Both the position numbers and the translations under genes were made by a program. Source: Meira nashicola (Eukaryota; Basidiomycota; Exobasidiomycetes; Exobasidiales; Brachybasidiaceae). Taken from it: a DNA stretch of 64,000 nt. The notes under the pieces are model-generated. The model was not told the DNA's origin. It was given only the letters and a program-made list of their open reading frames with translations, and did no database searches. Below are positions 1 to 64,000 of the stretch, piece by piece; within the stretch, counting starts at the first letter, position 1, and each line of letters opens with the position of its first letter. The stretch lies in NCBI GenBank assembly GCA_001600355.1, contig BCJU01000004.1:1302001-1366000 (forward strand). The letters run 5' to 3'.

Positions 1-2814
1 ACTCTAGACCCCTTCCAGAGAACGGCAATCTCATCTATCGAAAGAGGAGAAAGTGTGCTTGTATCTGCGCATACATCTGCAGGCAAGACAGTCGTTGCAG
101 AGTACGCAATTGCACAATGTTTGAAAAACGGTCAAAGGGTTGTCTATACAAGTCCGATCAAAGCACTTTCAAATCAAAAATACAGAGAATTACAGAAAGA
201 ATTCAAGGATGTTGGATTGATGACAGGTGACGTCACAATCAATGCTGAAGCGAGTTGTTTGGTCATGACGACGGAAATTTTGCGTTCGATGCTTTATAGA
301 GGAAGCGAAATCATGAGAGAAGTAGCTTGGGTCATTTTTGATGAGATCCACTACATGCGTGATAGTGAAAGAGGTGTAGTTTGGGAAGAGACAATCATTC
401 TATTACCGCGCAAAGTGCGTTACGTATTCTTATCGGCTACAATTCCGAATGCTATGCAATTCGCCTCTTGGATCGCTCAAATTCACGTTCAACCTTGTCA
501 TGTCGTATATACGGATTTCCGCCCTACTCCATTACAACATTATTTGTTCCCTACTGGCGGAGATGGTATCCATCTTGTGGTTGACGAAAAAGGAACATTC
601 AGAGAAGATAATTTCCAAAAGGCCATGGGAGCATTAAGTGAAGGACGCGGTGAAGATCCTGCAGCGGCAGATAGCGGTAGAGGTAAGCAGAAGGGACAAA
701 CAAAAAAGGGAGGTCAAAAAGGACCGTCGGATATTTATAAAATTATCAAGATGATTATGATTAAGAATTATAACCCCGTCATCGTTTTTGCTTTTTCCAA
801 GAAAGAATGTGAATTTCTAGCTTTACAGATGAGTAAGCTGGAATTTAACACAAAAGAAGAAAAGGAGATGGTCTCACTCGTATTCAACAATGCTATCGGT
901 GCATTGCACGAAGAAGACCGATCACTACCGCAGATTGAGCATATTCTTCCCCTATTACAGCGCGGAATTGGAATCCATCATGGCGGTCTATTGCCTATTC
1001 TAAAAGAGATTATTGAACTTTTATTTCAAGAAGGATTGATCAAAGTTTTATTTGCTACAGAAACTTTCTCGATTGGTTTGAACATGCCCGCAAAGACTGT
1101 GGTCTTTACAGCTGTTCGAAAGTGGGACGGAAAAGAATTCAGAAATTTATCAAGTGGTGAATTTATTCAGATGTCAGGAAGGGCAGGTCGTAGAGGATTG
1201 GATGATAGAGGAATTGTGATTATGATGTTTGACGAAAAGCTTGAACCTGCATCGGCAAAGACTATGGTGAAAGGCGAAGCAGATCGATTGAATAGTGCTT
1301 TCCATTTAGGATACAATATGGTTCTCAATCTGATGCGCGTTGAAGGAATTTCACCTGAATTCATGCTCGAACGTTGTTTCTTCCAATTCCAAAGTGCAGC
1401 TTCTGTGCCCGAATTGGAGAACGAATTACGTGAAGCAAAAGATGCGGCAGATGCCATCATTGTTCCTCAAGAAGAAGAGACGAACGAATATTTTGGCTTG
1501 CACAAACAACTTGACGAACTCAACCAAAACTTCAGAGAGATCACAACACATCCGGATTATTCATTAACATTTTTGCAACCAGGTAGATTGGTAAAAATTA
1601 AATATGAAGATATCGATTTCGGATGGTGCTGCGTAGTGAATTATCAAAAGAAACATTCTGCCGCGAAAGGTAAACCTGCAGCTTCGCCAGAATCAGAGCA
1701 TAGTCAATATATCGTAGAATGTCTCATGCATGTCGCAAAAGGTGGCACTGTTCCCACAATGAGAGACGTCGTTCGTGGTTCGAGTACATTGGCATCTTCT
1801 GGATTGCATCCTATTAATCCTGATCAAGATGGAGAAATGGTCGTTGTACCAGTATTACTCTCAACCGTTCAAATGATCTCAGGTCTTCGATTAAAATTGC
1901 CAAAAGAGTTACGATCTCGTGACGCTCGACAACAAGTGAAAAATCGATTGCGCGAGCTATTCAATCGTTTCCCAGAAAAAGGTAAAGATGCCAAAGGTAT
2001 TCCCCTTCTTGATCCAATTAAAGATATGAAAATTACTGATGATGATTTCAAGTCATTATTGGGTAAAATCGCAATTTTAGAAAAAAGGTTATCTGAAACG
2101 GCTTTGTATAAATCAAAGGATTTGCCGACTTTATATAAATCATACAAGTCCAAGGAAGATGCAAATGAAAAGGTCAATTTATTAAAGAAACGTCTTGATG
2201 AAGCCCATTCGGTCATGCAATTGGACGAATTGAAATGCCGCAAACGTGTATTGCGTCGTTTAGGTTTTACAACGAATGACGATATCGTAGAAAAGAAAGG
2301 TCGCGTCGCTTGTGAGATCAGTACCGGTGATGAATTGTTATTGACAGAGATGATCTTTAACGGTGTCTTTAACGAATTGACTCACGAACAATGCGCTGCT
2401 TTGTTGAGCTGCTTCGTGTTTAATGAAAAATCTGATCAACAAATTCGATTGAAAGAAGACTTAGCAGGACCATTACGGATCATGCAAGATTCGGCTAGAA
2501 GGATTGCAAAAGTGTCTATCGAATCACGTTTACCGGTTAATGAAGAAGAATATGTTGCCGGCTTTCGTGTTGAATTGATGGACGCAGTTATGCAATGGTG
2601 TAAAGGAGCTAAATTTTCTGAAATTTGCAAATTGACAGATATTTTTGAAGGTTCAATCATTCGTGCATTTAGACGTTTGGCTGAATTAATTCGACAAATG
2701 GAACAAGCAGCAAATGCTATCGGTAATACAGAATTAAAAGAAAAATTTGAAGCTGCTCGCAGTAAATTAGAACGTGAAAAGAGTATCATTTTCTCACCAT
2801 CTTTGTATCTTTAA
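1..2814 (+). CDS. MTR4: MTR4-type exosome RNA helicase, 5' partial
   Basis: Ski2-like DExH RNA helicase of the TRAMP/nuclear exosome pathway, which unwinds RNA for 3'-5' decay in the nucleus. The reading frame is already open at base 1 (it begins TLDPFQ, a Q-like motif), so the true start lies upstream; the GTG at 55 is not a start. Motif I (SAHTSAGKT) is encoded at about 61-87, the DEIH Walker B at 340-351, and motif VI ([10 protein letters not shown]) at 1168-1197. The FDEIHYMRD wording fits Mtr4 better than Ski2. A KOW/arch insertion ([16 protein letters not shown] onward) and the C-terminal helical DSHCT domain ending [10 protein letters not shown] follow, both typical of Mtr4. The C-terminus appears complete with a TAA stop. 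Assignment is by motif recognition only. Confidence 0.93.
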
Positions 2815-2923
2815 TCAACATTTATCTACCACTCAAAATTTGTACAATTCTGTGTTTTATTATCTATACATTTGAATAATCAATATTTCTTTTCTAATCG
2901 AAACCTACTGCTTCGTGTGCTAT

Positions 2924-3397
2924 TCATAATTCTACATGTCTTTGCTCAACCGTCAAAGGTACTTGATAATTTTCTGCCATTGGACTTAAATGATCCATAT
3001 CTGTATAATCTTCATCATAAGGTTCTATGTGTAATGTTCTCTTCCATTCTATCACTTGTAATCTTCCTTGAATTGCCCACCAAAACAAAAAAGCGACAAA
3101 GATTAATAAGATCAATCTAGCACAAAAAGAAGGTACATTTTCGGGATTCAATCTTGAATGTCTTGTTAATGTTTCAGCATACCTTCTTGCTAATTCTTCT
3201 GCTTCTGGACCTTGAGCAACGATTGAATCTCCGGTTAATGGATTTTGATGTGCGATCTTGTTCACAGATCGGCGTCGATCTTCGGATGATCGTACTTTTT
3301 CTTGGTCTGATGATTCAAATGCTTCAGTAATCTTTTCATTGGAAGATGACGTTCGAACTGAAGATGAGCTTGAGTCACGTTTACTTTTCGTTGACAT
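2924..3397 (-). CDS. small single-pass membrane protein, function unknown
   Basis: 157-residue protein that I do not recognise. The N-terminal half is Ser-rich and charged (MSTKSKRDSSSSSV...). One hydrophobic segment of about 20 residues (ARLILLIFVAFLFWWAI, residues about 92-110) looks like a transmembrane helix, followed by a short acidic/polar tail. There is no obvious signal peptide, so a tail-proximal single-pass topology is likely. The ATG has A at -3. It ends about 110 bases from the end of MTR4 (convergent) and its start faces the Rab-like gene (divergent). The steady coding look of the frame supports a real gene, but it could still be a chance frame. Confidence 0.55.
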   Translation of the reverse strand: MSTKSKRDSSSSSVRTSSSNEKITEAFESSDQEKVRSSEDRRRSVNKIAHQNPLTGDSIVAQGPEAEELARRYAETLTRHSRLNPENVPSFCARLILLIFVAFLFWWAIQGRLQVIEWKRTLHIEPYDEDYTDMDHLSPMAENYQVPLTVEQRHVEL

Positions 3398-3724
3398 TTT
3401 GATTATACTTTTCTGTCATTATTGCTTCATGAAAACAAAGTTCGTTATCCTTCTCTTGTGGCGGAGATGTACATATCATGTCATCAAGTGATCGTAATCA
3501 AAAGACTAGGTTATGCATACAAGCTTTGTTCCTGATTTCTTCTTCTGTGCAGGTTCTGTACTGCAGTACGTCCGCCTGCAGCAAATATGTACGCTACTGC
3601 AATTTAAGGGGGGCGGCGGATGTGTTGATCTTCTGAACTAGACTAGTAAGACGCGGTTGTCCTAAATGAAATTAATAATTTTTGTCAACACTTTTTTATT
3701 TTTTCATGTTCCACCCACCATCGA
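3398..3724. promoter_or_regulatory. divergent intergenic region
   Basis: Non-coding gap between the starts of the small membrane protein gene (minus) and the Rab-like gene (plus). It contains a perfect 12-base palindrome GTACTGCAGTAC at 3558-3569 and a pyrimidine/T-rich stretch just before the Rab-like ATG. No other element is recognised. Confidence 0.5.
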
Positions 3725-6136
3725 ATGGATGGAGTGAAAAAGATGTCAAGACCATTAAAAGTACTAATTATAGGCGATGGAGATGCAGGAAAAACTTCTT
3801 TACGTTCACGTTATTTAACAGATCAATTTAAGCCTGCTTATCGAGCAACGATAGGAGCAGATTTCGTATCAAAAACAATTGAAGTTTCAGTTCCCGTTCC
3901 ACGCGAAAGTCGAAGAAGGAGAAGGTTGAGTACAGCATCTTCTTCTGATTCTTGTCATTCTAATTGTGAAGTAGATGATCAAACTGAACAACAACAACAA
4001 CAAGCTGAGGCTGGCTCATCTTCACAACCACCAAAAGGAAAGACAAAAGCAGATCAACAAAAACGACCTCCACTCCAACATTCAAATACATCCGGACTTG
4101 CCGCTGCCACTGCTGCAAAACATCAAGAAAAAGTACGAGTAACTCTTTCAATTTGGGATACAGCAGGACAAGAACGATTTAGAAGTTTAGGAACTGCTTT
4201 TTATCGTGGTGCTGATGCGGTAATTATTGCATTTGATGTTACTAACAAAGGTGCTTTGGCACGTACCCTATCTTGGTATCGAGATTTTTGTTCGATGGGT
4301 GATTTGAGTGATGAATCGGATTTTGGTCTAACACCAAAGCAAAGACGTAAAGCGAAAGAGCAAAGGGAAAGGTTTTGTTGGGTTGCAGTAGGATGCAAAG
4401 GTGATCTCTTTACCGATTTAAAAAAAGAAAAACGGTCAAAGAGTCAAGACGATGATTGGCTTGGCACACCATGGCAAGTAGCAAGAAGTTGGTTCGATGG
4501 CCTTCAAACTAGATATCTTCCTCCAACTGAATCAGAAACTAATTCGTTTGCCCAATTTGATCCAGCCATACAAGCTGCTCAATTACCTCAGCCATACGCA
4601 ATTCATGATGAAGTGCCTGCTAATCCTGCAGATGTCTTAAGCAGACCAAGTCCTAAAAAGCAATCGATAGAAATCAATACAAACAATTCTAGCGATTCTA
4701 AAACTGATGCTAGACACCCTCAAGCTGGAACACCGCCTGGCGATGCTCAGACGCCAGGCAAAAATGCAAAGTTGGTTGAACAACCTTCACCGCTCAAACG
4801 TGGAAATCAAAAGAAAGTACATCCCATCGAACTTTGGCAAGAAGGACTTCCAATACCCAAAGCGAACGGTGGAAATGGAAAATCAGCCGATAGCACGTTA
4901 AGAAGTGGAACATATGAAAGGTCAAGGTACGATAGCACAACATCACAAAGTGGAAATAGTATCTATTATTCTGTTCGTGGAAGCACAATGATGAGTCAAA
5001 GTCCTGCTACGCCTTCTTCCAGCAGTCCTACACCAAATGGACGTGGAAATGGTGCATCTCGATCGAGCAAGCCGAACAATGGATCTCATACCCGTGATGC
5101 AAGCTTGAACAGTCGTCAAAGTTTCGGAAATGGATCTTTGAGATCACGAAAAAAGAGTAATCTTTCCGAAGTTTTGGTCGATGATACAGATGATTCAAGC
5201 GTGACACAATCTCAGAAACCAGTCAAGCCTCCATTGGTCTCAATTGATAGCGAACAGAGTAGCAGTGCTCGTACGGAAAGAGCAGGACCGAAGCAAGAGA
5301 ATGCAAAGAAAGAAAGTTCCGAAAAAGAAGATCTTGAAGATTCAATTGCAGCAATTTCTACCGTACCAAGTGGTGATCCAATTCCATTTCCTACAGAAAA
5401 TGACGAAGAAAAGGAAGAACAAATGGAAGGAATGAGAGCAAGAAGAAGGAAAAGGCTTAGCAGAATGTCGCAAAAGAGACAATCGATTGCAAGTCTATCC
5501 GCCATTGAAGCTGATGAAACTGCCATAATTGCGGAAAGGACTAAAGAACAACGATTAGAAGAACAAGAAGAAATTCGAGAGATTGAAGATGATGAAAGAG
5601 CTCATATGAAACGATCACTTAAAATACCAAAAGAAGAAATGGATGATAAGAGGATGACACTTTATTCCGCCAGACCATCTTCCACAACTTCCACCATTCG
5701 ACCAGCAGATGCTGATGTACTGCAAGATGGAGATGCAACTGAAATCATTGACGCTAATCAATCAAACCCTCAACACAATAATAATAATGATACCAATCAT
5801 GATGAATCTCTTGCAGTTCTTGATGATCAAAATCGAGACAGTGATGCCGAATCAGATCTATATGAAGATCACATAGAACAAGGATTTCGCCTGTTTTATA
5901 CCAGCGCCAAGACTGGTAATTCGATCGATGACGTTTTCCAACATATTGCCCATCGAGTTGCTCTAAAATGGACGTATGAAGAATGGGAAGAAGCACAGAG
6001 ACGTCAAGCTTGGGGATATGGACCAGAAGGTGAAGTTCGTACAGCGCCTCCTACCAATGAGGAAATCGAACGGGAAAGGGTTAAGAGGGCAATCAAGATC
6101 AGTCAAGGAAAGGGAACAGGTGGCTGTTGTTCATGA
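3725..6136 (+). CDS. Rab7-like small GTPase with giant insertions
   Basis: 803-residue protein built on a Rab fold. P-loop GDGDAGKTS is at residues 17-25, switch I RATIGADF at about 40-47, G3 WDTAGQERF at 144-152, SLGTAFYRGAD just after, G4-like CKGD at 224-227, and the G5 SAK at 727-729. It ends GGCCS, a plausible dicysteine geranylgeranylation tail. The switch and G3 wording resembles Rab7/Ypt7. An insertion of about 80 residues (Arg/Ser/Gln-rich) splits beta2 and beta3. A low-complexity charged insertion of about 460 residues lies between G4 and G5. A normal Rab is about 200 residues. The usual Asn of NKxD is Cys here. It probably acts in vesicle/vacuole traffic, but guanine specificity may be altered. 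The frame is open throughout, so the insertions are translated unless unseen splicing removes them. Confidence 0.88.
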   Translation: MDGVKKMSRPLKVLIIGDGDAGKTSLRSRYLTDQFKPAYRATIGADFVSKTIEVSVPVPRESRRRRRLSTASSSDSCHSNCEVDDQTEQQQQQAEAGSSSQPPKGKTKADQQKRPPLQHSNTSGLAAATAAKHQEKVRVTLSIWDTAGQERFRSLGTAFYRGADAVIIAFDVTNKGALARTLSWYRDFCSMGDLSDESDFGLTPKQRRKAKEQRERFCWVAVGCKGDLFTDLKKEKRSKSQDDDWLGTPWQVARSWFDGLQTRYLPPTESETNSFAQFDPAIQAAQLPQPYAIHDEVPANPADVLSRPSPKKQSIEINTNNSSDSKTDARHPQAGTPPGDAQTPGKNAKLVEQPSPLKRGNQKKVHPIELWQEGLPIPKANGGNGKSADSTLRSGTYERSRYDSTTSQSGNSIYYSVRGSTMMSQSPATPSSSSPTPNGRGNGASRSSKPNNGSHTRDASLNSRQSFGNGSLRSRKKSNLSEVLVDDTDDSSVTQSQKPVKPPLVSIDSEQSSSARTERAGPKQENAKKESSEKEDLEDSIAAISTVPSGDPIPFPTENDEEKEEQMEGMRARRRKRLSRMSQKRQSIASLSAIEADETAIIAERTKEQRLEEQEEIREIEDDERAHMKRSLKIPKEEMDDKRMTLYSARPSSTTSTIRPADADVLQDGDATEIIDANQSNPQHNNNNDTNHDESLAVLDDQNRDSDAESDLYEDHIEQGFRLFYTSAKTGNSIDDVFQHIAHRVALKWTYEEWEEAQRRQAWGYGPEGEVRTAPPTNEEIERERVKRAIKISQGKGTGGCCS

Positions 6137-6235
6137 TTCAAAATGAAACTTTATTTTTTATATACCCATTCCTATTTGTGGAATTATGATTTAAGCATAT
6201 GTCAGAAGTGAAATATATGCGATACGTTCATGAAT

Positions 6236-7192
6236 CTATTCGTTTGTAAATTTGGCCTGAATGAGCAATTTAAAAATATTAGTATCCCTTTCCACTGTTT
6301 AAAACAATGCCGCCTATACACTCACCTTTCTCTTTTCTGCAAAGGCTGCCATACCCTCTTTTTGATCCTTGGTAGCAAACAAGGCTTGGAACATACGACG
6401 TTCAAATCGTAATCCTTCTGCTAAATTGAGTTCGAAAGATGCATTGACTGCTTCCTTTCCAGCTTGAACGGCAATTGAACCTTTTGATGCAATCTTTTCG
6501 GCAACTTTGACTGCTTCTTCTACAACATCACCTTCTACAACTCTGCTTACCAATCCACGTGAAGCGGCTTCAGCAGCGGTTAAACCACGACCTGTTAAAA
6601 CTAATTCCATTGCTAAAGATTTACCTAAAGCTTTTGTTAATCTTTGTGTACCTCCAGCTCCTGGAATTACGCCTAAATTGATCTCCGGTTGACCGAAATT
6701 CGCCGATGGAGCAGCCAAGATGATATCGCACATCATTGCTAATTCTGCTCCACCTCCTAAAGCATGACCGCTAACGGCAGCAATGATTGGTTTGCGAATG
6801 GTTGTTAATCTTGTCCAATGTCCTAAAAAGTTATTCTTGTATGCCGATTGAAATTCTTTATCACGCATTTCTTTAATATCTGCTCCAGCAGCGAATGCTT
6901 TCTCACTTCCGGTTAAAACGATTGCGCCAATTGCTTCATCTTCGTCTGCCTTTTCTGCTGCATCATTTAATTCATGAAATAAAGCAGAATTTAGAGCGTT
7001 TAAAGCTTTTGGCCTGTTCAATGTGATTTGCGTAACATTTGGCTTCGGTTGAGAAACGAGAATGTGTTCGTACGATAAACGGGGAGAAGTTGATAAATGA
7101 CGACATCCGAAAGAGGCGAATTGTGCGTTTGAACGACAGACCGAACTGCCAAGCACATTTCGGCTCATTGGCGTACGTAAAACATTAAACAT
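6236..7192 (-). CDS. mitochondrial enoyl-CoA hydratase, two exons
   Basis: Crotonase-family enoyl-CoA hydratase (ECHS1 type), which hydrates 2-enoyl-CoA in mitochondrial beta-oxidation/amino-acid catabolism. CDS is complement(join(6236..6256,6326..7192)). The start is the ATG at 7192 (MFNVLRTPM...); the upstream in-frame codons are less likely. The N-terminus is Arg/Ser-rich without acidic residues (mitochondrial presequence ending near LSTSPRLSY). Oxyanion-hole and catalytic regions are visible: [20 protein letters not shown] with the first Glu, and [15 protein letters not shown] with the second Glu. A naive reading runs into VSV-stop. A 69-nt intron (6257-6325) with donor GTGAGT, branch TACTAAT and acceptor CAG gives the family-like end EKRK-AKFTNE-stop instead. 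Confidence 0.93.
6257..6325 (-). other. intron in enoyl-CoA hydratase gene
   Basis: 69-nt phase-0 intron with donor GTGAGT, branch-like TACTAAT and acceptor TTCAG. It removes an in-frame TAG and joins the last six codons of the hydratase. Confidence 0.88.
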
Positions 7193-7927
7193 GATTAAAT
7201 CTTTTCTTTTCACTCTTATGATCAAAGATGGAAGTAGGAAGTTTACGTGTTCATAACAATCACTCCATCTTCTTCCTATTCTTGATTACTCTTTGCCTTT
7301 TTTGAGAAGCACATTTTGGCGGCCAATTCTCCGCATACTCCGCTGACCGGGAGAGACTGACAGACTATTCGAAACACTGCTTATACGCCTTAAAATGTGG
7401 AACCGGTTAATGACCGTGCGTTTAAAAGTGACTTTGTGTGCCGGTGCTCGGGGAGGGCTTGAAAGCTACGCGGTGCGTTCTGGGCGTAACGGGGTGGAAG
7501 TGCTTTTAAAAAGGGCTTTGTCGAAATTTTTAGTGCTTATAAAATGAGGTTGAAAGGTGATGGGCGTAAGGAAAGCATCATACAATATTCACGTGTAAAC
7601 GCGGTGCTAAATCCTACCTCTCTTGCTCGCTCATGGTAAAGAACAAAGGGAGAAGATGAAATTGAATTCTTTTACTTCTGATCAGATGAAAGAACAAAAG
7701 AAGGAGCAGTAAAGATGGTAACTCGGCAAGAAGTCAAATTACCAAAAAGAACAAGGGTAAATAAAATGCATTGCGGACTTTTTGGATTGACCAATTTGCA
7801 TTAATTAACCTTTTTTGAATAGCCGAACAGAAATTGTGCCAAAAAAGAAAGGCATGAATATCTTGACGTAAGACGGTCCGAAAGTGTGCGCCACTGGAAA
7901 TCAATGACATATCACACGGCTGAAGTT

Positions 7928-7958
<31 letters not shown>

Positions 7959-8137
7959 TAAGCACAGCCAAATAACATCAATGCAACTTCATTTATACAT
8001 TTTATATGCTCAGTCAATTGCCCGTAATGGATATATAAAGTACAATGTTTCGTTACTTCCTACCGTCTACTTCTTGATCTTGTGTGAGCTGTAATAGCAA
8101 CTTAACACTGTTTCGTTGAAGTTTTTAGATTTTGAAG
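7193..8137. promoter_or_regulatory. divergent intergenic region with AC repeat
   Basis: 945 bases between the starts of the enoyl-CoA hydratase gene (minus) and the F-box gene (plus). It holds an (AC)n microsatellite at about 7931-7959, a GC-richer block near 7300-7510, and a T/A-rich stretch. I see no convincing gene. Confidence 0.5.
7931..7959. repeat. (AC)n microsatellite
   Basis: About 14 uninterrupted AC units inside a promoter region, directly visible. Confidence 0.9.
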
Positions 8138-10887
8138 ATGAGTGCTGATCGATGGACGTCATTACCCGGCAAAGTATGCGATCTTCTTGTCGCTCGAATT
8201 TTGGAAGTGCAGCCAGAATCTGCCCATTCTCTTCTTTCTACATGTAAAACGTTGAGAGATTCGACTTGTAGATCTTTATATCAAGGTACGTTACTGAGTT
8301 TCACAAATGAAGAAAATTTCTCAATGCTGAATTAACACTCTTTCATACCTACAGAATTGTACATCATCGATAGTGAAGAAGCATTTGATATTCCTTCCGT
8401 GGATACAAGGCTGGCAACCGTGTTTGCAAATGTCAAGGGGTAAGAATACCATATATGCATGAAAAATGCTAACTCAATATGTTCTGATGTTCTCTTTTTT
8501 TTGTTTTCCAAATAGCTATGCCAAATTCGTTCGAATTATCACAATTGTACCACAACCGATTTTACATAGCTCTTTGACGTCTAGTACAGATTCAAGCGAA
8601 GACGAAGCAAGAAAGGATGATTTCCTGACGCCAAAACAATTGGGCAGAATCTTGGCAACTTTTTCTAATTTAGAAGCTATCATTTGGGCTTCAGATCGCG
8701 TTCCACCACCTCAATTTTGTGATCTTGTGAGCATTTTATGTCCTCGTGTCGATTCATTATACGTCAGGCCAGCATTTTCTGCGCTTCAAGTTGGTCCTGA
8801 GCATAGATGGTCAGCACAAGGTATTTCTAAGTTGAGCAATTTGAAAACGTTTGCGATTTCTCATGTATCTGCTGAAGGCATTCGAAGGATCACAACTCTA
8901 TTACCCGTCGCCGAAAAGCTTACTACCCTAACCATTGACAGTCAATTTGCCGATGATCAACTTTTGCGGGCAATGGGAGAAATGAAAGTACTCTACAGCC
9001 TTGTATTACGCTGTAGTGGAACAAAAGTGACGGATAAAGGCATAATTTCGCTATTGGAGAACAGCAACACTTTAAATTACCTTGAATTGAACGAGCTGGA
9101 AGGTCGATTGAGCAAAAATCTTTGGTACAATATCAACATGCTTCCCGATACACTGCAACACTTCAAGATGTCTTACTCCGAAGAAGGTCCGCATCATAGC
9201 TGGGTAACGGATCACTTGGACGGAATTTTTCAGCTATTCTCACTTTCACAAACTCCTTTAAAAACATTTTCAATCACAACAATATTGCCAGAGTGTTTTT
9301 ATTTACAGGTTCCGAAAAGCGAAGCAAGTGCTCAGAATCTCAATTCGACAACATTTCAACTGAGAAGATCCTACCAAAATGCTTGTGATGATAAAATTGC
9401 GCCACGAAAGATGCCGGAAGATGCATTGGAAAAGATTTTGCTACACGGAGAAGAGTTGGAAATATTGGAATTGGACATGTACGAGCTTTGCACGGAAGAT
9501 GTTCGAAAATTGATGGACAGATGCAAACAGTTGCGACACTTGCGTATATTGCTCAATTCGCCATTGACAAAGCTAGTGAGTAGACAGCATGAATAATTCA
9601 AAACTCGCAAAATTACTGATCACTTTGAAACCTTTTACATGACAGTTTGGATTATCTTCTAGTTTCGTACAAATGACAAAGTTGGAGAAACTCTCTGTCA
9701 GTTTAACTGAACTACATTGTCCTTTGCCGGGCATCATACAAATTCAGCAAGATGGCAAAGGTAAAGTTCATGGACGAACAAATTCTGAGGACACTGAATC
9801 GGCTAAAAGCCCAAAAATGACAAATGCATCACCGATTATCACGCACGCCTCTTTGACGGGTTGTCCTAACTCTGTACCACCACAATCCCCAAGCGTTCCA
9901 AAAGGTCTCTTGATCATAAATGCTGAAGGTGGAATTGCGGGCGATAAGTTAGGCAGTAAGAATGATTGGATTTCCAATACAAATGTGACAGATGCATGTA
10001 TTCCTCCCAAACGAGAAATTCGAAAACTTGCAAGACGCTGTCCAAGCTTGAGAACGATTAATTGGTATGGTCGATTAGGTAAAGGTGAATGGAGTATCAT
10101 TCCTGCTGCTACAACATTGCAAACGGGTATCATCTTTACACCTATCTATCTTATTGAGGATCGAGATCGCGATAAGTGCACAAGTTTGACTACGGGTGCA
10201 GATGTGGAAAGATTTATCATCTCACGTAGAATTGCCAATCTTCCTATCACCGGTAGCGGCGGCATGGAACGTAATGAGAGACAAGAGGTCAATATTGATG
10301 TGGATAATAAGTTGGCTTCATTACCTCCAGCATTATTGGACGATGTAGAATTCCCAAGAATCGAAACAGGAATGCCTCGAGGTGCTGCGCCTTCATCACC
10401 TATCAGTTTGCACGCCTACTCTTCCCGTGATACTAGTACAACTTTAGTAAGCTCGCCAACTTTGAGCAACAAAAGTCCAAAGATGCCAATACGTTATGCG
10501 GTCGGATTACCGTCATCACATGCATTTTCTACTACTACTTCTTCTATCTGGGACAAAGAAGAAGCTCGAAAGCATCCCGATCAACGTTCTTATGCTGAAG
10601 CGACCAACAAGAACAATAAAGATACTACAAGCCCAAGAAGAGAAGCATTCACCGCCACGAGAGCGCGTTCTTCAAGCCATGTAGTTTCGAGTTGGAATCC
10701 TCCTCAATCTACATTCAATAAGGAAACTGTATCTCCTCAAGAAGCTCGAAGGGCGAGCATTGTGACAACGAACAATTTACCAGAGCATACGAGAGAAAAA
10801 AGTGGAAACAATACGAAGCGTGGTAGCACTTTACCTAAGAAGCCAACATTCACACCCGCAAGGAGAGCCAGTCAGCCTTCTAGCTAG
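8138..10887 (+). CDS. F-box / leucine-rich protein, four exons
   Basis: CDS is join(8138..8285,8355..8439,8516..9575,9646..10887), 844 residues. The three introns (69, 76 and 70 nt) have donors GTACGT, GTAAGA and GTGAGT, acceptors CAG/TAG/CAG, and all keep frame. The last joins ...SPLTKL to FGLSSSFVQM. The N-terminus has an F-box-like pattern (SLPGKVCDLLVARIL ... LLSTCKTLRDSTCRSLYQ). The middle is a series of imperfect leucine-rich repeats (for example LTTLTIDSQFADDQLLRAMGE and LRTINWYGRLG). The C-terminal ~250 residues are disordered, Ser/Thr/Pro/Lys-rich. It is likely a substrate adaptor of an SCF-type ubiquitin ligase; the substrate is unknown. The F-box call is moderate; the exon structure is well supported by frame continuity. 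Confidence 0.8.
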
Positions 10888-11091
10888 ATTGAATGTGCAT
10901 TTGCATTCTCCAATGTTTTTTTTTTTTTTTAATTTTTTTTAATTTTTCACTTCAATTTCGGCAATTCAAACAATCAATTGTACATTCGCACCGCATACAT
11001 ATCCCTATCATAGCAATCTCTCTTTTCATTCTTCAATTATGTTGTTATCTAGAATAATTTCATTTCTCATTTTATTGTATTATGATGATGA

Positions 11092-14000
11092 TCAACTGAG
11101 TCGACTAACCAAATAACTCATTAAACCTTCTTGTTCTTCGGAACAAGCACAAAGTAACAATTGTAATAAATTATCGAAAACGTCATGACGATCTTTGCGT
11201 AATTGTTGTAATCTTTCCGAATCTAATTTCCACAAACAGCAATCCATTTCTGCATATGCAGTCGTATTCCTGCTAGCTTTTGACAAAAATGTTAATTCAC
11301 CTGCAATCGTTCCGGCTAACATAGCTTCATTAATTTCATAATCTTCTTGTGGAAAATCATAACGTGCTTTTAAAATTCCTGATTCGATCAAATATAAACC
11401 ATCAGAAGGATCTCCACGTTGCCATAATACTTCTCCTTTTAATAATCGTTGCTCGCGGAAATAGGGTGCAAGAGATCGATAAAAATCATCATCATGCTGT
11501 TCACGAGCCCAAGCTTGAAAGGTAATCATGAGTAAAGTGAAAGGTTGTGCGGCTGGAGGAAGTCCGGAACCGTGTGTTGGTCTTATTCCTGAATGAGAAA
11601 GACGCCTTTGTTCTGTGCTCGAGCTCTTTTCGGGTACTGCATTTGAATGTGACCGTCTTCTATTTGCTGTTGAATCATTAGAGCTAGAAGGCGAGTCTGC
11701 TAATTTTGCAATTAGATGAGGATTAGATGCCTTTGACGCTGCTTCATGTGCCGCTTCGAATAGATGTTGTCTTCTTGGACTGTTTTCTGACGTTTCATTC
11801 AAATTGAATGCTGGAGCTCGTTTGCTGGAGGATGGAACATCTAATGCTGCTCTTGCACTCTGAACTAATGGCTTTCCAGCTGAAGCTCCTGCCATATACA
11901 TACTTCGAAGGTATTCGTTCTCCGTCCATTCTAAAGCTTCATTCAAATTTTGAAATACTTCCAACCTCATTGCTGAATCAGTCCAAAGGTCAACACTTCG
12001 CAATGCAATTCCCACATCACTGTCAGGCGTAACACCGCAAAAAGTTAAAACGACGTCTTTTGCTTGCAATAATCTTTGAATTCTTGTGAATGCTTCTGCT
12101 GCGGAAAAGTCTACACCATATACTAGGGAGAAATCTACGATTAAAAATCTAATTGGATGTTCTTGCCAAGTAGCAATATCCAGCCCTTTCCTGATCAATT
12201 CTTCAACACCGGAAATGTTTGCAAAATACAAGAAACCTTGTAATTTGACAATTTGCGTTTGTTGGCCTGCTTGATCGAGGAATTGCCTTTGTGTTGTATG
12301 ACGACGAACGGTACTTCTTGCAATACTACCGTCCAAGACAGCTCTAACAGTCCTTCTACGTGATGTTTGAATGACAAAGAACAAACATGCAACAATTACG
12401 CCTGCCAAAATTCCTACAACGAAATCGTAATAAGTCATAACAAAGATGATGACCCAAATCGTAAAATATTCCCAAGCGTTCACCCTTCCAATGGTATCCC
12501 AAACAGCTTCTTTGGTCAAATCAATTCCAAGTACAAAGATTAAAGCACCAACTACCATGATAGGAAGATAACCAATAGCACCTGGACCGGAAAGAAAGAT
12601 GATAAACGTGCCTGCTGCTAACATTAAGCCGCTCAATCTACTTCCACCTCCAACACGATAGAACAAGACGCTATTGACGTAGCATAAATAATTTGGTACA
12701 CTTCCAGCCAAACCAGCAGCGATGTTTGAAATTCCATGTGCGAACAATTCTCTGTCGGTATCCAAATTGTCTTCATTAACGGAAACAGCTAAAGCTGGAA
12801 CATTGAGAGGAACATGTAAGATGGAGAAAAATGTCAAAGCCAATTGAGTTGGCATCGTTGCCCATAAAGCTTCCCAGCTCGTTTTACGAAAATCAAAATA
12901 GGTATAAAATCGCCAAAACGGAGCTTCAGCTGCTTTTCCAACGTCAAAGATCCAATCTTCTTTGCGTAATTCTTCAAGCGGAACGCGAAGAATACCACTA
13001 GCGATGATATAGAACAATATGGGAATGACGAGAAAATACGTTGGAAATACCAATGGATGATGAAATTTGGCCGTTATGAGACGTAAAAGAATTGCCAATA
13101 AAAGTGGAGGAACCCAATGGGCTACCATTTCCCATGATTGAACAAAGAATCGTAAAGTTTCAAGATTCCATTGGAAACCTTCTTCTGATTTCAATTGACC
13201 TGCGACCTCTAATCCAGTCTCGATAAGGAATACACCTACACCGCCAATACAACCAACAAGGATGTGACGAGGGAAGAAACCGATTAGAACACCAAGTCTA
13301 AAATAGCCTAAAGCTAAAAAGACTATTCCAGCAAAAATGGAAGAAAGAGCAAAAGCAATCATTGTTGTAGAGATCACAGCGGCTGGTTCAGTCTCTCCTA
13401 AAGTATCAATGATAATCTTGACCAAAATGTGATAAAATGGTACGACTTCAATCATCATACTTCCATTTCCTCCTTTAAAAATTGATCCTCCGAGTGTATA
13501 GATTAATTGACTGATCACACATGTGACAAAGAACATCGAGACACCATCACCACCGAAATCGGAAAACATCGGATAAGAGGTCGGAAAGATGATCAAACCA
13601 TACGAAACACCATCTAAAACGTTTAACAAGATTCCCAAAAATACGGCTGGTAATAGTCTCACAGGCTCAGCGCTAGCAGAAATGACTTCTTTCCAGGTCA
13701 ATTTGCCAATACCCGAAAATCCTTCTTTGATATATCCTGATAAAGAAGGCGAAGGTCTGTTTTTCGGTCGCAAAAAGGGTGGCACAAAAGCCCATGCTAT
13801 CGGTAAAGGAGCGTCCAATTCATCGTCTCCTTCATCATCGTAGTAATAATTTGATTCTGCAAACGAGACATGATGATCACGGCCACCTGCGCTTGTCGGT
13901 TGGCCTCTTGCAGCATTTGACGCTTGTGCAAGTGCTCCATAGCCATACGTTGAAGAACTATTCTTTGCAGCGCCTTGACCTCCACTGCGATTGGAAAATA

Positions 14001-15033
14001 TGCTAAAGCCTGATTGACCTTCACCTTCTGTGATAGATTGTGGAGCAGGTGATTTGCTTCGAGATTGTGATTTAGATCGATTTGATTCGTATCCGTCAGT
14101 AGAGCTTTGCTGTGATCTGCCTCTCTTGCTTCGTACATGTGAAGAAATGAGAGGAGTTGCTTCTGTTGCTTCATTTTCGCCCTCATGAACAGCATCTTCT
14201 CCAACTGTTGCCACTTTGGAAGTCGGTGATTGTGCTGTAGGCGTGACTGAATCATCATTATTTGCAGCTTGAAGTGCACGGGATAAATTGCTTGGTCCTT
14301 TGCTTTGTTGAGAGGCAGAGAAAGGAGAGGTACTGTTTAGATTTGCTTCAATTGCGTCAGGTTTACCTCTAATAGTCAAAGGTGGAGAGGCATCTTCATC
14401 AGATCCTTCTTCTATAGCATCTTCCATCCTTCCTTGCGAATCAGAATCTTCATCTGATCTGAGCGCCATTCCTGCTAAAAATGCCGTACTATCCCGAATC
14501 GTATTTGAAGTAGCCGTATAAGGAGAGACGAGCGGAGCATGGTGCACGTCTGATTGTTGAAATCGATAACTTCTGCCTTGAAGTGCTACGTCGGAATTAT
14601 TTGTTGCATTCGATTGACGTTCAACATCATTGAATAATTGGGCATAAGAAGATGAATTATCACGAGAAGAACTATCGATAGCTCCAGGATGATAAGAAAT
14701 TGCACGTGGATTTCCTCCTGATGCTACAGGTCGATTACGTGCATGCGATCGATTTGGATGTTGAAAAGGTGATGAATCGCCTGTAGTAAGAGAACGTGGA
14801 AACATTTTACCTGGTGCAGGAGAATGTGAAGAACTTGTATTATCATCTGTCGATACGCTATCCTTTCCAGTACTTTGGGCAGATGGTCGTCTGTGAAGAT
14901 TAGGACTAGTACCGAATGAAGTTGAGGGTATATTTGATAAAATTGCATTTCTTGGTCGAGGTGATTGTGCTCTTTGATTTTGTTGAATTTGAATCGATTG
15001 ACGAACATCTCCGTCTCCTTGAGAGCGGGACAT
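11092..15033 (-). CDS. SulP (SLC26) transporter with STAS and cNMP-binding domains
   Basis: 1313-residue multi-domain membrane transporter. Residues 1 to about 420 are disordered and Ser/Gln-rich. About 430-890 form a SulP/SLC26 core with many hydrophobic helices (LPAVFLGILLNVLDGVSYG, FPRHILVGCIGGVGVF, and so on). About 925-1050 is a STAS domain (QIVKLQGFLYFANISGVEEL ... FLIVDFSLVYGVDFSAAE). About 1175-1300 is a cyclic-nucleotide-binding-like domain (LLKGEVLWQRGDPSDGLYLIESGIL ... AGTIAGELTFL). This architecture is known from yeast YGR125W/Vsb1, linked to vacuolar basic amino-acid storage; a vacuolar location here is inference. Whether the cNMP pocket binds ligand cannot be told. It is transcribed away from the SLC35F-like gene. 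Confidence 0.9.
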   Translation of the reverse strand: MSRSQGDGDVRQSIQIQQNQRAQSPRPRNAILSNIPSTSFGTSPNLHRRPSAQSTGKDSVSTDDNTSSSHSPAPGKMFPRSLTTGDSSPFQHPNRSHARNRPVASGGNPRAISYHPGAIDSSSRDNSSSYAQLFNDVERQSNATNNSDVALQGRSYRFQQSDVHHAPLVSPYTATSNTIRDSTAFLAGMALRSDEDSDSQGRMEDAIEEGSDEDASPPLTIRGKPDAIEANLNSTSPFSASQQSKGPSNLSRALQAANNDDSVTPTAQSPTSKVATVGEDAVHEGENEATEATPLISSHVRSKRGRSQQSSTDGYESNRSKSQSRSKSPAPQSITEGEGQSGFSIFSNRSGGQGAAKNSSSTYGYGALAQASNAARGQPTSAGGRDHHVSFAESNYYYDDEGDDELDAPLPIAWAFVPPFLRPKNRPSPSLSGYIKEGFSGIGKLTWKEVISASAEPVRLLPAVFLGILLNVLDGVSYGLIIFPTSYPMFSDFGGDGVSMFFVTCVISQLIYTLGGSIFKGGNGSMMIEVVPFYHILVKIIIDTLGETEPAAVISTTMIAFALSSIFAGIVFLALGYFRLGVLIGFFPRHILVGCIGGVGVFLIETGLEVAGQLKSEEGFQWNLETLRFFVQSWEMVAHWVPPLLLAILLRLITAKFHHPLVFPTYFLVIPILFYIIASGILRVPLEELRKEDWIFDVGKAAEAPFWRFYTYFDFRKTSWEALWATMPTQLALTFFSILHVPLNVPALAVSVNEDNLDTDRELFAHGISNIAAGLAGSVPNYLCYVNSVLFYRVGGGSRLSGLMLAAGTFIIFLSGPGAIGYLPIMVVGALIFVLGIDLTKEAVWDTIGRVNAWEYFTIWVIIFVMTYYDFVVGILAGVIVACLFFVIQTSRRRTVRAVLDGSIARSTVRRHTTQRQFLDQAGQQTQIVKLQGFLYFANISGVEELIRKGLDIATWQEHPIRFLIVDFSLVYGVDFSAAEAFTRIQRLLQAKDVVLTFCGVTPDSDVGIALRSVDLWTDSAMRLEVFQNLNEALEWTENEYLRSMYMAGASAGKPLVQSARAALDVPSSSKRAPAFNLNETSENSPRRQHLFEAAHEAASKASNPHLIAKLADSPSSSNDSTANRRRSHSNAVPEKSSSTEQRRLSHSGIRPTHGSGLPPAAQPFTLLMITFQAWAREQHDDDFYRSLAPYFREQRLLKGEVLWQRGDPSDGLYLIESGILKARYDFPQEDYEINEAMLAGTIAGELTFLSKASRNTTAYAEMDCCLWKLDSERLQQLRKDRHDVFDNLLQLLLCACSEEQEGLMSYLVSRLS

Positions 15034-15466
15034 GATGAATTTGTCCCGATCCTCCTATATGGACAAGGATTGTTTATGAGAGACAGCGATCAAAGATATC
15101 AAAGTATACTAGTAAGAAATATCATCTAGGTAAAGAGAGAGACCTAATGACAGCAATTCGGAATGATTGACACGATAACCTTTCTTCCTTCTCCTATCTC
15201 CAGCCCTAGACCTGCATACACTAAAAATGCGCCCGAACTTTGGAACACCTGCTCTGATGCATAGCATTTAGTTTACATATACATTAGACTATGACCGAAT
15301 GACTACTGATAAGATGAAAAAAATTCAGCGCGTGTACATGCACGTAAGAAAGGCTAAAAATTGCGTTTTCCATTCTTTTTTTTTGGCAAAAGTTCTGATG
15401 GAATATTAAATCTCCACACTCCGACTACCTTACTCTGATCTGCGAAGTCTGTGTTGGAATAGGGGA
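15034..15466. promoter_or_regulatory. divergent intergenic region
   Basis: 433 bases between the SulP transporter gene (minus) and the SLC35F-like gene (plus). It contains a T-run near 15378-15385. No further element is recognised. Confidence 0.4.
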
Positions 15467-16873
15467 ATGACTTCTTCCTCTTCTGATGGATATGGTACAA
15501 TGGCCACAAACGGAAATCATAACGATTCTTCTAGAATTAGAAGGCGGAGAAGTATCGATCAAGATAACATAAGAGGCGAGGGAGGCGAATCAGTTCAAGC
15601 TCCAAGAACGAATGATACATTTTTGGTAGGAGTTTCTTTATTGCTTCTTGTAGTTTTGCTTTGGACTTCTTCCAACTTTTTAACAAATTATCAATTAACA
15701 AAAGGATACAATAAACCTTTTGCTGTGACTTACCTCAATACGGCATCTTTCAGTTTATACCTAATTCCGTTTGCCGTCGTCCTGCAGCAAAGGCGTAAAA
15801 GTAAAAGGGAAACTTCGACCGAAGCATATCAACTTAAAGGTGTTTGGGCAAAAGTTGGTTTTGTTCTACCGGCAGGTTCGATATGGTCCACAGAAAGGAG
15901 GGATACGTATGCTCCTGTTCGAGGCAACGATGATGAAGAGGCAAATATAAATGAACGAATCACTCGACAGCATTCATTGGATGTAGAGCGACGTAGATTG
16001 ATGAGACCTTCATCGATAGACGGTAGAAGACCACTTTCACAGCAAGCATTGAAAGTACCTTCAACCTACGAAGATCAATCTCCTCCACTTGATTTACATC
16101 AAACTGCAGTATTGGCTTTACACTTTATGATCGTTTGGTTTATGGCAAATTATTGTTTGAATTTAGCGCTCAAATTGACAAGCGTTGCCAGTGCAACAAC
16201 TTTGAGTAGTGCAAGCGGATTTTTTACCTTGGCATTGGGTGCATTGATTGGTGTGGAAATTTTCTCATTTGCAAAATTGGGCGCAGTTACGATGAGTTTC
16301 TTGGGAGTTTTGATGGTGATGAGAGCCGATGTAAGCACAGAAGGTGACGAAACTAAGATACCTGGCGGAGGTAATCCTGGCAATGAGCCTGCTTTACCAT
16401 TTGCCGGAGATATGCTTGCTCTAGCGTCTGCTCTATTTTACGCTGTTTATGTTGTACTACTCAAATTTCGCATCGGACGAGAGGAGAGGGTATCCATGCC
16501 TTTATTCTTTGGTATTGTTGGCATTTTGAGTATTACTTTGATGTGGCCAATCGGCCTCATTTTACATTTAACTGGAATCGAACTCGTTCAATTGCCACAC
16601 GGAAAGGTGGAATGGTTAAGCGTTGTGGTGAATATGGCCATCACCGTCATCAGCGATTTCGCTTATTTATTGGCAATGCTCAAATCATCTCCTTTAGTGG
16701 CAACCGTAGGGCTTTCTTTAACTATCCCTCTGGCTATCATTGGCGATACTTTGTTGGGCTCGCATTCTGGTGGCACGCAGGCGTATGTAGGGTCAGCAGT
16801 AGTACTATCAAGTTTTGTAGTCATTGGTCTCGTGGATCGTACATTAGCAAAACGGCAACAACAGCAGCAGTAG
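15467..16873 (+). CDS. SLC35F/THI74-like drug/metabolite transporter
   Basis: 468-residue membrane protein of the DMT superfamily, related to SLC35F5 and yeast Thi74/YML018C. A short polar N-terminus is followed by about ten hydrophobic helices, starting VGVSLLLLVVLLWTSSNFL at about 53. A hydrophilic loop rich in Arg/Asp lies between helix 2 and helix 3 (residues about 130-205). The EamA-like second half includes TSVASATTLSSASGFFTLALG and FAYLLAMLKSSPLVATVGLSL, wording typical of this subgroup. The tail carries a short CAA/CAG-encoded Gln run. Substrate is unknown; vacuolar or mitochondrial membranes are possible from yeast relatives. Confidence 0.87.
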   Translation: MTSSSSDGYGTMATNGNHNDSSRIRRRRSIDQDNIRGEGGESVQAPRTNDTFLVGVSLLLLVVLLWTSSNFLTNYQLTKGYNKPFAVTYLNTASFSLYLIPFAVVLQQRRKSKRETSTEAYQLKGVWAKVGFVLPAGSIWSTERRDTYAPVRGNDDEEANINERITRQHSLDVERRRLMRPSSIDGRRPLSQQALKVPSTYEDQSPPLDLHQTAVLALHFMIVWFMANYCLNLALKLTSVASATTLSSASGFFTLALGALIGVEIFSFAKLGAVTMSFLGVLMVMRADVSTEGDETKIPGGGNPGNEPALPFAGDMLALASALFYAVYVVLLKFRIGREERVSMPLFFGIVGILSITLMWPIGLILHLTGIELVQLPHGKVEWLSVVVNMAITVISDFAYLLAMLKSSPLVATVGLSLTIPLAIIGDTLLGSHSGGTQAYVGSAVVLSSFVVIGLVDRTLAKRQQQQQ

Positions 16874-17011
16874 CAGTGAAAATTTCCTCTTTCATTCCTT
16901 TTCTTCTTCATGCATTTGTATTCTTTCCAACATGAATTCATAAATTGTACATTCTCATCTCTATAGTGCAAATCTCAGAAAAGATTGGGTATACGGGGTA
17001 CGATTATATGA

Positions 17012-19473
17012 TTATCCGCTTCTGCCTAGAGTTCGTACGGTGGGTAAAGTAGATTGTGTTGTAGTCTCATTTGAGACTTGTGGATCCAGTTTGGATTGAT
17101 TAGATGACCCATTTGTTGATGAACCCCATCCTAATAGCGACATCCCCCATCTTGATCCTGCAGTTGACCTTTTGGAATGTCCTAAAATGGACTGATTTTC
17201 TACAACTGCTCCATATCCGATCTGATCGCCTTGTTGGTGCTTATCGTTTGCAGTGCCTGTCGGTCTTCCGATTCCCAAGCCTTCCGCTTTGGTGTTTGGC
17301 AAAGAGATCATCTCTGATCCGATATGATGGCGGCGAGATAATTTGCTATTCACTTGACTAGAAGCTGTGAGTGTAACGATCAAATTTTTCAAATTAGGTA
17401 GCGTATTACGGATATCCAAGATTGTGATCCCAGCATGATTCATTAATTGTTCGATATCCTTGTTTAGAAGAAAGTGACCGTACTCATATCGATACCGTTC
17501 AACCCCTTTCGAGTAAAGTGGAAATGCTCTTGGTCCGCTCATCACACTGATCCCATCCTGAATAACAGAACGACTGCCAGCAGTTGCGATTGGGTAATGC
17601 AAAGGAGCATCGGTGTACGCACTGATCAAGGCTACCATTTGACCAACCATTCCCAAAGCACTACTTACTACATCATCGCTTTGATCAACTTTTGCTCCAC
17701 TCCTCTTCTCCTTGTTTACACGATTGTCTTCATTTCCATCACGATTCATCAAAGGGATATCGACAATTCCAAATAACAATTCAGCTCCATCAATTAAATC
17801 GATAGGATAAATGTACTCTACTTGACGAAGCATGACAACCCTACGTGCGTAAATCTTTGCTTCGATCGTAAGACGAACTTTGGATAATTGTGACATCTTC
17901 TTTCTCAATTCTTCGTAGACCTTCTGTCGATTCGTCAAAAGTCTCCTGGCAATTTCCAGCCGTGCACGACGACGATGTAAGGCTTCATTGCGATCGTGAA
18001 TCTCTCTCTTCTTCTGTTTCACAATCTCCCGCGTAGCATCTCGCGTAGCAAGTAGAACTCGCTGACGCTCTTTGTCTTCTCCTAATTGGACTATTCGATG
18101 GATACCACTATCCTCTTTGGCCGCAAGAATAGAAGAGGAACCTGTTCCTGCATTGTCTATCCTTTCCTTTTCTTCAAGTAATTGTCGTTGTAATTGAAGG
18201 ATTTGCAGTATATCTGCTATATCGTAGCCACGCTTAAGAGTTCCGTCTTTCAACAATTTCCTAATCAATCCCTTCTCTAGCGGTACTTCCTCCTCCTCTA
18301 GGGGTAAGTCTTGATCACCCTTGGACTGAGGTAATACAACGTAATATTGAGTTACACTTCCGCTCTTTGATATGCCAGTCTTTCCTTTGTCATCGCGAGG
18401 TTTGACATCTTTTGTTTGTTCCTCTGATTCAATTTCAGTGACATGAACTTGAGCAAGAGGTAAGCGCATACCCAATATCATTGAATTTTCCGGAAGCGTG
18501 AGGGAAATATTTGATAGCTAAAAAAAAGAAAATGCAAGACACGTTAGCACCAGTTGAACTTCTAAGATCCACAGATTCCCGGAAAACCTCACCTCCTTCT
18601 CAACTTTGTTCAGGCCCTCTAACCTCACATCCCTCTCCCAGATAAGCTGAAAGCCATTGCTTTCTTCCGAGCCAGGTGCAATGATACGTTTGAAGTTGTG
18701 CTCTGCTGACAGAGATTCTACAGCCAGTCTTGTTGCACCCCAAAGTGATATGTGCAAACGATTCTGAGAGCCATCCTCATTTGTCAATTGGGAAAGATCG
18801 ATCCCATCCGATTCGATGTCTGAGCCTGAAGTACTTCCCCAAGCATGATGAAGACCGGATTGCCTTGTGACTGGGGTTCTATAGATTATTCGAGAAGTTT
18901 TTATATCTGCAAAAGATACAAATGCATGCGTGAATCTAGCATGGATTGACCTTCTTAGTGAATCGGTATCCCATGGTAAGAACAAGGATGGAGGTTGATA
19001 CGTTCTTGATGGTCTGTGTTGATTTTCATCTTCGTCATCAGCATGGGGAATCGAAGCAACGGAAGATGCTCTCCTTCTTACAGAACCTCTCAAAGTACGA
19101 TTGGAAGGAGTACGTTTAAGCGTATGTGTGCTATGATTACTCGTTATACTGATCGACCGATGAGCTGTGGGTCGTAAGGGAGTTTGACGTTGTCGACTTG
19201 CCTTTGCATCTGGTATCTCCAAATTTCGTACGAGAATACAAACGATATGCCGTATCCGACGCTGAAAGTGGGAGAGTGAATGCTGGTTAATACTATATGC
19301 GCATCAAATACCTAAACGCAACGAAAACCAACCTGTTCATATATTCTCTTCAAATCTCGTAAGCTAGACGACCCTTGTACGACATTGGAGTCTATTTGTT
19401 CACTATCAGAGCTTTGAGATGATGTTGACGCAGCCGAAGAAGATCCGAGACGATTTCTCCCAGAGCTGGCCAT
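17012..19473 (-). CDS. VPS38: VPS38/UVRAG-like PI3-kinase complex II subunit, three exons
   Basis: CDS is complement(join(17012..18517,18593..19261,19333..19473)), 771 residues. Intron 1 (71 nt) has an unusual GTTGGT donor; intron 2 (75 nt) has GTGAGG, branch GCTAAC and acceptor TTTTAG. Both joins keep frame: IYEQ-RRIRHI and EKE-LSNISL. The protein has a C2-like N-terminal half (RRIRHIVCILVRNLEIP), a coiled coil (about residues 385-470: ...RRRARLEIARRLLTNRQKVYEELRKKMSQL), and the Atg14/UVRAG signature ARRVVMLRQVEYIYPI, with a BARA-like end (SRSVIQDG, FPLYSKGVERYRYEYGHFLLNKDIEQLM). It is expected to act with Vps34, Vps15 and Vps30 on endosomes. Its 5' half was duplicated at 21321-21840. Confidence 0.87.
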
Positions 19474-19500
19474 AATGATATGATTTTGATAAGCTTTATT

Positions 19501-20373
19501 TATCGTAGGAAGATCATGCTGCCGGATAAGCACTTAAGATGATGATGGTACAAATTTGCCTACAGACGCACGCACTGCACTGTCTCTGGACTAGTGGGCA
19601 GTCTAAACTAATTTGTTGTCTCAGGAGCGAGCTTTTAACATCGAGGGACTTGTGTATTTCTCTGTTAAAAAACGCGTGTGTTGGATACACATACGAAAGA
19701 CCGCGTACAGTACAACACTTTTTATCCGCATATGCAATAGTCTAGGCTGCTTAAGCTCTATTTCTCCACACCAATTTGAACAACAACACTTTCGTCATGC
19801 TATCGTACAGAAAGCGATGCTTTACTTCGGGGACTTTTACAATGTTCTGCAGAACAGATGAACCTCTTCGGATAGAATCATTTCCTATCAGACGATTTTG
19901 GCCTTATCTTCGGCCGTAAAGGTGGAAGCGTGGGAGAGTGTACGTAATAACCCGATCTTTATGCTGTGCATGCATAATTTTTCCCGTGTAAGCACAGGCT
20001 TTTTTCGCCGAAAAAAGTCTGTCACTGGGCGCGTGAAGAAAAAGAGCGCGGGAGGCATTTAAAACATCCGAAACTGAATCATCGAGCCTAGGTCTACCAA
20101 AAAAAGGCAGCTGCACTGTAGCAGCGTATAGCGAAGGATAATGTGGAAGATGCAATAAATCACTATCCGCCTTTTTGATTGTTTTGTACTTTCTGTCAAT
20201 GTCCGAAAAATGCATATAAGGCGGCCACTTTGATTAAATTTCTTTTCCCTCTTCACTACATTGATCTTTTTCAAAGTCTTTTCTGCAAATCTGACAATAC
20301 TGCCATATTGTCATCTTCAACAAATCATCAACCTTTGCTTTTTTTTAACTCAAACACTTTTTTTGATTTCAAG
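19501..20373 (+). promoter_or_regulatory. promoter/5' region of small-gene paralogue A
   Basis: Shared upstream block of the tandem family, starting inside the VPS38 upstream region (GTAGGAAGATCATGCTGCCG at 19505). Repeated landmarks are AAAAAACGCGTG near 19670, CGGCCGTAAAGG at 19911, TGTGCATGCATAATTTT near 19966, a conserved block 20017-20097 (GTCTGTCACTGGGCGCGTGA ... AGCCTAGGTCTACC), and TATAAGG at 20215 (159 bases before the ATG). The TATA-to-ATG part is practically identical to that of paralogue B. Confidence 0.75.
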
Positions 20374-20829
20374 ATGTCTTCATCCAATGCTTATTCATCT
20401 CAAAGTGGTTCCTCTCAAACTTACTCTTCTCAAAGTGGCTCTTCTCAAACTTACTCGTCTCAAATGATGAACGAAGATGACTGCATGATGATGAGTGATG
20501 CAGATATGTTGAAAAATGACAAGCACGACCCACTGAACGCACTCCATGAACACAACTTGGCATCAAATCCTGATTTGGATGTATCTGTCCTCAGTGATGA
20601 TGACTTTTTCGCTGCTTACTCATCTCAAGCTGGGCACTCAACTCAAGCAAAGTACGAAGAAGAATGCATTATGATGAGTGATGCAGATATACTCAAAACC
20701 AAAGAATTCGACCCATTGAACGCACTCCATGAACAAAAATTGGCATCAAACCCCGATTTGGATGTATCTGTTCTCACTGATGATGAATATTTCGCTTTGC
20801 TTAAAAGTGCAAAAGACACAAAGGCTTAA
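20374..20829 (+). CDS. small Ser/Gln-rich acidic repeat protein, paralogue A
   Basis: 151 residues, family not recognised. Residues 1-30 are Ser/Gln/Tyr low complexity with a decapeptide SGSSQTYSSQ repeated twice (11-30). Two copies of a module of about 43 residues follow (37-79 and 98-140), each reading C(M/I)MMSDAD(M/I)LK, then DPLNALHE, LASNPDLDVSVL, then a D/E-rich DDxxFA. There is no signal peptide or membrane segment, so a cytosolic/nuclear protein is likely. The start is the MSSS ATG after TTTGATTTCAAG, the position conserved in all three copies. It belongs to a three-gene tandem array (with 22655-23098 and 24273-24581). A strong TATA promoter suggests regulated or high expression; function is unknown. 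Confidence 0.8.
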   Translation: MSSSNAYSSQSGSSQTYSSQSGSSQTYSSQMMNEDDCMMMSDADMLKNDKHDPLNALHEHNLASNPDLDVSVLSDDDFFAAYSSQAGHSTQAKYEEECIMMSDADILKTKEFDPLNALHEQKLASNPDLDVSVLTDDEYFALLKSAKDTKA

Positions 20830-21320
20830 TTGAACTGGAACAAGTCTAAACATAACGTTGATGGAAGTGAATATAACTCAATAGGCTTAAAGGTTGCCAT
20901 CACTGCTTCTACTGTTTCTGGTTGCAACATTCTCGTCTCGTTCCGTTCCGTTTCGTTTGCATTACATACTCTATGATTATAAAACAAATGTTCTTATTCA
21001 CAATTGTATTTTTACGCATCGTTCTCATATTTTAAGATTAATTTGATTGATTATTTTCATTTTTTATCGTATTATTTTCGTTTTTCACCTTTTCTTCGCC
21101 TTTATTTAAAATTGTTAAGAATTGTATTCGTCTTTTACCTTATCGTGTAGTCCATTTGTTTATTCAACTTTATGATTTTGGTTTCTGAGTATGATTTAAG
21201 TTTGGAGTTTACCGTTTTCTATTTATTTACTTTTTCATAGATCAAAGCTTTCACAATGATTTTTTCCTTTAATTTTTTTTAAAAAACTATCTTGCCGTAA
21301 ATCTAGCCTTTAAGAAAAAA
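20830..21320. other. 3' flank of paralogue A
   Basis: AT-rich non-coding stretch homologous to the 3' flank of paralogue C (24582 to about 25035). It includes the block GCAACATTCTCGTCTCG at 20924-20940, also seen at 23195 and 24654. The shared end point (ATCTAGCCTTTAAG near 21301; ATCTAGTCTTTAAG near 25015) marks an edge of the duplicated unit. No gene is seen. Confidence 0.6.
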
Positions 21321-21840
21321 ATAATATATATAAATAATTTTAAAAATTATCTTTATTTATTAAATTAGAAAAGAACTTTTTATTTTAATTTAATATTTAA
21401 GTTTAAAATATTTCTCTAAGTATAATAAAGACTAGATTATCTTATAATTAAGATTTTAAAGATTATTTAAGAAGTTTTTATATCTATAAACTTAATTTAG
21501 ATTAACCTTTATAATAAATCGGTATCTTATAATAAGAATAAAGATAGAGATTAATATGTTTTTAATAGTCTATATTAATTTTTACCTTTATTATTAGTAT
21601 AAGGAGTTAAAATAATAGAAGATACTCTCTTCCTTAATAAACCTCTTAGAGTATAATTAAAATGACTTTATTAAGTATATATCTTATATAATTATTTATT
21701 ATATTAATCGATCGATAAGCTTTAGGTTATAATATCGTTTGATATTATCGACTTATCTTTATATCTTATATCTTTAGCTTTTATACGAGAATATATACTA
21801 TACACCGTATTCGAAGCTAAAAGTAGGGAGTAAATACTGG
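21321..21840 (-). pseudogene. RIP-like mutated copy of VPS38 exons 2-3
   Basis: Very AT-rich stretch colinear with 18745-19286 (VPS38 intron 2, all of exon 2 and the 5' part of exon 3 are within or near this span), same orientation. In the 21-base block 21321-21341 against 18745-18765, all eight C/G positions are changed to T/A and all thirteen A/T positions are kept. Between 18961 and 19261 the alignment needs no net gap. Changes are C-to-T and G-to-A on both strands, mostly at CpA/TpG and CpG, while CpT/ApG are largely kept, as in repeat-induced point mutation. Exon 1 and the start codon (about 19287-19500) are absent from the copy. No protein can be made from it. Confidence 0.9.
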
Positions 21841-21850
21841 TGATATCAAC

Positions 21851-22654
21851 TATCGTAGGAAGATCATGCTGCCGGATAAGCATATAAGATGATGATGATG
21901 ATGTAAATTTTGCCTAAGTAGACGCACGTATGACAGTGCCTCTAGACTTTGACAGTCTAATTTGTCTTAAGAGCGAGCGTTTGAATATCGAGTTCCTGTT
22001 AAAAAACGCGTGTTTAGATACACACTCGAAAGACCGCGTACAGTACAACACTTTTTATCCGCATATACAATAAGTCTAGGCTGCTTAAATTCCATTTCTC
22101 CACACCAACCTGAACATGAACACATCCATAATGCTATCATCATACAGAAAGCGATTCCTTACTTCGGCGACTTTCGTTTTTTAATGCCGGCGGACATGAT
22201 TCGTATCAGTCCACTTTGGCCCTACTTTCGGCCGTAAAGGTTGCAGCGTGGGAGAGTATACTGTGCATGCATAATTTTACCTGTGTGTAGGTTTTTTTAG
22301 CCAAAAGAGTCTGTCACTGGGCGCGTGAAAAAAAAGAGCGCGGGAGGCATGTAAAACATCCGCAACCTAAACATTGAGCCTAGGTCTACCTGCACTGTAG
22401 CAGCGTGTAGCGCAGGATAATATATGTAGAAGGTGTAGTAAATCACTATCCGCTTTTTTGACTGCTTGGACTTTCTACCAATGTCCGAAGAATGCATATA
22501 AGGCGGCCACTTTGATTAAATTTCTTTTCCCTCTTCACTACATTGATCTTTTTCAAAGTCTTTTCTGCAAATCTGACAATACTGCCATATTGTCATCTTC
22601 AACAAATCATCAACCTTTGCTTTTTTTAACTCAAACACTTTTTTTGATTTCAAG
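21851..22654 (+). promoter_or_regulatory. promoter/5' region of small-gene paralogue B
   Basis: Copy of the family upstream block, beginning abruptly at TATCGTAGGAAG next to the mutated VPS38 relic and itself not C-to-T mutated. It holds AAAAAACGCGTG at about 22001, CGGCCGTAAAGG near 22229, the 22309-22390 block and TATAAGG at 22497 (158 bases before the ATG). Upstream portions differ from copy A by many small indels, but the last ~160 bases are nearly identical. Confidence 0.75.
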
Positions 22655-23098
22655 ATGTCTTCATCCAATGCATCCTCATCTCAAAGTGGTTCAGCTTCAA
22701 GTGGCTCATCTCAATCTTACTCTTCGCAAACTTTCTCATCTCAAATGATGAACGAAAAGGACTGCATTATGATGAGTGATGCAGATATGTTGAAAAATGA
22801 TCAACACGATCCATTGAACGCACTTCATCAACACAACTTGGCGTCCAATCCTGATTTGGATGTATCGGTCCTCAGTGATGATGAGTTTTTCGCTACTTAC
22901 TCATCTCAAATGAAGTGCAGAGATGAATGCATTATTATGAGTGATGCAGATATACAAAGAAACAAAGAATTCGACCCATTGAACGGACTCCATGAACACA
23001 ACTTGGCAACAAACCCCGATTTGGATGTATCTTTCCTCACTGATGATGAATTAATCGCTTTGATGAAAAGTGCAAAACAAACAAAAGGTTCGGCTTAA
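22655..23098 (+). CDS. small Ser/Gln-rich acidic repeat protein, paralogue B
   Basis: 147 residues, second member of the tandem family. Ser-rich residues 1-30 lack the exact decapeptide repeat of copy A. Module 1 (37-79) is close to that of copy A. Module 2 (about 92-134) is more diverged (IIMSDADIQRNKEFDPLNGLHEHNLATNPDLDVSFL), and the tail is LMKSAKQTKGSA. No signal peptide or membrane segment. The start is fixed by alignment to copies A and C; an upstream in-frame extension possible in copy A is out of frame here. Function unknown. Confidence 0.8.
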   Translation: MSSSNASSSQSGSASSGSSQSYSSQTFSSQMMNEKDCIMMSDADMLKNDQHDPLNALHQHNLASNPDLDVSVLSDDEFFATYSSQMKCRDECIIMSDADIQRNKEFDPLNGLHEHNLATNPDLDVSFLTDDELIALMKSAKQTKGSA

Positions 23099-23317
23099 TC
23101 GAATTGAAACAAGTCTAACAACATCGTCGATGGAAGTGAATAAAACTCAATAAGCTTCAAAGGCTGCAATCACTGCTTCCACTCTTCTTTGGCTGCAACA
23201 TTCTCGTCTCGTTTCGTTTCATTCGTATTGCATACTCTGTATTTTTGAAATAAATGTTCTTGTTCACTTTGAAGAAAAATTATACTGTAAAATATTATAC
23301 ATAAATTATCAATTCAT

Positions 23318-23443
23318 TCAATTGTCCGACCATATCTTGACTGTCCCATCAGCTGAAGTAGTGATCATTCTACCTCCGTCTTTAGCAGCATACTCTGTCC
23401 ACAATACTGCTCTGGAGCGTGCATTTTCCCAGGATGACATTTC
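23318..23443 (-). pseudogene. C-terminal fragment of a WD40-repeat gene
   Basis: On the minus strand a short frame reads MSSWENARSRAVLWTEYAAK then DGGRMITTSADGTVKIWSDN-stop (41 residues from the ATG at 23440). The end SADGTVKIW is a classic WD40 repeat strand, and the short chain stops right after it, as at the C-terminus of a propeller. An upstream TAA (23446-23444) and the absence of further repeats show it is only a gene tail. It sits exactly where the 3' flank of paralogue B breaks off (about 23266) and just before a promoter fragment of the family, so it looks like filler captured at a rearrangement. The source gene is not in this window and I cannot name it. Confidence 0.65.
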
Positions 23444-23446
23444 TTA

Positions 23447-23537
23447 ATGTTATCAACATACAGAAAGCGATGCTTTGCTTCGGGGACTTTTACATTTTTC
23501 TGCAAAACGGATGAATCACTTCGGACAGAATCATTTG
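23447..23537 (+). repeat. extra promoter fragment of the small-gene family
   Basis: Reads TATCAACATACAGAAAGCGA and so on to the CTTCGGACAGAATCATTT block, matching about 19800-19892 of unit A and 23697-23787 of unit C. It is a partial additional copy lying just upstream of the full unit C promoter, which restarts near 23590. Confidence 0.75.
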
Positions 23538-23589
23538 TTTTTGGGTATCTCCGATCAGATCATCAGGCCAGTATTAGGGTCGCGTGTCA

Positions 23590-24272
23590 CGCTTGAGAAA
23601 CCGCGTACAGTGCAACACTTCCTGTCCGCCCGCGTAATACTCTAAGCTGCTTAAGCTGTATTTCTCCACACCAATGTGAACAACAATACTTTCGTTATGC
23701 TATCGTATAGAAAGCGATGCTTTGCTTCGGCGACTTTTATAATTTTCTGCAGAACAGATGAACCTCTTCGGACAGAATCATTTCCGATCAGACGATTTTT
23801 GTCTTATCCTCGGCCGTAAAGGTTGAAGCGTGGGAGAGTGTACGTCTATGCTGTGCATGCATAATTTTACCTGCATAAGGATACGCCTTTGCGTACGTTT
23901 TTTTCGCCGAAAAAGTCTGTCACTGGCGTGTGAAGAAAAAGAGCGCGGGAGGCATGTAAAACATCCGAAACTTGAATCATCGAGCCTAGGTCTACCACCA
24001 AAAAAAAGTCAGCTGCACTGTAGCAGCGTATAGAGTACACGATAATGTGGAAGGTGCAATAAATCACTATCCGCATTTATTTGATTGTTTTGTACTTTCT
24101 GTCAATGTCCGAAAAATGTATATAAGGCGGCCACTTTGATCGTTTTCCTTTTTCCCTCTTCACTACATTGATCTTTTTCAAAAGTTCTTACTGCAAATCT
24201 GACAACACTACCATATTGTCATCATCAACCTTTACTTTTTTTCAACTCAAACACTTTTTTTTTGATTTCAAG
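23590..24272 (+). promoter_or_regulatory. promoter/5' region of small-gene paralogue C
   Basis: Third copy of the family upstream block: CCGCGTACAG near 23600, CGGCCGTAAAGG at 23811, TGCATGCATAATTTTACCTG near 23853, the 23915-23996 block and TATAAGG at 24121 (152 bases before the ATG). It lacks the ACGCGT-containing part present in copies A and B. Confidence 0.75.
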
Positions 24273-24581
24273 ATGTCTTCATCCATTTCTTACTCATCTC
24301 AAAGTGGTTCATCTCAAGGTGGCTCTTCTCAAAGTGTTTCATCTCAAAGTGGCTCATCTCAAACTTACTCTTCTCACACTTACTCATCCCAAATGATGAA
24401 CGAAGATGACTGCATTATGATGAGTGATGCAGATATGCTAAAAACCAAAGCATACGACCCATTGAACGCACTTCATGAACACAACCTGGCATCAAACCCC
24501 GATTTGGATGTATCTATCCTCAGCGATGATGAATACTTCGCTTTACTCAAAAGTGCAAAAGAAGCAAAAGATTCGGCCTGA
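24273..24581 (+). CDS. small Ser/Gln-rich acidic protein, paralogue C (single module)
   Basis: 102 residues, third member of the family. It has a longer Ser/Gln-rich N-terminus (residues 1-40, several SGSSQ/YSSQ units) and only one 43-residue module (47-89). The module begins like module 1 of copy A (MMNEDDCIMMSDADMLK) and ends like module 2 (DDEYFALLKSAKEAKDSA), as expected if one module was lost by recombination between the two. The start is conserved with A and B. No signal peptide or membrane segment; function unknown. Confidence 0.8.
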   Translation: MSSSISYSSQSGSSQGGSSQSVSSQSGSSQTYSSHTYSSQMMNEDDCIMMSDADMLKTKAYDPLNALHEHNLASNPDLDVSILSDDEYFALLKSAKEAKDSA

Positions 24582-25389
24582 TTGAGTTGGAACAAGTCTA
24601 ATCACATCTCAATGGGCTTTAAAGGTTGCTACAACTGCTTCAACTTTTTTTTTGCAACATTCTCGTCTCATCTCGTTTCGTTCGCATTGCAAATTCTATA
24701 TTCATAAAACAAATGATCTTGTTCACATCTGTATTTTTACGCATCAAACTAAATTCAATTGATTATCTTCATTTATTTATTCTCTTTTTTACCTTTCATT
24801 CGCTTTTCTTTAAATTATTAAGAATCATATTCGTTTTTATCTTATCATTCAGCTCATTATCCTATCTAATCTTTCGATTCTGGTATTTGACTCAAGTTTG
24901 AAGTCCATCTACTTCTACTTAACTATCTTTCTGTTGATTAAAGCTATCAAATTCATTTTCTCTTTATTTCTATGTTTAATACTCTCTTTTATTAAAGAAC
25001 TTATCTTACCATAGATCTAGTCTTTAAGGAGAAATGATAGTATTATTACGTAAGCATCATCACGGTGTCTCTGATGTGTATAGTCAGATCTGATCATCGA
25101 TTTTCCTATCTCATACAGTCCACTTTGGCCTTATTTCCGGTGGTAAAGGTTGAAGCGTACTTCCCCTTTCATTTGAGAGAAGCGGGCGTGGCGCCGGCGC
25201 TGCCCAGCTCAGGCATCAGGCTTCAAAAACAAACATCCATACAAACGCGCATAGAATTGGCGTAAATTGCGAAAATGTTGTGACGCGTATTTAAAGAACA
25301 ACACTTTTTATGGAAGAAAGATGTTGGTTTTTATTTTTTGCTCAGCAAATTGTTAATTTCCTTTCTCCATCTTTAATTTGCATGACAAG
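24582..25389. other. 3' flank of paralogue C, promoter remnant, and CHK1 promoter
   Basis: 24582 to about 25035 matches the 3' flank of paralogue A. About 25113-25160 (CAGTCCACTTTGGCC then GGTAAAGGTTGAAGCGT) is another short remnant of the family promoter. 25165-25389 leads into CHK1 and contains an ACGCGT at 25283-25288 and TATTTAAAG beside it. No gene is seen here. Confidence 0.6.
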
Positions 25390-25393
25390 ATGA
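25382..25393 (+). promoter_or_regulatory. minimal uORF overlapping the CHK1 start codon
   Basis: ATG ACA AGA TGA: a three-codon upstream ORF whose stop overlaps the CHK1 start as ATGA (CHK1 ATG at 25390). It matters only if the mRNA starts upstream of 25382. Confidence 0.6.
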
Positions 25394-27201
25394 TTCTTCC
25401 AACTTCTTCTACTGGAAAATCATATCCTGATATTAAAGGTTATCGTATCGTTCAGCAAATCGGAGGAGGTGGATTTTCAAGAGTGTTTCGTGCTATCAAT
25501 CCAAAAGCTTCTGTTCACAAAGTAGCAGCAGTAAAGGTAGTATCTTATGCAAAGCCATCCTCAGCAGCATCTCGACAAATTCATCCTCCAGATCGTAAAG
25601 CATTACAAAAAGAAGTACAAATACATCAAGTTCTTAAACATGTACATGTTCTTGAATTCTTAGAAGCAGAAGAATACCTCAAAGAAACTTCCACAAATCA
25701 TGTTCCAGGCTTATACATGGTTTTAGAATATGGTGCTGGAGGTGATTTGTTCGACAAGATCGCTCCTGATGTAGGGGTAATGGAAGATTTGGCTCATGTT
25801 TACTTTGTTCAATTGATGGGTGCATTGGAATACATTCATTCACAAGGTGTAGCACATCGTGATATCAAACCCGAAAACCTCTTACTAGACGCAAATGGAT
25901 TACTCAAATTGGCCGATTTCGGATTGTGCAGTGTATATAGGTACAAAGGAAAAGAAAGAGAATTGAAAGGAGCTTGTGGTAGTCTACCATATATAGCACC
26001 AGAGATGAACGGTCAACCATATCGTGGAGAACCTGCAGATGTTTGGAGTACAGGTGTAGTATTATTTGCTCTACTTGTTGGAAATACACCTTGGGATGAA
26101 CCTACCAGAAGAAGTGAAGAATTTATGGCATACTTTGAAGGTCAAACATATTATCCTTGGACAAAGATTGAATCAGATGCACTTTCTCTTTTACATGGAA
26201 TGCTATGCGTTTATCCACAGAAAAGACTTTCGATTTCTGATATCAAGAAGCATAAATGGTATCTACGTGAAAATCCATTAATGCCAAGAGGCCAAGATCC
26301 GGATCCTGCAAGTTTGGCAGAGGGTTTATTGCAAGGCTTAATCGTTTCAGGAGATCTTACGTATCAATTGCATACAGATGGAAAGCGCGCCGATGTTCCA
26401 GATCATATCTCTTTGACCCAACCAGAAGCATTTGGACCAGGTTTAGCGTTTGATTCTGCTCGTTTGCCGCCTTCATCTGCCATTCCTGCTCTAAAAACAT
26501 CAGATCCCAAAAAGATTGCAATGTCTCAACAAATCAGTTCACGTCGTAATAATGTTCCTTCGGCAAGTATAGATGGATTAGGTATGGCAGCAGGTGCAGC
26601 ATCTAGTCAATTCACCCAAGCTATGAATCATATGACTCAATGGTCAAGTCTTGCTGGCGGAGTTGTTCGTTTCTCTCCTCATCTTACTCGTGTATTCTGT
26701 AATGGTTTAGCAGATTTAGTGGCAAAGCAAATTATTGATATTCTGAGCAATATGTCCATCACTCATAACGTTCGTCCAACACGCTCGGATCAAGATGAAG
26801 ATGACCTCTTTACAAGTGATGACCCAACCAGCTCTCCTATCGATTCAAGCTCGATAGGAGATGATGCTATGGATTTGGATATGGTTAGTGTGTATGATGA
26901 AGATCCTACCATAACGAGAAAGGGTACTGGCAAGAAGAATTTGACAAACGGTTGCACAATTCGAGTTACCACAACTGATCGTCGTAAATGTGCCCTACGT
27001 GGAGAGATCATCGTTAGCCCTCTATCGCCCAAGAATGCTGATCAGGTGCAAGAAGGAAATCAATTTGGCAATAATGCCAGTGCAAAGGAAGCAAAGACGT
27101 ATGTCATGATGCGAAGAAGCAAAGGAGATCCATTGGAATGGAGACGGCTCTTCCGTGCTCTTGTTATGGATGAAAAAGTCAGGCCAATGATTGTTGCTTG
27201 A
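25390..27201 (+). CDS. CHK1: CHK1 checkpoint Ser/Thr protein kinase
   Basis: 603-residue protein kinase with DNA-damage checkpoint kinase features. The glycine loop IGGGGFSRVF is at about residues 24-33, the catalytic HRDIKPENLL at about 156-165, DFGLCSVYRYKGKERELKG with the activation loop at about 177-195, then CGSLPYIAPEM. The DFGLCSVYRYKG...L wording is typical of Chk1. The C-terminal half carries a linker and a KA1-like regulatory region (CTIRVTTTDRRKCALRGEI ... SKGDPLEWRRLFRAL). The first in-frame ATG is at 25390; a TTG at 25378 is not used. It is expected to delay mitosis after DNA damage, activated by an ATR-type kinase. Confidence 0.9.
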   Translation: MILPTSSTGKSYPDIKGYRIVQQIGGGGFSRVFRAINPKASVHKVAAVKVVSYAKPSSAASRQIHPPDRKALQKEVQIHQVLKHVHVLEFLEAEEYLKETSTNHVPGLYMVLEYGAGGDLFDKIAPDVGVMEDLAHVYFVQLMGALEYIHSQGVAHRDIKPENLLLDANGLLKLADFGLCSVYRYKGKERELKGACGSLPYIAPEMNGQPYRGEPADVWSTGVVLFALLVGNTPWDEPTRRSEEFMAYFEGQTYYPWTKIESDALSLLHGMLCVYPQKRLSISDIKKHKWYLRENPLMPRGQDPDPASLAEGLLQGLIVSGDLTYQLHTDGKRADVPDHISLTQPEAFGPGLAFDSARLPPSSAIPALKTSDPKKIAMSQQISSRRNNVPSASIDGLGMAAGAASSQFTQAMNHMTQWSSLAGGVVRFSPHLTRVFCNGLADLVAKQIIDILSNMSITHNVRPTRSDQDEDDLFTSDDPTSSPIDSSSIGDDAMDLDMVSVYDEDPTITRKGTGKKNLTNGCTIRVTTTDRRKCALRGEIIVSPLSPKNADQVQEGNQFGNNASAKEAKTYVMMRRSKGDPLEWRRLFRALVMDEKVRPMIVA

Positions 27202-27269
27202 TGTCATTTATGTCGATGAAATTATAATATCAGTATTGATTATATTTGTACAATTTTTCTTTTCCAATC

Positions 27270-28874
27270 TTAACGCAATTCAACTTTTAATTCATCAACC
27301 AGCCTTTGCGTCACTTTTGCGTGAATTTGATTAACCTCTTCATTTTCCAAATTTCTATCCATACTTCTGTAATTGATTCGGAAGCATTTACTTTGCTTTT
27401 GTGTTTTAGGGTGAACGAAATCATCGATCAAGACGACATCCTCTGTTAGATCTCCAGCAATATCTCGAATCACCTCAAATACGTCATTCTCGTGCAAAGC
27501 AGGAACGTTGGAGCTGCCAGTCTTCGTCGGTAGCCAGAACGAAACATCCTTGTAGCAAGGAGGGTAACGACTATATGGCTTAAAAGTGATCAGTGGAAGC
27601 TTAGAAGGTGGTGCAGAGCTGTCCTCTGGTACGCTCGCACCTCCTGCTGGTGATATTCCAGTTTTTGAGTCGAGAGATTTGCTTGAAGCAAATTGGGATA
27701 AGAAACGTGGATCTTGCGACCAGAATAATCGAATGTCGGGAATTTGAAATAAAACCATTGCTATTCTCTCTAAACCCAAACCAAAAGCCCAGCCTAATTT
27801 ATTCTGAACCTTTGCATTTTCCAAAGTACGTTCCATAACAACTCCACATCCTAGAATTTCCAACCATTTACCTCGGAACATGACTTCAATCTCAAAGCTT
27901 GGCGAAGTGAAAGGAAAAGATGCAGAAATCCATCTGACTCGTAACGGTTCGGCAGTAGAACCTGCTGCAACTTCAGATGCAACATCAGCCGCATGTCTTT
28001 CGCTGAATAAATCCAAAACCAAGTTGTTCAAGCTAGCTTTGAGATGTCGCATGGCCAATTGAGCAGCAACTTTTTTCTTTGGATCTTGCTCATGTGAAGG
28101 TTGATAGCCACCAGCTTCTTGTAAGTCTACATTGTCTTCAATCTCAATTTGAGAGCTTTTCAAACGCTGTTCCATCTGTTCGCATTCCTTTCTCACTCTT
28201 CCTCCTTCTTCGTATTCGTTCAAATCATATACGCATGCGCCTTCCATTTGATGAAAGATTGGATAATGACTTGCATCTATTTCATCTCTTCGGAAAACAT
28301 CAGCCGTCAAAAGCCATTTTGTATGACCTTTAGAGAATGTGTCCACTTCGTGAGTGCTTGTATGCGTCCGTAGACATGTTTTTCGATTGATATAATATGT
28401 ATCTGTTGGTGATCTGCCAGGATGATCTTCAGGAAAACCTAAAGATCCAAAATTATCTTCAACTGAAACTACTGGAGATGGAGGTTTGATCACCTTAAAT
28501 TCCGGCATAGAACGATGTATTTGGTTGCACAACAAATTGATCGGATGTGATGCAGTTTGGGGCAATCTTGGCTCCAGCTGTAAACGAGAATTGATTGACG
28601 TTGGCAGATTGGTGTAATCATCTATTGAATGCTCCTTATTTAGCACTTTTATAGACTGCTGTCTTTGTGTTATCGAATTTGATAAATTTCTGACGGTTCT
28701 GTAGCTAGTCTGGGTTGATCTTCTGGAATGTGGTGAAGAGGAGATTGCAACACTGTAAAGCGATCTGCCTACGCTCATGAAATTCTGCCTTGGCAAAGTT
28801 GATGATCCAGCCAAACGGGCCATCTGCACCCTACTCAGGGGCAAGAATGCCACCGTGCACCTTTTGCTCGCCAT
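27270..28874 (-). CDS. MSF1: mitochondrial phenylalanyl-tRNA synthetase
   Basis: 534-residue class II synthetase of the monomeric mitochondrial type, which charges mitochondrial tRNA-Phe. The N-terminus is Arg/Ser-rich with no acidic residues for about 65 residues (mitochondrial presequence). Class II motifs follow: DTYYINRKTCLRTHTSTHEV, FRRDEIDASHYPIFHQMEGA and GWAFGLGLERIAMVLFQIPDIRLFWSQDPRFL. The C-terminal ferredoxin-like anticodon-binding domain (FKPYSRYPPCYKDVSFWLP ... FRINYRSMDRNLENEEVN) is complete and is specific to this enzyme type. It converges on CHK1; the stop codons are about 70 bases apart. Confidence 0.94.
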   Translation of the reverse strand: MASKRCTVAFLPLSRVQMARLAGSSTLPRQNFMSVGRSLYSVAISSSPHSRRSTQTSYRTVRNLSNSITQRQQSIKVLNKEHSIDDYTNLPTSINSRLQLEPRLPQTASHPINLLCNQIHRSMPEFKVIKPPSPVVSVEDNFGSLGFPEDHPGRSPTDTYYINRKTCLRTHTSTHEVDTFSKGHTKWLLTADVFRRDEIDASHYPIFHQMEGACVYDLNEYEEGGRVRKECEQMEQRLKSSQIEIEDNVDLQEAGGYQPSHEQDPKKKVAAQLAMRHLKASLNNLVLDLFSERHAADVASEVAAGSTAEPLRVRWISASFPFTSPSFEIEVMFRGKWLEILGCGVVMERTLENAKVQNKLGWAFGLGLERIAMVLFQIPDIRLFWSQDPRFLSQFASSKSLDSKTGISPAGGASVPEDSSAPPSKLPLITFKPYSRYPPCYKDVSFWLPTKTGSSNVPALHENDVFEVIRDIAGDLTEDVVLIDDFVHPKTQKQSKCFRINYRSMDRNLENEEVNQIHAKVTQRLVDELKVELR

Positions 28875-29497
28875 TAACCTCTTCTAAATGATGGTACTAA
28901 ATACATAGCTTCTAGGCAAGAAGGAATGACAATCTTCGCACGGAGCAAGGAGAATTTAATTGTCACGTGAAACCATCAACACCACAAACGCGTTTTGAGA
29001 GACACTCATACGAATGTGTTTTGGGATGGGCACTTCGCGTATGAATATGTAGTCCCCTTGTGGCACGCGTCTAAAATTTATGTGTGTAAACATCAACAAT
29101 CTGCACTGTCTGCAGCCAAACAACACTTTTTTTGGACAGAGAAGCACACATTTTTGATATTCTGCACCTTGAGTGCAGCAGCAACAAGGTTTGTGCGTGA
29201 ATCACTCTCTTGACTTCTCACTACAAACACATTCAATTGGATTTCAAGGCTGTGCAGACACTTTCACTTCTGCCCATCATCCTTTTACGTTCATTAACAA
29301 GGTTAGCAAGACAAGCAAGGCTCACTCGTCAAGAAACAACAACCCCTTTTTCAAAACATTCATTTTGGAGGAATAGTAGAGGATTTCTCCTCCATCATAT
29401 CCTACCGGATAGTGCGCATACATTCTCCCAATTTAACATCTTGCGTTCCATTCACGCATCACAATCTTTTCTGCTAAACAATACAAAATTTACCACT
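28875..29497. promoter_or_regulatory. divergent promoter region of mtPheRS and TOP2
   Basis: 623 bases between the starts of the mitochondrial PheRS gene (minus) and TOP2 (plus). Two ACGCGT sites (28988-28993 and 29065-29070) match the MluI cell-cycle box. From 29201 to 29497 the TOP2 frame is open without ATG (basic, hydroxylated composition). Confidence 0.5.
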
Positions 29498-32400
29498 ATG
29501 GCGAATATAGATACGGACGATTCTTTCTCCGTCGTCTCACCTCCAGCCAAGACGAAAAAGGCACCGACAAAACCTCGTGCTGCAGGCACTACAAAAGCAG
29601 CTCCTAAGAAGAAAGCAGAGCCATTGAAAGCGCGAAAAAGTAACGAAGCAGATGAAAATGACAGTCAAGATATTGACATGTTACCCGTCAATGGGAATGC
29701 CAAAGCTGAATCTTCATTACAGCCAAGCGCTGTCAATTCTTCACGAAGCACTCCTGCTCCCGGCACAAAGAAATCAGCAACAGAGACATACCAAAAATTA
29801 TCACAATTAGAGCATGTTTTGCTGCGTCCCGATACATATATTGGAAGTGTAGAACACCATCAAGAAGATATGTGGGTCTTTGATCCTGCCCATCAAAGAA
29901 TGGCATACAGAAAAATTTCCTATATACCTGGTTTCTACAAAATCTTTGACGAAATTCTTGTAAATGCTGCTGACAACAAAGTCAGAGATACAAGCATGGA
30001 CACGATCAAAGTCACAATCGACAAAGAGGAAGGTTCCATTAGCGTATGGAATAATGGACGTGGTATCCCAATCGAAATTCACGAAAAGGAAGGCATTTAC
30101 ATCCCTGAATTGATCTTTGGTAATCTGTTAACTTCATCAAATTATGATGATGCGGAAGACAAAGTAACCGGTGGTCGTAACGGTTACGGTGCCAAATTAG
30201 CAAATATCTACAGTACAGAATTTGTTGTCGAGACTGCTGATAGCAATTCTGGTCAAAAATATCGTCAAGTTTTCTCGAACAATATGGGTACGCGTGGCAA
30301 AGCAAAAATCACAAAAGCCACCGGCGCAAAAGACTTTACATGCATCACCTTCAAGCCTGACTTCAAACGATTTAACTTGGAGAAAATCGATGATGATATG
30401 GAGGCTTTGATGATGAAGCGTGTTTATGATATGGCTGGTACAGTGCGCGATTGCAAAGTTTTCTTGAACGGTGAACGTTTGAAGATCAAAGGCTTCAAGC
30501 AATATGTGGAAATGTACATCAACGCTATCAATGAATTGGGTGGAGGCACAGAACCAAAAGAAGAGGATATGGGTGCTGATATGCTCGGTGCTAGTGGCAA
30601 GCCAAAACAATCCATCATTTACGAAAGTATCACTGATCGTGGTAAAGTGTGGGAAGTTGCTTTTGCTGTTTCCGATGGAGAAGCGAGACAAGTATCTTTT
30701 GTGAACAACATTGCAACAATCAAAGGTGGTAAGCATGTAGACTTGGTAGAAAATCAAATCGTAACAAGAATCTCAGAGTATGTCACCAAGACCAAGAAAA
30801 ACACCGTCAAACTAGCAGCTATCCGTTCACAATTATGGATCTTTGTCAACTGTCAAATTGTAAACCCTACATTTGATAGTCAAACAAAAGAAACCATGAC
30901 ATTAAAAGCAAGTGCATTTGGCAGCAAATGGACCTTGACTGATGCTCTTGCCAAGAAGATCATGAGCAGTGGTGTTGTAGACAATGTGATGCTTCACGCA
31001 AAAATGCAACAAGAGCGCGCTCTTAAAAAGACTGATGGTCACAAGCGTAACCGTATTACAGGTATCACGAAATTGGAAGACGCAAACAACGCTGGTACCC
31101 GTAAGGCCAGAGACTGTACCCTGATCTTGACCGAAGGAGACTCAGCCAAAGCATTAGCAGTTGCGGGCCTTACAGAAGTAGGCCGGGACAATTTCGGAGT
31201 TTTCCCACTTCGTGGTAAATTGCTAAACGTTCGTGAGGCAAGTCACGACCAAATCATGAAGAATGCTGAAATCACAAATATTAAGACCATCATGGGTCTT
31301 AAACATGGAACAGTGTATGAGTCTACCGATAGTCTTCGTTATGGTCGTTTGATGATCATGACCGATCAAGATCACGATGGATCACACATTAAAGGTCTGA
31401 TCATCAACTTCCTTGATCACTTTTTCCCTTCCTTGTTAAAACAACCTCAATTTTTGGTCGAATTCATTACTCCGATCGTAAAATGCAAAAAGGGAAGTGC
31501 AGAAAAGACATTCTTCACAATGCCCGAATATGAGGTATGGAAGGAAGAAAACGCTCAAGGCAAAGGATGGACAATCAAATACTACAAGGGTTTGGGTACA
31601 TCTGATGCTCAAGACGGTAAGAGATACTTCCGAGCTATGAATACGCACATGCTTCCCTTCCAAACCACCCAACCAGGTGATCGTGATTTGATCGATTTGG
31701 CATTCAACAAGAAGAAAGCTGATGACCGTAAAGAATGGTTGCGCCAATTCAAGCCAGGTACTTACTTGGATCACTCAATCTCCGAAGTTCCTTTGGCAGA
31801 TTTCATCAATAAGGAATTGATCTTATTCAGCATGGCTGATAATGCACGTAGTATTCCAAGTGTCGTTGATGGCTTAAAACCTGGTCAACGTAAAGTCATG
31901 TTCTCTTGCTTCAAGAGAAAACTCAAGGGCGAAATCAAAGTAGGTTCCTTGTCCGGCTATGTATTAGAGCATGCAGCTTACCATCACGGTGAAACAAGTT
32001 TGCAAATGACTATTGTCAATTTGGCCCAAGACTTTGTTGGAGCAAACAATGTCAATATCCTTTTACCAAACGGTCAATTCGGTACGCGTATGATGGGAGG
32101 TAAAGATGCTGCTTCCGCTCGTTACATTTTCACGAATGTTGCAGATATCACACGTACTCTCTTCCATCCTGCTGATGACGGGCTTTTGAATTACCTTAAC
32201 GAAGATGGTCAAAGTATTGAGCCTGAGTGGTACATTCCTTGTGTTCCATTGCTGTTGCTCAATGGAAGTGAAGGTATCGGTACCGGTTGGTCTTCATACA
32301 TTCCAAATTACAATCCAAGGGATGTTGTCGAGAACTTAAAGAGAAGGATGAATGGTGAAGAGTACATTCAAATGCATCCTTGGTACCGTGGCTTTACTGG

Positions 32401-33757
32401 TCAGATCATTCCAGAAGATGCCAATCGTAATCGTTACAAATGCTTGGGTACTGTGACACAAAAGGACGAAAAGACATGGGAGATCACAGAATTGCCCATC
32501 AAAACTTGGACTTCCACATACAAGGAGGGTTTGGAAGAGCGAGTCATCGGTACTGAAAAGGTTCCAGCAACAATCAAGGAATACAAAGAGTATCACACAG
32601 ATACAACGGTTCACTTTGTCGTTGAATTGAATCCAAAGGGTCAAGCTGAAGTTGCAGAAAAAGGTGCAGAAGCTTTCTTCAAGCTCTCTTCTCAGATCTC
32701 CACCACGAACATGGTCTTGTTTGATCATCAAGGAAAGATCAAAAAGTATACCTCACCTGAAGAAATTTTGGACGATTTCTATCTATTACGTTTTGAATAC
32801 TACTCTAAGCGTAAAGACTACCTTGTTGATGAACTCAAATTGCAATATGAGCGCTTATCAAACCAGGCTCGCTTCGTCCAAATGATTATCAACAAAGAAC
32901 TTCAAATCAACAATCGTAAACGCAAGGAATTGGTGAATGAATTACGCGCAAAGGATTTCCGTCCATTCCCACGTCAAATCAAGCCAAAGGTTGCCGCTGA
33001 CGTTGATGCTGATGAGGAAGAGGAAGAAGATATTGGAACTGATTCCGATTATGATTACCTCTTGAGCATGGCTATTTGGAATCTTACCAAAGAAAAGGTT
33101 GATAAATTGCTTGCACAACGTGATGAGAAAGAGAAAGAATTGGAAACTTTGCTCAGACGTACACCGCAAAACCTTTGGGGAGAAGATTTGCACAAATTCG
33201 AAGAACAATGGCAAGCCTTATTGGATGAAGATGCTCGTCGTTTGGCCGACGTTGGCAACAACAAACGTGGTCGCAAGAGTGGCGGTGGTGCTGGCTCAAA
33301 GGCAAAAGCTACTAAACCACGCAAGCAAGTCAAAAAGGACGAAGATGCTATGATCCTAGATGGTGATGATGACTTTGTTCCCGCAGAAAAGAAACCTGCA
33401 GTCAAAAAATCATCCGGCGTAAAGCGTGAAGCTAGTGAAGCTGTTGGCGATGAAGTTAAATCGACTGGTGGTATGTCTGCTTCTAGCAGCAAGAATGGAC
33501 TCAAAAAGCTCAAGCAATCCAAACTTGTAGCAAATGATAGCGAAGATGAAGATGCCTACTTGATGCCTTCAAAACCAAGCAAGAGTAAATTGCCAGTGAA
33601 AGATGAGGATGATGATATACTTGATACTCCTCCAAAGAAGAGTCAACCCGCACGTCAACGCAAGACTACCGCGAAATACAGCAAAGTCATCTCTGATGAC
33701 GAGGATGATGACGATAACGACGACGACGATGAGGAATATAACGATGATGACGACTGA
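29498..33757 (+). CDS. TOP2: DNA topoisomerase II
   Basis: 1419-residue type IIA topoisomerase, which passes one DNA duplex through another using ATP in the nucleus. The start is the first ATG of the frame (MANIDTDDSF). Order: a disordered Lys-rich N-terminus; GHKL ATPase with YIGSVE, DEILVNAADN, GRGIPI and GGRNGYGAKL; transducer with the QTK loop (SQTKETM); TOPRIM with LTEGDSAKA (about residue 543) and DQDHDGSHIKG (about 622); winged helix with catalytic Tyr in ASARYIFT (residue 876); a coiled-coil gate; and a Lys- and Asp/Glu-rich C-terminal tail ending in an acidic run. Length matches the family (about 1430). Confidence 0.97.
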   Translation: MANIDTDDSFSVVSPPAKTKKAPTKPRAAGTTKAAPKKKAEPLKARKSNEADENDSQDIDMLPVNGNAKAESSLQPSAVNSSRSTPAPGTKKSATETYQKLSQLEHVLLRPDTYIGSVEHHQEDMWVFDPAHQRMAYRKISYIPGFYKIFDEILVNAADNKVRDTSMDTIKVTIDKEEGSISVWNNGRGIPIEIHEKEGIYIPELIFGNLLTSSNYDDAEDKVTGGRNGYGAKLANIYSTEFVVETADSNSGQKYRQVFSNNMGTRGKAKITKATGAKDFTCITFKPDFKRFNLEKIDDDMEALMMKRVYDMAGTVRDCKVFLNGERLKIKGFKQYVEMYINAINELGGGTEPKEEDMGADMLGASGKPKQSIIYESITDRGKVWEVAFAVSDGEARQVSFVNNIATIKGGKHVDLVENQIVTRISEYVTKTKKNTVKLAAIRSQLWIFVNCQIVNPTFDSQTKETMTLKASAFGSKWTLTDALAKKIMSSGVVDNVMLHAKMQQERALKKTDGHKRNRITGITKLEDANNAGTRKARDCTLILTEGDSAKALAVAGLTEVGRDNFGVFPLRGKLLNVREASHDQIMKNAEITNIKTIMGLKHGTVYESTDSLRYGRLMIMTDQDHDGSHIKGLIINFLDHFFPSLLKQPQFLVEFITPIVKCKKGSAEKTFFTMPEYEVWKEENAQGKGWTIKYYKGLGTSDAQDGKRYFRAMNTHMLPFQTTQPGDRDLIDLAFNKKKADDRKEWLRQFKPGTYLDHSISEVPLADFINKELILFSMADNARSIPSVVDGLKPGQRKVMFSCFKRKLKGEIKVGSLSGYVLEHAAYHHGETSLQMTIVNLAQDFVGANNVNILLPNGQFGTRMMGGKDAASARYIFTNVADITRTLFHPADDGLLNYLNEDGQSIEPEWYIPCVPLLLLNGSEGIGTGWSSYIPNYNPRDVVENLKRRMNGEEYIQMHPWYRGFTGQIIPEDANRNRYKCLGTVTQKDEKTWEITELPIKTWTSTYKEGLEERVIGTEKVPATIKEYKEYHTDTTVHFVVELNPKGQAEVAEKGAEAFFKLSSQISTTNMVLFDHQGKIKKYTSPEEILDDFYLLRFEYYSKRKDYLVDELKLQYERLSNQARFVQMIINKELQINNRKRKELVNELRAKDFRPFPRQIKPKVAADVDADEEEEEDIGTDSDYDYLLSMAIWNLTKEKVDKLLAQRDEKEKELETLLRRTPQNLWGEDLHKFEEQWQALLDEDARRLADVGNNKRGRKSGGGAGSKAKATKPRKQVKKDEDAMILDGDDDFVPAEKKPAVKKSSGVKREASEAVGDEVKSTGGMSASSSKNGLKKLKQSKLVANDSEDEDAYLMPSKPSKSKLPVKDEDDDILDTPPKKSQPARQRKTTAKYSKVISDDEDDDDNDDDDEEYNDDDD

Positions 33758-34015
33758 TTCGCATACCTCGTCCTCGTCGCGAACAAAGTTTTTAGCTATG
33801 CTTCTTTAATTCCCCACATTTGTATATTTTACTATTGGTTTCCGTTCTTCTATGTTTAATTGAAAGTGAAAGAAATAGAATCTTATGAACGATGAAAATG
33901 TTTCAAGGCGAGTAATTTAAGGAAATAACCAGAGAATACAATCACATTTATACAGTTCTTTTTACCATTTTTACATACATGTACGGAAATTGAGAGAGGC
34001 TCTATCTATACTTGA

Positions 34016-37000
34016 CTATAGTTGACGAATAGTAGCCTCTGCAGAGCTAGCAGGAGCGTTTGCAATGTTTGGCTGTGCGATACCATCTTGAGGAGCAGGG
34101 GCGGAGGGATTTGCAGATGCTCCGTTTGCAGCTTGTGCTGCGGGATGCTGTAAGGCATTCGCTTCACGAACAATAGGACCTTGCTGAGATAAACCATGTT
34201 GAACACTATTGACTTGTTGAATCTCTTTTGCTTCAACGCTCTTTGGGTTCGCTTGTGCTTTCCGAACGAGATCTTGGACCATTTGAATTTGTTTAGCAAC
34301 ATTTAATCGATCAGCGTATAATTGTTTTCGTGAAATTTCCAAAGACCTTCTCTCTTCTTCCAAGAGTGATTCCAGTTGTTCAAATTGAGCCATCTTGATC
34401 TCCATCTTTTTCATTTGTGCTTCAAGAACTTGTCCAACAAGCTTTTGGCATTCGCGTTCTTCAAATGTTGCCAAAACGTGGGCTTTGGCTGCAGCTGCAC
34501 CAATAGCAATAGATGCAGCACGTTCAACATCGTTCTTTGGAATGACACTGTTGTCTTTGTTAGGACTTGCAGTCTTTTCAGCACTTTTCGCTGTTTCCTT
34601 TACGCTCGTTGCTTCGGAAGCATCTTCTTTCTCTGCGCTTCGTTCGGCATCAACATCCATTGCATCACTCTTTTCCTTATCTCCTTCTTTTCCTGCATCT
34701 TCGGTAGCCTTTTCACTTTCTTTACTCTTTTTTGAGATGCGCTTCCGAAGACCATCAGTTAATTCTCCCAATGCACTTTGGGCAGCAGCTGCAGCTACAG
34801 CTGGACTGACAGCACTTGCCAAAAATGCTACTACACTCATGACTGGATTATCACTTTGTGAGAATGGAACAGCGGCCGCTTTGGAATCACGAAGATATTG
34901 CAAAGGCCCGAGATCGTTCTGGGTATGCTGACCATTCGGAGAGCCATTCGAGACATGACCATTGCTTTGGTGGGCAGCTTTGGTTCCGTTTAAGTAGTCA
35001 TCTTCAATGGGTAACTGTAAGAATTTGGTGATGCACTGTTCGCGACTACGCGTACCAACGTGATTGGAAACTTGAGCCCAATCATCGTCGTACATTTCCA
35101 AACCTTCCAATAAGCGCAGCGTTTCAACGTCACTCCATTCTCCTTGATCGCCTCCTTGTTTGAATGGTCCTTCGTCAATGCGGACAAAGTCACCACTGTA
35201 CATATTACTTGGGAAGCGTCCTTCAAGATAACAGCTGGCACAGACTGCAAAGCCGCTGCTATGACTACCACGTTGAGGCAATCGAATGCTTTTGTAACGT
35301 GTCTTTGTGCAATCAGCACCACATGTATCGCAAGAGTATGCATTACCTTGTCCATTTTGTGTGGTATCTTGATCTGCAGAAGCGACAAGAGCGTTTGCTT
35401 GATCTTCATCGATCGGTCTGGAAAGTTTGAGTGAAGTCTGATAAACAGTCTTGCGAAGTTCCAAAGTCAAATCGGGCTTGCCTGGTGTACCGGAAGGAAC
35501 AGCACCGTTTGTGATCGAATTGGGCACACCTGGCTGTGATGGTCTTTGAGTACCAGGATGCAAGGGTTGCAAACCTCTGGGTGTATCAACAGTAACACGG
35601 AAGTGACCAGTGAAGGGGGGACCCAAGGTGGCAGGTCTAGTTTCAGGATCGATTTGATAATTGATCAAACCCCATTGCTCCAAAAATGCATGAACGCGCA
35701 TAATAGCGCACACATCTCCAGCCAAGTTACGACGACAAGCTGTGAATGTCAAATACTCGCTCGGGTTAAGTCTGTATGTATTGATCATGAAGTTCCGGTA
35801 TTCTTTGTAGATTGCTGGAGTTTTGCTTCGGTTGCGATTGTTGAAAAATTCTGGCAGACTACGCTTTTCAACTGCATTGATTGTGGAAAACGAAAACCAA
35901 GTTGCGTAGGATGGAATGATAACCTCTTGCGTTTGCTCAGCTAGGTATTTCCTTGCAACGTATTCCGTCTTAAGTCTTTCCCTTTCACGTGCTGCTTCAT
36001 CGCTGACCTCAATTTCAGTTTGAGCAGGTTGTTGTTCTGCTTCTTCTGCTTGTCCAGAAAGTGCTTTTGTTTGATCATCTGTTGTCGTTGTTGTGATCTG
36101 CGGTACCTCAGGTTCGGTCGGTAGATTTCCGATTTGAGGGTTACTTAGTGGCTCTTTTTCGTAATTTCGGCCGGGAGGAGGGCCGCTTGCGCCGGATAAG
36201 TCGATTGCTGTTGCTCCTACAGGTCTTGCGGCGACGAGCAATTTAATCTTTTTACTCGTACCTGCACCACCACTTGTTCCACTTTCATCTTCTGCAGTCA
36301 CCTCATCAGGCAAAGCACGTTTTCGTGGATTGATGCTTGCGCTTTGAGCGACCTGCTCACTAGCAGCAGCTGTATCCTTGCTTTCTTCTTCATCGCGTTC
36401 ATAGTCCTCTTCGTTCATCCATTCGTTGAACCGAACACTATCCCTAAGCCATTGTGAACCGATTGTCCATCTTTGTTGTGATCTTGCATTTGCTTCAGCG
36501 TCTGGTTCTGCAAAATCACGCGCTGGAAGCCATGTATCGTACGAGTCAGGTCTATACCAAACATGAATCAAAGAAACTTCTCGTCCTCCTGATAGCGCGG
36601 TCTTTGCGAGTGTACGGAAAAATTCTTGTGATTCGCTGGTGTTGCTCGTTGTACTTGCATCGGAAGAGAAAAGGACGTGCGTTGCTGAATCCGGATTTTC
36701 TACCCATTGACAATCCATCTTTTGTGCTGCTTCTCTGCATTCATCCTTCTCGGCTTCTGTCAAATCTCCAGAGGCTGCGATGCGGATAGGTTTGATAGCA
36801 TCAGCTTCTTTGAGTTTGTTGCGAAGCTGTGCGATCAGCTGCACACCTTGTTCTACATCTCCTGCATTTGAAGAGCTCAAAAAAGACCATGTCGGTGCGT
36901 TCAAAGCGGCAATACTTTCCAAAGCTGCTCGTAATAATTGATAGACGGCAGAGCTTGTGCTTAAGGGTGAATGAAATGCATTCAGGCTATCGGCAAATAA

Positions 37001-37279
37001 GAAAAATGATGCTGGTATCCTATTTGGTTTTGGTGTGATCGATGAAGAGGTAGAAGCTTGATTTTCCAGATGAGCATGTTGAAATTGTTGAATAACAAAA
37101 GTCAAATGGGCCAAAGAAGCTGCATCCAATTCGGCTTTTCCCTCTGCCAATGGGAAGCTTTTTCCCTGAAGAGCGTCTTGTAGAGGTGCAACTAATGGCT
37201 CGAATCTCTTTTGCACCAACTCATCGCTGAATACACTTTCATCTGGCGCTCCATTGAGATTTAAAGATTGTGTCGCCAT
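34016..37279 (-). CDS. SWI3/RSC8-like chromatin remodelling subunit
   Basis: 1087-residue SMARCC-type subunit of SWI/SNF and/or RSC complexes (nuclear). Order: an N-terminal region with a BRCT/chromo-like feature (about 160-270, VLFSSDASTTS ... VSLIHVWYRPDSYDTWLP); SWIRM domain at about 450-535 (IIPSYATWFSFSTINAVEKR ... FLEQWGLINYQID); ZZ-type zinc finger at about 645-700 (CDTCGADC ... CASCYLEGRFP); SANT domain at about 712-760 (WSDVETLRLLEGLEMYDDDW ... HVGTRSREQCI); and a C-terminal coiled coil at about 960-1030. The N-terminal extension resembles SMARCC1/2 more than yeast Swi3, so one gene may serve both complexes. It converges on TOP2. Confidence 0.93.
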   Translation of the reverse strand: MATQSLNLNGAPDESVFSDELVQKRFEPLVAPLQDALQGKSFPLAEGKAELDAASLAHLTFVIQQFQHAHLENQASTSSSITPKPNRIPASFFLFADSLNAFHSPLSTSSAVYQLLRAALESIAALNAPTWSFLSSSNAGDVEQGVQLIAQLRNKLKEADAIKPIRIAASGDLTEAEKDECREAAQKMDCQWVENPDSATHVLFSSDASTTSNTSESQEFFRTLAKTALSGGREVSLIHVWYRPDSYDTWLPARDFAEPDAEANARSQQRWTIGSQWLRDSVRFNEWMNEEDYERDEEESKDTAAASEQVAQSASINPRKRALPDEVTAEDESGTSGGAGTSKKIKLLVAARPVGATAIDLSGASGPPPGRNYEKEPLSNPQIGNLPTEPEVPQITTTTTDDQTKALSGQAEEAEQQPAQTEIEVSDEAARERERLKTEYVARKYLAEQTQEVIIPSYATWFSFSTINAVEKRSLPEFFNNRNRSKTPAIYKEYRNFMINTYRLNPSEYLTFTACRRNLAGDVCAIMRVHAFLEQWGLINYQIDPETRPATLGPPFTGHFRVTVDTPRGLQPLHPGTQRPSQPGVPNSITNGAVPSGTPGKPDLTLELRKTVYQTSLKLSRPIDEDQANALVASADQDTTQNGQGNAYSCDTCGADCTKTRYKSIRLPQRGSHSSGFAVCASCYLEGRFPSNMYSGDFVRIDEGPFKQGGDQGEWSDVETLRLLEGLEMYDDDWAQVSNHVGTRSREQCITKFLQLPIEDDYLNGTKAAHQSNGHVSNGSPNGQHTQNDLGPLQYLRDSKAAAVPFSQSDNPVMSVVAFLASAVSPAVAAAAAQSALGELTDGLRKRISKKSKESEKATEDAGKEGDKEKSDAMDVDAERSAEKEDASEATSVKETAKSAEKTASPNKDNSVIPKNDVERAASIAIGAAAAKAHVLATFEERECQKLVGQVLEAQMKKMEIKMAQFEQLESLLEEERRSLEISRKQLYADRLNVAKQIQMVQDLVRKAQANPKSVEAKEIQQVNSVQHGLSQQGPIVREANALQHPAAQAANGASANPSAPAPQDGIAQPNIANAPASSAEATIRQL

Positions 37280-37810
37280 TGTCAGAAAATATAAGTTGCG
37301 AGAACTTTTCTCTCCGAATCAAACTCTCTTTTTCTTTTCTTGATTCCCCTACGCTCTCATATATGATTATGCCTTGCTTTAAGTGCGTTCTATGTTCAAG
37401 ATGTTCAAGAAGCGCGCACGTAAATTGTTGATGCGAGAAGAATGAGTAGTAAATGATGGATGGTGGAATGGATGGTTTTTCGACGTGTTTAAGACGCGGC
37501 TTTGATCGCGCGTAGAGCCTTCTTCGTGCAAGCTTTTAACATTTTTCAGTGTTATAGTGCCTCGCGATCCTGTCGCACGCTTTTAATTTCGCAGAGCCTG
37601 CGCACGCAGCGCACGTAGTATTAGACTATTCTTTGCACGCTTTTGGGCTTTGGAGCGTGAAGGGCAAAAAGGCAAAAAGTCTGCTTAGAGATCAGGAAGC
37701 AGCGAGAGGCATATGTAGAAAAAGTTTCACTAGCGTTATTGAGAAAATAGAAAGACACAGTTGAACATCAATTTCTTCTCAAGTTCAATCCGGTATGCTT
37801 TTAGAGAAAG
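37280..37810. promoter_or_regulatory. divergent intergenic region
   Basis: 531 bases between the SWI3-like gene (minus) and the mitochondrial GluRS gene (plus). GCACGCTTTT occurs twice (about 37574 and 37637) within a CpG-rich stretch. No gene is seen. Confidence 0.4.
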
Positions 37811-39427
37811 ATGCTGATTGCCATTGATCGAATGGCCAACAAGCATCTACAAAATAAAACCATCTTTCAAGCATGTAGAATTCAATGCACTTTCAAGAGA
37901 GGTATTGCATCTAGCTCAAACGTTCCTGTCCTACGTTTTGCTCCTTCTCCGACGGGTCAACTCCACCTTGGAGGCTTACGAACAGCATTATTCAATCATC
38001 TTTTTGCAAGAAGCCTTGGTGGAAGATGGATTTTACGAATAGAAGATACGGATAGGAATAGATTAGTACCTGGTGCTGTAGAGTCTATGCAAGATATACT
38101 CAAATGGGCTGGATTAGATTATGACGAAGGTCCTGACAAGATTTGCAATCGAGGTCCATATGTCCAATCGGAACGTTTAGATTTGTACAAAGCTTATTCC
38201 GACAAGCTTTTACAGTCTGGCCATGCATATAGGGACTTCAGAGAGCCATCCAAAAATGCGTTACCTGATATTGCTGGGGACGTATACCTTCCTCCAGGCG
38301 AAGAAGAAGCACAAGAGATGATTGAAAAAGGTAAATCTTTCGTCATCAGGTTCAAAACAAAGGAAGGAGATACATCTTTTGATGATGCAGTTTATGGACA
38401 TTTAAAATTTCCATATGATCGTAGATTGGAAGATCCAATTATTGTCAAAAGTGACGGATGGCCAACTTATCATCTTGCTAATGTGATAGATGACAAAGAG
38501 ATGGGAATAACACACGTATTCAGAGGTGAAGAATGGTTACCTTCTATGCCAATTCACTTGAACTTATACGATGCTCTTGGAACTTCACCTCCTCAATTCG
38601 TCCATTTACCTTTATTGATCAATCCAGATGGTAGCAAATTATCAAAAAGGCATGCAGACGTTCACGTTGAATCTTATCGAAAAGAAGGTTATGAACCGGA
38701 AGCTTTAGTCAATTTTGTCGCATTGATGGGTTTCAATTGGCATCTTCCCGATTCAAGAAGTGAAGTATTTAGTATGGAAGAGATGATTGCTCAATTCAAG
38801 TTAGATCGTATTTCACAATCGAGAGCAAGTCCAGATGTATCGAAATTGCGATTTTTGAATAAAAGTCACTTTACAGCTAAGATTGAAGGAGCAAATGAGA
38901 GTGAAAAGGTTAAAATGTTATCGGAATTGAAAGAATTGGTCAAACAAAAAGATCCAAATTGCTCACCCTTTACTGAAGAACGTAGTTCCGTTATCTTGGA
39001 AGCGATCGTCAAGAGGAGCATAAATTTGAATGAGGCTGCAGATGAAGTCGTTGCTTTGTATACACCTGTCTCTTACGAGAAAGAAGCAACGGAGGAAGTA
39101 GATAAGCTTGACGCCCAATCAAGATCGATTGCCATTTCTGTCGCTCAGACATACTTTATTCAATCGAATCAATCAGATTTTCAAACAGATTCGCCTGTCT
39201 CTTCTATTCTCAAAGAAGCAGCTAAGCATTTCGAGAAACAAGCCAAGAACGAAATCCCTAATATCGACAAAAAACTTCGTGGAAGGGCAACATTTTTCAA
39301 AATGCTACGATTCGCTTTGACAGGCAAGCTTGCTGGCCCTACTCTTGTGGAATTAATGATGCTTTTGGGCAAAGAAGAATGTATAGATAGAATTAAGAGA
39401 GCAAAAGACTGGAACTCTGAACAGTAA
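37811..39427 (+). CDS. MSE1: mitochondrial glutamyl-tRNA synthetase
   Basis: 538-residue class I discriminating/non-discriminating GluRS of bacterial-mitochondrial type. The N-terminus up to about residue 38 is basic and hydroxylated (mitochondrial presequence). The HIGH-like signature FAPSPTGQLHLGGLRTALFN is at about 44-63, RIEDTDRNR at about 76-84, and the KMSKS-like SKLSKRHAD at about 274-282. The C-terminal helical anticodon-binding half is present and of normal length. It charges mitochondrial tRNA-Glu (and possibly tRNA-Gln for the amidation route; inference). Confidence 0.94.
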   Translation: MLIAIDRMANKHLQNKTIFQACRIQCTFKRGIASSSNVPVLRFAPSPTGQLHLGGLRTALFNHLFARSLGGRWILRIEDTDRNRLVPGAVESMQDILKWAGLDYDEGPDKICNRGPYVQSERLDLYKAYSDKLLQSGHAYRDFREPSKNALPDIAGDVYLPPGEEEAQEMIEKGKSFVIRFKTKEGDTSFDDAVYGHLKFPYDRRLEDPIIVKSDGWPTYHLANVIDDKEMGITHVFRGEEWLPSMPIHLNLYDALGTSPPQFVHLPLLINPDGSKLSKRHADVHVESYRKEGYEPEALVNFVALMGFNWHLPDSRSEVFSMEEMIAQFKLDRISQSRASPDVSKLRFLNKSHFTAKIEGANESEKVKMLSELKELVKQKDPNCSPFTEERSSVILEAIVKRSINLNEAADEVVALYTPVSYEKEATEEVDKLDAQSRSIAISVAQTYFIQSNQSDFQTDSPVSSILKEAAKHFEKQAKNEIPNIDKKLRGRATFFKMLRFALTGKLAGPTLVELMMLLGKEECIDRIKRAKDWNSEQ

Positions 39428-39872
39428 TTGATCTCTTTGTATAATATAATCAATCCATCTTGCATTTGTTGTACAATAATAATCAGGTACGCTTACAATG
39501 GGTGTCATTTACGCTAGCGGAGTAGTGTAGGCTATATTTAGCATTTGACCGGCGGGTGTACATAAATCTTCTCTGATAAATAGTCTACTTACAGATTTTT
39601 ATGTGAGAGTGAGTTTTAGTGCGAATAAGAAGCAAGAAAGGGTCTGAGCGTGTATGTAGTACACATTTGCTAGCACAAGCCAGATCGCCCTGTTATAAAG
39701 GTAAATGAGGGGGCGGGAGTTGAAAATAATGGCATACCGTTCCTTAGGAGGTGGCAGGGGTTCCGTTCACGTTGTCATCACCTAAAAATTACCAAAATAA
39801 CCTTTACCCCTCCTTTCACGACAACCACATCTCCTTCACCATACAAACAAATTTTCAGAGATATTGACAATT
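39428..39872. promoter_or_regulatory. promoter region of the TBC gene
   Basis: 445 bases between the GluRS stop and the TBC gene start (same strand). It contains a CT-rich stretch just before the ATG. Nothing else is recognised. Confidence 0.35.
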
Positions 39873-42266
39873 ATGACATCGGATAGCGAAAAGCATTCAC
39901 CCGCTCAGAGTGATGACGAACAAGCATTTCAAGATGCTGCAGATGGTAGTGGAAATGAACAAGAATTGAACAAGCATGTATCGTCTTCATCAAAATCAGT
40001 CTTGGGAGAAAAGAGTACAGAAGATGAAGTTGAATCACAGTCAACAGCAGATTCCAAAAGTTCACGAATAGCATCAAGCGTGAAATCACTCATGTCAAGG
40101 TTTGAAACAGGAGGTAGTCAAAAGTCTGAAAGTGTTGATACTCCAAAAGGAAAGGCAACCAAGAGTATTGCTTCAAGTATTGACGAAAATGATGGATATC
40201 AAACACTAATGCAAAACGAAGAAACAGTCGAAGGATCAATGGAAGATTCGATAGCATATACGGAAGATTCAACACAGGATTATAAAGGGCACGTTACAAA
40301 TCAAACTATCGATGAATCCACTATACCAACAGAAGATTTTACGAAAGAAAGTGATGTGCAAACTAAAGATCTTGATTCCACACAAATGGCACCATCCGAA
40401 GGTGCACCGTCACTCCTAGATCCAACCGAAACGATATCTAATCCTTTCTCAATGCCATTAACGCCTAATGGAATGGAAGATCATACAGAAAATGCTCCTG
40501 CAACACCTAGAGCTGCTTTGAAGAGGTTTTCAGCGGCAACAATAGATGAAGATTCCGTTGCTGGTACCGTTGATGTGCCTGAGCATTCCGTTACATATGC
40601 TAATCGATTTTCATCAGTATCACTCAGCACGACCCAACCATTCTCATCAAAGAGGAACACAATTAACATTGGTACAGCTGAAGTTCCAATTACTCCAGGA
40701 GAACAAGCTACTGGAAGCTCAGAATTTTTGGCGAGAAATACGGCTAGACTAAGTCTGCACGAAGGTCAAAGACACAGTGGGAATGCAGAAAAACTGAAGG
40801 AAAAGCTGAACGAGTTACGAAATGCACACACTCGTGAACATAGCGCTGGAAGAACGCAAAATGGTAATGATCACGCTAAACAAGGAGGTGGCTTAGAAGA
40901 AGAACCGCTCTTTGAATACGAGAATGAAGATTCAAAAGACTACAACATCAATATCGATGGTCCTCTAGACTATGAGACATCCGAAGAAGGAATCGATTGG
41001 GACTTTTGGGGTGATGTGATGAGCAATTATCAAGATATTGCTCGTACTCAACCTCGCAAATTGAGCAAAGCCATTCAAGCTGGCATTCCAGCAGCTTTGC
41101 GAGGAATGATGTGGCAATTGATGAGCAGCAGTAAAGATGAAGAGATGGAAATCATTTACGCTTATTACCTCAAACAGACAAGTCCACATGAAAAGATGAT
41201 TAGAAAAGATTTAGCTCGTACATTTCCCGGACAAGTTTATTTCCAAGACGGCAAAGGTATTGGTCAAGAGAATTTGTTCAACGTGGTCAAAGCATATTCT
41301 CTCTATGATGAAGAGTGTGGTTACTGTCAAGGTATGCAATTCGTTGTTGGGCCACTCTTGCTAAATATGCCAGACGAAGAAGCTTTCTCTACTTTGGTCC
41401 GATTGATGAAGAGTTACGATTTGAGAGGACATTTTGTGCCCAATATGCCTTCCTTACAACTTCGTTTGTTCCAATTTGAGCGTTTATTGGAAGAGTGCCT
41501 ACCGCTATTGCATAGACATTTGGTCAGACAAGGTGTAAAGAGCTCAATGTACGCCAGTGGATGGATCATGACTTTATTTACCTATCGGTCTCCCTTATCG
41601 ATTTGTTTTCGAATTTTAGACTCTGTCTTTGCTGAAGGAATTGAGGCAATCTTTCGATTTGCACTCGCACTCATGAAAAAGAATGAAGACCAACTTTTAC
41701 AGATGTCTTTCGATGAAGCTGTTCCACTATTGGCCGGCCGAATTTTTGACATTTATAAAAAGGAATCTTTGCAAGATATAGAGGAGGACGGAGCACGCAC
41801 TCCTGACGCAAACCCTAGCACAGATGGCAACGGAGATCATCGATCTAGCATTGCGACAGGTCAGAGCGAGTATAGAGTTGGCGAATTTGTCAGAGATGCA
41901 TTTCAATTCAAGATTACTCCATTCATGTTGGATTCGTATGCGTCTGATTTTGCCGAACAAGTTCGTGTTGCAACTGCTCATAGAAGAGAGATTGAATCAT
42001 TAAAGGTTGAAAATCGTTCTTTGCAAATCCGAGTAAAGAGTTTGGAAGATCAATTAGGAGCCGTTCAACAAGAACATGTTGATTTGGTCAAGAATGTTGT
42101 AATGTCTAAACTTGCAAAAGAAGAAATGGCGGAAGAGTTGATGCGTTATAAAATGATGTATGCTGAAGCAGCTTTGTTGGTCGATCAAAACAACGCATCC
42201 ACTCATTCACAACCCATCTCCCCCTCACCATCTCTTACAACATCTATACGTCAATCGCAATCATGA
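39873..42266 (+). CDS. TBC-domain Rab GTPase-activating protein (GYP5/EVI5-like)
   Basis: 797 residues from the first ATG of the frame at 39873 (MTSDSEKH). About 370 N-terminal residues are disordered and acidic/Ser-rich. A TBC domain follows at about 404-620: GIPAALRGMMWQL, arginine finger in IRKDLARTFPG (Arg about 449), glutamine finger in GYCQGMQ (about 484), YASGWIMTLFTYRSPLS and FRFALALMK. Both catalytic fingers are present, so it should be an active Rab-GAP. The C-terminal coiled coil (about 705-765) resembles Gyp5/Gyl1 and EVI5, which act in exocytic and Golgi traffic. Confidence 0.92.
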   Translation: MTSDSEKHSPAQSDDEQAFQDAADGSGNEQELNKHVSSSSKSVLGEKSTEDEVESQSTADSKSSRIASSVKSLMSRFETGGSQKSESVDTPKGKATKSIASSIDENDGYQTLMQNEETVEGSMEDSIAYTEDSTQDYKGHVTNQTIDESTIPTEDFTKESDVQTKDLDSTQMAPSEGAPSLLDPTETISNPFSMPLTPNGMEDHTENAPATPRAALKRFSAATIDEDSVAGTVDVPEHSVTYANRFSSVSLSTTQPFSSKRNTINIGTAEVPITPGEQATGSSEFLARNTARLSLHEGQRHSGNAEKLKEKLNELRNAHTREHSAGRTQNGNDHAKQGGGLEEEPLFEYENEDSKDYNINIDGPLDYETSEEGIDWDFWGDVMSNYQDIARTQPRKLSKAIQAGIPAALRGMMWQLMSSSKDEEMEIIYAYYLKQTSPHEKMIRKDLARTFPGQVYFQDGKGIGQENLFNVVKAYSLYDEECGYCQGMQFVVGPLLLNMPDEEAFSTLVRLMKSYDLRGHFVPNMPSLQLRLFQFERLLEECLPLLHRHLVRQGVKSSMYASGWIMTLFTYRSPLSICFRILDSVFAEGIEAIFRFALALMKKNEDQLLQMSFDEAVPLLAGRIFDIYKKESLQDIEEDGARTPDANPSTDGNGDHRSSIATGQSEYRVGEFVRDAFQFKITPFMLDSYASDFAEQVRVATAHRREIESLKVENRSLQIRVKSLEDQLGAVQQEHVDLVKNVVMSKLAKEEMAEELMRYKMMYAEAALLVDQNNASTHSQPISPSPSLTTSIRQSQS

Positions 42267-42636
42267 GATCACATTCCATAACAAACGTATCATTTTCACG
42301 AGACACCTCTTATGCTTATATTTCACCGTGAAATGGGGTCATAACCCACTATTTGTAGCATTATCATCATACCTTAATAGCACATCATCATTTCAGAGTA
42401 TTGCAATCCTCAACGTGCGTGTCCCGAATGATTGAACTGTTTGGCAAGTTGCATAAAGGCTTGAAACACGAAAACCTATTATAAGACTTGAAGAGATTTA
42501 CTGTTACCACTTGCTTTTCGTATGCAGGATATTCATGAATAATTGTATCACTCGAGTAAAAAAGATAAGCGAATAGAACGTTCATTTTAAGCGGTCATGA
42601 GGTAAAAATACAATTTTTCGTGTAAACAAGGGAATT
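42267..42636. other. convergent intergenic region
   Basis: 370 bases between the ends of the TBC gene (plus) and the permease gene (minus). AT-rich; presumably two 3' UTRs. I see no gene. Confidence 0.4.
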
Positions 42637-44346
42637 TCAACGGTACTCTTCTTCACGAATGTCAGCTTTCTCAGTTAAAGAAGCATCTTTTTCCGTGTTT
42701 GGAGTAATGCTGCCCGACAAGGTTTGACGGTGATGGGCAACATCAACTTCGGGGAACCATGAATCAGATTCCCATGATTGTGGTTCGTTAAAGGTTTTAC
42801 CGGATGTTCGTACATCGTAAGATCCAGGAATAGGGAAGATTGTGCATAAAAGCAAATAAACCAAACCACTGGTCAAGAAACCGATTGGATAAGCCAAGAT
42901 ATACATTTCTTGAGCTGCCGTAGAAACATTTGCTCCCAAAACGCCAGCGAATCCGGTGACTGTCATTGCGATACCGGAAATATAAGCGGCAAAGGCACGT
43001 AAGTTAAATCCACCAAGGTATCTATAAGGTTGATCTATTTTGGATGTATAAAGAGATTCAACTTGTAAAACACCACGACGAACGATGTAATAATCGCACA
43101 ACATGGTACCGGAAATTGAACTCAAGAATAATGAATAAGCGGAAAGATAAGTTGCGAAAGAATTTGAAGATTTGAGTAAATTCCAAGGACACATGGCAAA
43201 ACCAACGGCAGCAGCAACGAAAGAACCTCTTCGAATTGTGATATAACGTGGAACGATGGCTGCTAAATCGTGACCTGCTGAAAGTGAATTTGCGGCAACA
43301 TTTACACCAATTTGACCAATGATGAAAGCGAAAGAGATGAAGAATACACCTGCACGATCTGCTGATCCGTAAGGATTACGGTTCAAACGTTCACCCAAAA
43401 GATCAACAGGGTTCCAAATTAGTTTTCCGTAAATGACGTTTGAGGATGAAGCAATGATTATACCCAAGAAAGAAGTGATGCTGAATGTGAGGGGAATAGC
43501 AAGCAATTGTGACCATGTAACGCTACGTTTTGACTTTGCTAAACGGGCCACATCGGGAATGTTGACGGCTAAAGTTGCCATATTTGAGACACAGCTCATA
43601 ACGCTTGAAACGAAACCCCAACCAAATACAGATCCAGAGACAGAAGCAGGTGTATGCACAATTGGTCCAAGACCGTTTGCATCTGCGATTGACCATCCAA
43701 AGAAAGCGAAAGCTGCGATAGGAACGATTACTGATTTAACGATAAAGAACCAGCGAACCTTTTCGGGTTTCATATAAACGATTGGCAAAGAAATCAAACT
43801 GAACAAAAAGAATGAAACGAAATCGTACGTCTTGATTCCTTGAGAAGCGTAAAGAGTGTCATGCATGTTGATGTAGTTTGGAGCCAAACTTCTCAATAAC
43901 AATGTAACACATTGACCACCAATCCACGATTGAACTCCGTACCAGATGCAGGCCATCACACTTCGATTAATTGTTGGCCAAATTGCGCCCCAAACGCCGA
44001 ATGAAGAGCGCGCGAGGATGGGGAACGAAATGTGGTAAATGGCGGCAACGCGCGCTGTGATGACGATAACCAAGGAAACAATCGCGTAACCTAAGATAAC
44101 TGCGATCCAAGCAGCATACCAAGAAAGACCAAGTGAAATTGCTAAACTTGAAATCATAAAAGTGTTTAAGTTAAGGCCATCAGAAATCCAGAAAGCAACG
44201 AAAGACCATGATGACCATGTTCTTCTTTCTGGCTCAACAGGACGTAAATCTTCATTATTGAGAAAACTTTCGGCCATTGATTGACCAGGTAAAGGATCAC
44301 TTCCTTTAACCTTGAGAAGTCTGTCAACCCTTCCGAGAACTGTCAT
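42637..44346 (-). CDS. NCS1-family permease (uracil/allantoin type)
   Basis: 569-residue plasma-membrane nucleobase:cation symporter of the fungal Fur/Dal group. The N-terminal signature NNEDLRPVEPERRTWSSWSF leads into the first helix (FWISDGLNLNTFMISS), and about 12 hydrophobic helices follow. GVQSWIGGQCVTLLLRSLAP and the GFVSSVMSCVSNMATLAVNIPDVARLAKS region are typical substrate-site stretches. The C-terminal tail is acidic and Lys-containing, as in endocytosis-regulated permeases. Substrate (uracil, uridine or allantoin) cannot be decided by eye. GATA-factor-like sites upstream (44739-44895) suggest nitrogen control. Confidence 0.9.
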   Translation of the reverse strand: MTVLGRVDRLLKVKGSDPLPGQSMAESFLNNEDLRPVEPERRTWSSWSFVAFWISDGLNLNTFMISSLAISLGLSWYAAWIAVILGYAIVSLVIVITARVAAIYHISFPILARSSFGVWGAIWPTINRSVMACIWYGVQSWIGGQCVTLLLRSLAPNYINMHDTLYASQGIKTYDFVSFFLFSLISLPIVYMKPEKVRWFFIVKSVIVPIAAFAFFGWSIADANGLGPIVHTPASVSGSVFGWGFVSSVMSCVSNMATLAVNIPDVARLAKSKRSVTWSQLLAIPLTFSITSFLGIIIASSSNVIYGKLIWNPVDLLGERLNRNPYGSADRAGVFFISFAFIIGQIGVNVAANSLSAGHDLAAIVPRYITIRRGSFVAAAVGFAMCPWNLLKSSNSFATYLSAYSLFLSSISGTMLCDYYIVRRGVLQVESLYTSKIDQPYRYLGGFNLRAFAAYISGIAMTVTGFAGVLGANVSTAAQEMYILAYPIGFLTSGLVYLLLCTIFPIPGSYDVRTSGKTFNEPQSWESDSWFPEVDVAHHRQTLSGSITPNTEKDASLTEKADIREEEYR

Positions 44347-44968
44347 TGTATGCGCAAGAAGAAGAGGATGAAGAAGAAGGAAGAAAGGAAATTGGGTTGT
44401 GGGGTTTGATGCAAAGAAAACCTGTCTAAACTTGCTGGGGTTTTATATATTTTTGATTATTGAATGGACGTCATAAAGTAAGATTGTAAAATGCACAGAA
44501 TGACATGTCAGGTACATCTGCCTTCCGGCATGAATGCCAAGTGAATGCATTGCCATCAAATCTTCTTTACGATAATTTTGTATGCGGGGGCATTAACGCG
44601 GTTCTTCTTAATTTATTTTAGTTCTAGATTTTAAGATTTAAACCGGCACTTTACCCGCATTTTTTTCTCATTCACGTATCTTCGGTTTAGCAAAATCCGA
44701 AAATTAAAGCCACTAGCCAATCAATATATCATTTTTCAAGATAAGGAAAGATAAGGGACGCAGCGCTTAAAGGCTAGAAGAAATTAACTGAATTAGAGAT
44801 AAAACTGTCAATTAAATTTAGCCGGTCAAGATAGGCGGTAATACACCTGTACATAAATCTGGGCTTAAAAACAATGTATATATTATAGAGATAAAATTGT
44901 ATAATCTATTAATCTAACATTTCTAGAATGAATCCTCTGGTGAATAGCAAACTAGCAGTACATACATT
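44347..44968. promoter_or_regulatory. permease upstream region with GATA sites
   Basis: 622 bases upstream of the permease and downstream of VWA8. AGATAAGG occurs at 44739-44746 and 44749-44756, AGATAGG at 44829, and AGATAAA at 44797 and 44889. These match HGATAR sites of fungal nitrogen-regulatory GATA factors. Confidence 0.5.
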
Positions 44969-47900
44969 CTATTGATCTAACATTGTAGTCAAAATTGACG
45001 ATAAGACTTGAGGTAAGGCTCTCATTTCACGAACTTGATAAGCTTTTCCCGGTAATCTTTTGGCTAATTCTTTTCCTTCATCACCTCTATCAAGACAAAT
45101 AAGAGCGCATTTGACCTTTTCATTAGATTTCATCACTTTTTCTAATGAATTAATCGTAATACCGTATCTTGTCAAATTTGCATCGGATAATGCTATGACG
45201 AAATAATCATCAGCTTCTTGTTTAGAGATATCACGGCAAGACCATTCAATTGCTTCTAAAGTTGAATCTCCAGACATAACATAAGTCATTGTTGCATCAC
45301 TATCACGAAGAACTTTCCATCTTTCACCGATCGATTCCGGTGGCTTTGAGGCTTGCGTCATTTGAACATGACTGCTCTCTCCATGATGTCCAACGATATC
45401 ATAAACGAATTTCTCTTTTGGAACGTGTGAAAATGCTTCCATGATCATTAACATCGTCTTGATTTCACGTTCTAAACGACCGTCATATTGCATGCTATAC
45501 ATACTTGCAGATAAATCTACCAAGAAACGAATTCGTTTAGGCTTTGTTTGAGGTGCACCAACTTCCGGTGGAGCTTCTTGACGACGCTTAAATACCGATC
45601 TTTCTCCCGTAAGTGCATTCGTTAATCTACGTTCATCAAGTTCACCTTCTTGTTGACGTGTGAGCCATGTGCGTTCTTTTGCATTAGCTTGAAGATCGTT
45701 CAAAACATTGACAAGATGTTGAATTTGTGGCATTAATTCCATCTTGTACTTTTGATATGTTGCACCTTCATGTGCGGTCAAGCCTTGATCGGCTAATTTT
45801 TCAGCTAATGCTTTTTGAGCCATAGCACGAGCTTGTTGTTTAATATGATCAGGTACGTCCTTCTTTAAATCTTGACTAATTTGTTTGATTTCATGACCAG
45901 AATAATGTCTTTCATAACCACCTCTACCTCCTAATCCGGCTGTATCACGACCACCCGTACCGCCTTTCCATTGATTTCCTCCATGATGTGGTTTATTTTC
46001 GGGATCTGTTTTACCTTCTTTAGGTTCGGATAAAGATGTATCTTTTCCTGCTTTCTTGGGATCAAAAGCAATCCTACCAGCAACCAAGCCTGCCTTTTTT
46101 TTCTTTTCTTCTGCTCTTTCACGAATTTCGGCTAACGTCAATCCTTCTACTTCCAATCCACGTCTTCTGAGAGTTTGATAAACGAATTTAATAGCTTCAG
46201 ATCTGTGTAAATCAAACGTGAGTGTGTTCAAAAGTACGTCCGTAAGAGATTCGTCGGGATAATTGTGTAAATGACGAACGATGTGAAGCAATTCACGTAA
46301 AGAGTAAGGATAAGTTACTAATCCAGCATCGAATGCATCACGTAAATCATGGAAAGCCAAATCGAGTCTGCGAATTAAATCTTCATCAACGCTAGGTGCA
46401 GCTTGTTTTAAAAGACGAACTTCGGATTCCAGATCAGGATTACCAACAGCATAACAAGAGAATCCTTCACCTAAAACTTCCAAAAATGCATTACCCAAGA
46501 AAGGGAAACCAGGTCTGTTTGCCAAGAGAACCAATCTGAAATCTGGATGAACGACTACATCTTCACTTGCACCTGGAGTATTGTTTGGCCTGACACGACG
46601 ACCGTCAGGTAAAGTTAATTCACCACGTTCAGCTAAAGATTTAAAAACTGCAGTGACAGCAGCAGAACATTTATCTGCTTCATCGATAACTGCAACTCTT
46701 CCCAAACGAATTGCGCGAACTAGCGGACTATCCAAAAATCGTAATTGACCATCTTTTAATTCGACTAATTGTAAAATTTGAGCAACGGTTGAATCACGAT
46801 GCAATTGCATATATTCTCTTGGACGGTTAAGCAATTCAACAATACGATCGATCACTTTATTCTTTCCCGTACCTTGATTTCCCATCAATAAAAGATGTTC
46901 GCCCATCACTTGCAAATCTATTGCAAGATCGCGTAAGATCAAACTTTGCGTATTATTGTTGTAGAATGAGTTACCGAGGTTAGGAATTAGATGTTTTCCT
47001 TGAGCATCCTTTTCGTCTACTTTGTATAATGGTACGCGAACAGCTTCGATATCAGGTGCATTTTGATCATCAAAGATTAAATGACCGCTTTGAATAGAAG
47101 GATCTGCTAACCATTCTTGGGGACGGAATTGGAATGCACCTTCCGCACCTCTAGGACGCAAACCTGTCTCTTCAAGAACTCTTTGCACTAATTCTTTTGT
47201 TGTTCTTGGCAAGAAATCTACCAACAAATTGCGAACTACCAAGGTGTACATATCTGTAGAATCCGGGAAGCGAGCAATACGATTTGCCATACGAATTAAA
47301 GCACGAGTGCCTAATCTACGAGATTTCGATAATCCCAAAGAAGTATCACGGCTTAAAGTACGATAACGTGCTGCAAAAGACAAAAGCAAATCGAGTTGTT
47401 CTTGTGGACAATTTGTTCGGGCTTCAATCACTCTTCTTTCTTCAGCTGATGACATTGGATTAGGTTGTACGAATCCAAACATTGTTGATGCCTCTTCATT
47501 TAGCCAATCAGATTTTGAAGCTGCAGTTGTAGCAATGATACGGAAGCTAGGATCAATTGTAGTAAGTTTGCCTAAGCCAACGTCACCTTTGGTTTCAACT
47601 TGGGGTAATTTACTTCCCGGTAAAGCAGCTCTTCCGCCTAACCATAATTCCATTTGTCTATCTTGTGTAAGTCGAGATAAACTTCCAAGAGTATAACCCA
47701 AAACATCGATACCTGCTAAATGAACGACGCATGCATCTAAAGCACCTCTTAAAAGAGGAGCAGGCTCCCAAGTAGTACTTCCATCTGGAGTAGTTGCACG
47801 TCTCATTACCAATTCTGTTCCACCAATGTCTTTATAAAGCCATAAGCTTTCGACTCGATAACCCAAAAGAGAAGCGAACAATTGAATAGAAGTTGAAGTG

Positions 47901-49720
47901 GAAGATGATGCTTGCATTGCTTGAACGGCAGCCTCATCGTTTGAAGCGCCCATTGCTGATGGCAATAAACAAATATCACGACCTAAAGCGTGTAGTTGCA
48001 ACATTGCACTCAAGATAGAGTATAATCTAGGAGTGATCAAAATTTCACCTGTAGTAGATTGACCATCGTTTAATTGAGGCAAAGATGCAAAAGGTAAAGG
48101 ACCACAAGGTACATTTACACTTGCACGATGACCTGAAGATGCTTGTTCAAACGTGATCTTGGCTTCCCTTTCTCCGATGCGATTTATCTCTACTACTTTG
48201 TAACCGATCATACCCGTACCAATTAGAGCATCTTCACTTCCAATTCCTACACCTTTGTCCAAACCTAAACTCCAAATAAGTTCAGTAGCTAACCTACGCT
48301 TTGCTTTATCGAGGGTGTGTAACATTGGATAACCTGCACCTAAGGCTGTCACTGTTGATGGAGCAAGGGTTGCATCTTCGGCAGGCTTATTTGCATCTTG
48401 TACTTTTTTCAATTGTTGTGCTTCACGAGCTTGAATTTGATCTCTAGTCCTTTCTGGAACAGTTAAAGCACCATCTCTAGGAGCCTTTGTAATGTTGACT
48501 AAATTTTGTTCTTCTTCTGTCAATGTGATTTCAGGAGGTTCAGGCAAGGCTTGTGCCGGAGGAAATCTGGAAATTAAGTCATCCAATAGCGAAAGTGCTG
48601 TAGATGGCACATTGGGCAATTGTGAAGCAGGAGGTAACAGATCCGATCCACGTGCAGCTGCTGCATGCAAACGAAGGAGTGCAGCCCATTCAAAGAATCT
48701 TGTCTTTAATGCTGATGCAAGTTCGGCTGATTGACCTTCCAAGGCAGTGTTAGATTCCAAAGAAGATGGCACGACCCCTTCAACCCACCTTGCTTGATAA
48801 CGACTACGGAAAGGAGGATCTAATGGATTTCCTTTGTAAGGAGGTGTAGGTAATCCCAATGCAATAACACGGAAGTTGGGATCAACAGCTTGAAATTTAC
48901 TTATACTGGAAGCTTTTTGTCCAGTTTTTAGGGCTTCCTCTTGTCTTGCTCTCTCGATTCGATTGGATGGTACAAGACTCGTTCCATCTGGAAGATCTTG
49001 TTCGCGATTCTCTAAGATATTGTTTAGCAATGGAAGTACATTACGTTCTGCTCTTTCAACGCCTTCTAAAATTAAAATTCCTCCTGTCTTCATCGCTCTA
49101 ACAACTGGACCATCACTGTAACTTAAATTTCCACCTTTTTCCAAATTTCTTGTTTGTAATAACTCGGCTTCACCTACATCACGATGTAATGCAACGTATT
49201 CGAAAGGCATTTGCAATAATGCCGCAAATGTGAGAGCTAAACGTCTAGCATATGGTCCAGGTTGGGAAAGCAAAAACATATCTTGACCAAGTGCATATTT
49301 TTTGGCCATCCATTCCAAACTTTCAACAGTGACAGGATCCTCAAGACTGAGCAAGATACGATCATCAGGTAATCTAGATGGATCAATTGGCGCATATACT
49401 GGCAATTCTACTGAAGGTCCCAATCGAAGCGTTCCGAGCAATTGACGTTGTTGATCTTGTTTGCTTTTGTCATCTTGATCTGCTTGAGTGGTGAATGGCT
49501 TTGATGGTATCAGCTGTCTGCCTAAAGCGGCTAACCTTGCCAAACTTGATTGTGTATCCTTCTTGTTGGAAGACATGATGAATGAATTACGAATATGATT
49601 GTAATGAGAGCGTGTATGTAACAATCTTTCCAAACTTTGTACAGCTCGTGTAGAACGATTAAGCTGGTACAATCTTGTTGATGAGAGCGCAAGATTGAAT
49701 GCGCTACCTATCCGATGCAT
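44969..49720 (-). CDS. VWA8: VWA8-like mitochondrial AAA-type ATPase
   Basis: 1583 residues from the ATG at 49720 (MHRIGSAFNLALSSTRLYQL), which begins an Arg-rich, acid-free mitochondrial presequence; upstream in-frame codons have no ATG. There are three dynein/midasin-like AAA modules. The first two have degenerate P-loops (LSQPGPYARRLAL and LPSAMGASNDEAA). The third is intact with Walker A GNQGTGKNKV and Walker B VAVIDEADKCS. A C-terminal VWA domain carries a MIDAS (FLVDLSASMYSM). The human relative is a matrix-side inner-membrane ATPase of unclear role. Fungal copies are patchy in my knowledge, so its presence is informative about lineage. The frame is uninterrupted. Confidence 0.92.
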   Translation of the reverse strand: MHRIGSAFNLALSSTRLYQLNRSTRAVQSLERLLHTRSHYNHIRNSFIMSSNKKDTQSSLARLAALGRQLIPSKPFTTQADQDDKSKQDQQRQLLGTLRLGPSVELPVYAPIDPSRLPDDRILLSLEDPVTVESLEWMAKKYALGQDMFLLSQPGPYARRLALTFAALLQMPFEYVALHRDVGEAELLQTRNLEKGGNLSYSDGPVVRAMKTGGILILEGVERAERNVLPLLNNILENREQDLPDGTSLVPSNRIERARQEEALKTGQKASSISKFQAVDPNFRVIALGLPTPPYKGNPLDPPFRSRYQARWVEGVVPSSLESNTALEGQSAELASALKTRFFEWAALLRLHAAAARGSDLLPPASQLPNVPSTALSLLDDLISRFPPAQALPEPPEITLTEEEQNLVNITKAPRDGALTVPERTRDQIQAREAQQLKKVQDANKPAEDATLAPSTVTALGAGYPMLHTLDKAKRRLATELIWSLGLDKGVGIGSEDALIGTGMIGYKVVEINRIGEREAKITFEQASSGHRASVNVPCGPLPFASLPQLNDGQSTTGEILITPRLYSILSAMLQLHALGRDICLLPSAMGASNDEAAVQAMQASSSTSTSIQLFASLLGYRVESLWLYKDIGGTELVMRRATTPDGSTTWEPAPLLRGALDACVVHLAGIDVLGYTLGSLSRLTQDRQMELWLGGRAALPGSKLPQVETKGDVGLGKLTTIDPSFRIIATTAASKSDWLNEEASTMFGFVQPNPMSSAEERRVIEARTNCPQEQLDLLLSFAARYRTLSRDTSLGLSKSRRLGTRALIRMANRIARFPDSTDMYTLVVRNLLVDFLPRTTKELVQRVLEETGLRPRGAEGAFQFRPQEWLADPSIQSGHLIFDDQNAPDIEAVRVPLYKVDEKDAQGKHLIPNLGNSFYNNNTQSLILRDLAIDLQVMGEHLLLMGNQGTGKNKVIDRIVELLNRPREYMQLHRDSTVAQILQLVELKDGQLRFLDSPLVRAIRLGRVAVIDEADKCSAAVTAVFKSLAERGELTLPDGRRVRPNNTPGASEDVVVHPDFRLVLLANRPGFPFLGNAFLEVLGEGFSCYAVGNPDLESEVRLLKQAAPSVDEDLIRRLDLAFHDLRDAFDAGLVTYPYSLRELLHIVRHLHNYPDESLTDVLLNTLTFDLHRSEAIKFVYQTLRRRGLEVEGLTLAEIRERAEEKKKKAGLVAGRIAFDPKKAGKDTSLSEPKEGKTDPENKPHHGGNQWKGGTGGRDTAGLGGRGGYERHYSGHEIKQISQDLKKDVPDHIKQQARAMAQKALAEKLADQGLTAHEGATYQKYKMELMPQIQHLVNVLNDLQANAKERTWLTRQQEGELDERRLTNALTGERSVFKRRQEAPPEVGAPQTKPKRIRFLVDLSASMYSMQYDGRLEREIKTMLMIMEAFSHVPKEKFVYDIVGHHGESSHVQMTQASKPPESIGERWKVLRDSDATMTYVMSGDSTLEAIEWSCRDISKQEADDYFVIALSDANLTRYGITINSLEKVMKSNEKVKCALICLDRGDEGKELAKRLPGKAYQVREMRALPQVLSSILTTMLDQ

Positions 49721-50375
49721 GCATACACTTCCCAAAACGATATCTCCACAATGCGATGGAAAAGTGAGATTTGAATTATTCAAATGAGAGGTGTCAAAGA
49801 TGTATACAAGAAAGTACCATCGATGATCGTGGGGTAAAGAAAGGTTTACGTATAGAGGAAATCATCTTTACCAATTTCCAACATACCTTACATCCGGCTA
49901 GGAAATAATGCGAGAACCGGAGAATAACTCGCGCAGCGAAAAAAGGGCCGCGTAGCTGGGGTACATTAATTTTAAACCAGAACGTTTTCTGAAAGAATTC
50001 ATTCGTTACATAATCAGCGAGTTAAATTTGGCTTCCTTTGGCTTTTACGTTCATCTACGCGTATCAATCAGTGTTCTCGCCGCCCGCTCTTTGCAGCGCC
50101 CATCTGTGGTGTAGCACTTATTTTGACGCTTTTGTGTAAATTAGGGTCGTTGTGTTAGTTTAAGAATTGTAGGGCGCTAGTACTGCATATCTTTGCCCGT
50201 TGAAGCCCTATTCTGCCAAAATTCCGCGAAATTCGGCTCCTTAAAAGAGCGTGTGTAATTCCACCTATTTTTAAGAATGTATAATTTAAGACTCTGCTGA
50301 CAATTTTGTTATGACAAAAAAATTATACACATTCAACCTCTCACGACATCATCAGTAAATTCAAATTCTAGAGAG
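49721..50375. promoter_or_regulatory. divergent intergenic region
   Basis: 655 bases between the VWA8 (minus) and LCB3-like (plus) starts. It contains one ACGCGT at 50057-50062. No gene is seen. Confidence 0.4.
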
Positions 50376-52511
50376 ATGGCAAACACGACGAATGATCAAG
50401 ATGGAAGAGTGAACGGGTACGAGAATGGTAGTTCAACTCCAACAACGCCAACAACACCAACTACTCGAAAAGCAACACATACGCATTTAGGCTTACGACC
50501 AAAGAAATCAGACAGTTTACATACACGTTTACGAACAATAAATCCCGCTCCGAAGCATATATCAAAAATTGTAGATGTAACTTCACCAACTTCATTAACA
50601 GCAGAAGGAAGTACTTCAAAAGTTGGAGGAAAGTTGAGCGCAAGAAGTTCAAGAAATCCAAGCTTTAGCGAAGTATCGCATTCAAGAGAAGGTACTTTAA
50701 GTAGAGATGCAAGTACGGCTGGAGGACTTGAAAGTGAATTAGACGATGGTTCGTATGATCAAGAAGGTGAAACAGAAGAGGATATCGTAACAACGGATAT
50801 TGGCATTTACGATGATAGAGTTTATGATGAATATTTGGGACCAATTATGGGCACTCTTCGCAGATGGCTAATAAGATCATTAGAATGGGAATCTCCAATA
50901 CTTGCAAAACATCAAAATTTGATTAGGTCACCAAGATTAGATCGATTTTTTGTCTATACTTCTTTGGTCGGGTCGCATTCATTTTTTTTGATCTTTTTAC
51001 CTATATCCTTCTGGCTTGTTTCGGCAAGGTTTAGTAGAGGTTTGGTAAACGTTTTAGCATTTGGAGTTTATTTTTCGAGTGCAATAAAAGATGCTCTTTG
51101 TGTTCCGCGACCTTATTCGCCTCCCGTTACTCGTCTCGTTATCGGTACTTTCCATCTCGAATATGGCTTTTTATCAACACATTCGACCAATTGCATTAGT
51201 GTAGTGCTTTATTGTTATTTATGGCTTAAAGAAGTTCGATTAACCCTAGATCCTTCTTCGATTATGCATGGAATAGGTTGGGAAATCGGTCTTTCAATCT
51301 ATGCAATTGCCGTTGTGTATGGTCGTCTTTATTCGGGAATGCATAGTATAATGGATATCATTGCAGGTTGTGCTCTTGGAGCATTAGTCACAACAGCTCA
51401 ATGGGTTCTATTTGAACCTTTAGAAATTATGATGGAAACTGGAGGATTAAAAGTACCAATCACTTTATTCTTTGCAGTTTTGATCATGGTCACTGTTCAT
51501 CCTCAACCTTTAGATGATTGTCCATGTTTCGAAGATGCAATTGCATTTTTGGCAGTCGTTTTGGGCATCTTTCTTAGTCGATGGATGAATATCACCTTTG
51601 GTCTTTTACCAAGTCAAGATGGTCCACTAACACCCAAATTCAAAAATAGTCGTATACCAAGCATCATTGAAGCACTGAAAGTTCAACATTTTCAAACACC
51701 TCCTCTTGCTGCAAATCAATCTCCTTCTGCTGCTTCTTATATTCTTGGAATAGCTAAAATTGCAATCGTATTAACTTTAGGGATTGCATGTGTTGTTGCA
51801 ACACGAACAGTCGTCAAAACGATTTGCAAAGTTCTCCTGCCCCCCGTCTTTCGATTCGTTCAAGGTACTTTCGGATTCATTTTACCACGTCGACATTATA
51901 CATCTTCAACCGATTATGCTGCCATGCAAAAGCAAAATAGGCAATCGGCCGCTTTTGGTTCTGATGAAAAAGAATCAAATGAAAAATTAAATGGAAACTT
52001 GCTAAGATCAGATTCTCATAAAAGACAAAAATCTTGGGCAGGAAAGAGTAATGGAACGGCAGTAAACGTTTGGCCAACAAAAGCTGATGCAGAAGGTATG
52101 AGACAGAGAATGAGAAGTCATTCATTACAACAACAATTATCTCAAAACACAAATGGAGAAACAGAAGGAAATACTGTTAAATTTACCATGGGAGATGGCA
52201 AAGATATTCCTTTTCCAGTCACTCATCCAAATACACAATTACCTGGAGATGGACTTTCAGAAAGAATAGCAGGTGCTCTAAGTAATGAAGAACGTGAAAG
52301 GCAAAGGCATGAAAGTACGGCAAGCACGAATGCTTCCTATCAACAAGGATTGCACAAGCTAGCAGCAATAAATGGAGAAGAGGAAACTTTTGATGTTGCC
52401 CATTACGATGTTGACGTATTATCAAAGGTATTTGTCTATACTGCTATCGGTTTGGTTGCCGGTGCTTTGGTTCCAGCAAGTTTCACTTATATTGGCTTAC
52501 TGCCAATTTAA
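50376..52511 (+). CDS. LCB3: LCB3-like dihydrosphingosine-1-phosphate phosphatase
   Basis: 711-residue ER membrane protein of the PAP2 superfamily that removes phosphate from phosphorylated sphingoid bases. The three phosphatase motifs are clear: KDALCVPRPYSPPV (about 238-251), FLSTHSTN (about 266-273, in place of PSGH) and GRLYSGMHSIMD (about 315-326). Several hydrophobic helices surround them. The N-terminus (about 145 residues) and a long hydrophilic loop (about 510-680) are disordered, and one last hydrophobic segment ends the protein. The STHS and GMHS variants are normal for the LCB3/SGPP group. Confidence 0.92.
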   Translation: MANTTNDQDGRVNGYENGSSTPTTPTTPTTRKATHTHLGLRPKKSDSLHTRLRTINPAPKHISKIVDVTSPTSLTAEGSTSKVGGKLSARSSRNPSFSEVSHSREGTLSRDASTAGGLESELDDGSYDQEGETEEDIVTTDIGIYDDRVYDEYLGPIMGTLRRWLIRSLEWESPILAKHQNLIRSPRLDRFFVYTSLVGSHSFFLIFLPISFWLVSARFSRGLVNVLAFGVYFSSAIKDALCVPRPYSPPVTRLVIGTFHLEYGFLSTHSTNCISVVLYCYLWLKEVRLTLDPSSIMHGIGWEIGLSIYAIAVVYGRLYSGMHSIMDIIAGCALGALVTTAQWVLFEPLEIMMETGGLKVPITLFFAVLIMVTVHPQPLDDCPCFEDAIAFLAVVLGIFLSRWMNITFGLLPSQDGPLTPKFKNSRIPSIIEALKVQHFQTPPLAANQSPSAASYILGIAKIAIVLTLGIACVVATRTVVKTICKVLLPPVFRFVQGTFGFILPRRHYTSSTDYAAMQKQNRQSAAFGSDEKESNEKLNGNLLRSDSHKRQKSWAGKSNGTAVNVWPTKADAEGMRQRMRSHSLQQQLSQNTNGETEGNTVKFTMGDGKDIPFPVTHPNTQLPGDGLSERIAGALSNEERERQRHESTASTNASYQQGLHKLAAINGEEETFDVAHYDVDVLSKVFVYTAIGLVAGALVPASFTYIGLLPI

Positions 52512-52691
52512 TATAACAAAATAAATAATGCATTGTTCATGTAATGATACTATATGTGCATGTATATACTTTGTGGTAAATACCTATTGTACAACAAGCA
52601 AGCAAGCAAGCGAGCAAATTGGGAAAGTGTGTGTGAGTGAGTATAAAAGTATGACAACATATCTTGCACCACAATCGAATGAAATGTCTCC

Positions 52692-54089
52692 TTATGGACC
52701 TAGCCATTCCAGATAAGCTTGTGGTACCAATCCTTTCTCTGTTTCTTCTTCATCGGCTGCCACATCATCTTGACCATCTTTTACACGAACAACGATTCCC
52801 CATCCTCCATCAACATGACCAATTAATCTAACCCTTTGGCCTACTTTAACATTCAATTCATGATCACTTTCGGCAACGAAATCATAAGCAGCATGATAAA
52901 GACCAGGCGGAAGTTTGATAGATGAAGATGAAGTATCTCCTGTACTTTCATTTCCATACCCTTCTTGATCTTCTTCCTCTTCCTCATCCTCATCATCGTA
53001 TTCCTCCTCTGTAGATCCCCATTCATGTCCACCAAGATTTGGTCCGCCGCCAAATGGAGACATACCGAAACCGCTAGTGTGCTTTCTCTCTGGACTCGGT
53101 AAACCTACATCTCTTGCACCCACATGACGAGGATCAACTTCCTCATAAGCGAAATCTCGTATCTTCAAAGGCGCTAAATCTGATCCTTCTCCTAGTGGTG
53201 TCATTGCGCTCATGCTTAAAACATCTGCAGAAGCAGAAGATCGCCTTCGAATGGGTGCCAGTATAGATGGGCTACTTCTTGCCGAAATAGCTTGTGAATG
53301 TGTTGCAATCACTCCAGAATCATATACACCTCCAGAAGCTGAAGATTGAGAAGATGATAGCTTATTTCCAGTCAAAGATAATCTGTTGATAGTTTCATCA
53401 TTATTGTTTGTTGGATTTGACGAGCTTGCTTCATTTTTATCAGATATTGATGCGGTAGAAGAACTTTCTTTTGTTTGACTGGATAGACTGTTGAAATGAT
53501 TTGAAGTTGAATGTGGTAATATACCCTTATTCATTTCATCATTCTGTATAGATCGTGAATTTTTACCATCCGCCGATCTTGGAACAGGTGGTTGCTGTAG
53601 AGCCCAATTTTCGTCTGTTATAGGTGGAACGAAACCTCCGCTTGGACTAGGATAGCCAGCTTCATTTCCGAGAGAGTCTAATAATCGTAACGCATTAGGC
53701 CTTTCTTTTTCTGTACTCTTCTTGTTCGGATCTCCGCCATTCTTCGTAGAACTTTCAACGTTTTCTTGTCTTGCAACCGCTTCTGAAACAATTTTATCTT
53801 CATCAAATAAAGGATGTAGCCTTTTCTGTCCATTAGGCAAAGGAGGTGTCACTTCACCTTCTACAAATCCAGCCGGTGGAGTGATGAGAGATGTATTTAT
53901 ACTTTTAGTAATTTCTGAATGTTGTTCACCCTGCTGTTCATCTTTATCCGTATTTGTAGGCTCAACAATCGTTACCCCATGTTGTTCATCTTTTTGATTT
54001 GTCCGCCTCGATTCTTCGATTTGTGAAGAGGCATTGACCTCATTATTCACCTCATTTAGAACAGCGGCATGTGCAATTTGATCGCTCAT
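52692..54089 (-). CDS. NBP2: NBP2-like SH3-domain protein
   Basis: 465 residues, mostly disordered (Ser/Asn/Glu-rich). A conserved FAYEEVDPRHVGARDVGLPS lies at about 310-330, followed by an acidic run, and a single SH3 domain at the C-terminus (about 390-463: LYHAAYDFVAESDHELNVKV ... GWGIVVRV ... GLVPQAYLEWLG). This order matches Nbp2 of budding yeast and Skb5 of fission yeast, adaptors that bring phosphatases and kinases together in HOG/cell-wall MAPK signalling. The call rests on the SH3 type and the upstream conserved block. Confidence 0.82.
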   Translation of the reverse strand: MSDQIAHAAVLNEVNNEVNASSQIEESRRTNQKDEQHGVTIVEPTNTDKDEQQGEQHSEITKSINTSLITPPAGFVEGEVTPPLPNGQKRLHPLFDEDKIVSEAVARQENVESSTKNGGDPNKKSTEKERPNALRLLDSLGNEAGYPSPSGGFVPPITDENWALQQPPVPRSADGKNSRSIQNDEMNKGILPHSTSNHFNSLSSQTKESSSTASISDKNEASSSNPTNNNDETINRLSLTGNKLSSSQSSASGGVYDSGVIATHSQAISARSSPSILAPIRRRSSASADVLSMSAMTPLGEGSDLAPLKIRDFAYEEVDPRHVGARDVGLPSPERKHTSGFGMSPFGGGPNLGGHEWGSTEEEYDDEDEEEEEDQEGYGNESTGDTSSSSIKLPPGLYHAAYDFVAESDHELNVKVGQRVRLIGHVDGGWGIVVRVKDGQDDVAADEEETEKGLVPQAYLEWLGP

Positions 54090-55187
54090 ATCTTTCGAGC
54101 GATCATCCGCTTTTGTGATTCTTTTGATCGAGATTGAAATAGAATGAGAGAGCGGATGAATGCTTGCACAGCGTTTATGTTTGTTATTGTTGCTGTTGTG
54201 AAACGATACTGAAGCGTTAACGATATGATTCGTGTTCAGTAAAGTCTACTTTGGATGATGGTGTCAACCTACAAAAGTAGTTGGAATGAATCACTTGATA
54301 CTTTGAACGTGAGAAAACTGTGGATGGTAAATTGGTGGTGATCCAAAAAAGTGGCTTGTTTCACTCGGTCGGTTAAAGTGTGTATAATGCATCAAATAAA
54401 AGGCATACTTCCACCGTATCTTTTCTGACCTCTTGCATCACAACTCCCACTCTGATCTGCACCTGTGAACACAATGTCTATTTTTCCACGTTTCTATGCC
54501 GTACATAGACTATTCGTCCGTCCGTCTGTCTGTGTCCATGTGCGTTTGTGCGCCAGTGTACATATATATAATGGACTAAATTAAAGCGCGATTTGGACTT
54601 TTTTTTTCATCTTTTGCATTAAACGGGCATCGTACAGTTATAGTGCTAATAAACACACTACGCCTTACACACCTACACTCACACGCACAGAAGATGATCG
54701 GATTATTGCATCCTCTATCCGTGTGAGTAGAACTCCTATCTCAGCACTGGCTTAATGAATTTTTGGTCAAGGTCACGCGTTATGTTCATCAGCATTGGAT
54801 CAAATGAATAGCTTCCCCGGTCAATTTATTAAATGAATTGCATACAAGATAAATTTAAGGAACCAGAGACTCATTTTTTTCTATAAAAGTATAGAATTTG
54901 GCAAGTATCTCATTTTGTCCCCATGCTTTACCAGTATGACTTTTTTGCAATTCATTTCGCAAGTTGATTTTGGGGTAAAAAAAGATAATCTCCTTTTTCT
55001 TTTCGGTCCAATTTGTAGTGGAGGAGGAATAGGAAAAAAAAACGCGCATGCATTGCCCCGGCGCCTTTTGCATAACATCCACACGAAAACTCGAAGAAGT
55101 TGCCATTTCTTCTCTCCTCACTACATCCATCGCATTTATTCTTCCTTTTCGTTTCTTCTCTATCTATTCGTTGTATTATAAAGCAAG
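54090..55187. promoter_or_regulatory. long divergent intergenic region
   Basis: 1098 bases between the NBP2-like (minus) and PARP-finger (plus) starts. It includes a short GTCC/GTCT tandem run near 54519-54535, T-runs near 54600, and one ACGCGT at 54775-54780. No convincing gene. Confidence 0.4.
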
Positions 55188-56135
55188 ATGGCTTATCGTG
55201 TGGAATATGCACGTAGTGGAAGATCCGCTTGTAAAGGTCCTATACCCTGCAAAGGCACAAAGATCGAAAAGGGTGGTTTACGTTTAGGTACGGTGATCGA
55301 AATTCGTGGTGATCGTAGTTTGGTTTGGCGTCATTGGGGTTGTGTGACGGATAGAATCATTTCAAATTTACGCGAAAGCATTGGTGATCCAGAAGATTTG
55401 GATGGCGTAGAAGAACTCAATGAAGAAGATCAAAAAAAGATCTCTGACGCTTTTGCCAATGGTCATGTTGCTGAAGAAGATGTTACGCTCGCTTTGATCG
55501 AAGCAGGTAAAGGACCAGGTGGAACGCCACCTTCTTCACCGCAAAAGAAGACTCCACAAAAGAAAGCCGGCGGAAAGAAGAAGGCCAAAAAGGAGGAATT
55601 CGATGAAGAAGAGGAAGAAGAAGAAGAAGAGTGGAAAGCAGATGACTCGGAAGAAGAGGTCAAGCCGAAGAAGAAAAACAGAGCAAGTACGAAAGTCAAA
55701 AATGAGGAAGAAGAACTTTCACCGATCTTCGAATCCAAAGCTGTCAAAGAAGAAGAGAATGACAGTCACGTCGGGCAACCTCCTAAAAAACGAGGACGAG
55801 CTGCAAAGGCAAAGAGTAATGACGCTGATACTGCTTCGGTCAACGTCAAAGAAGAGGAACAAGACGTTCATGTCGATGAGAAACCTAAAAAGAAGCGCGG
55901 TCGTAATGCTGTAAAGACTGTCACAGAGGAGCCATCCGGTCATGCTGCTCCCGCAAAGGTAAATGGAAAAAAGGCAGCCGAGCCGACGAAAGCACCTGAG
56001 GAGAAGAAGCGAGGACGTTTGGCAAAGGGTGCAGTCAAAGTGGAAGAATCTGCTCCGGCATTGGAAGATCCACCAGCCAAAGAACAGACCGGTAGAAAGC
56101 GCGGTCGTACAGCGAAATCAAATGGCAATCATTAA
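55188..56135 (+). CDS. PARP-type zinc finger protein with AT-hook-like repeats
   Basis: 315 residues. Residues 1-65 form a fungal zf-PARP domain: RSGRSACKGPIPCKGTKIEK, then RLGTVIEIRGDRSLVWRHWGCV with the His and last Cys of the zinc site. About 66-110 is a short acidic helical part. The rest is a Lys/Glu-rich low-complexity tail with four KRGR-type, AT-hook-like basic motifs (near residues 201, 229, 270 and 306) alternating with EE-rich stretches. No PARP catalytic domain or other enzyme domain is present. Likely a nuclear DNA-end or chromatin-binding protein; role inferred only from the finger. Confidence 0.85.
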   Translation: MAYRVEYARSGRSACKGPIPCKGTKIEKGGLRLGTVIEIRGDRSLVWRHWGCVTDRIISNLRESIGDPEDLDGVEELNEEDQKKISDAFANGHVAEEDVTLALIEAGKGPGGTPPSSPQKKTPQKKAGGKKKAKKEEFDEEEEEEEEEWKADDSEEEVKPKKKNRASTKVKNEEEELSPIFESKAVKEEENDSHVGQPPKKRGRAAKAKSNDADTASVNVKEEEQDVHVDEKPKKKRGRNAVKTVTEEPSGHAAPAKVNGKKAAEPTKAPEEKKRGRLAKGAVKVEESAPALEDPPAKEQTGRKRGRTAKSNGNH

Positions 56136-56405
56136 TAGTCAAGAACTTATTTTCTTGCATTTATCCACGACAGGCATCGTGAGATACTTTTTTCTACTTC
56201 TCTCTATGTATTGAATCGGCCTCATACCCTCAGAGCTACCTTATTGTACCCTACTCATCACTGTAAATTATAGCAAGAGAATACCTAATGGCCAAAAAAT
56301 ACCTCGCGAATTTTTCCTCTCAAATCAAATGTACATATACAAAAACATGTCATTCATGGGTATCTTTTATGAAATCATTTTTATACATATGCTTTGTCGA
56401 GTGAA

Positions 56406-58259
56406 TCAATTGATCGGAACGTAAATTGTTTCGCCTTGATCTGAGACTAGAAAATGTCCAGCTGATGCAATTGGTTTGGGAACGGTCATTGTTGAATTTG
56501 TACCCTGATGTGTACGAGAACGACCGATACTTGATATTCTAGAATGGGCCTTAGGCTTTGAGATTGGAATTGATTGTTCTTGTTGATTTCCAGCATTAAA
56601 GTCAGAATTGATGACATTTCGATCAAAATGTCCATCTTTAGGTCTAACGAAAGCGATTCCACGATCTTTACATGCTTTTCGTAAATCACGTACATCTTCT
56701 CTTGTTTGTTCGTCATTACGAATGAAAACGCCAAAATGAACTGCTAAAGAAACAACTCCACCTTGCTTTTCTATTTCTGCTTTTGCCTTTTTTGCATCTT
56801 CAGATTCATCGTACATCAAAGACATGATCGCATGACATTCTGCTGCATCCTCTGAATCCATATGAATAGCACTTGTCATTCCAGATTCAACACGAGGAAA
56901 TGGACTGAATCTACGTGGAAATGGATCCCAACTGCGAAAGTAACTCAAAGAAGATCCAACACTGATCGGTAAAAGCATTATTTGTGGAATACCTAAACGT
57001 AAACTTATTTCACGAAAGATCGGACAAACGGGATATTCGCTTCTTTTCTTTCTTGATGAATGTCGTGATCGTAAACCTGTATCACCGGCAAAGAATATTC
57101 TCTGTTGGTTAGAATCTTCCTCATGTTTGTACAATACCATCCAAGAAGACCATAAACTGATTCCTTGATCTCTACCTGACCTTCCAGATCCATGTTGAGC
57201 GGGTGTACACCATATCTCAATTGAACCTTGCATACCTGCTCTATGAACCGTAGCTTTGTCCCACCAATCCATTTCTGCAACGTCCTCTTTTGCAAAACCA
57301 GCTTCACGAAAGAATCCAACGTTTCCCAAAGGACAGAAAACCTTTAAACCACCCCTTAATTTTTGACGTTTGCGTAACTTTTTCATACATTCCCACGAAA
57401 GATGATCATAATGATTGTGAGAAATGCAAACGATGTCAATATCTGGTAAATTTTCTATTTTGCATGGTGGTGGTGTGAATCGATGAGGACCGGCTTGTTG
57501 ACTAGGACTAGCACGATGAACAAAGATTGGATCAAACAGAATGTTGATACCATTTGGAAGTTGAACGAGAGTAGTTGCATGTCCAAGCCATGTAATTCTT
57601 ATGTTATTCAACCTTTGTTCCTCTGATTCGGTTTCAAATTTTGGCTTTCTAACCTTTACCTCCAATTCTTCCATTTCTGCTTTTGTTTGTTCAAGTGTTC
57701 TTCCTCTACTTCTGAAACGTGAACCGTATTTACCTCCTTCAACATATCCTGGTGGTAAACCCCATCTGAGAAGTTTTCCACGTAAAGCTGTTGAAATGCC
57801 AGGAGGATTAAAACTACTCCATGGATTTTGAAAGCTCAATAAAGGCATTAAACTTTGCTGTCTTGATCGTCTTGCGGTGTAATCTCTCATCCAATTTGGT
57901 AAATGAACAGAGACAACAGTTCTTACACTTGCTCTTTCTGCATCTTGTTCTTTTTTGATTTCATTGTTATTTTGTTGATTAAATGAACGTGCTCCTGCAT
58001 GATATATTGATTGTCCTAATCTAGTTGCTTTGCTCGTTAATGTTAAAACATGATGAGGTGCAATATATGCTTCATCGGAAATAGCTGCAACGTATGGATC
58101 TCTTTCACGAAAACGTTTATAAGAAAGAGTTATAGGATCTCTTTCTGGTGCCGGTTCAATATGCGCATGATCTGAAATGGGAGTTGATGCACCTGAAGAT
58201 GTACTTTGCCTTTCTATTCTGTCAAGCGTTGACTCTGGCGGTGGTGGAAGTCCTGTCAT
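56406..58259 (-). CDS. NAPE-PLD/FMP30-like metallo-beta-lactamase hydrolase
   Basis: 617-residue zinc hydrolase of the N-acyl-phosphatidylethanolamine phospholipase D group, which releases N-acylethanolamines from membrane lipids. ITWLGHATTLVQLPNGINIL opens the metallo-beta-lactamase fold. The metal motif HNHYDH is at 281-286, a further His in TPAQHGSGRSGRDQG, and FAGDTG supplies the bridging Asp. The C-terminal AVHFGVF region supplies the last His. About 200 extra N-terminal residues contain conserved-looking but unknown sequence and may hold targeting information (yeast Fmp30 is mitochondrial). All catalytic residues appear present. Confidence 0.9.
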   Translation of the reverse strand: MTGLPPPPESTLDRIERQSTSSGASTPISDHAHIEPAPERDPITLSYKRFRERDPYVAAISDEAYIAPHHVLTLTSKATRLGQSIYHAGARSFNQQNNNEIKKEQDAERASVRTVVSVHLPNWMRDYTARRSRQQSLMPLLSFQNPWSSFNPPGISTALRGKLLRWGLPPGYVEGGKYGSRFRSRGRTLEQTKAEMEELEVKVRKPKFETESEEQRLNNIRITWLGHATTLVQLPNGINILFDPIFVHRASPSQQAGPHRFTPPPCKIENLPDIDIVCISHNHYDHLSWECMKKLRKRQKLRGGLKVFCPLGNVGFFREAGFAKEDVAEMDWWDKATVHRAGMQGSIEIWCTPAQHGSGRSGRDQGISLWSSWMVLYKHEEDSNQQRIFFAGDTGLRSRHSSRKKRSEYPVCPIFREISLRLGIPQIMLLPISVGSSLSYFRSWDPFPRRFSPFPRVESGMTSAIHMDSEDAAECHAIMSLMYDESEDAKKAKAEIEKQGGVVSLAVHFGVFIRNDEQTREDVRDLRKACKDRGIAFVRPKDGHFDRNVINSDFNAGNQQEQSIPISKPKAHSRISSIGRSRTHQGTNSTMTVPKPIASAGHFLVSDQGETIYVPIN

Positions 58260-58749
58260 AATTCAATTCGGACAAATACAAGTCACAATTTGCTATAGAT
58301 GACGGTAACAAAGGAAAGTCAATCTAACCTTTTGTTTTTCATCTTTGGCGTATGCAAGCGGCTTTTGAAAATGTTTGGGAATGAAACAAGTAAACTAGTT
58401 TGTGTCACAAAGAATGACTACTTTGAGTGTGGAGAGAAATTTCTATTTTTTATTTATTTTTGTCTAGCGTTTTCCAGACTTTGGTATCAGAGCACACTAC
58501 ACTCTCACGCGACAGATTCAATGCAAAAACTTGGCGAAAGCCGCATTTAATAAAAAGGTCATTCTTACGTCGGCTCTTCTTATATAAGCAGAAAAATCGC
58601 TAAAGCACTTTTCGGTGATTTTTTTTTAGAGCTTTTGATTTTTTCGGAATTCGCGATTTATTCCTGAAACAGGTAGGAAGACATTCTTTCTTCTTACCAA
58701 CTTACTCTTGTCTTTGATGCCGTATTCATCATATACCACAAATTAGACA
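58260..58749. promoter_or_regulatory. divergent intergenic region
   Basis: 490 bases between the NAPE-PLD-like (minus) and ELP2-PPAT (plus) starts. It has a TATATAAG at about 58579 and T-runs near 58620. No gene is seen. Confidence 0.4.
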
Positions 58750-61700
58750 ATGACAACCACATTCGCATCCGCCAATGCTCGAGCCAATTGCATTTATACG
58801 GCGGCATCCGCGAATCGAAATTCACATGTGCTCGATTGGACATCTCTTGAAGAAGGAATATCAGAGATAGCCTATGCTTCAGATCGAAATATTGCAATTG
58901 CTAGAAATATTAATGATGTGCATAGACAACCAACAAGATTGATAGCTACGCCCAATAAAATTCTTACAGTATTAAAGTTTGCACATCCGAGATATGGTAA
59001 TGCTAAACCAAAAATCATTGCAGCATCAGAAGATGGATATTTGTACCTCTACACTTATCATACAACCAATTCGGAATCTTCATCATCACCATCATTTGAA
59101 TGGCAACTACATCAAGAATGGCAAGCAAGTCCAAAACAATCGCAAACGCAGAAGAAACCGGTTCATCCTGCAAGAAAAGCAAAAGCAGAACCTTCAGCTT
59201 CAGTTCGTGCTTTGGGTGTATTGAGAAGAGATCCTTCTCAAGTTGATCAAAATGAAAATACAACTGATGAAATACTCTTTGCATCGGCTACATCTGATGG
59301 TATGTTACAGATCTGGAGCGTGAAAGATACTTCAGAGGTAGAACTTTTACAAACAATCTCACTTGGAAGATCAAGAGCGGAAACTCGAACAGAGGTACTT
59401 CCTCTCGATATCGCCATTACATCTCTACCGGGTAGTGCGAACGCTTTGTTATTGGCTGTCAGCGGTACAGATTCAAAGATTGACTTGTTTTTGGCTGAAG
59501 ATGGTCGGACGTTCACTCGATTATTTTCATTATTGGGTCATACAGATTGGGTGAGATCGATAGACTTTTGTCGATCAGGTAAAGAAAGTGAGCCTTGGGT
59601 AATGTTAGCAAGTGGTGCACAAGATCATGGAATTCGTCTTTGGCGCATTGAACAATCAAATGATTCACAAGAAACAGTCTCTACTACACCACTAAAAGAA
59701 GAAGAACGCGATGAGTTTGATAAGATGGCTTCTCAGATAGAAGATGGTGAAGATGAGGCAATGGCAACAAAGATGCAAACGTTTCGATGTGATGCCAGAA
59801 AATGGAGTATATCATTTGATGCTTTATTGATTGGACATGAACATTGGGTTACAGGTCTTCGTTGGGCACCTGCTTCGTTAGAAGGACAACCAGCTGCTTT
59901 ACTTTCCTCGAGTGCTGATAATAGCGTAATTCTTTGGACTCCCTCTTCCGGTGTCGCAAAAGCTATTGCAGGGATTGATTTGCCTTTGTTCGATGAAGCA
60001 GAAACAAAGAAACGCATTGATACAAAAGAACAGGATGTATGGGTTGCCCTTCAACGATTTGGTGAAGTTGGCAATGTAGGCAGTGCAGCAAATGGAATGT
60101 ATGGATGTTCATGGGATCCAACAATTCGACCATCATCAAATCAACAAGCAACACTTGCACATGGTTACGGTGGTGCTATACATATATGGAGCAGACATGA
60201 GGAGAATGGTAGAGCGCAACCTTGGTTACCTCAGCCTGGTTTAGGTGGTCATTTTGGCGCGGCAACTACAGTACGTTGGGAGCCTGGAGGTCAATATATT
60301 CTTACAGGTGGATTAGACAAAACTACAAGGTTACATGGTTGCTATCGCGAAGGAGAACAACATTCATGGCACGAGATGGCAAGACCACAAACGCATGGAT
60401 ACGAAATTACTGCACTTTCTTGGCTTTCTCGTTTAGCATTCGCCAGTGCGGGTGATGAAAAAGTGATTAGAGTTTTTGAAGCACCAAGAGGATTTGTACA
60501 ATCTGCTCAAAATCTGAATATGCTGTCTAAGGAGCAGAATGCTAATGTGCTCATCGTCTATATTCCCGATCTTGCTCATCTAATTAAACCTGGAGAGATT
60601 GCAAATTGCATCAAGGAAGCTACAAAGAAGTCTCTACATAAAGGCAGGTTGAATGTAGTTGTCTTATCACCTCTATTTGATGATGTACAACATGGCAAAT
60701 CTCCAAAAGCGTCCTTCGAGCAAGTTCAAGCTTTTCTGAAATGGTGTTATGCTATGAGTTGGGGACCAGCTGTTGAGGCTGATCAACTATTATTTGATAT
60801 TGACGTTCTCTTGATGGGATCTCAAAGTGCACAAGTCAAATTAACTCAAATTCAAAAACCTGATGAATTATTCATTGTCAATGACGTAAACTTTAAGCCG
60901 CCTTTCGAAGTCGAAAATGCAATTCAATTAGAAATTGGTTCAAGTGACAAAGGTGAAATCGATGCTTCCGACCCATCTAATAAACCTTCATCATTTGAAC
61001 AGCATGAAGCAATCGCTCTTGGAGGAACATTTGACCATTTGCACGTAGGACACAAGATCTTATTAAGTATGGGTTGTCTTCTTGCTACACGTAGGATCGT
61101 CGTTGGTGTTACAGGTGAAAGTATGTTATCGAAGAAAAAGTACGCCGATTTACTTGAATCGATTCAAACTCGCCTTGATCGTGTAGCTCTCTTTATGAAT
61201 GCATTTTGTAATGCGATCGGACGTACAGAATTATTTCATGATATCGTAATCTTGAAAGATGTTGCAGGACCGCCTGGCAGTGATCCGAATATTACTGCTC
61301 TTTTATTCACAGATGAAACCGTTGGAGGAGCAGACTTTATTGATAAAGAAAGAACAAAACGTGAATTAAAAATTCTTGATCGATTTACGATTGGTGTTAT
61401 TGGTGCATCTGGAGAGACTGATGTTCAAGGAAAAGATGCTTCTGAATTAGCGGCAGCAAAAGTAGGAAGTACAGCAATTCGAGGATGGATTGAAAAGAAT
61501 AAAGTGAAAGTAAAGCCAACACCTGCTTCTTTGGAAAAAGTTCCAACATTAAATGGTGATCCTCGACCTGTTGGAGCAAGTGTTCCACCCCTGGGATTAT
61601 CGAATCGAGCCATTTTTGATTCTAGAGATGGTCAACAAGGTGATCCTCTCGATGGACCTTCTGCAACCGGTCAACCGATAGGCAGTGCTATTCGATCAAT

Positions 61701-62481
61701 CTCAACTAAACTTCAAAGACCACCAGTTGAGGAAGAATTACACAATCATTCGTTATGGAGTGAAGTGTCAAAATTGTACGGACACAGTTTAGAATTAGCT
61801 GCTTTGGATGTTGACGTTGAATCTGGTTTGGTGGCTAGTAGCTGTAAAGCAAGTCATGCAGAACATGCAGGAATTCGATTGCACGATAGTAAACAAGGAT
61901 GGCGAGAGAGACAGATATTGATGGGACATTCGCTCAATGTGACTCGTGTTCGCTTCAGTCCAAACGGTCAAAAGCTTGTTTCGGTAAGTCGTGATAGATC
62001 ATGGCGTTTATTTGTACGAAAACAACAACAAGCAGAGGAAGGCAAAGGATCTTCAGATGATATTTTTGATCAAGTTGCTGAAGGGCAAGAAGCACACAGT
62101 AGAATCATTTATGATGTCGCTTGGTGCGGTAATGATGTTTTTGCTACTTCATCGCGAGATGGAAATGTCAAACTTTGGGATGCCAATGTTGATGAGAATA
62201 GAAAAGATGCTTTACCGACTGCAACACTCTCATTTAAAGATCCAATCACTGCCATTTCTGCAATTGATGAAAATTTCCTTGCAGTCGGAAGTGAAAAAGG
62301 TCATGTTTGGCTCTATCAACGGGCTGGAAATTCTGATTGGGCAGCTATTCTCAAAATTCCAAATTTGCATGCTGATGCACTCAATGAACTCGCATGGCAA
62401 CCTGTTTACGATCAAAAGCGCATCATTCTCGCATCTGCAGGTCAAGATCGTGCTGTACGTCTGACCGAATTTCTACTTTAA
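58750..62481 (+). CDS. ELP2: Elongator subunit ELP2 with embedded phosphopantetheine adenylyltransferase
   Basis: 1243-residue uninterrupted frame. Residues 1 to about 585 are the first WD40 propeller of Elp2 (ASANRNSHVLDW; LLGHTDWVRSIDF; ARKWSISFDALLIGHEHWVTGL; FGEVGNVGSAANGMYGCSWD). Residues about 591-915 are a whole eukaryotic-type phosphopantetheine adenylyltransferase (see separate entry). From about 942 the Elp2 sequence resumes exactly as expected (GASVPPLGLSNRAIFDS; LWSEVSKLYGHSLELAA) and completes the second propeller. Elp2 scaffolds Elongator (tRNA wobble uridine modification); PPAT makes dephospho-CoA. No splice sites are evident at the junctions, and introns in this window are about 70 nt. 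I infer one fusion polypeptide. Confidence 0.92.
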   Translation: MTTTFASANARANCIYTAASANRNSHVLDWTSLEEGISEIAYASDRNIAIARNINDVHRQPTRLIATPNKILTVLKFAHPRYGNAKPKIIAASEDGYLYLYTYHTTNSESSSSPSFEWQLHQEWQASPKQSQTQKKPVHPARKAKAEPSASVRALGVLRRDPSQVDQNENTTDEILFASATSDGMLQIWSVKDTSEVELLQTISLGRSRAETRTEVLPLDIAITSLPGSANALLLAVSGTDSKIDLFLAEDGRTFTRLFSLLGHTDWVRSIDFCRSGKESEPWVMLASGAQDHGIRLWRIEQSNDSQETVSTTPLKEEERDEFDKMASQIEDGEDEAMATKMQTFRCDARKWSISFDALLIGHEHWVTGLRWAPASLEGQPAALLSSSADNSVILWTPSSGVAKAIAGIDLPLFDEAETKKRIDTKEQDVWVALQRFGEVGNVGSAANGMYGCSWDPTIRPSSNQQATLAHGYGGAIHIWSRHEENGRAQPWLPQPGLGGHFGAATTVRWEPGGQYILTGGLDKTTRLHGCYREGEQHSWHEMARPQTHGYEITALSWLSRLAFASAGDEKVIRVFEAPRGFVQSAQNLNMLSKEQNANVLIVYIPDLAHLIKPGEIANCIKEATKKSLHKGRLNVVVLSPLFDDVQHGKSPKASFEQVQAFLKWCYAMSWGPAVEADQLLFDIDVLLMGSQSAQVKLTQIQKPDELFIVNDVNFKPPFEVENAIQLEIGSSDKGEIDASDPSNKPSSFEQHEAIALGGTFDHLHVGHKILLSMGCLLATRRIVVGVTGESMLSKKKYADLLESIQTRLDRVALFMNAFCNAIGRTELFHDIVILKDVAGPPGSDPNITALLFTDETVGGADFIDKERTKRELKILDRFTIGVIGASGETDVQGKDASELAAAKVGSTAIRGWIEKNKVKVKPTPASLEKVPTLNGDPRPVGASVPPLGLSNRAIFDSRDGQQGDPLDGPSATGQPIGSAIRSISTKLQRPPVEEELHNHSLWSEVSKLYGHSLELAALDVDVESGLVASSCKASHAEHAGIRLHDSKQGWRERQILMGHSLNVTRVRFSPNGQKLVSVSRDRSWRLFVRKQQQAEEGKGSSDDIFDQVAEGQEAHSRIIYDVAWCGNDVFATSSRDGNVKLWDANVDENRKDALPTATLSFKDPITAISAIDENFLAVGSEKGHVWLYQRAGNSDWAAILKIPNLHADALNELAWQPVYDQKRIILASAGQDRAVRLTEFLL
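60520..61494 (+). other. PPAT (CAB4/COAD-type) module inside ELP2
   Basis: Domain within the 58750-62481 frame. It starts with a methionine (residue 591, MLSKEQNANVLIVYIPDL), then the poorly conserved N-terminal part seen in fungal Cab4. The nucleotidyltransferase core follows: ALGGTFDHLHVGHKILL (HxGH at about 765-768), VGVTGESMLSKKKYADLLES, TRLDRVALFM, KDVAGPPGSDPNI, FTDETVGGADFIDKER and KVGSTAIRGW (about 905-912, the ISST-type phosphate-binding motif). All key motifs are intact, so activity is expected. Confidence 0.92.
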
Positions 62482-62520
62482 AATATTGTTAAAATTACAT
62501 GTAATGCTATTGTACAACGA

Positions 62521-64000
62521 TTAACGTGAAAAAGAAGCTCCTTGCCCTTTAGGCATCTTTTTGTTCTTGTCCGTCTCTCCCAAATCTTCTCGATTAAAAT
62601 AGTGTGGTGCTACTTCGATTAACCATTCACCCTTTATTGTCATCAATGAGCGCATAAAGTTCTTGCTCGTCTCTACCAATTCATAATAGAGCACAAATTT
62701 AGGCGGAGGTACTTCTTTAAATAAACAAGAAGAAGGATGAATGTGAACGTTTGCATTTTGCTTGATTGCCCTATATCCTCCTCCTCTTTGTAATTGTGCA
62801 GTATTGCTAAAGTATCCTGCACATAAACTTTTCATTATCGGAACCAAATCCGAAGCATCTCGATTGGATTCAGGAACGATTTCAACGCGATCACATAATT
62901 GTGCCAATTGATCACGTACGTCACGTACTCTAGAAAGAACTTTTGGTTGAACGAAATTTTCCATGCACCATTGATAGCTATAATTACTTTCTACCCATGC
63001 TTCCCAAACATTTAACATGGTAAACATATCCCCTCCGGTAGGATGACTTAACGCAGCTCGAGCTTTATCAGCATGCATCTTCTTGTCTTTAGGTCGATAA
63101 AAGAGTGCACTAGATTCTTGTAACATCGAGACAATCGAAAGAACTTCGTCAGTGCAATGATATTCTTCACTTGCAATGATAGCTTTGCTTAGCATAGGAT
63201 CCACTGGAAATTCTGCCATTCGTCTTCCAAGCTTGGTCAGCTCACCTCGATCGTTTAACGCTCCTAGAGCGTATAAAAGGCTCAAACTACGCATCAATGT
63301 ATCGGTCGGAGGTGGATCGAGGAAATCAAAATTGAGCAAGTCATTAATACCTAATGACTTCAAAAGCAAAACTACGTTGGAAAGATTTGTCCTTTGAATT
63401 TCTGGAGGTGTATGTGCTTCCATTTCATTTTCAAATGCCCATTTGGTGAACAATCGGAATGTTTTTCCTGGTCCAACTCGACCTGCTCTACCGGCACGTT
63501 GATTTGCTGAAGCTCTACTGCAAGGAACTACTGTCAAGCTAGACATTCCCGTTCTGGGATTATAACTATTTTGTTTAACAAATCCAGGATCGATAACAAA
63601 GACTACACCATCGATCGTAATTGAAGTTTCGGCAATATTTGTGGCCAGGACTACCTTTCGTGCACCTTCAGGTGTTGGTTCAAAGATCTTAGCTTGCATT
63701 TCTGAGGGAAGGTTGGCATAAATTGGACAAATGATCAATTCAGCGACTTTATTACCCAATGCACGTGAAGTTTCTTGAAGATTTTCCATTGCAGCATCAA
63801 TCTCATCTTGGCCAGTAAGGAAAACCAAAATATCTCCTTTAGGTTGGGTAGTATGGATTTGAAAGACTGTAGTGATGGCAGCGTGCAGATAATTCGCTTC
63901 AGGTTGTGGTGTGTAGTGAATATCGACTGGAAATCGCCTTCCTGGAACGTAGAAGATTGGAGCATCATCGAAATATCCACTAAACTTTTCTGCATTGATG
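62521..64000 (-). CDS. PRP2: PRP2/DHX16-type spliceosomal DEAH helicase, 5' partial
   Basis: C-terminal 493 codons of a DEAH-box RNA helicase that activates the spliceosome before the first step. The frame is open to the window edge (beginning [20 protein letters not shown]), so the N-terminus with motifs I-III lies beyond 64000. Visible are motif IV ([11 protein letters not shown]), V ([20 protein letters not shown]) and VI ([18 protein letters not shown]), then the ratchet/winged-helix part ([20 protein letters not shown]) and the OB-fold end ([19 protein letters not shown]). The [14 protein letters not shown] wording and C-terminus fit Prp2/DHX16 better than Prp22, Prp16 or Prp43. It converges on ELP2; the stops are about 40 bases apart. 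Confidence 0.88.

Follow-up and report, generated by a model that had tools for sequence, protein, structure and literature searches.

A Cab4-type phosphopantetheine adenylyltransferase nested in the second WD40 propeller of Elp2 in Meira nashicola and, apparently, in many related fungi

Examination of the window, a stretch of 64,000 nucleotides of genomic DNA from Meira nashicola, revealed a single open frame in which the sequence of the Elongator subunit Elp2 is interrupted by a phosphopantetheine adenylyltransferase (PPAT) of the Cab4 type (Table 1). The frame is also uninterrupted in the assembly (17.9 Mb in 20 contigs, the one genome examined at the DNA level), where it lies on contig C4 and spans 1244 codons when counted from the preceding stop.

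Table 1. Positions within the window of the ELP2-PPAT gene and its parts.
Feature	Positions	Strand	Remarks
ELP2-PPAT fusion gene	58750..62481	+	single open frame, 1243 aa; same frame in assembly; homologues
Elp2 propeller 1	58750..60243	+	residues 1 to ~498; approximate boundary
Elp2 propeller 2, part before the insert	60244..60519	+	about two blades (reading); R574 at 60469-60471
Left junction	60520..60540	+	ATG at 60520 = M591
Cab4-type PPAT insert	60541..61542	+	residues 598-931; sole fused-only run >15 columns; PPAT-only model
Cab4-type N-terminal domain of PPAT	60541..60999	+	residues 598-750
PPAT catalytic core	61000..61494	+	residues 751-915
HVGH (HxGH motif)	61042..61053	+	residues 765-768
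GSTAIR motif	61465..61482	+	residues 906-911
Right junction	61543..61560	+	5' of conserved Elp2 RPVGASVPPLGLSN
Elp2 propeller 2, part after the insert	61561..62478	+	residues 938-1243; about five blades (reading)

Regarding the Elp2 part, mouse, human and yeast Elp2 in the PDB match the protein on both sides of the insert (best E 3.2e-88), 118 of the 128 conserved Elp2 columns are retained, and the predicted structure contains two WD40 propellers as in solved Elp2. The matches on both flanks bear out the view of an earlier note on this DNA that the enzyme was inserted into a loop of an otherwise complete Elp2 and not fused end to end; the same note had placed it between the two propellers, and this has to be corrected. 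Because single seven-bladed propellers align over model residues 456-1199 of the predicted structure (model residue 456 being residue 499 of the protein), and because R574 is the equivalent of human R462, which lies within the second WD40 domain of Elp2 (PMC8113450), the PPAT interrupts the second WD40 propeller, and propeller 2 has already begun in the residues right before the insert. From a model of human Elp2 fitted into the yeast complex, R462 is described as an Elp2-Elp3 interface residue (PMC8113450), and the insert begins 24 residues after R574.

In an alignment of 53 Elp2 rows (32 fused proteins including that of the window, five from Tilletia and 16 from other fungi), residues 598-931 stand out as the sole stretch longer than 15 columns with residues in the fused and gaps in the unfused proteins. 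The flanks of the insert align in all 53 rows; it is preceded by an FxAPxxF-like stretch, from which Ceraceosorus and M. cuniculi, among others, depart, and followed by P[PA]LGLSN. The distance between these flanking motifs, measured in the window protein and in 50 of the 64 fused database matches described below, is about 333-441 residues in the window protein and 49 of the matches and 310 in the match P0025, as against 26-32 residues in three unfused proteins.

The earlier note had read the insert as a complete Cab4-type PPAT, and both motifs on which that reading relied, HxGH and GSTAIR, are intact, the former as part of the stretch HLHVGH at residues 763-768. The Pfam model PF01467 scores 22.5 bits on the insert alone (cut-off 21) and 20.3 bits, slightly under this cut-off, on the whole protein of 1243 residues; the insert also matches the archaeal PPAT 3do8 (E 6e-05), and a structure predicted for the PPAT part alone (pLDDT 89.0) has the nucleotidyltransferase fold of PPAT. 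FAD synthetases and universal stress proteins likewise appear among the fold-search matches of this part. Conserved PPAT columns are kept at 39 of 44 places in the window protein, the five deviating ones being A754, V784, M816, P842 and T854, and 21 of the 44, named motif columns included, are invariant across all 65 fused sequences. Columns 842 and 854 deviate in 65 of 65 fused sequences, and the four aligned stand-alone enzymes of Tilletia likewise carry A and T there. The Cab4-type N-terminal domain aligns with stand-alone enzymes and is modelled with high confidence, at an identity as low as 20-34% to seven distant relatives, compared with 42-65% for the core.

No second PPAT was detected in this genome at E<=10 with the PPATs of the window, Tilletia and Trametes as queries, and no second Elp2 at E<=0.001 with Elp2 residues 1-590, in six-frame searches carried out exon by exon, from which an intron-rich or unassembled copy could escape. 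A check for a separate CAB4 gene, which the earlier note had proposed, thus yielded none with these three PPAT queries. The search with PF01467 gave three places in all, and from a reading of their open reading frames the other two genes appear to encode choline-phosphate cytidylyltransferase and NMN adenylyltransferase. Fungi usually carry an ethanolamine-phosphate cytidylyltransferase as well, and since none was recognised among the three PF01467 places, missed gene copies are conceivable. Genes encoding PanK, DPCK and Elp3 are each present separately in this genome, and the sole CoaE (DPCK) match is an open reading frame of 258 aa on contig C1.

Regarding the distribution of the fusion, a database search with residues 560-960 returned 71 matches, 64 of which (P0001-P0064) contain both the HxGH of PPAT and the P[PA]LGLSN of Elp2, and chance is excluded because the architecture is common to so many of them. 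Among named proteins, that of Meira miltonrushii comes closest (P0001; 91% over residues 560-960). Full fungal names are legible for 23 of the 64, one of them merely as Malassezia sp., and cover Meira, Exobasidium, Tilletiaria, Microstroma, Violaceomyces, Parajaminaea, Sympodiomycopsis, Ceraceosorus (two), Jaminaea, Kalmanozyma, Testicularia, Pseudozyma, Sporisorium, Ustilago and Malassezia (eight). By taxonomy lookup, Meira belongs to the Exobasidiales (M. miltonrushii being an Exobasidiomycete), Tilletiaria to the Georgefischeriales, Ceraceosorus to the Ceraceosorales and Malassezia to the Malasseziomycetes; the remaining named fungi we take to be members of the Ustilaginomycotina. The same insertion in ELP2 of related fungi, which the earlier note had recommended looking for, is found in these 64 matches, with Tilletia unfused, and the fusion apparently occurs in many smut-like fungi and skin yeasts (Ustilaginomycotina).

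The fused proteins come from several sources (labels ncbi, uniref, jgi, ena and lgn), mostly under names referring to Elp2 or WD40, and many entries list PF01467. One of them, P0025, is filed under a fern and was taken for contamination. Among the other matches, P0066 is an Elp2 that ends abruptly inside the PPAT, P0069-P0071 are Elp2 without the insert, and P0068 yielded nothing in Pfam at E<=0.01. P0065, in which Pfam recognises an RdRP and a PPAT, and P0067, which has the same combination from its listed domains, were left out of account, both probably being merged gene models.

Tilletia has a plain Elp2 (five proteins) and a stand-alone PPAT (five proteins, P0074-P0078). In a FastTree tree of the 65 fused PPATs together with all 120 listed of 214 matches to the PPAT alone, 11 of these listed matches fall inside the fused clade; five are the stand-alone enzymes of Tilletia and six are fragments of fused proteins. 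Fused and Tilletia rows form one clade in trees of Elp2 (53 rows), PPAT (55 rows) and both jointly (45 rows), with SH-aLRT values of 100, 100 and 99, which fits vertical descent of both genes and one insertion site. Within this clade Tilletia is placed inside the fused rows in all three trees, with weak support; the branch that sets Malassezia-like rows apart from the rest has SH-aLRT values of 85, 83 and 87 (ELP2, PPAT, joint), and a more careful joint tree gives 85/87 for the Malassezia-like branch and 48/79 for the branch that groups Tilletia and the Exobasidium-, Ceraceosorus- and Microstroma-like rows. The AU test does not reject a single clade of all fused rows (p-AU 0.527, 0.124 and 0.434 for ELP2, PPAT and joint), and the ELP2 tree constrained to this clade is 0.55 log units better than the free tree. 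Given the weak placement of Tilletia and the fused monophyly that is not rejected, both orders of events are compatible with these sequences: a later gene fission in Tilletia is possible, and so is a fusion that postdates the branching of Tilletia.

The observations are best explained by one bifunctional ELP2-PPAT protein that replaced the stand-alone CAB4 and kept both PPAT activity and the scaffold role of Elp2, a reading to which we assign a probability of roughly 0.8. Its basis is the continuous frame, the intact catalytic columns, the conserved Elp2 columns and the predicted folds, together with an insertion site that is constant across the clade and a genome in which no second PPAT was found. 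A complete Cab4 PPAT would have entered the second WD40 propeller of Elp2 at a loop between two blades, probably in a single event early in the Ustilaginomycotina, and the stand-alone CAB4 would then have been lost, or the gene itself would have moved. The PPAT domain would produce dephospho-CoA, the fourth step of CoA synthesis, while both propellers would fold around it and keep Elp3 in place against Elp1, so that a single uncleaved chain would do both jobs. Conserved sequence and predicted fold suggest that the Elp2 part still joins Elongator and would thereby give the PPAT a physical tie to the complex; Elp2 is dispensable in yeast, and conservation of the gene therefore gives no guarantee of complex assembly. 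Regarding the enzyme, all five yeast CAB genes are reported to be essential (PMC8494682), and the fused PPAT should therefore be the working PPAT of this fungus. Elp2 clamps Elp3 on the side facing away from Elp1, and Elp123 is arranged as two lobes (PMC10018365); each lobe would carry one PPAT close to the Elp2-Elp3 interface and, there being two lobes, the assembled Elongator would carry two PPAT domains.

As to why such a bifunctional protein exists, the account that we favour, at somewhat better than even odds, is neutral relocation, which is compatible with the explanation above: CAB4 came to lie in a loop of ELP2 that tolerated it, the original gene was lost, and the fusion has lasted solely because it is hard to undo. 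Loop length varies in the three unfused proteins, as does the distance between the flanking motifs in the fused ones, and the N-terminal PPAT domain diverges freely compared with the core; the essentiality of PPAT would in addition preserve the insert. Long persistence over several orders would be equally expected under selection, however, and if Tilletia has re-split the genes, reversal would not be so hard.

Selection for the arrangement itself is an unlikely account, in which PPAT within Elongator would supply CoA locally or report the status of CoA, ATP or phosphopantetheine to Elp3, which requires acetyl-CoA for its modification of wobble uridines. The closeness of the insert to the residue equivalent to R462 at the Elp2-Elp3 interface and the retention of the fusion in 64 of the 71 matches speak for it, and Elp3 binds and hydrolyses acetyl-CoA (PMC11096365), which makes a coupling of PPAT and Elongator thinkable. 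Dephospho-CoA nevertheless still requires DPCK, encoded by a separate gene, and acetylation before use by Elp3; with the PPAT product two steps short of that use, the product is unlikely to be handed over directly, and the bolder option would be sensing or a shared stoichiometry. Tilletia, moreover, lives without the fusion, and CoA is not known to limit Elongator. Bifunctionality is likely, and regulatory coupling is possible and ranks below neutral relocation. It seems improbable that most Ustilaginomycotina hard-wire CoA synthesis to translation, with their sole PPAT on every Elongator lobe next to Elp3, wobble-uridine modification tied to CoA production in stoichiometry and location, and Elongator as an essential metabolic particle.

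There is only a slim chance that the two parts act as separate proteins, with the insert spliced out in some transcripts, or the chain cleaved or re-initiated, and no tethered enzyme as a result. Such a reading could draw on the ATG at the left edge of the insert and on 11 in-frame GT-AG pairs that exist around the insert on paper. All six GTs examined at the left edge lack a GTAAGT-like context, however, and if splicing removed the insert from all transcripts, no PPAT that was found in the genome would be left. M591, encoded by this ATG, has a counterpart only in two Meira-like rows (P0001 and P0002) among the alignment rows shown, and a relic start codon is not supported. An intron removing the insert, which the earlier note had raised against its own proposal, likewise finds no support in the sequence, given the donor scan and the GC3 of the insert (0.249), which is like that of its flanks (0.241 and 0.234); overall GC is 0.386 in the insert and 0.419 and 0.426 in the flanks.

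It is very improbable that the insert is a degenerate PPAT or has a structural role only: the alteration of columns 842 and 854 in every fused sequence would fit this, whereas the 21 invariant columns with their motif residues, and the failure of three queries to find another PPAT in this genome, argue against it. An assembly chimera, of which the earlier note had warned, or a merged gene model, for either of which it counts that the DNA-level view rests on one genome, is dismissed, since the frame is open throughout and the same junctions recur in proteins of other species from all the sources named above.

With the PPAT nested in Elp2, two basic functions of the cell apparently share one protein. 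If one bifunctional ELP2-PPAT protein has indeed replaced CAB4, it is predicted that ELP2 is essential for a metabolic reason in the fungi with the fusion, unlike in yeast, and that phenotypes of ELP2 loss in these fungi mix two functions. Step 4 of CoA synthesis may falsely appear to be missing from metabolic reconstructions, because databases mostly name the protein after Elp2 or WD40 repeats. The clade also lends itself to a natural experiment, in which Tilletia serves as the control without the fusion, to learn whether tying a CoA enzyme to an acetyl-CoA-using tRNA modifier pays. Both parents are known families, enzyme fusions are of a known kind, and the sequences are already in databases; what appears to be undescribed is this combination, the nesting within a propeller and the way in which the fusion has apparently taken the place of a stand-alone gene, and the titles and abstract beginnings of the literature retrieved contained no description of an ELP2-PPAT fusion.

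Compared with solved Elp2 (PDB 8asw, 4xfv, 5m2n and 8ptx), the protein carries an enzyme of 334 residues in a loop of propeller 2 where the three unfused relatives that were measured have 26-32 residues from one flanking motif to the other. Stand-alone Cab4, represented by Tilletia (P0074-P0078) and Trametes (P0079), shares with the insert the N-terminal domain and the nucleotidyltransferase core with HxGH and STxIR, and in the PPAT tree no stand-alone rows other than those of Tilletia group with the fused clade, among the 120 matches listed of 214; unlike Cab4, the insert is continuous with Elp2 at both ends. Yeast Cab4 is part of a CoA-synthesising complex, in which it binds Cab3 (PMC8494682). 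COASY, the mammalian bifunctional CoA synthase, resembles the protein described here in that its PPAT is fused to another protein (PMC8494682). A fusion of PPAT and DPCK as in COASY is not seen here, DPCK being the separate gene on contig C1. COASY joins PPAT to DPCK, the next step of the same pathway, whereas in the protein described here the partner is a subunit of a tRNA-modification complex.

On contig C1 of the same genome, the ELP3 ORF and the separate DPCK (CAB5) ORF are roughly 9.7 kb apart, and an ORF between the two is carnitine-acyltransferase-like, according to our own reading of its sequence. Beside the fused gene itself, a DEAH-box-helicase-like ORF ends 39 bases past the stop, so that the two genes are closely convergent.

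ORFs neighbouring the fused gene or located on contig C1 (L010 and L011, stretches of that contig)
Feature	Location	Strand	Basis
DPCK (CAB5) ORF	L010:2109-2885, contig C1		
ELP3 ORF	L011:4624-6312, contig C1		
DEAH-box-helicase-like ORF	window 62521-63999	minus	our own reading of the ORF

Among the database proteins, an Elp2-PPAT fragment (P0025) is listed under the fern Adiantum nelumboides but is probably contamination from a fungus. Gene models from Tephrocybe and Termitomyces (P0065, P0067) combine an RNA-dependent RNA polymerase with PPAT; these are probably merged neighbouring genes, or possibly a further PPAT fusion. The source database labels the stand-alone Tilletia horrida PPATs P0074 and P0077 as "Elongator subunit elp2", a name probably transferred from fused relatives.

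Regarding the PPAT domain, stand-alone PPATs conserve T at column 842 and S at column 854 (window residue numbering), each in at least 93% of the sequences. All fused sequences (65/65) have A or P at column 842 and T at column 854, and four stand-alone Tilletia enzymes in the alignment have A at 842 and T at 854.
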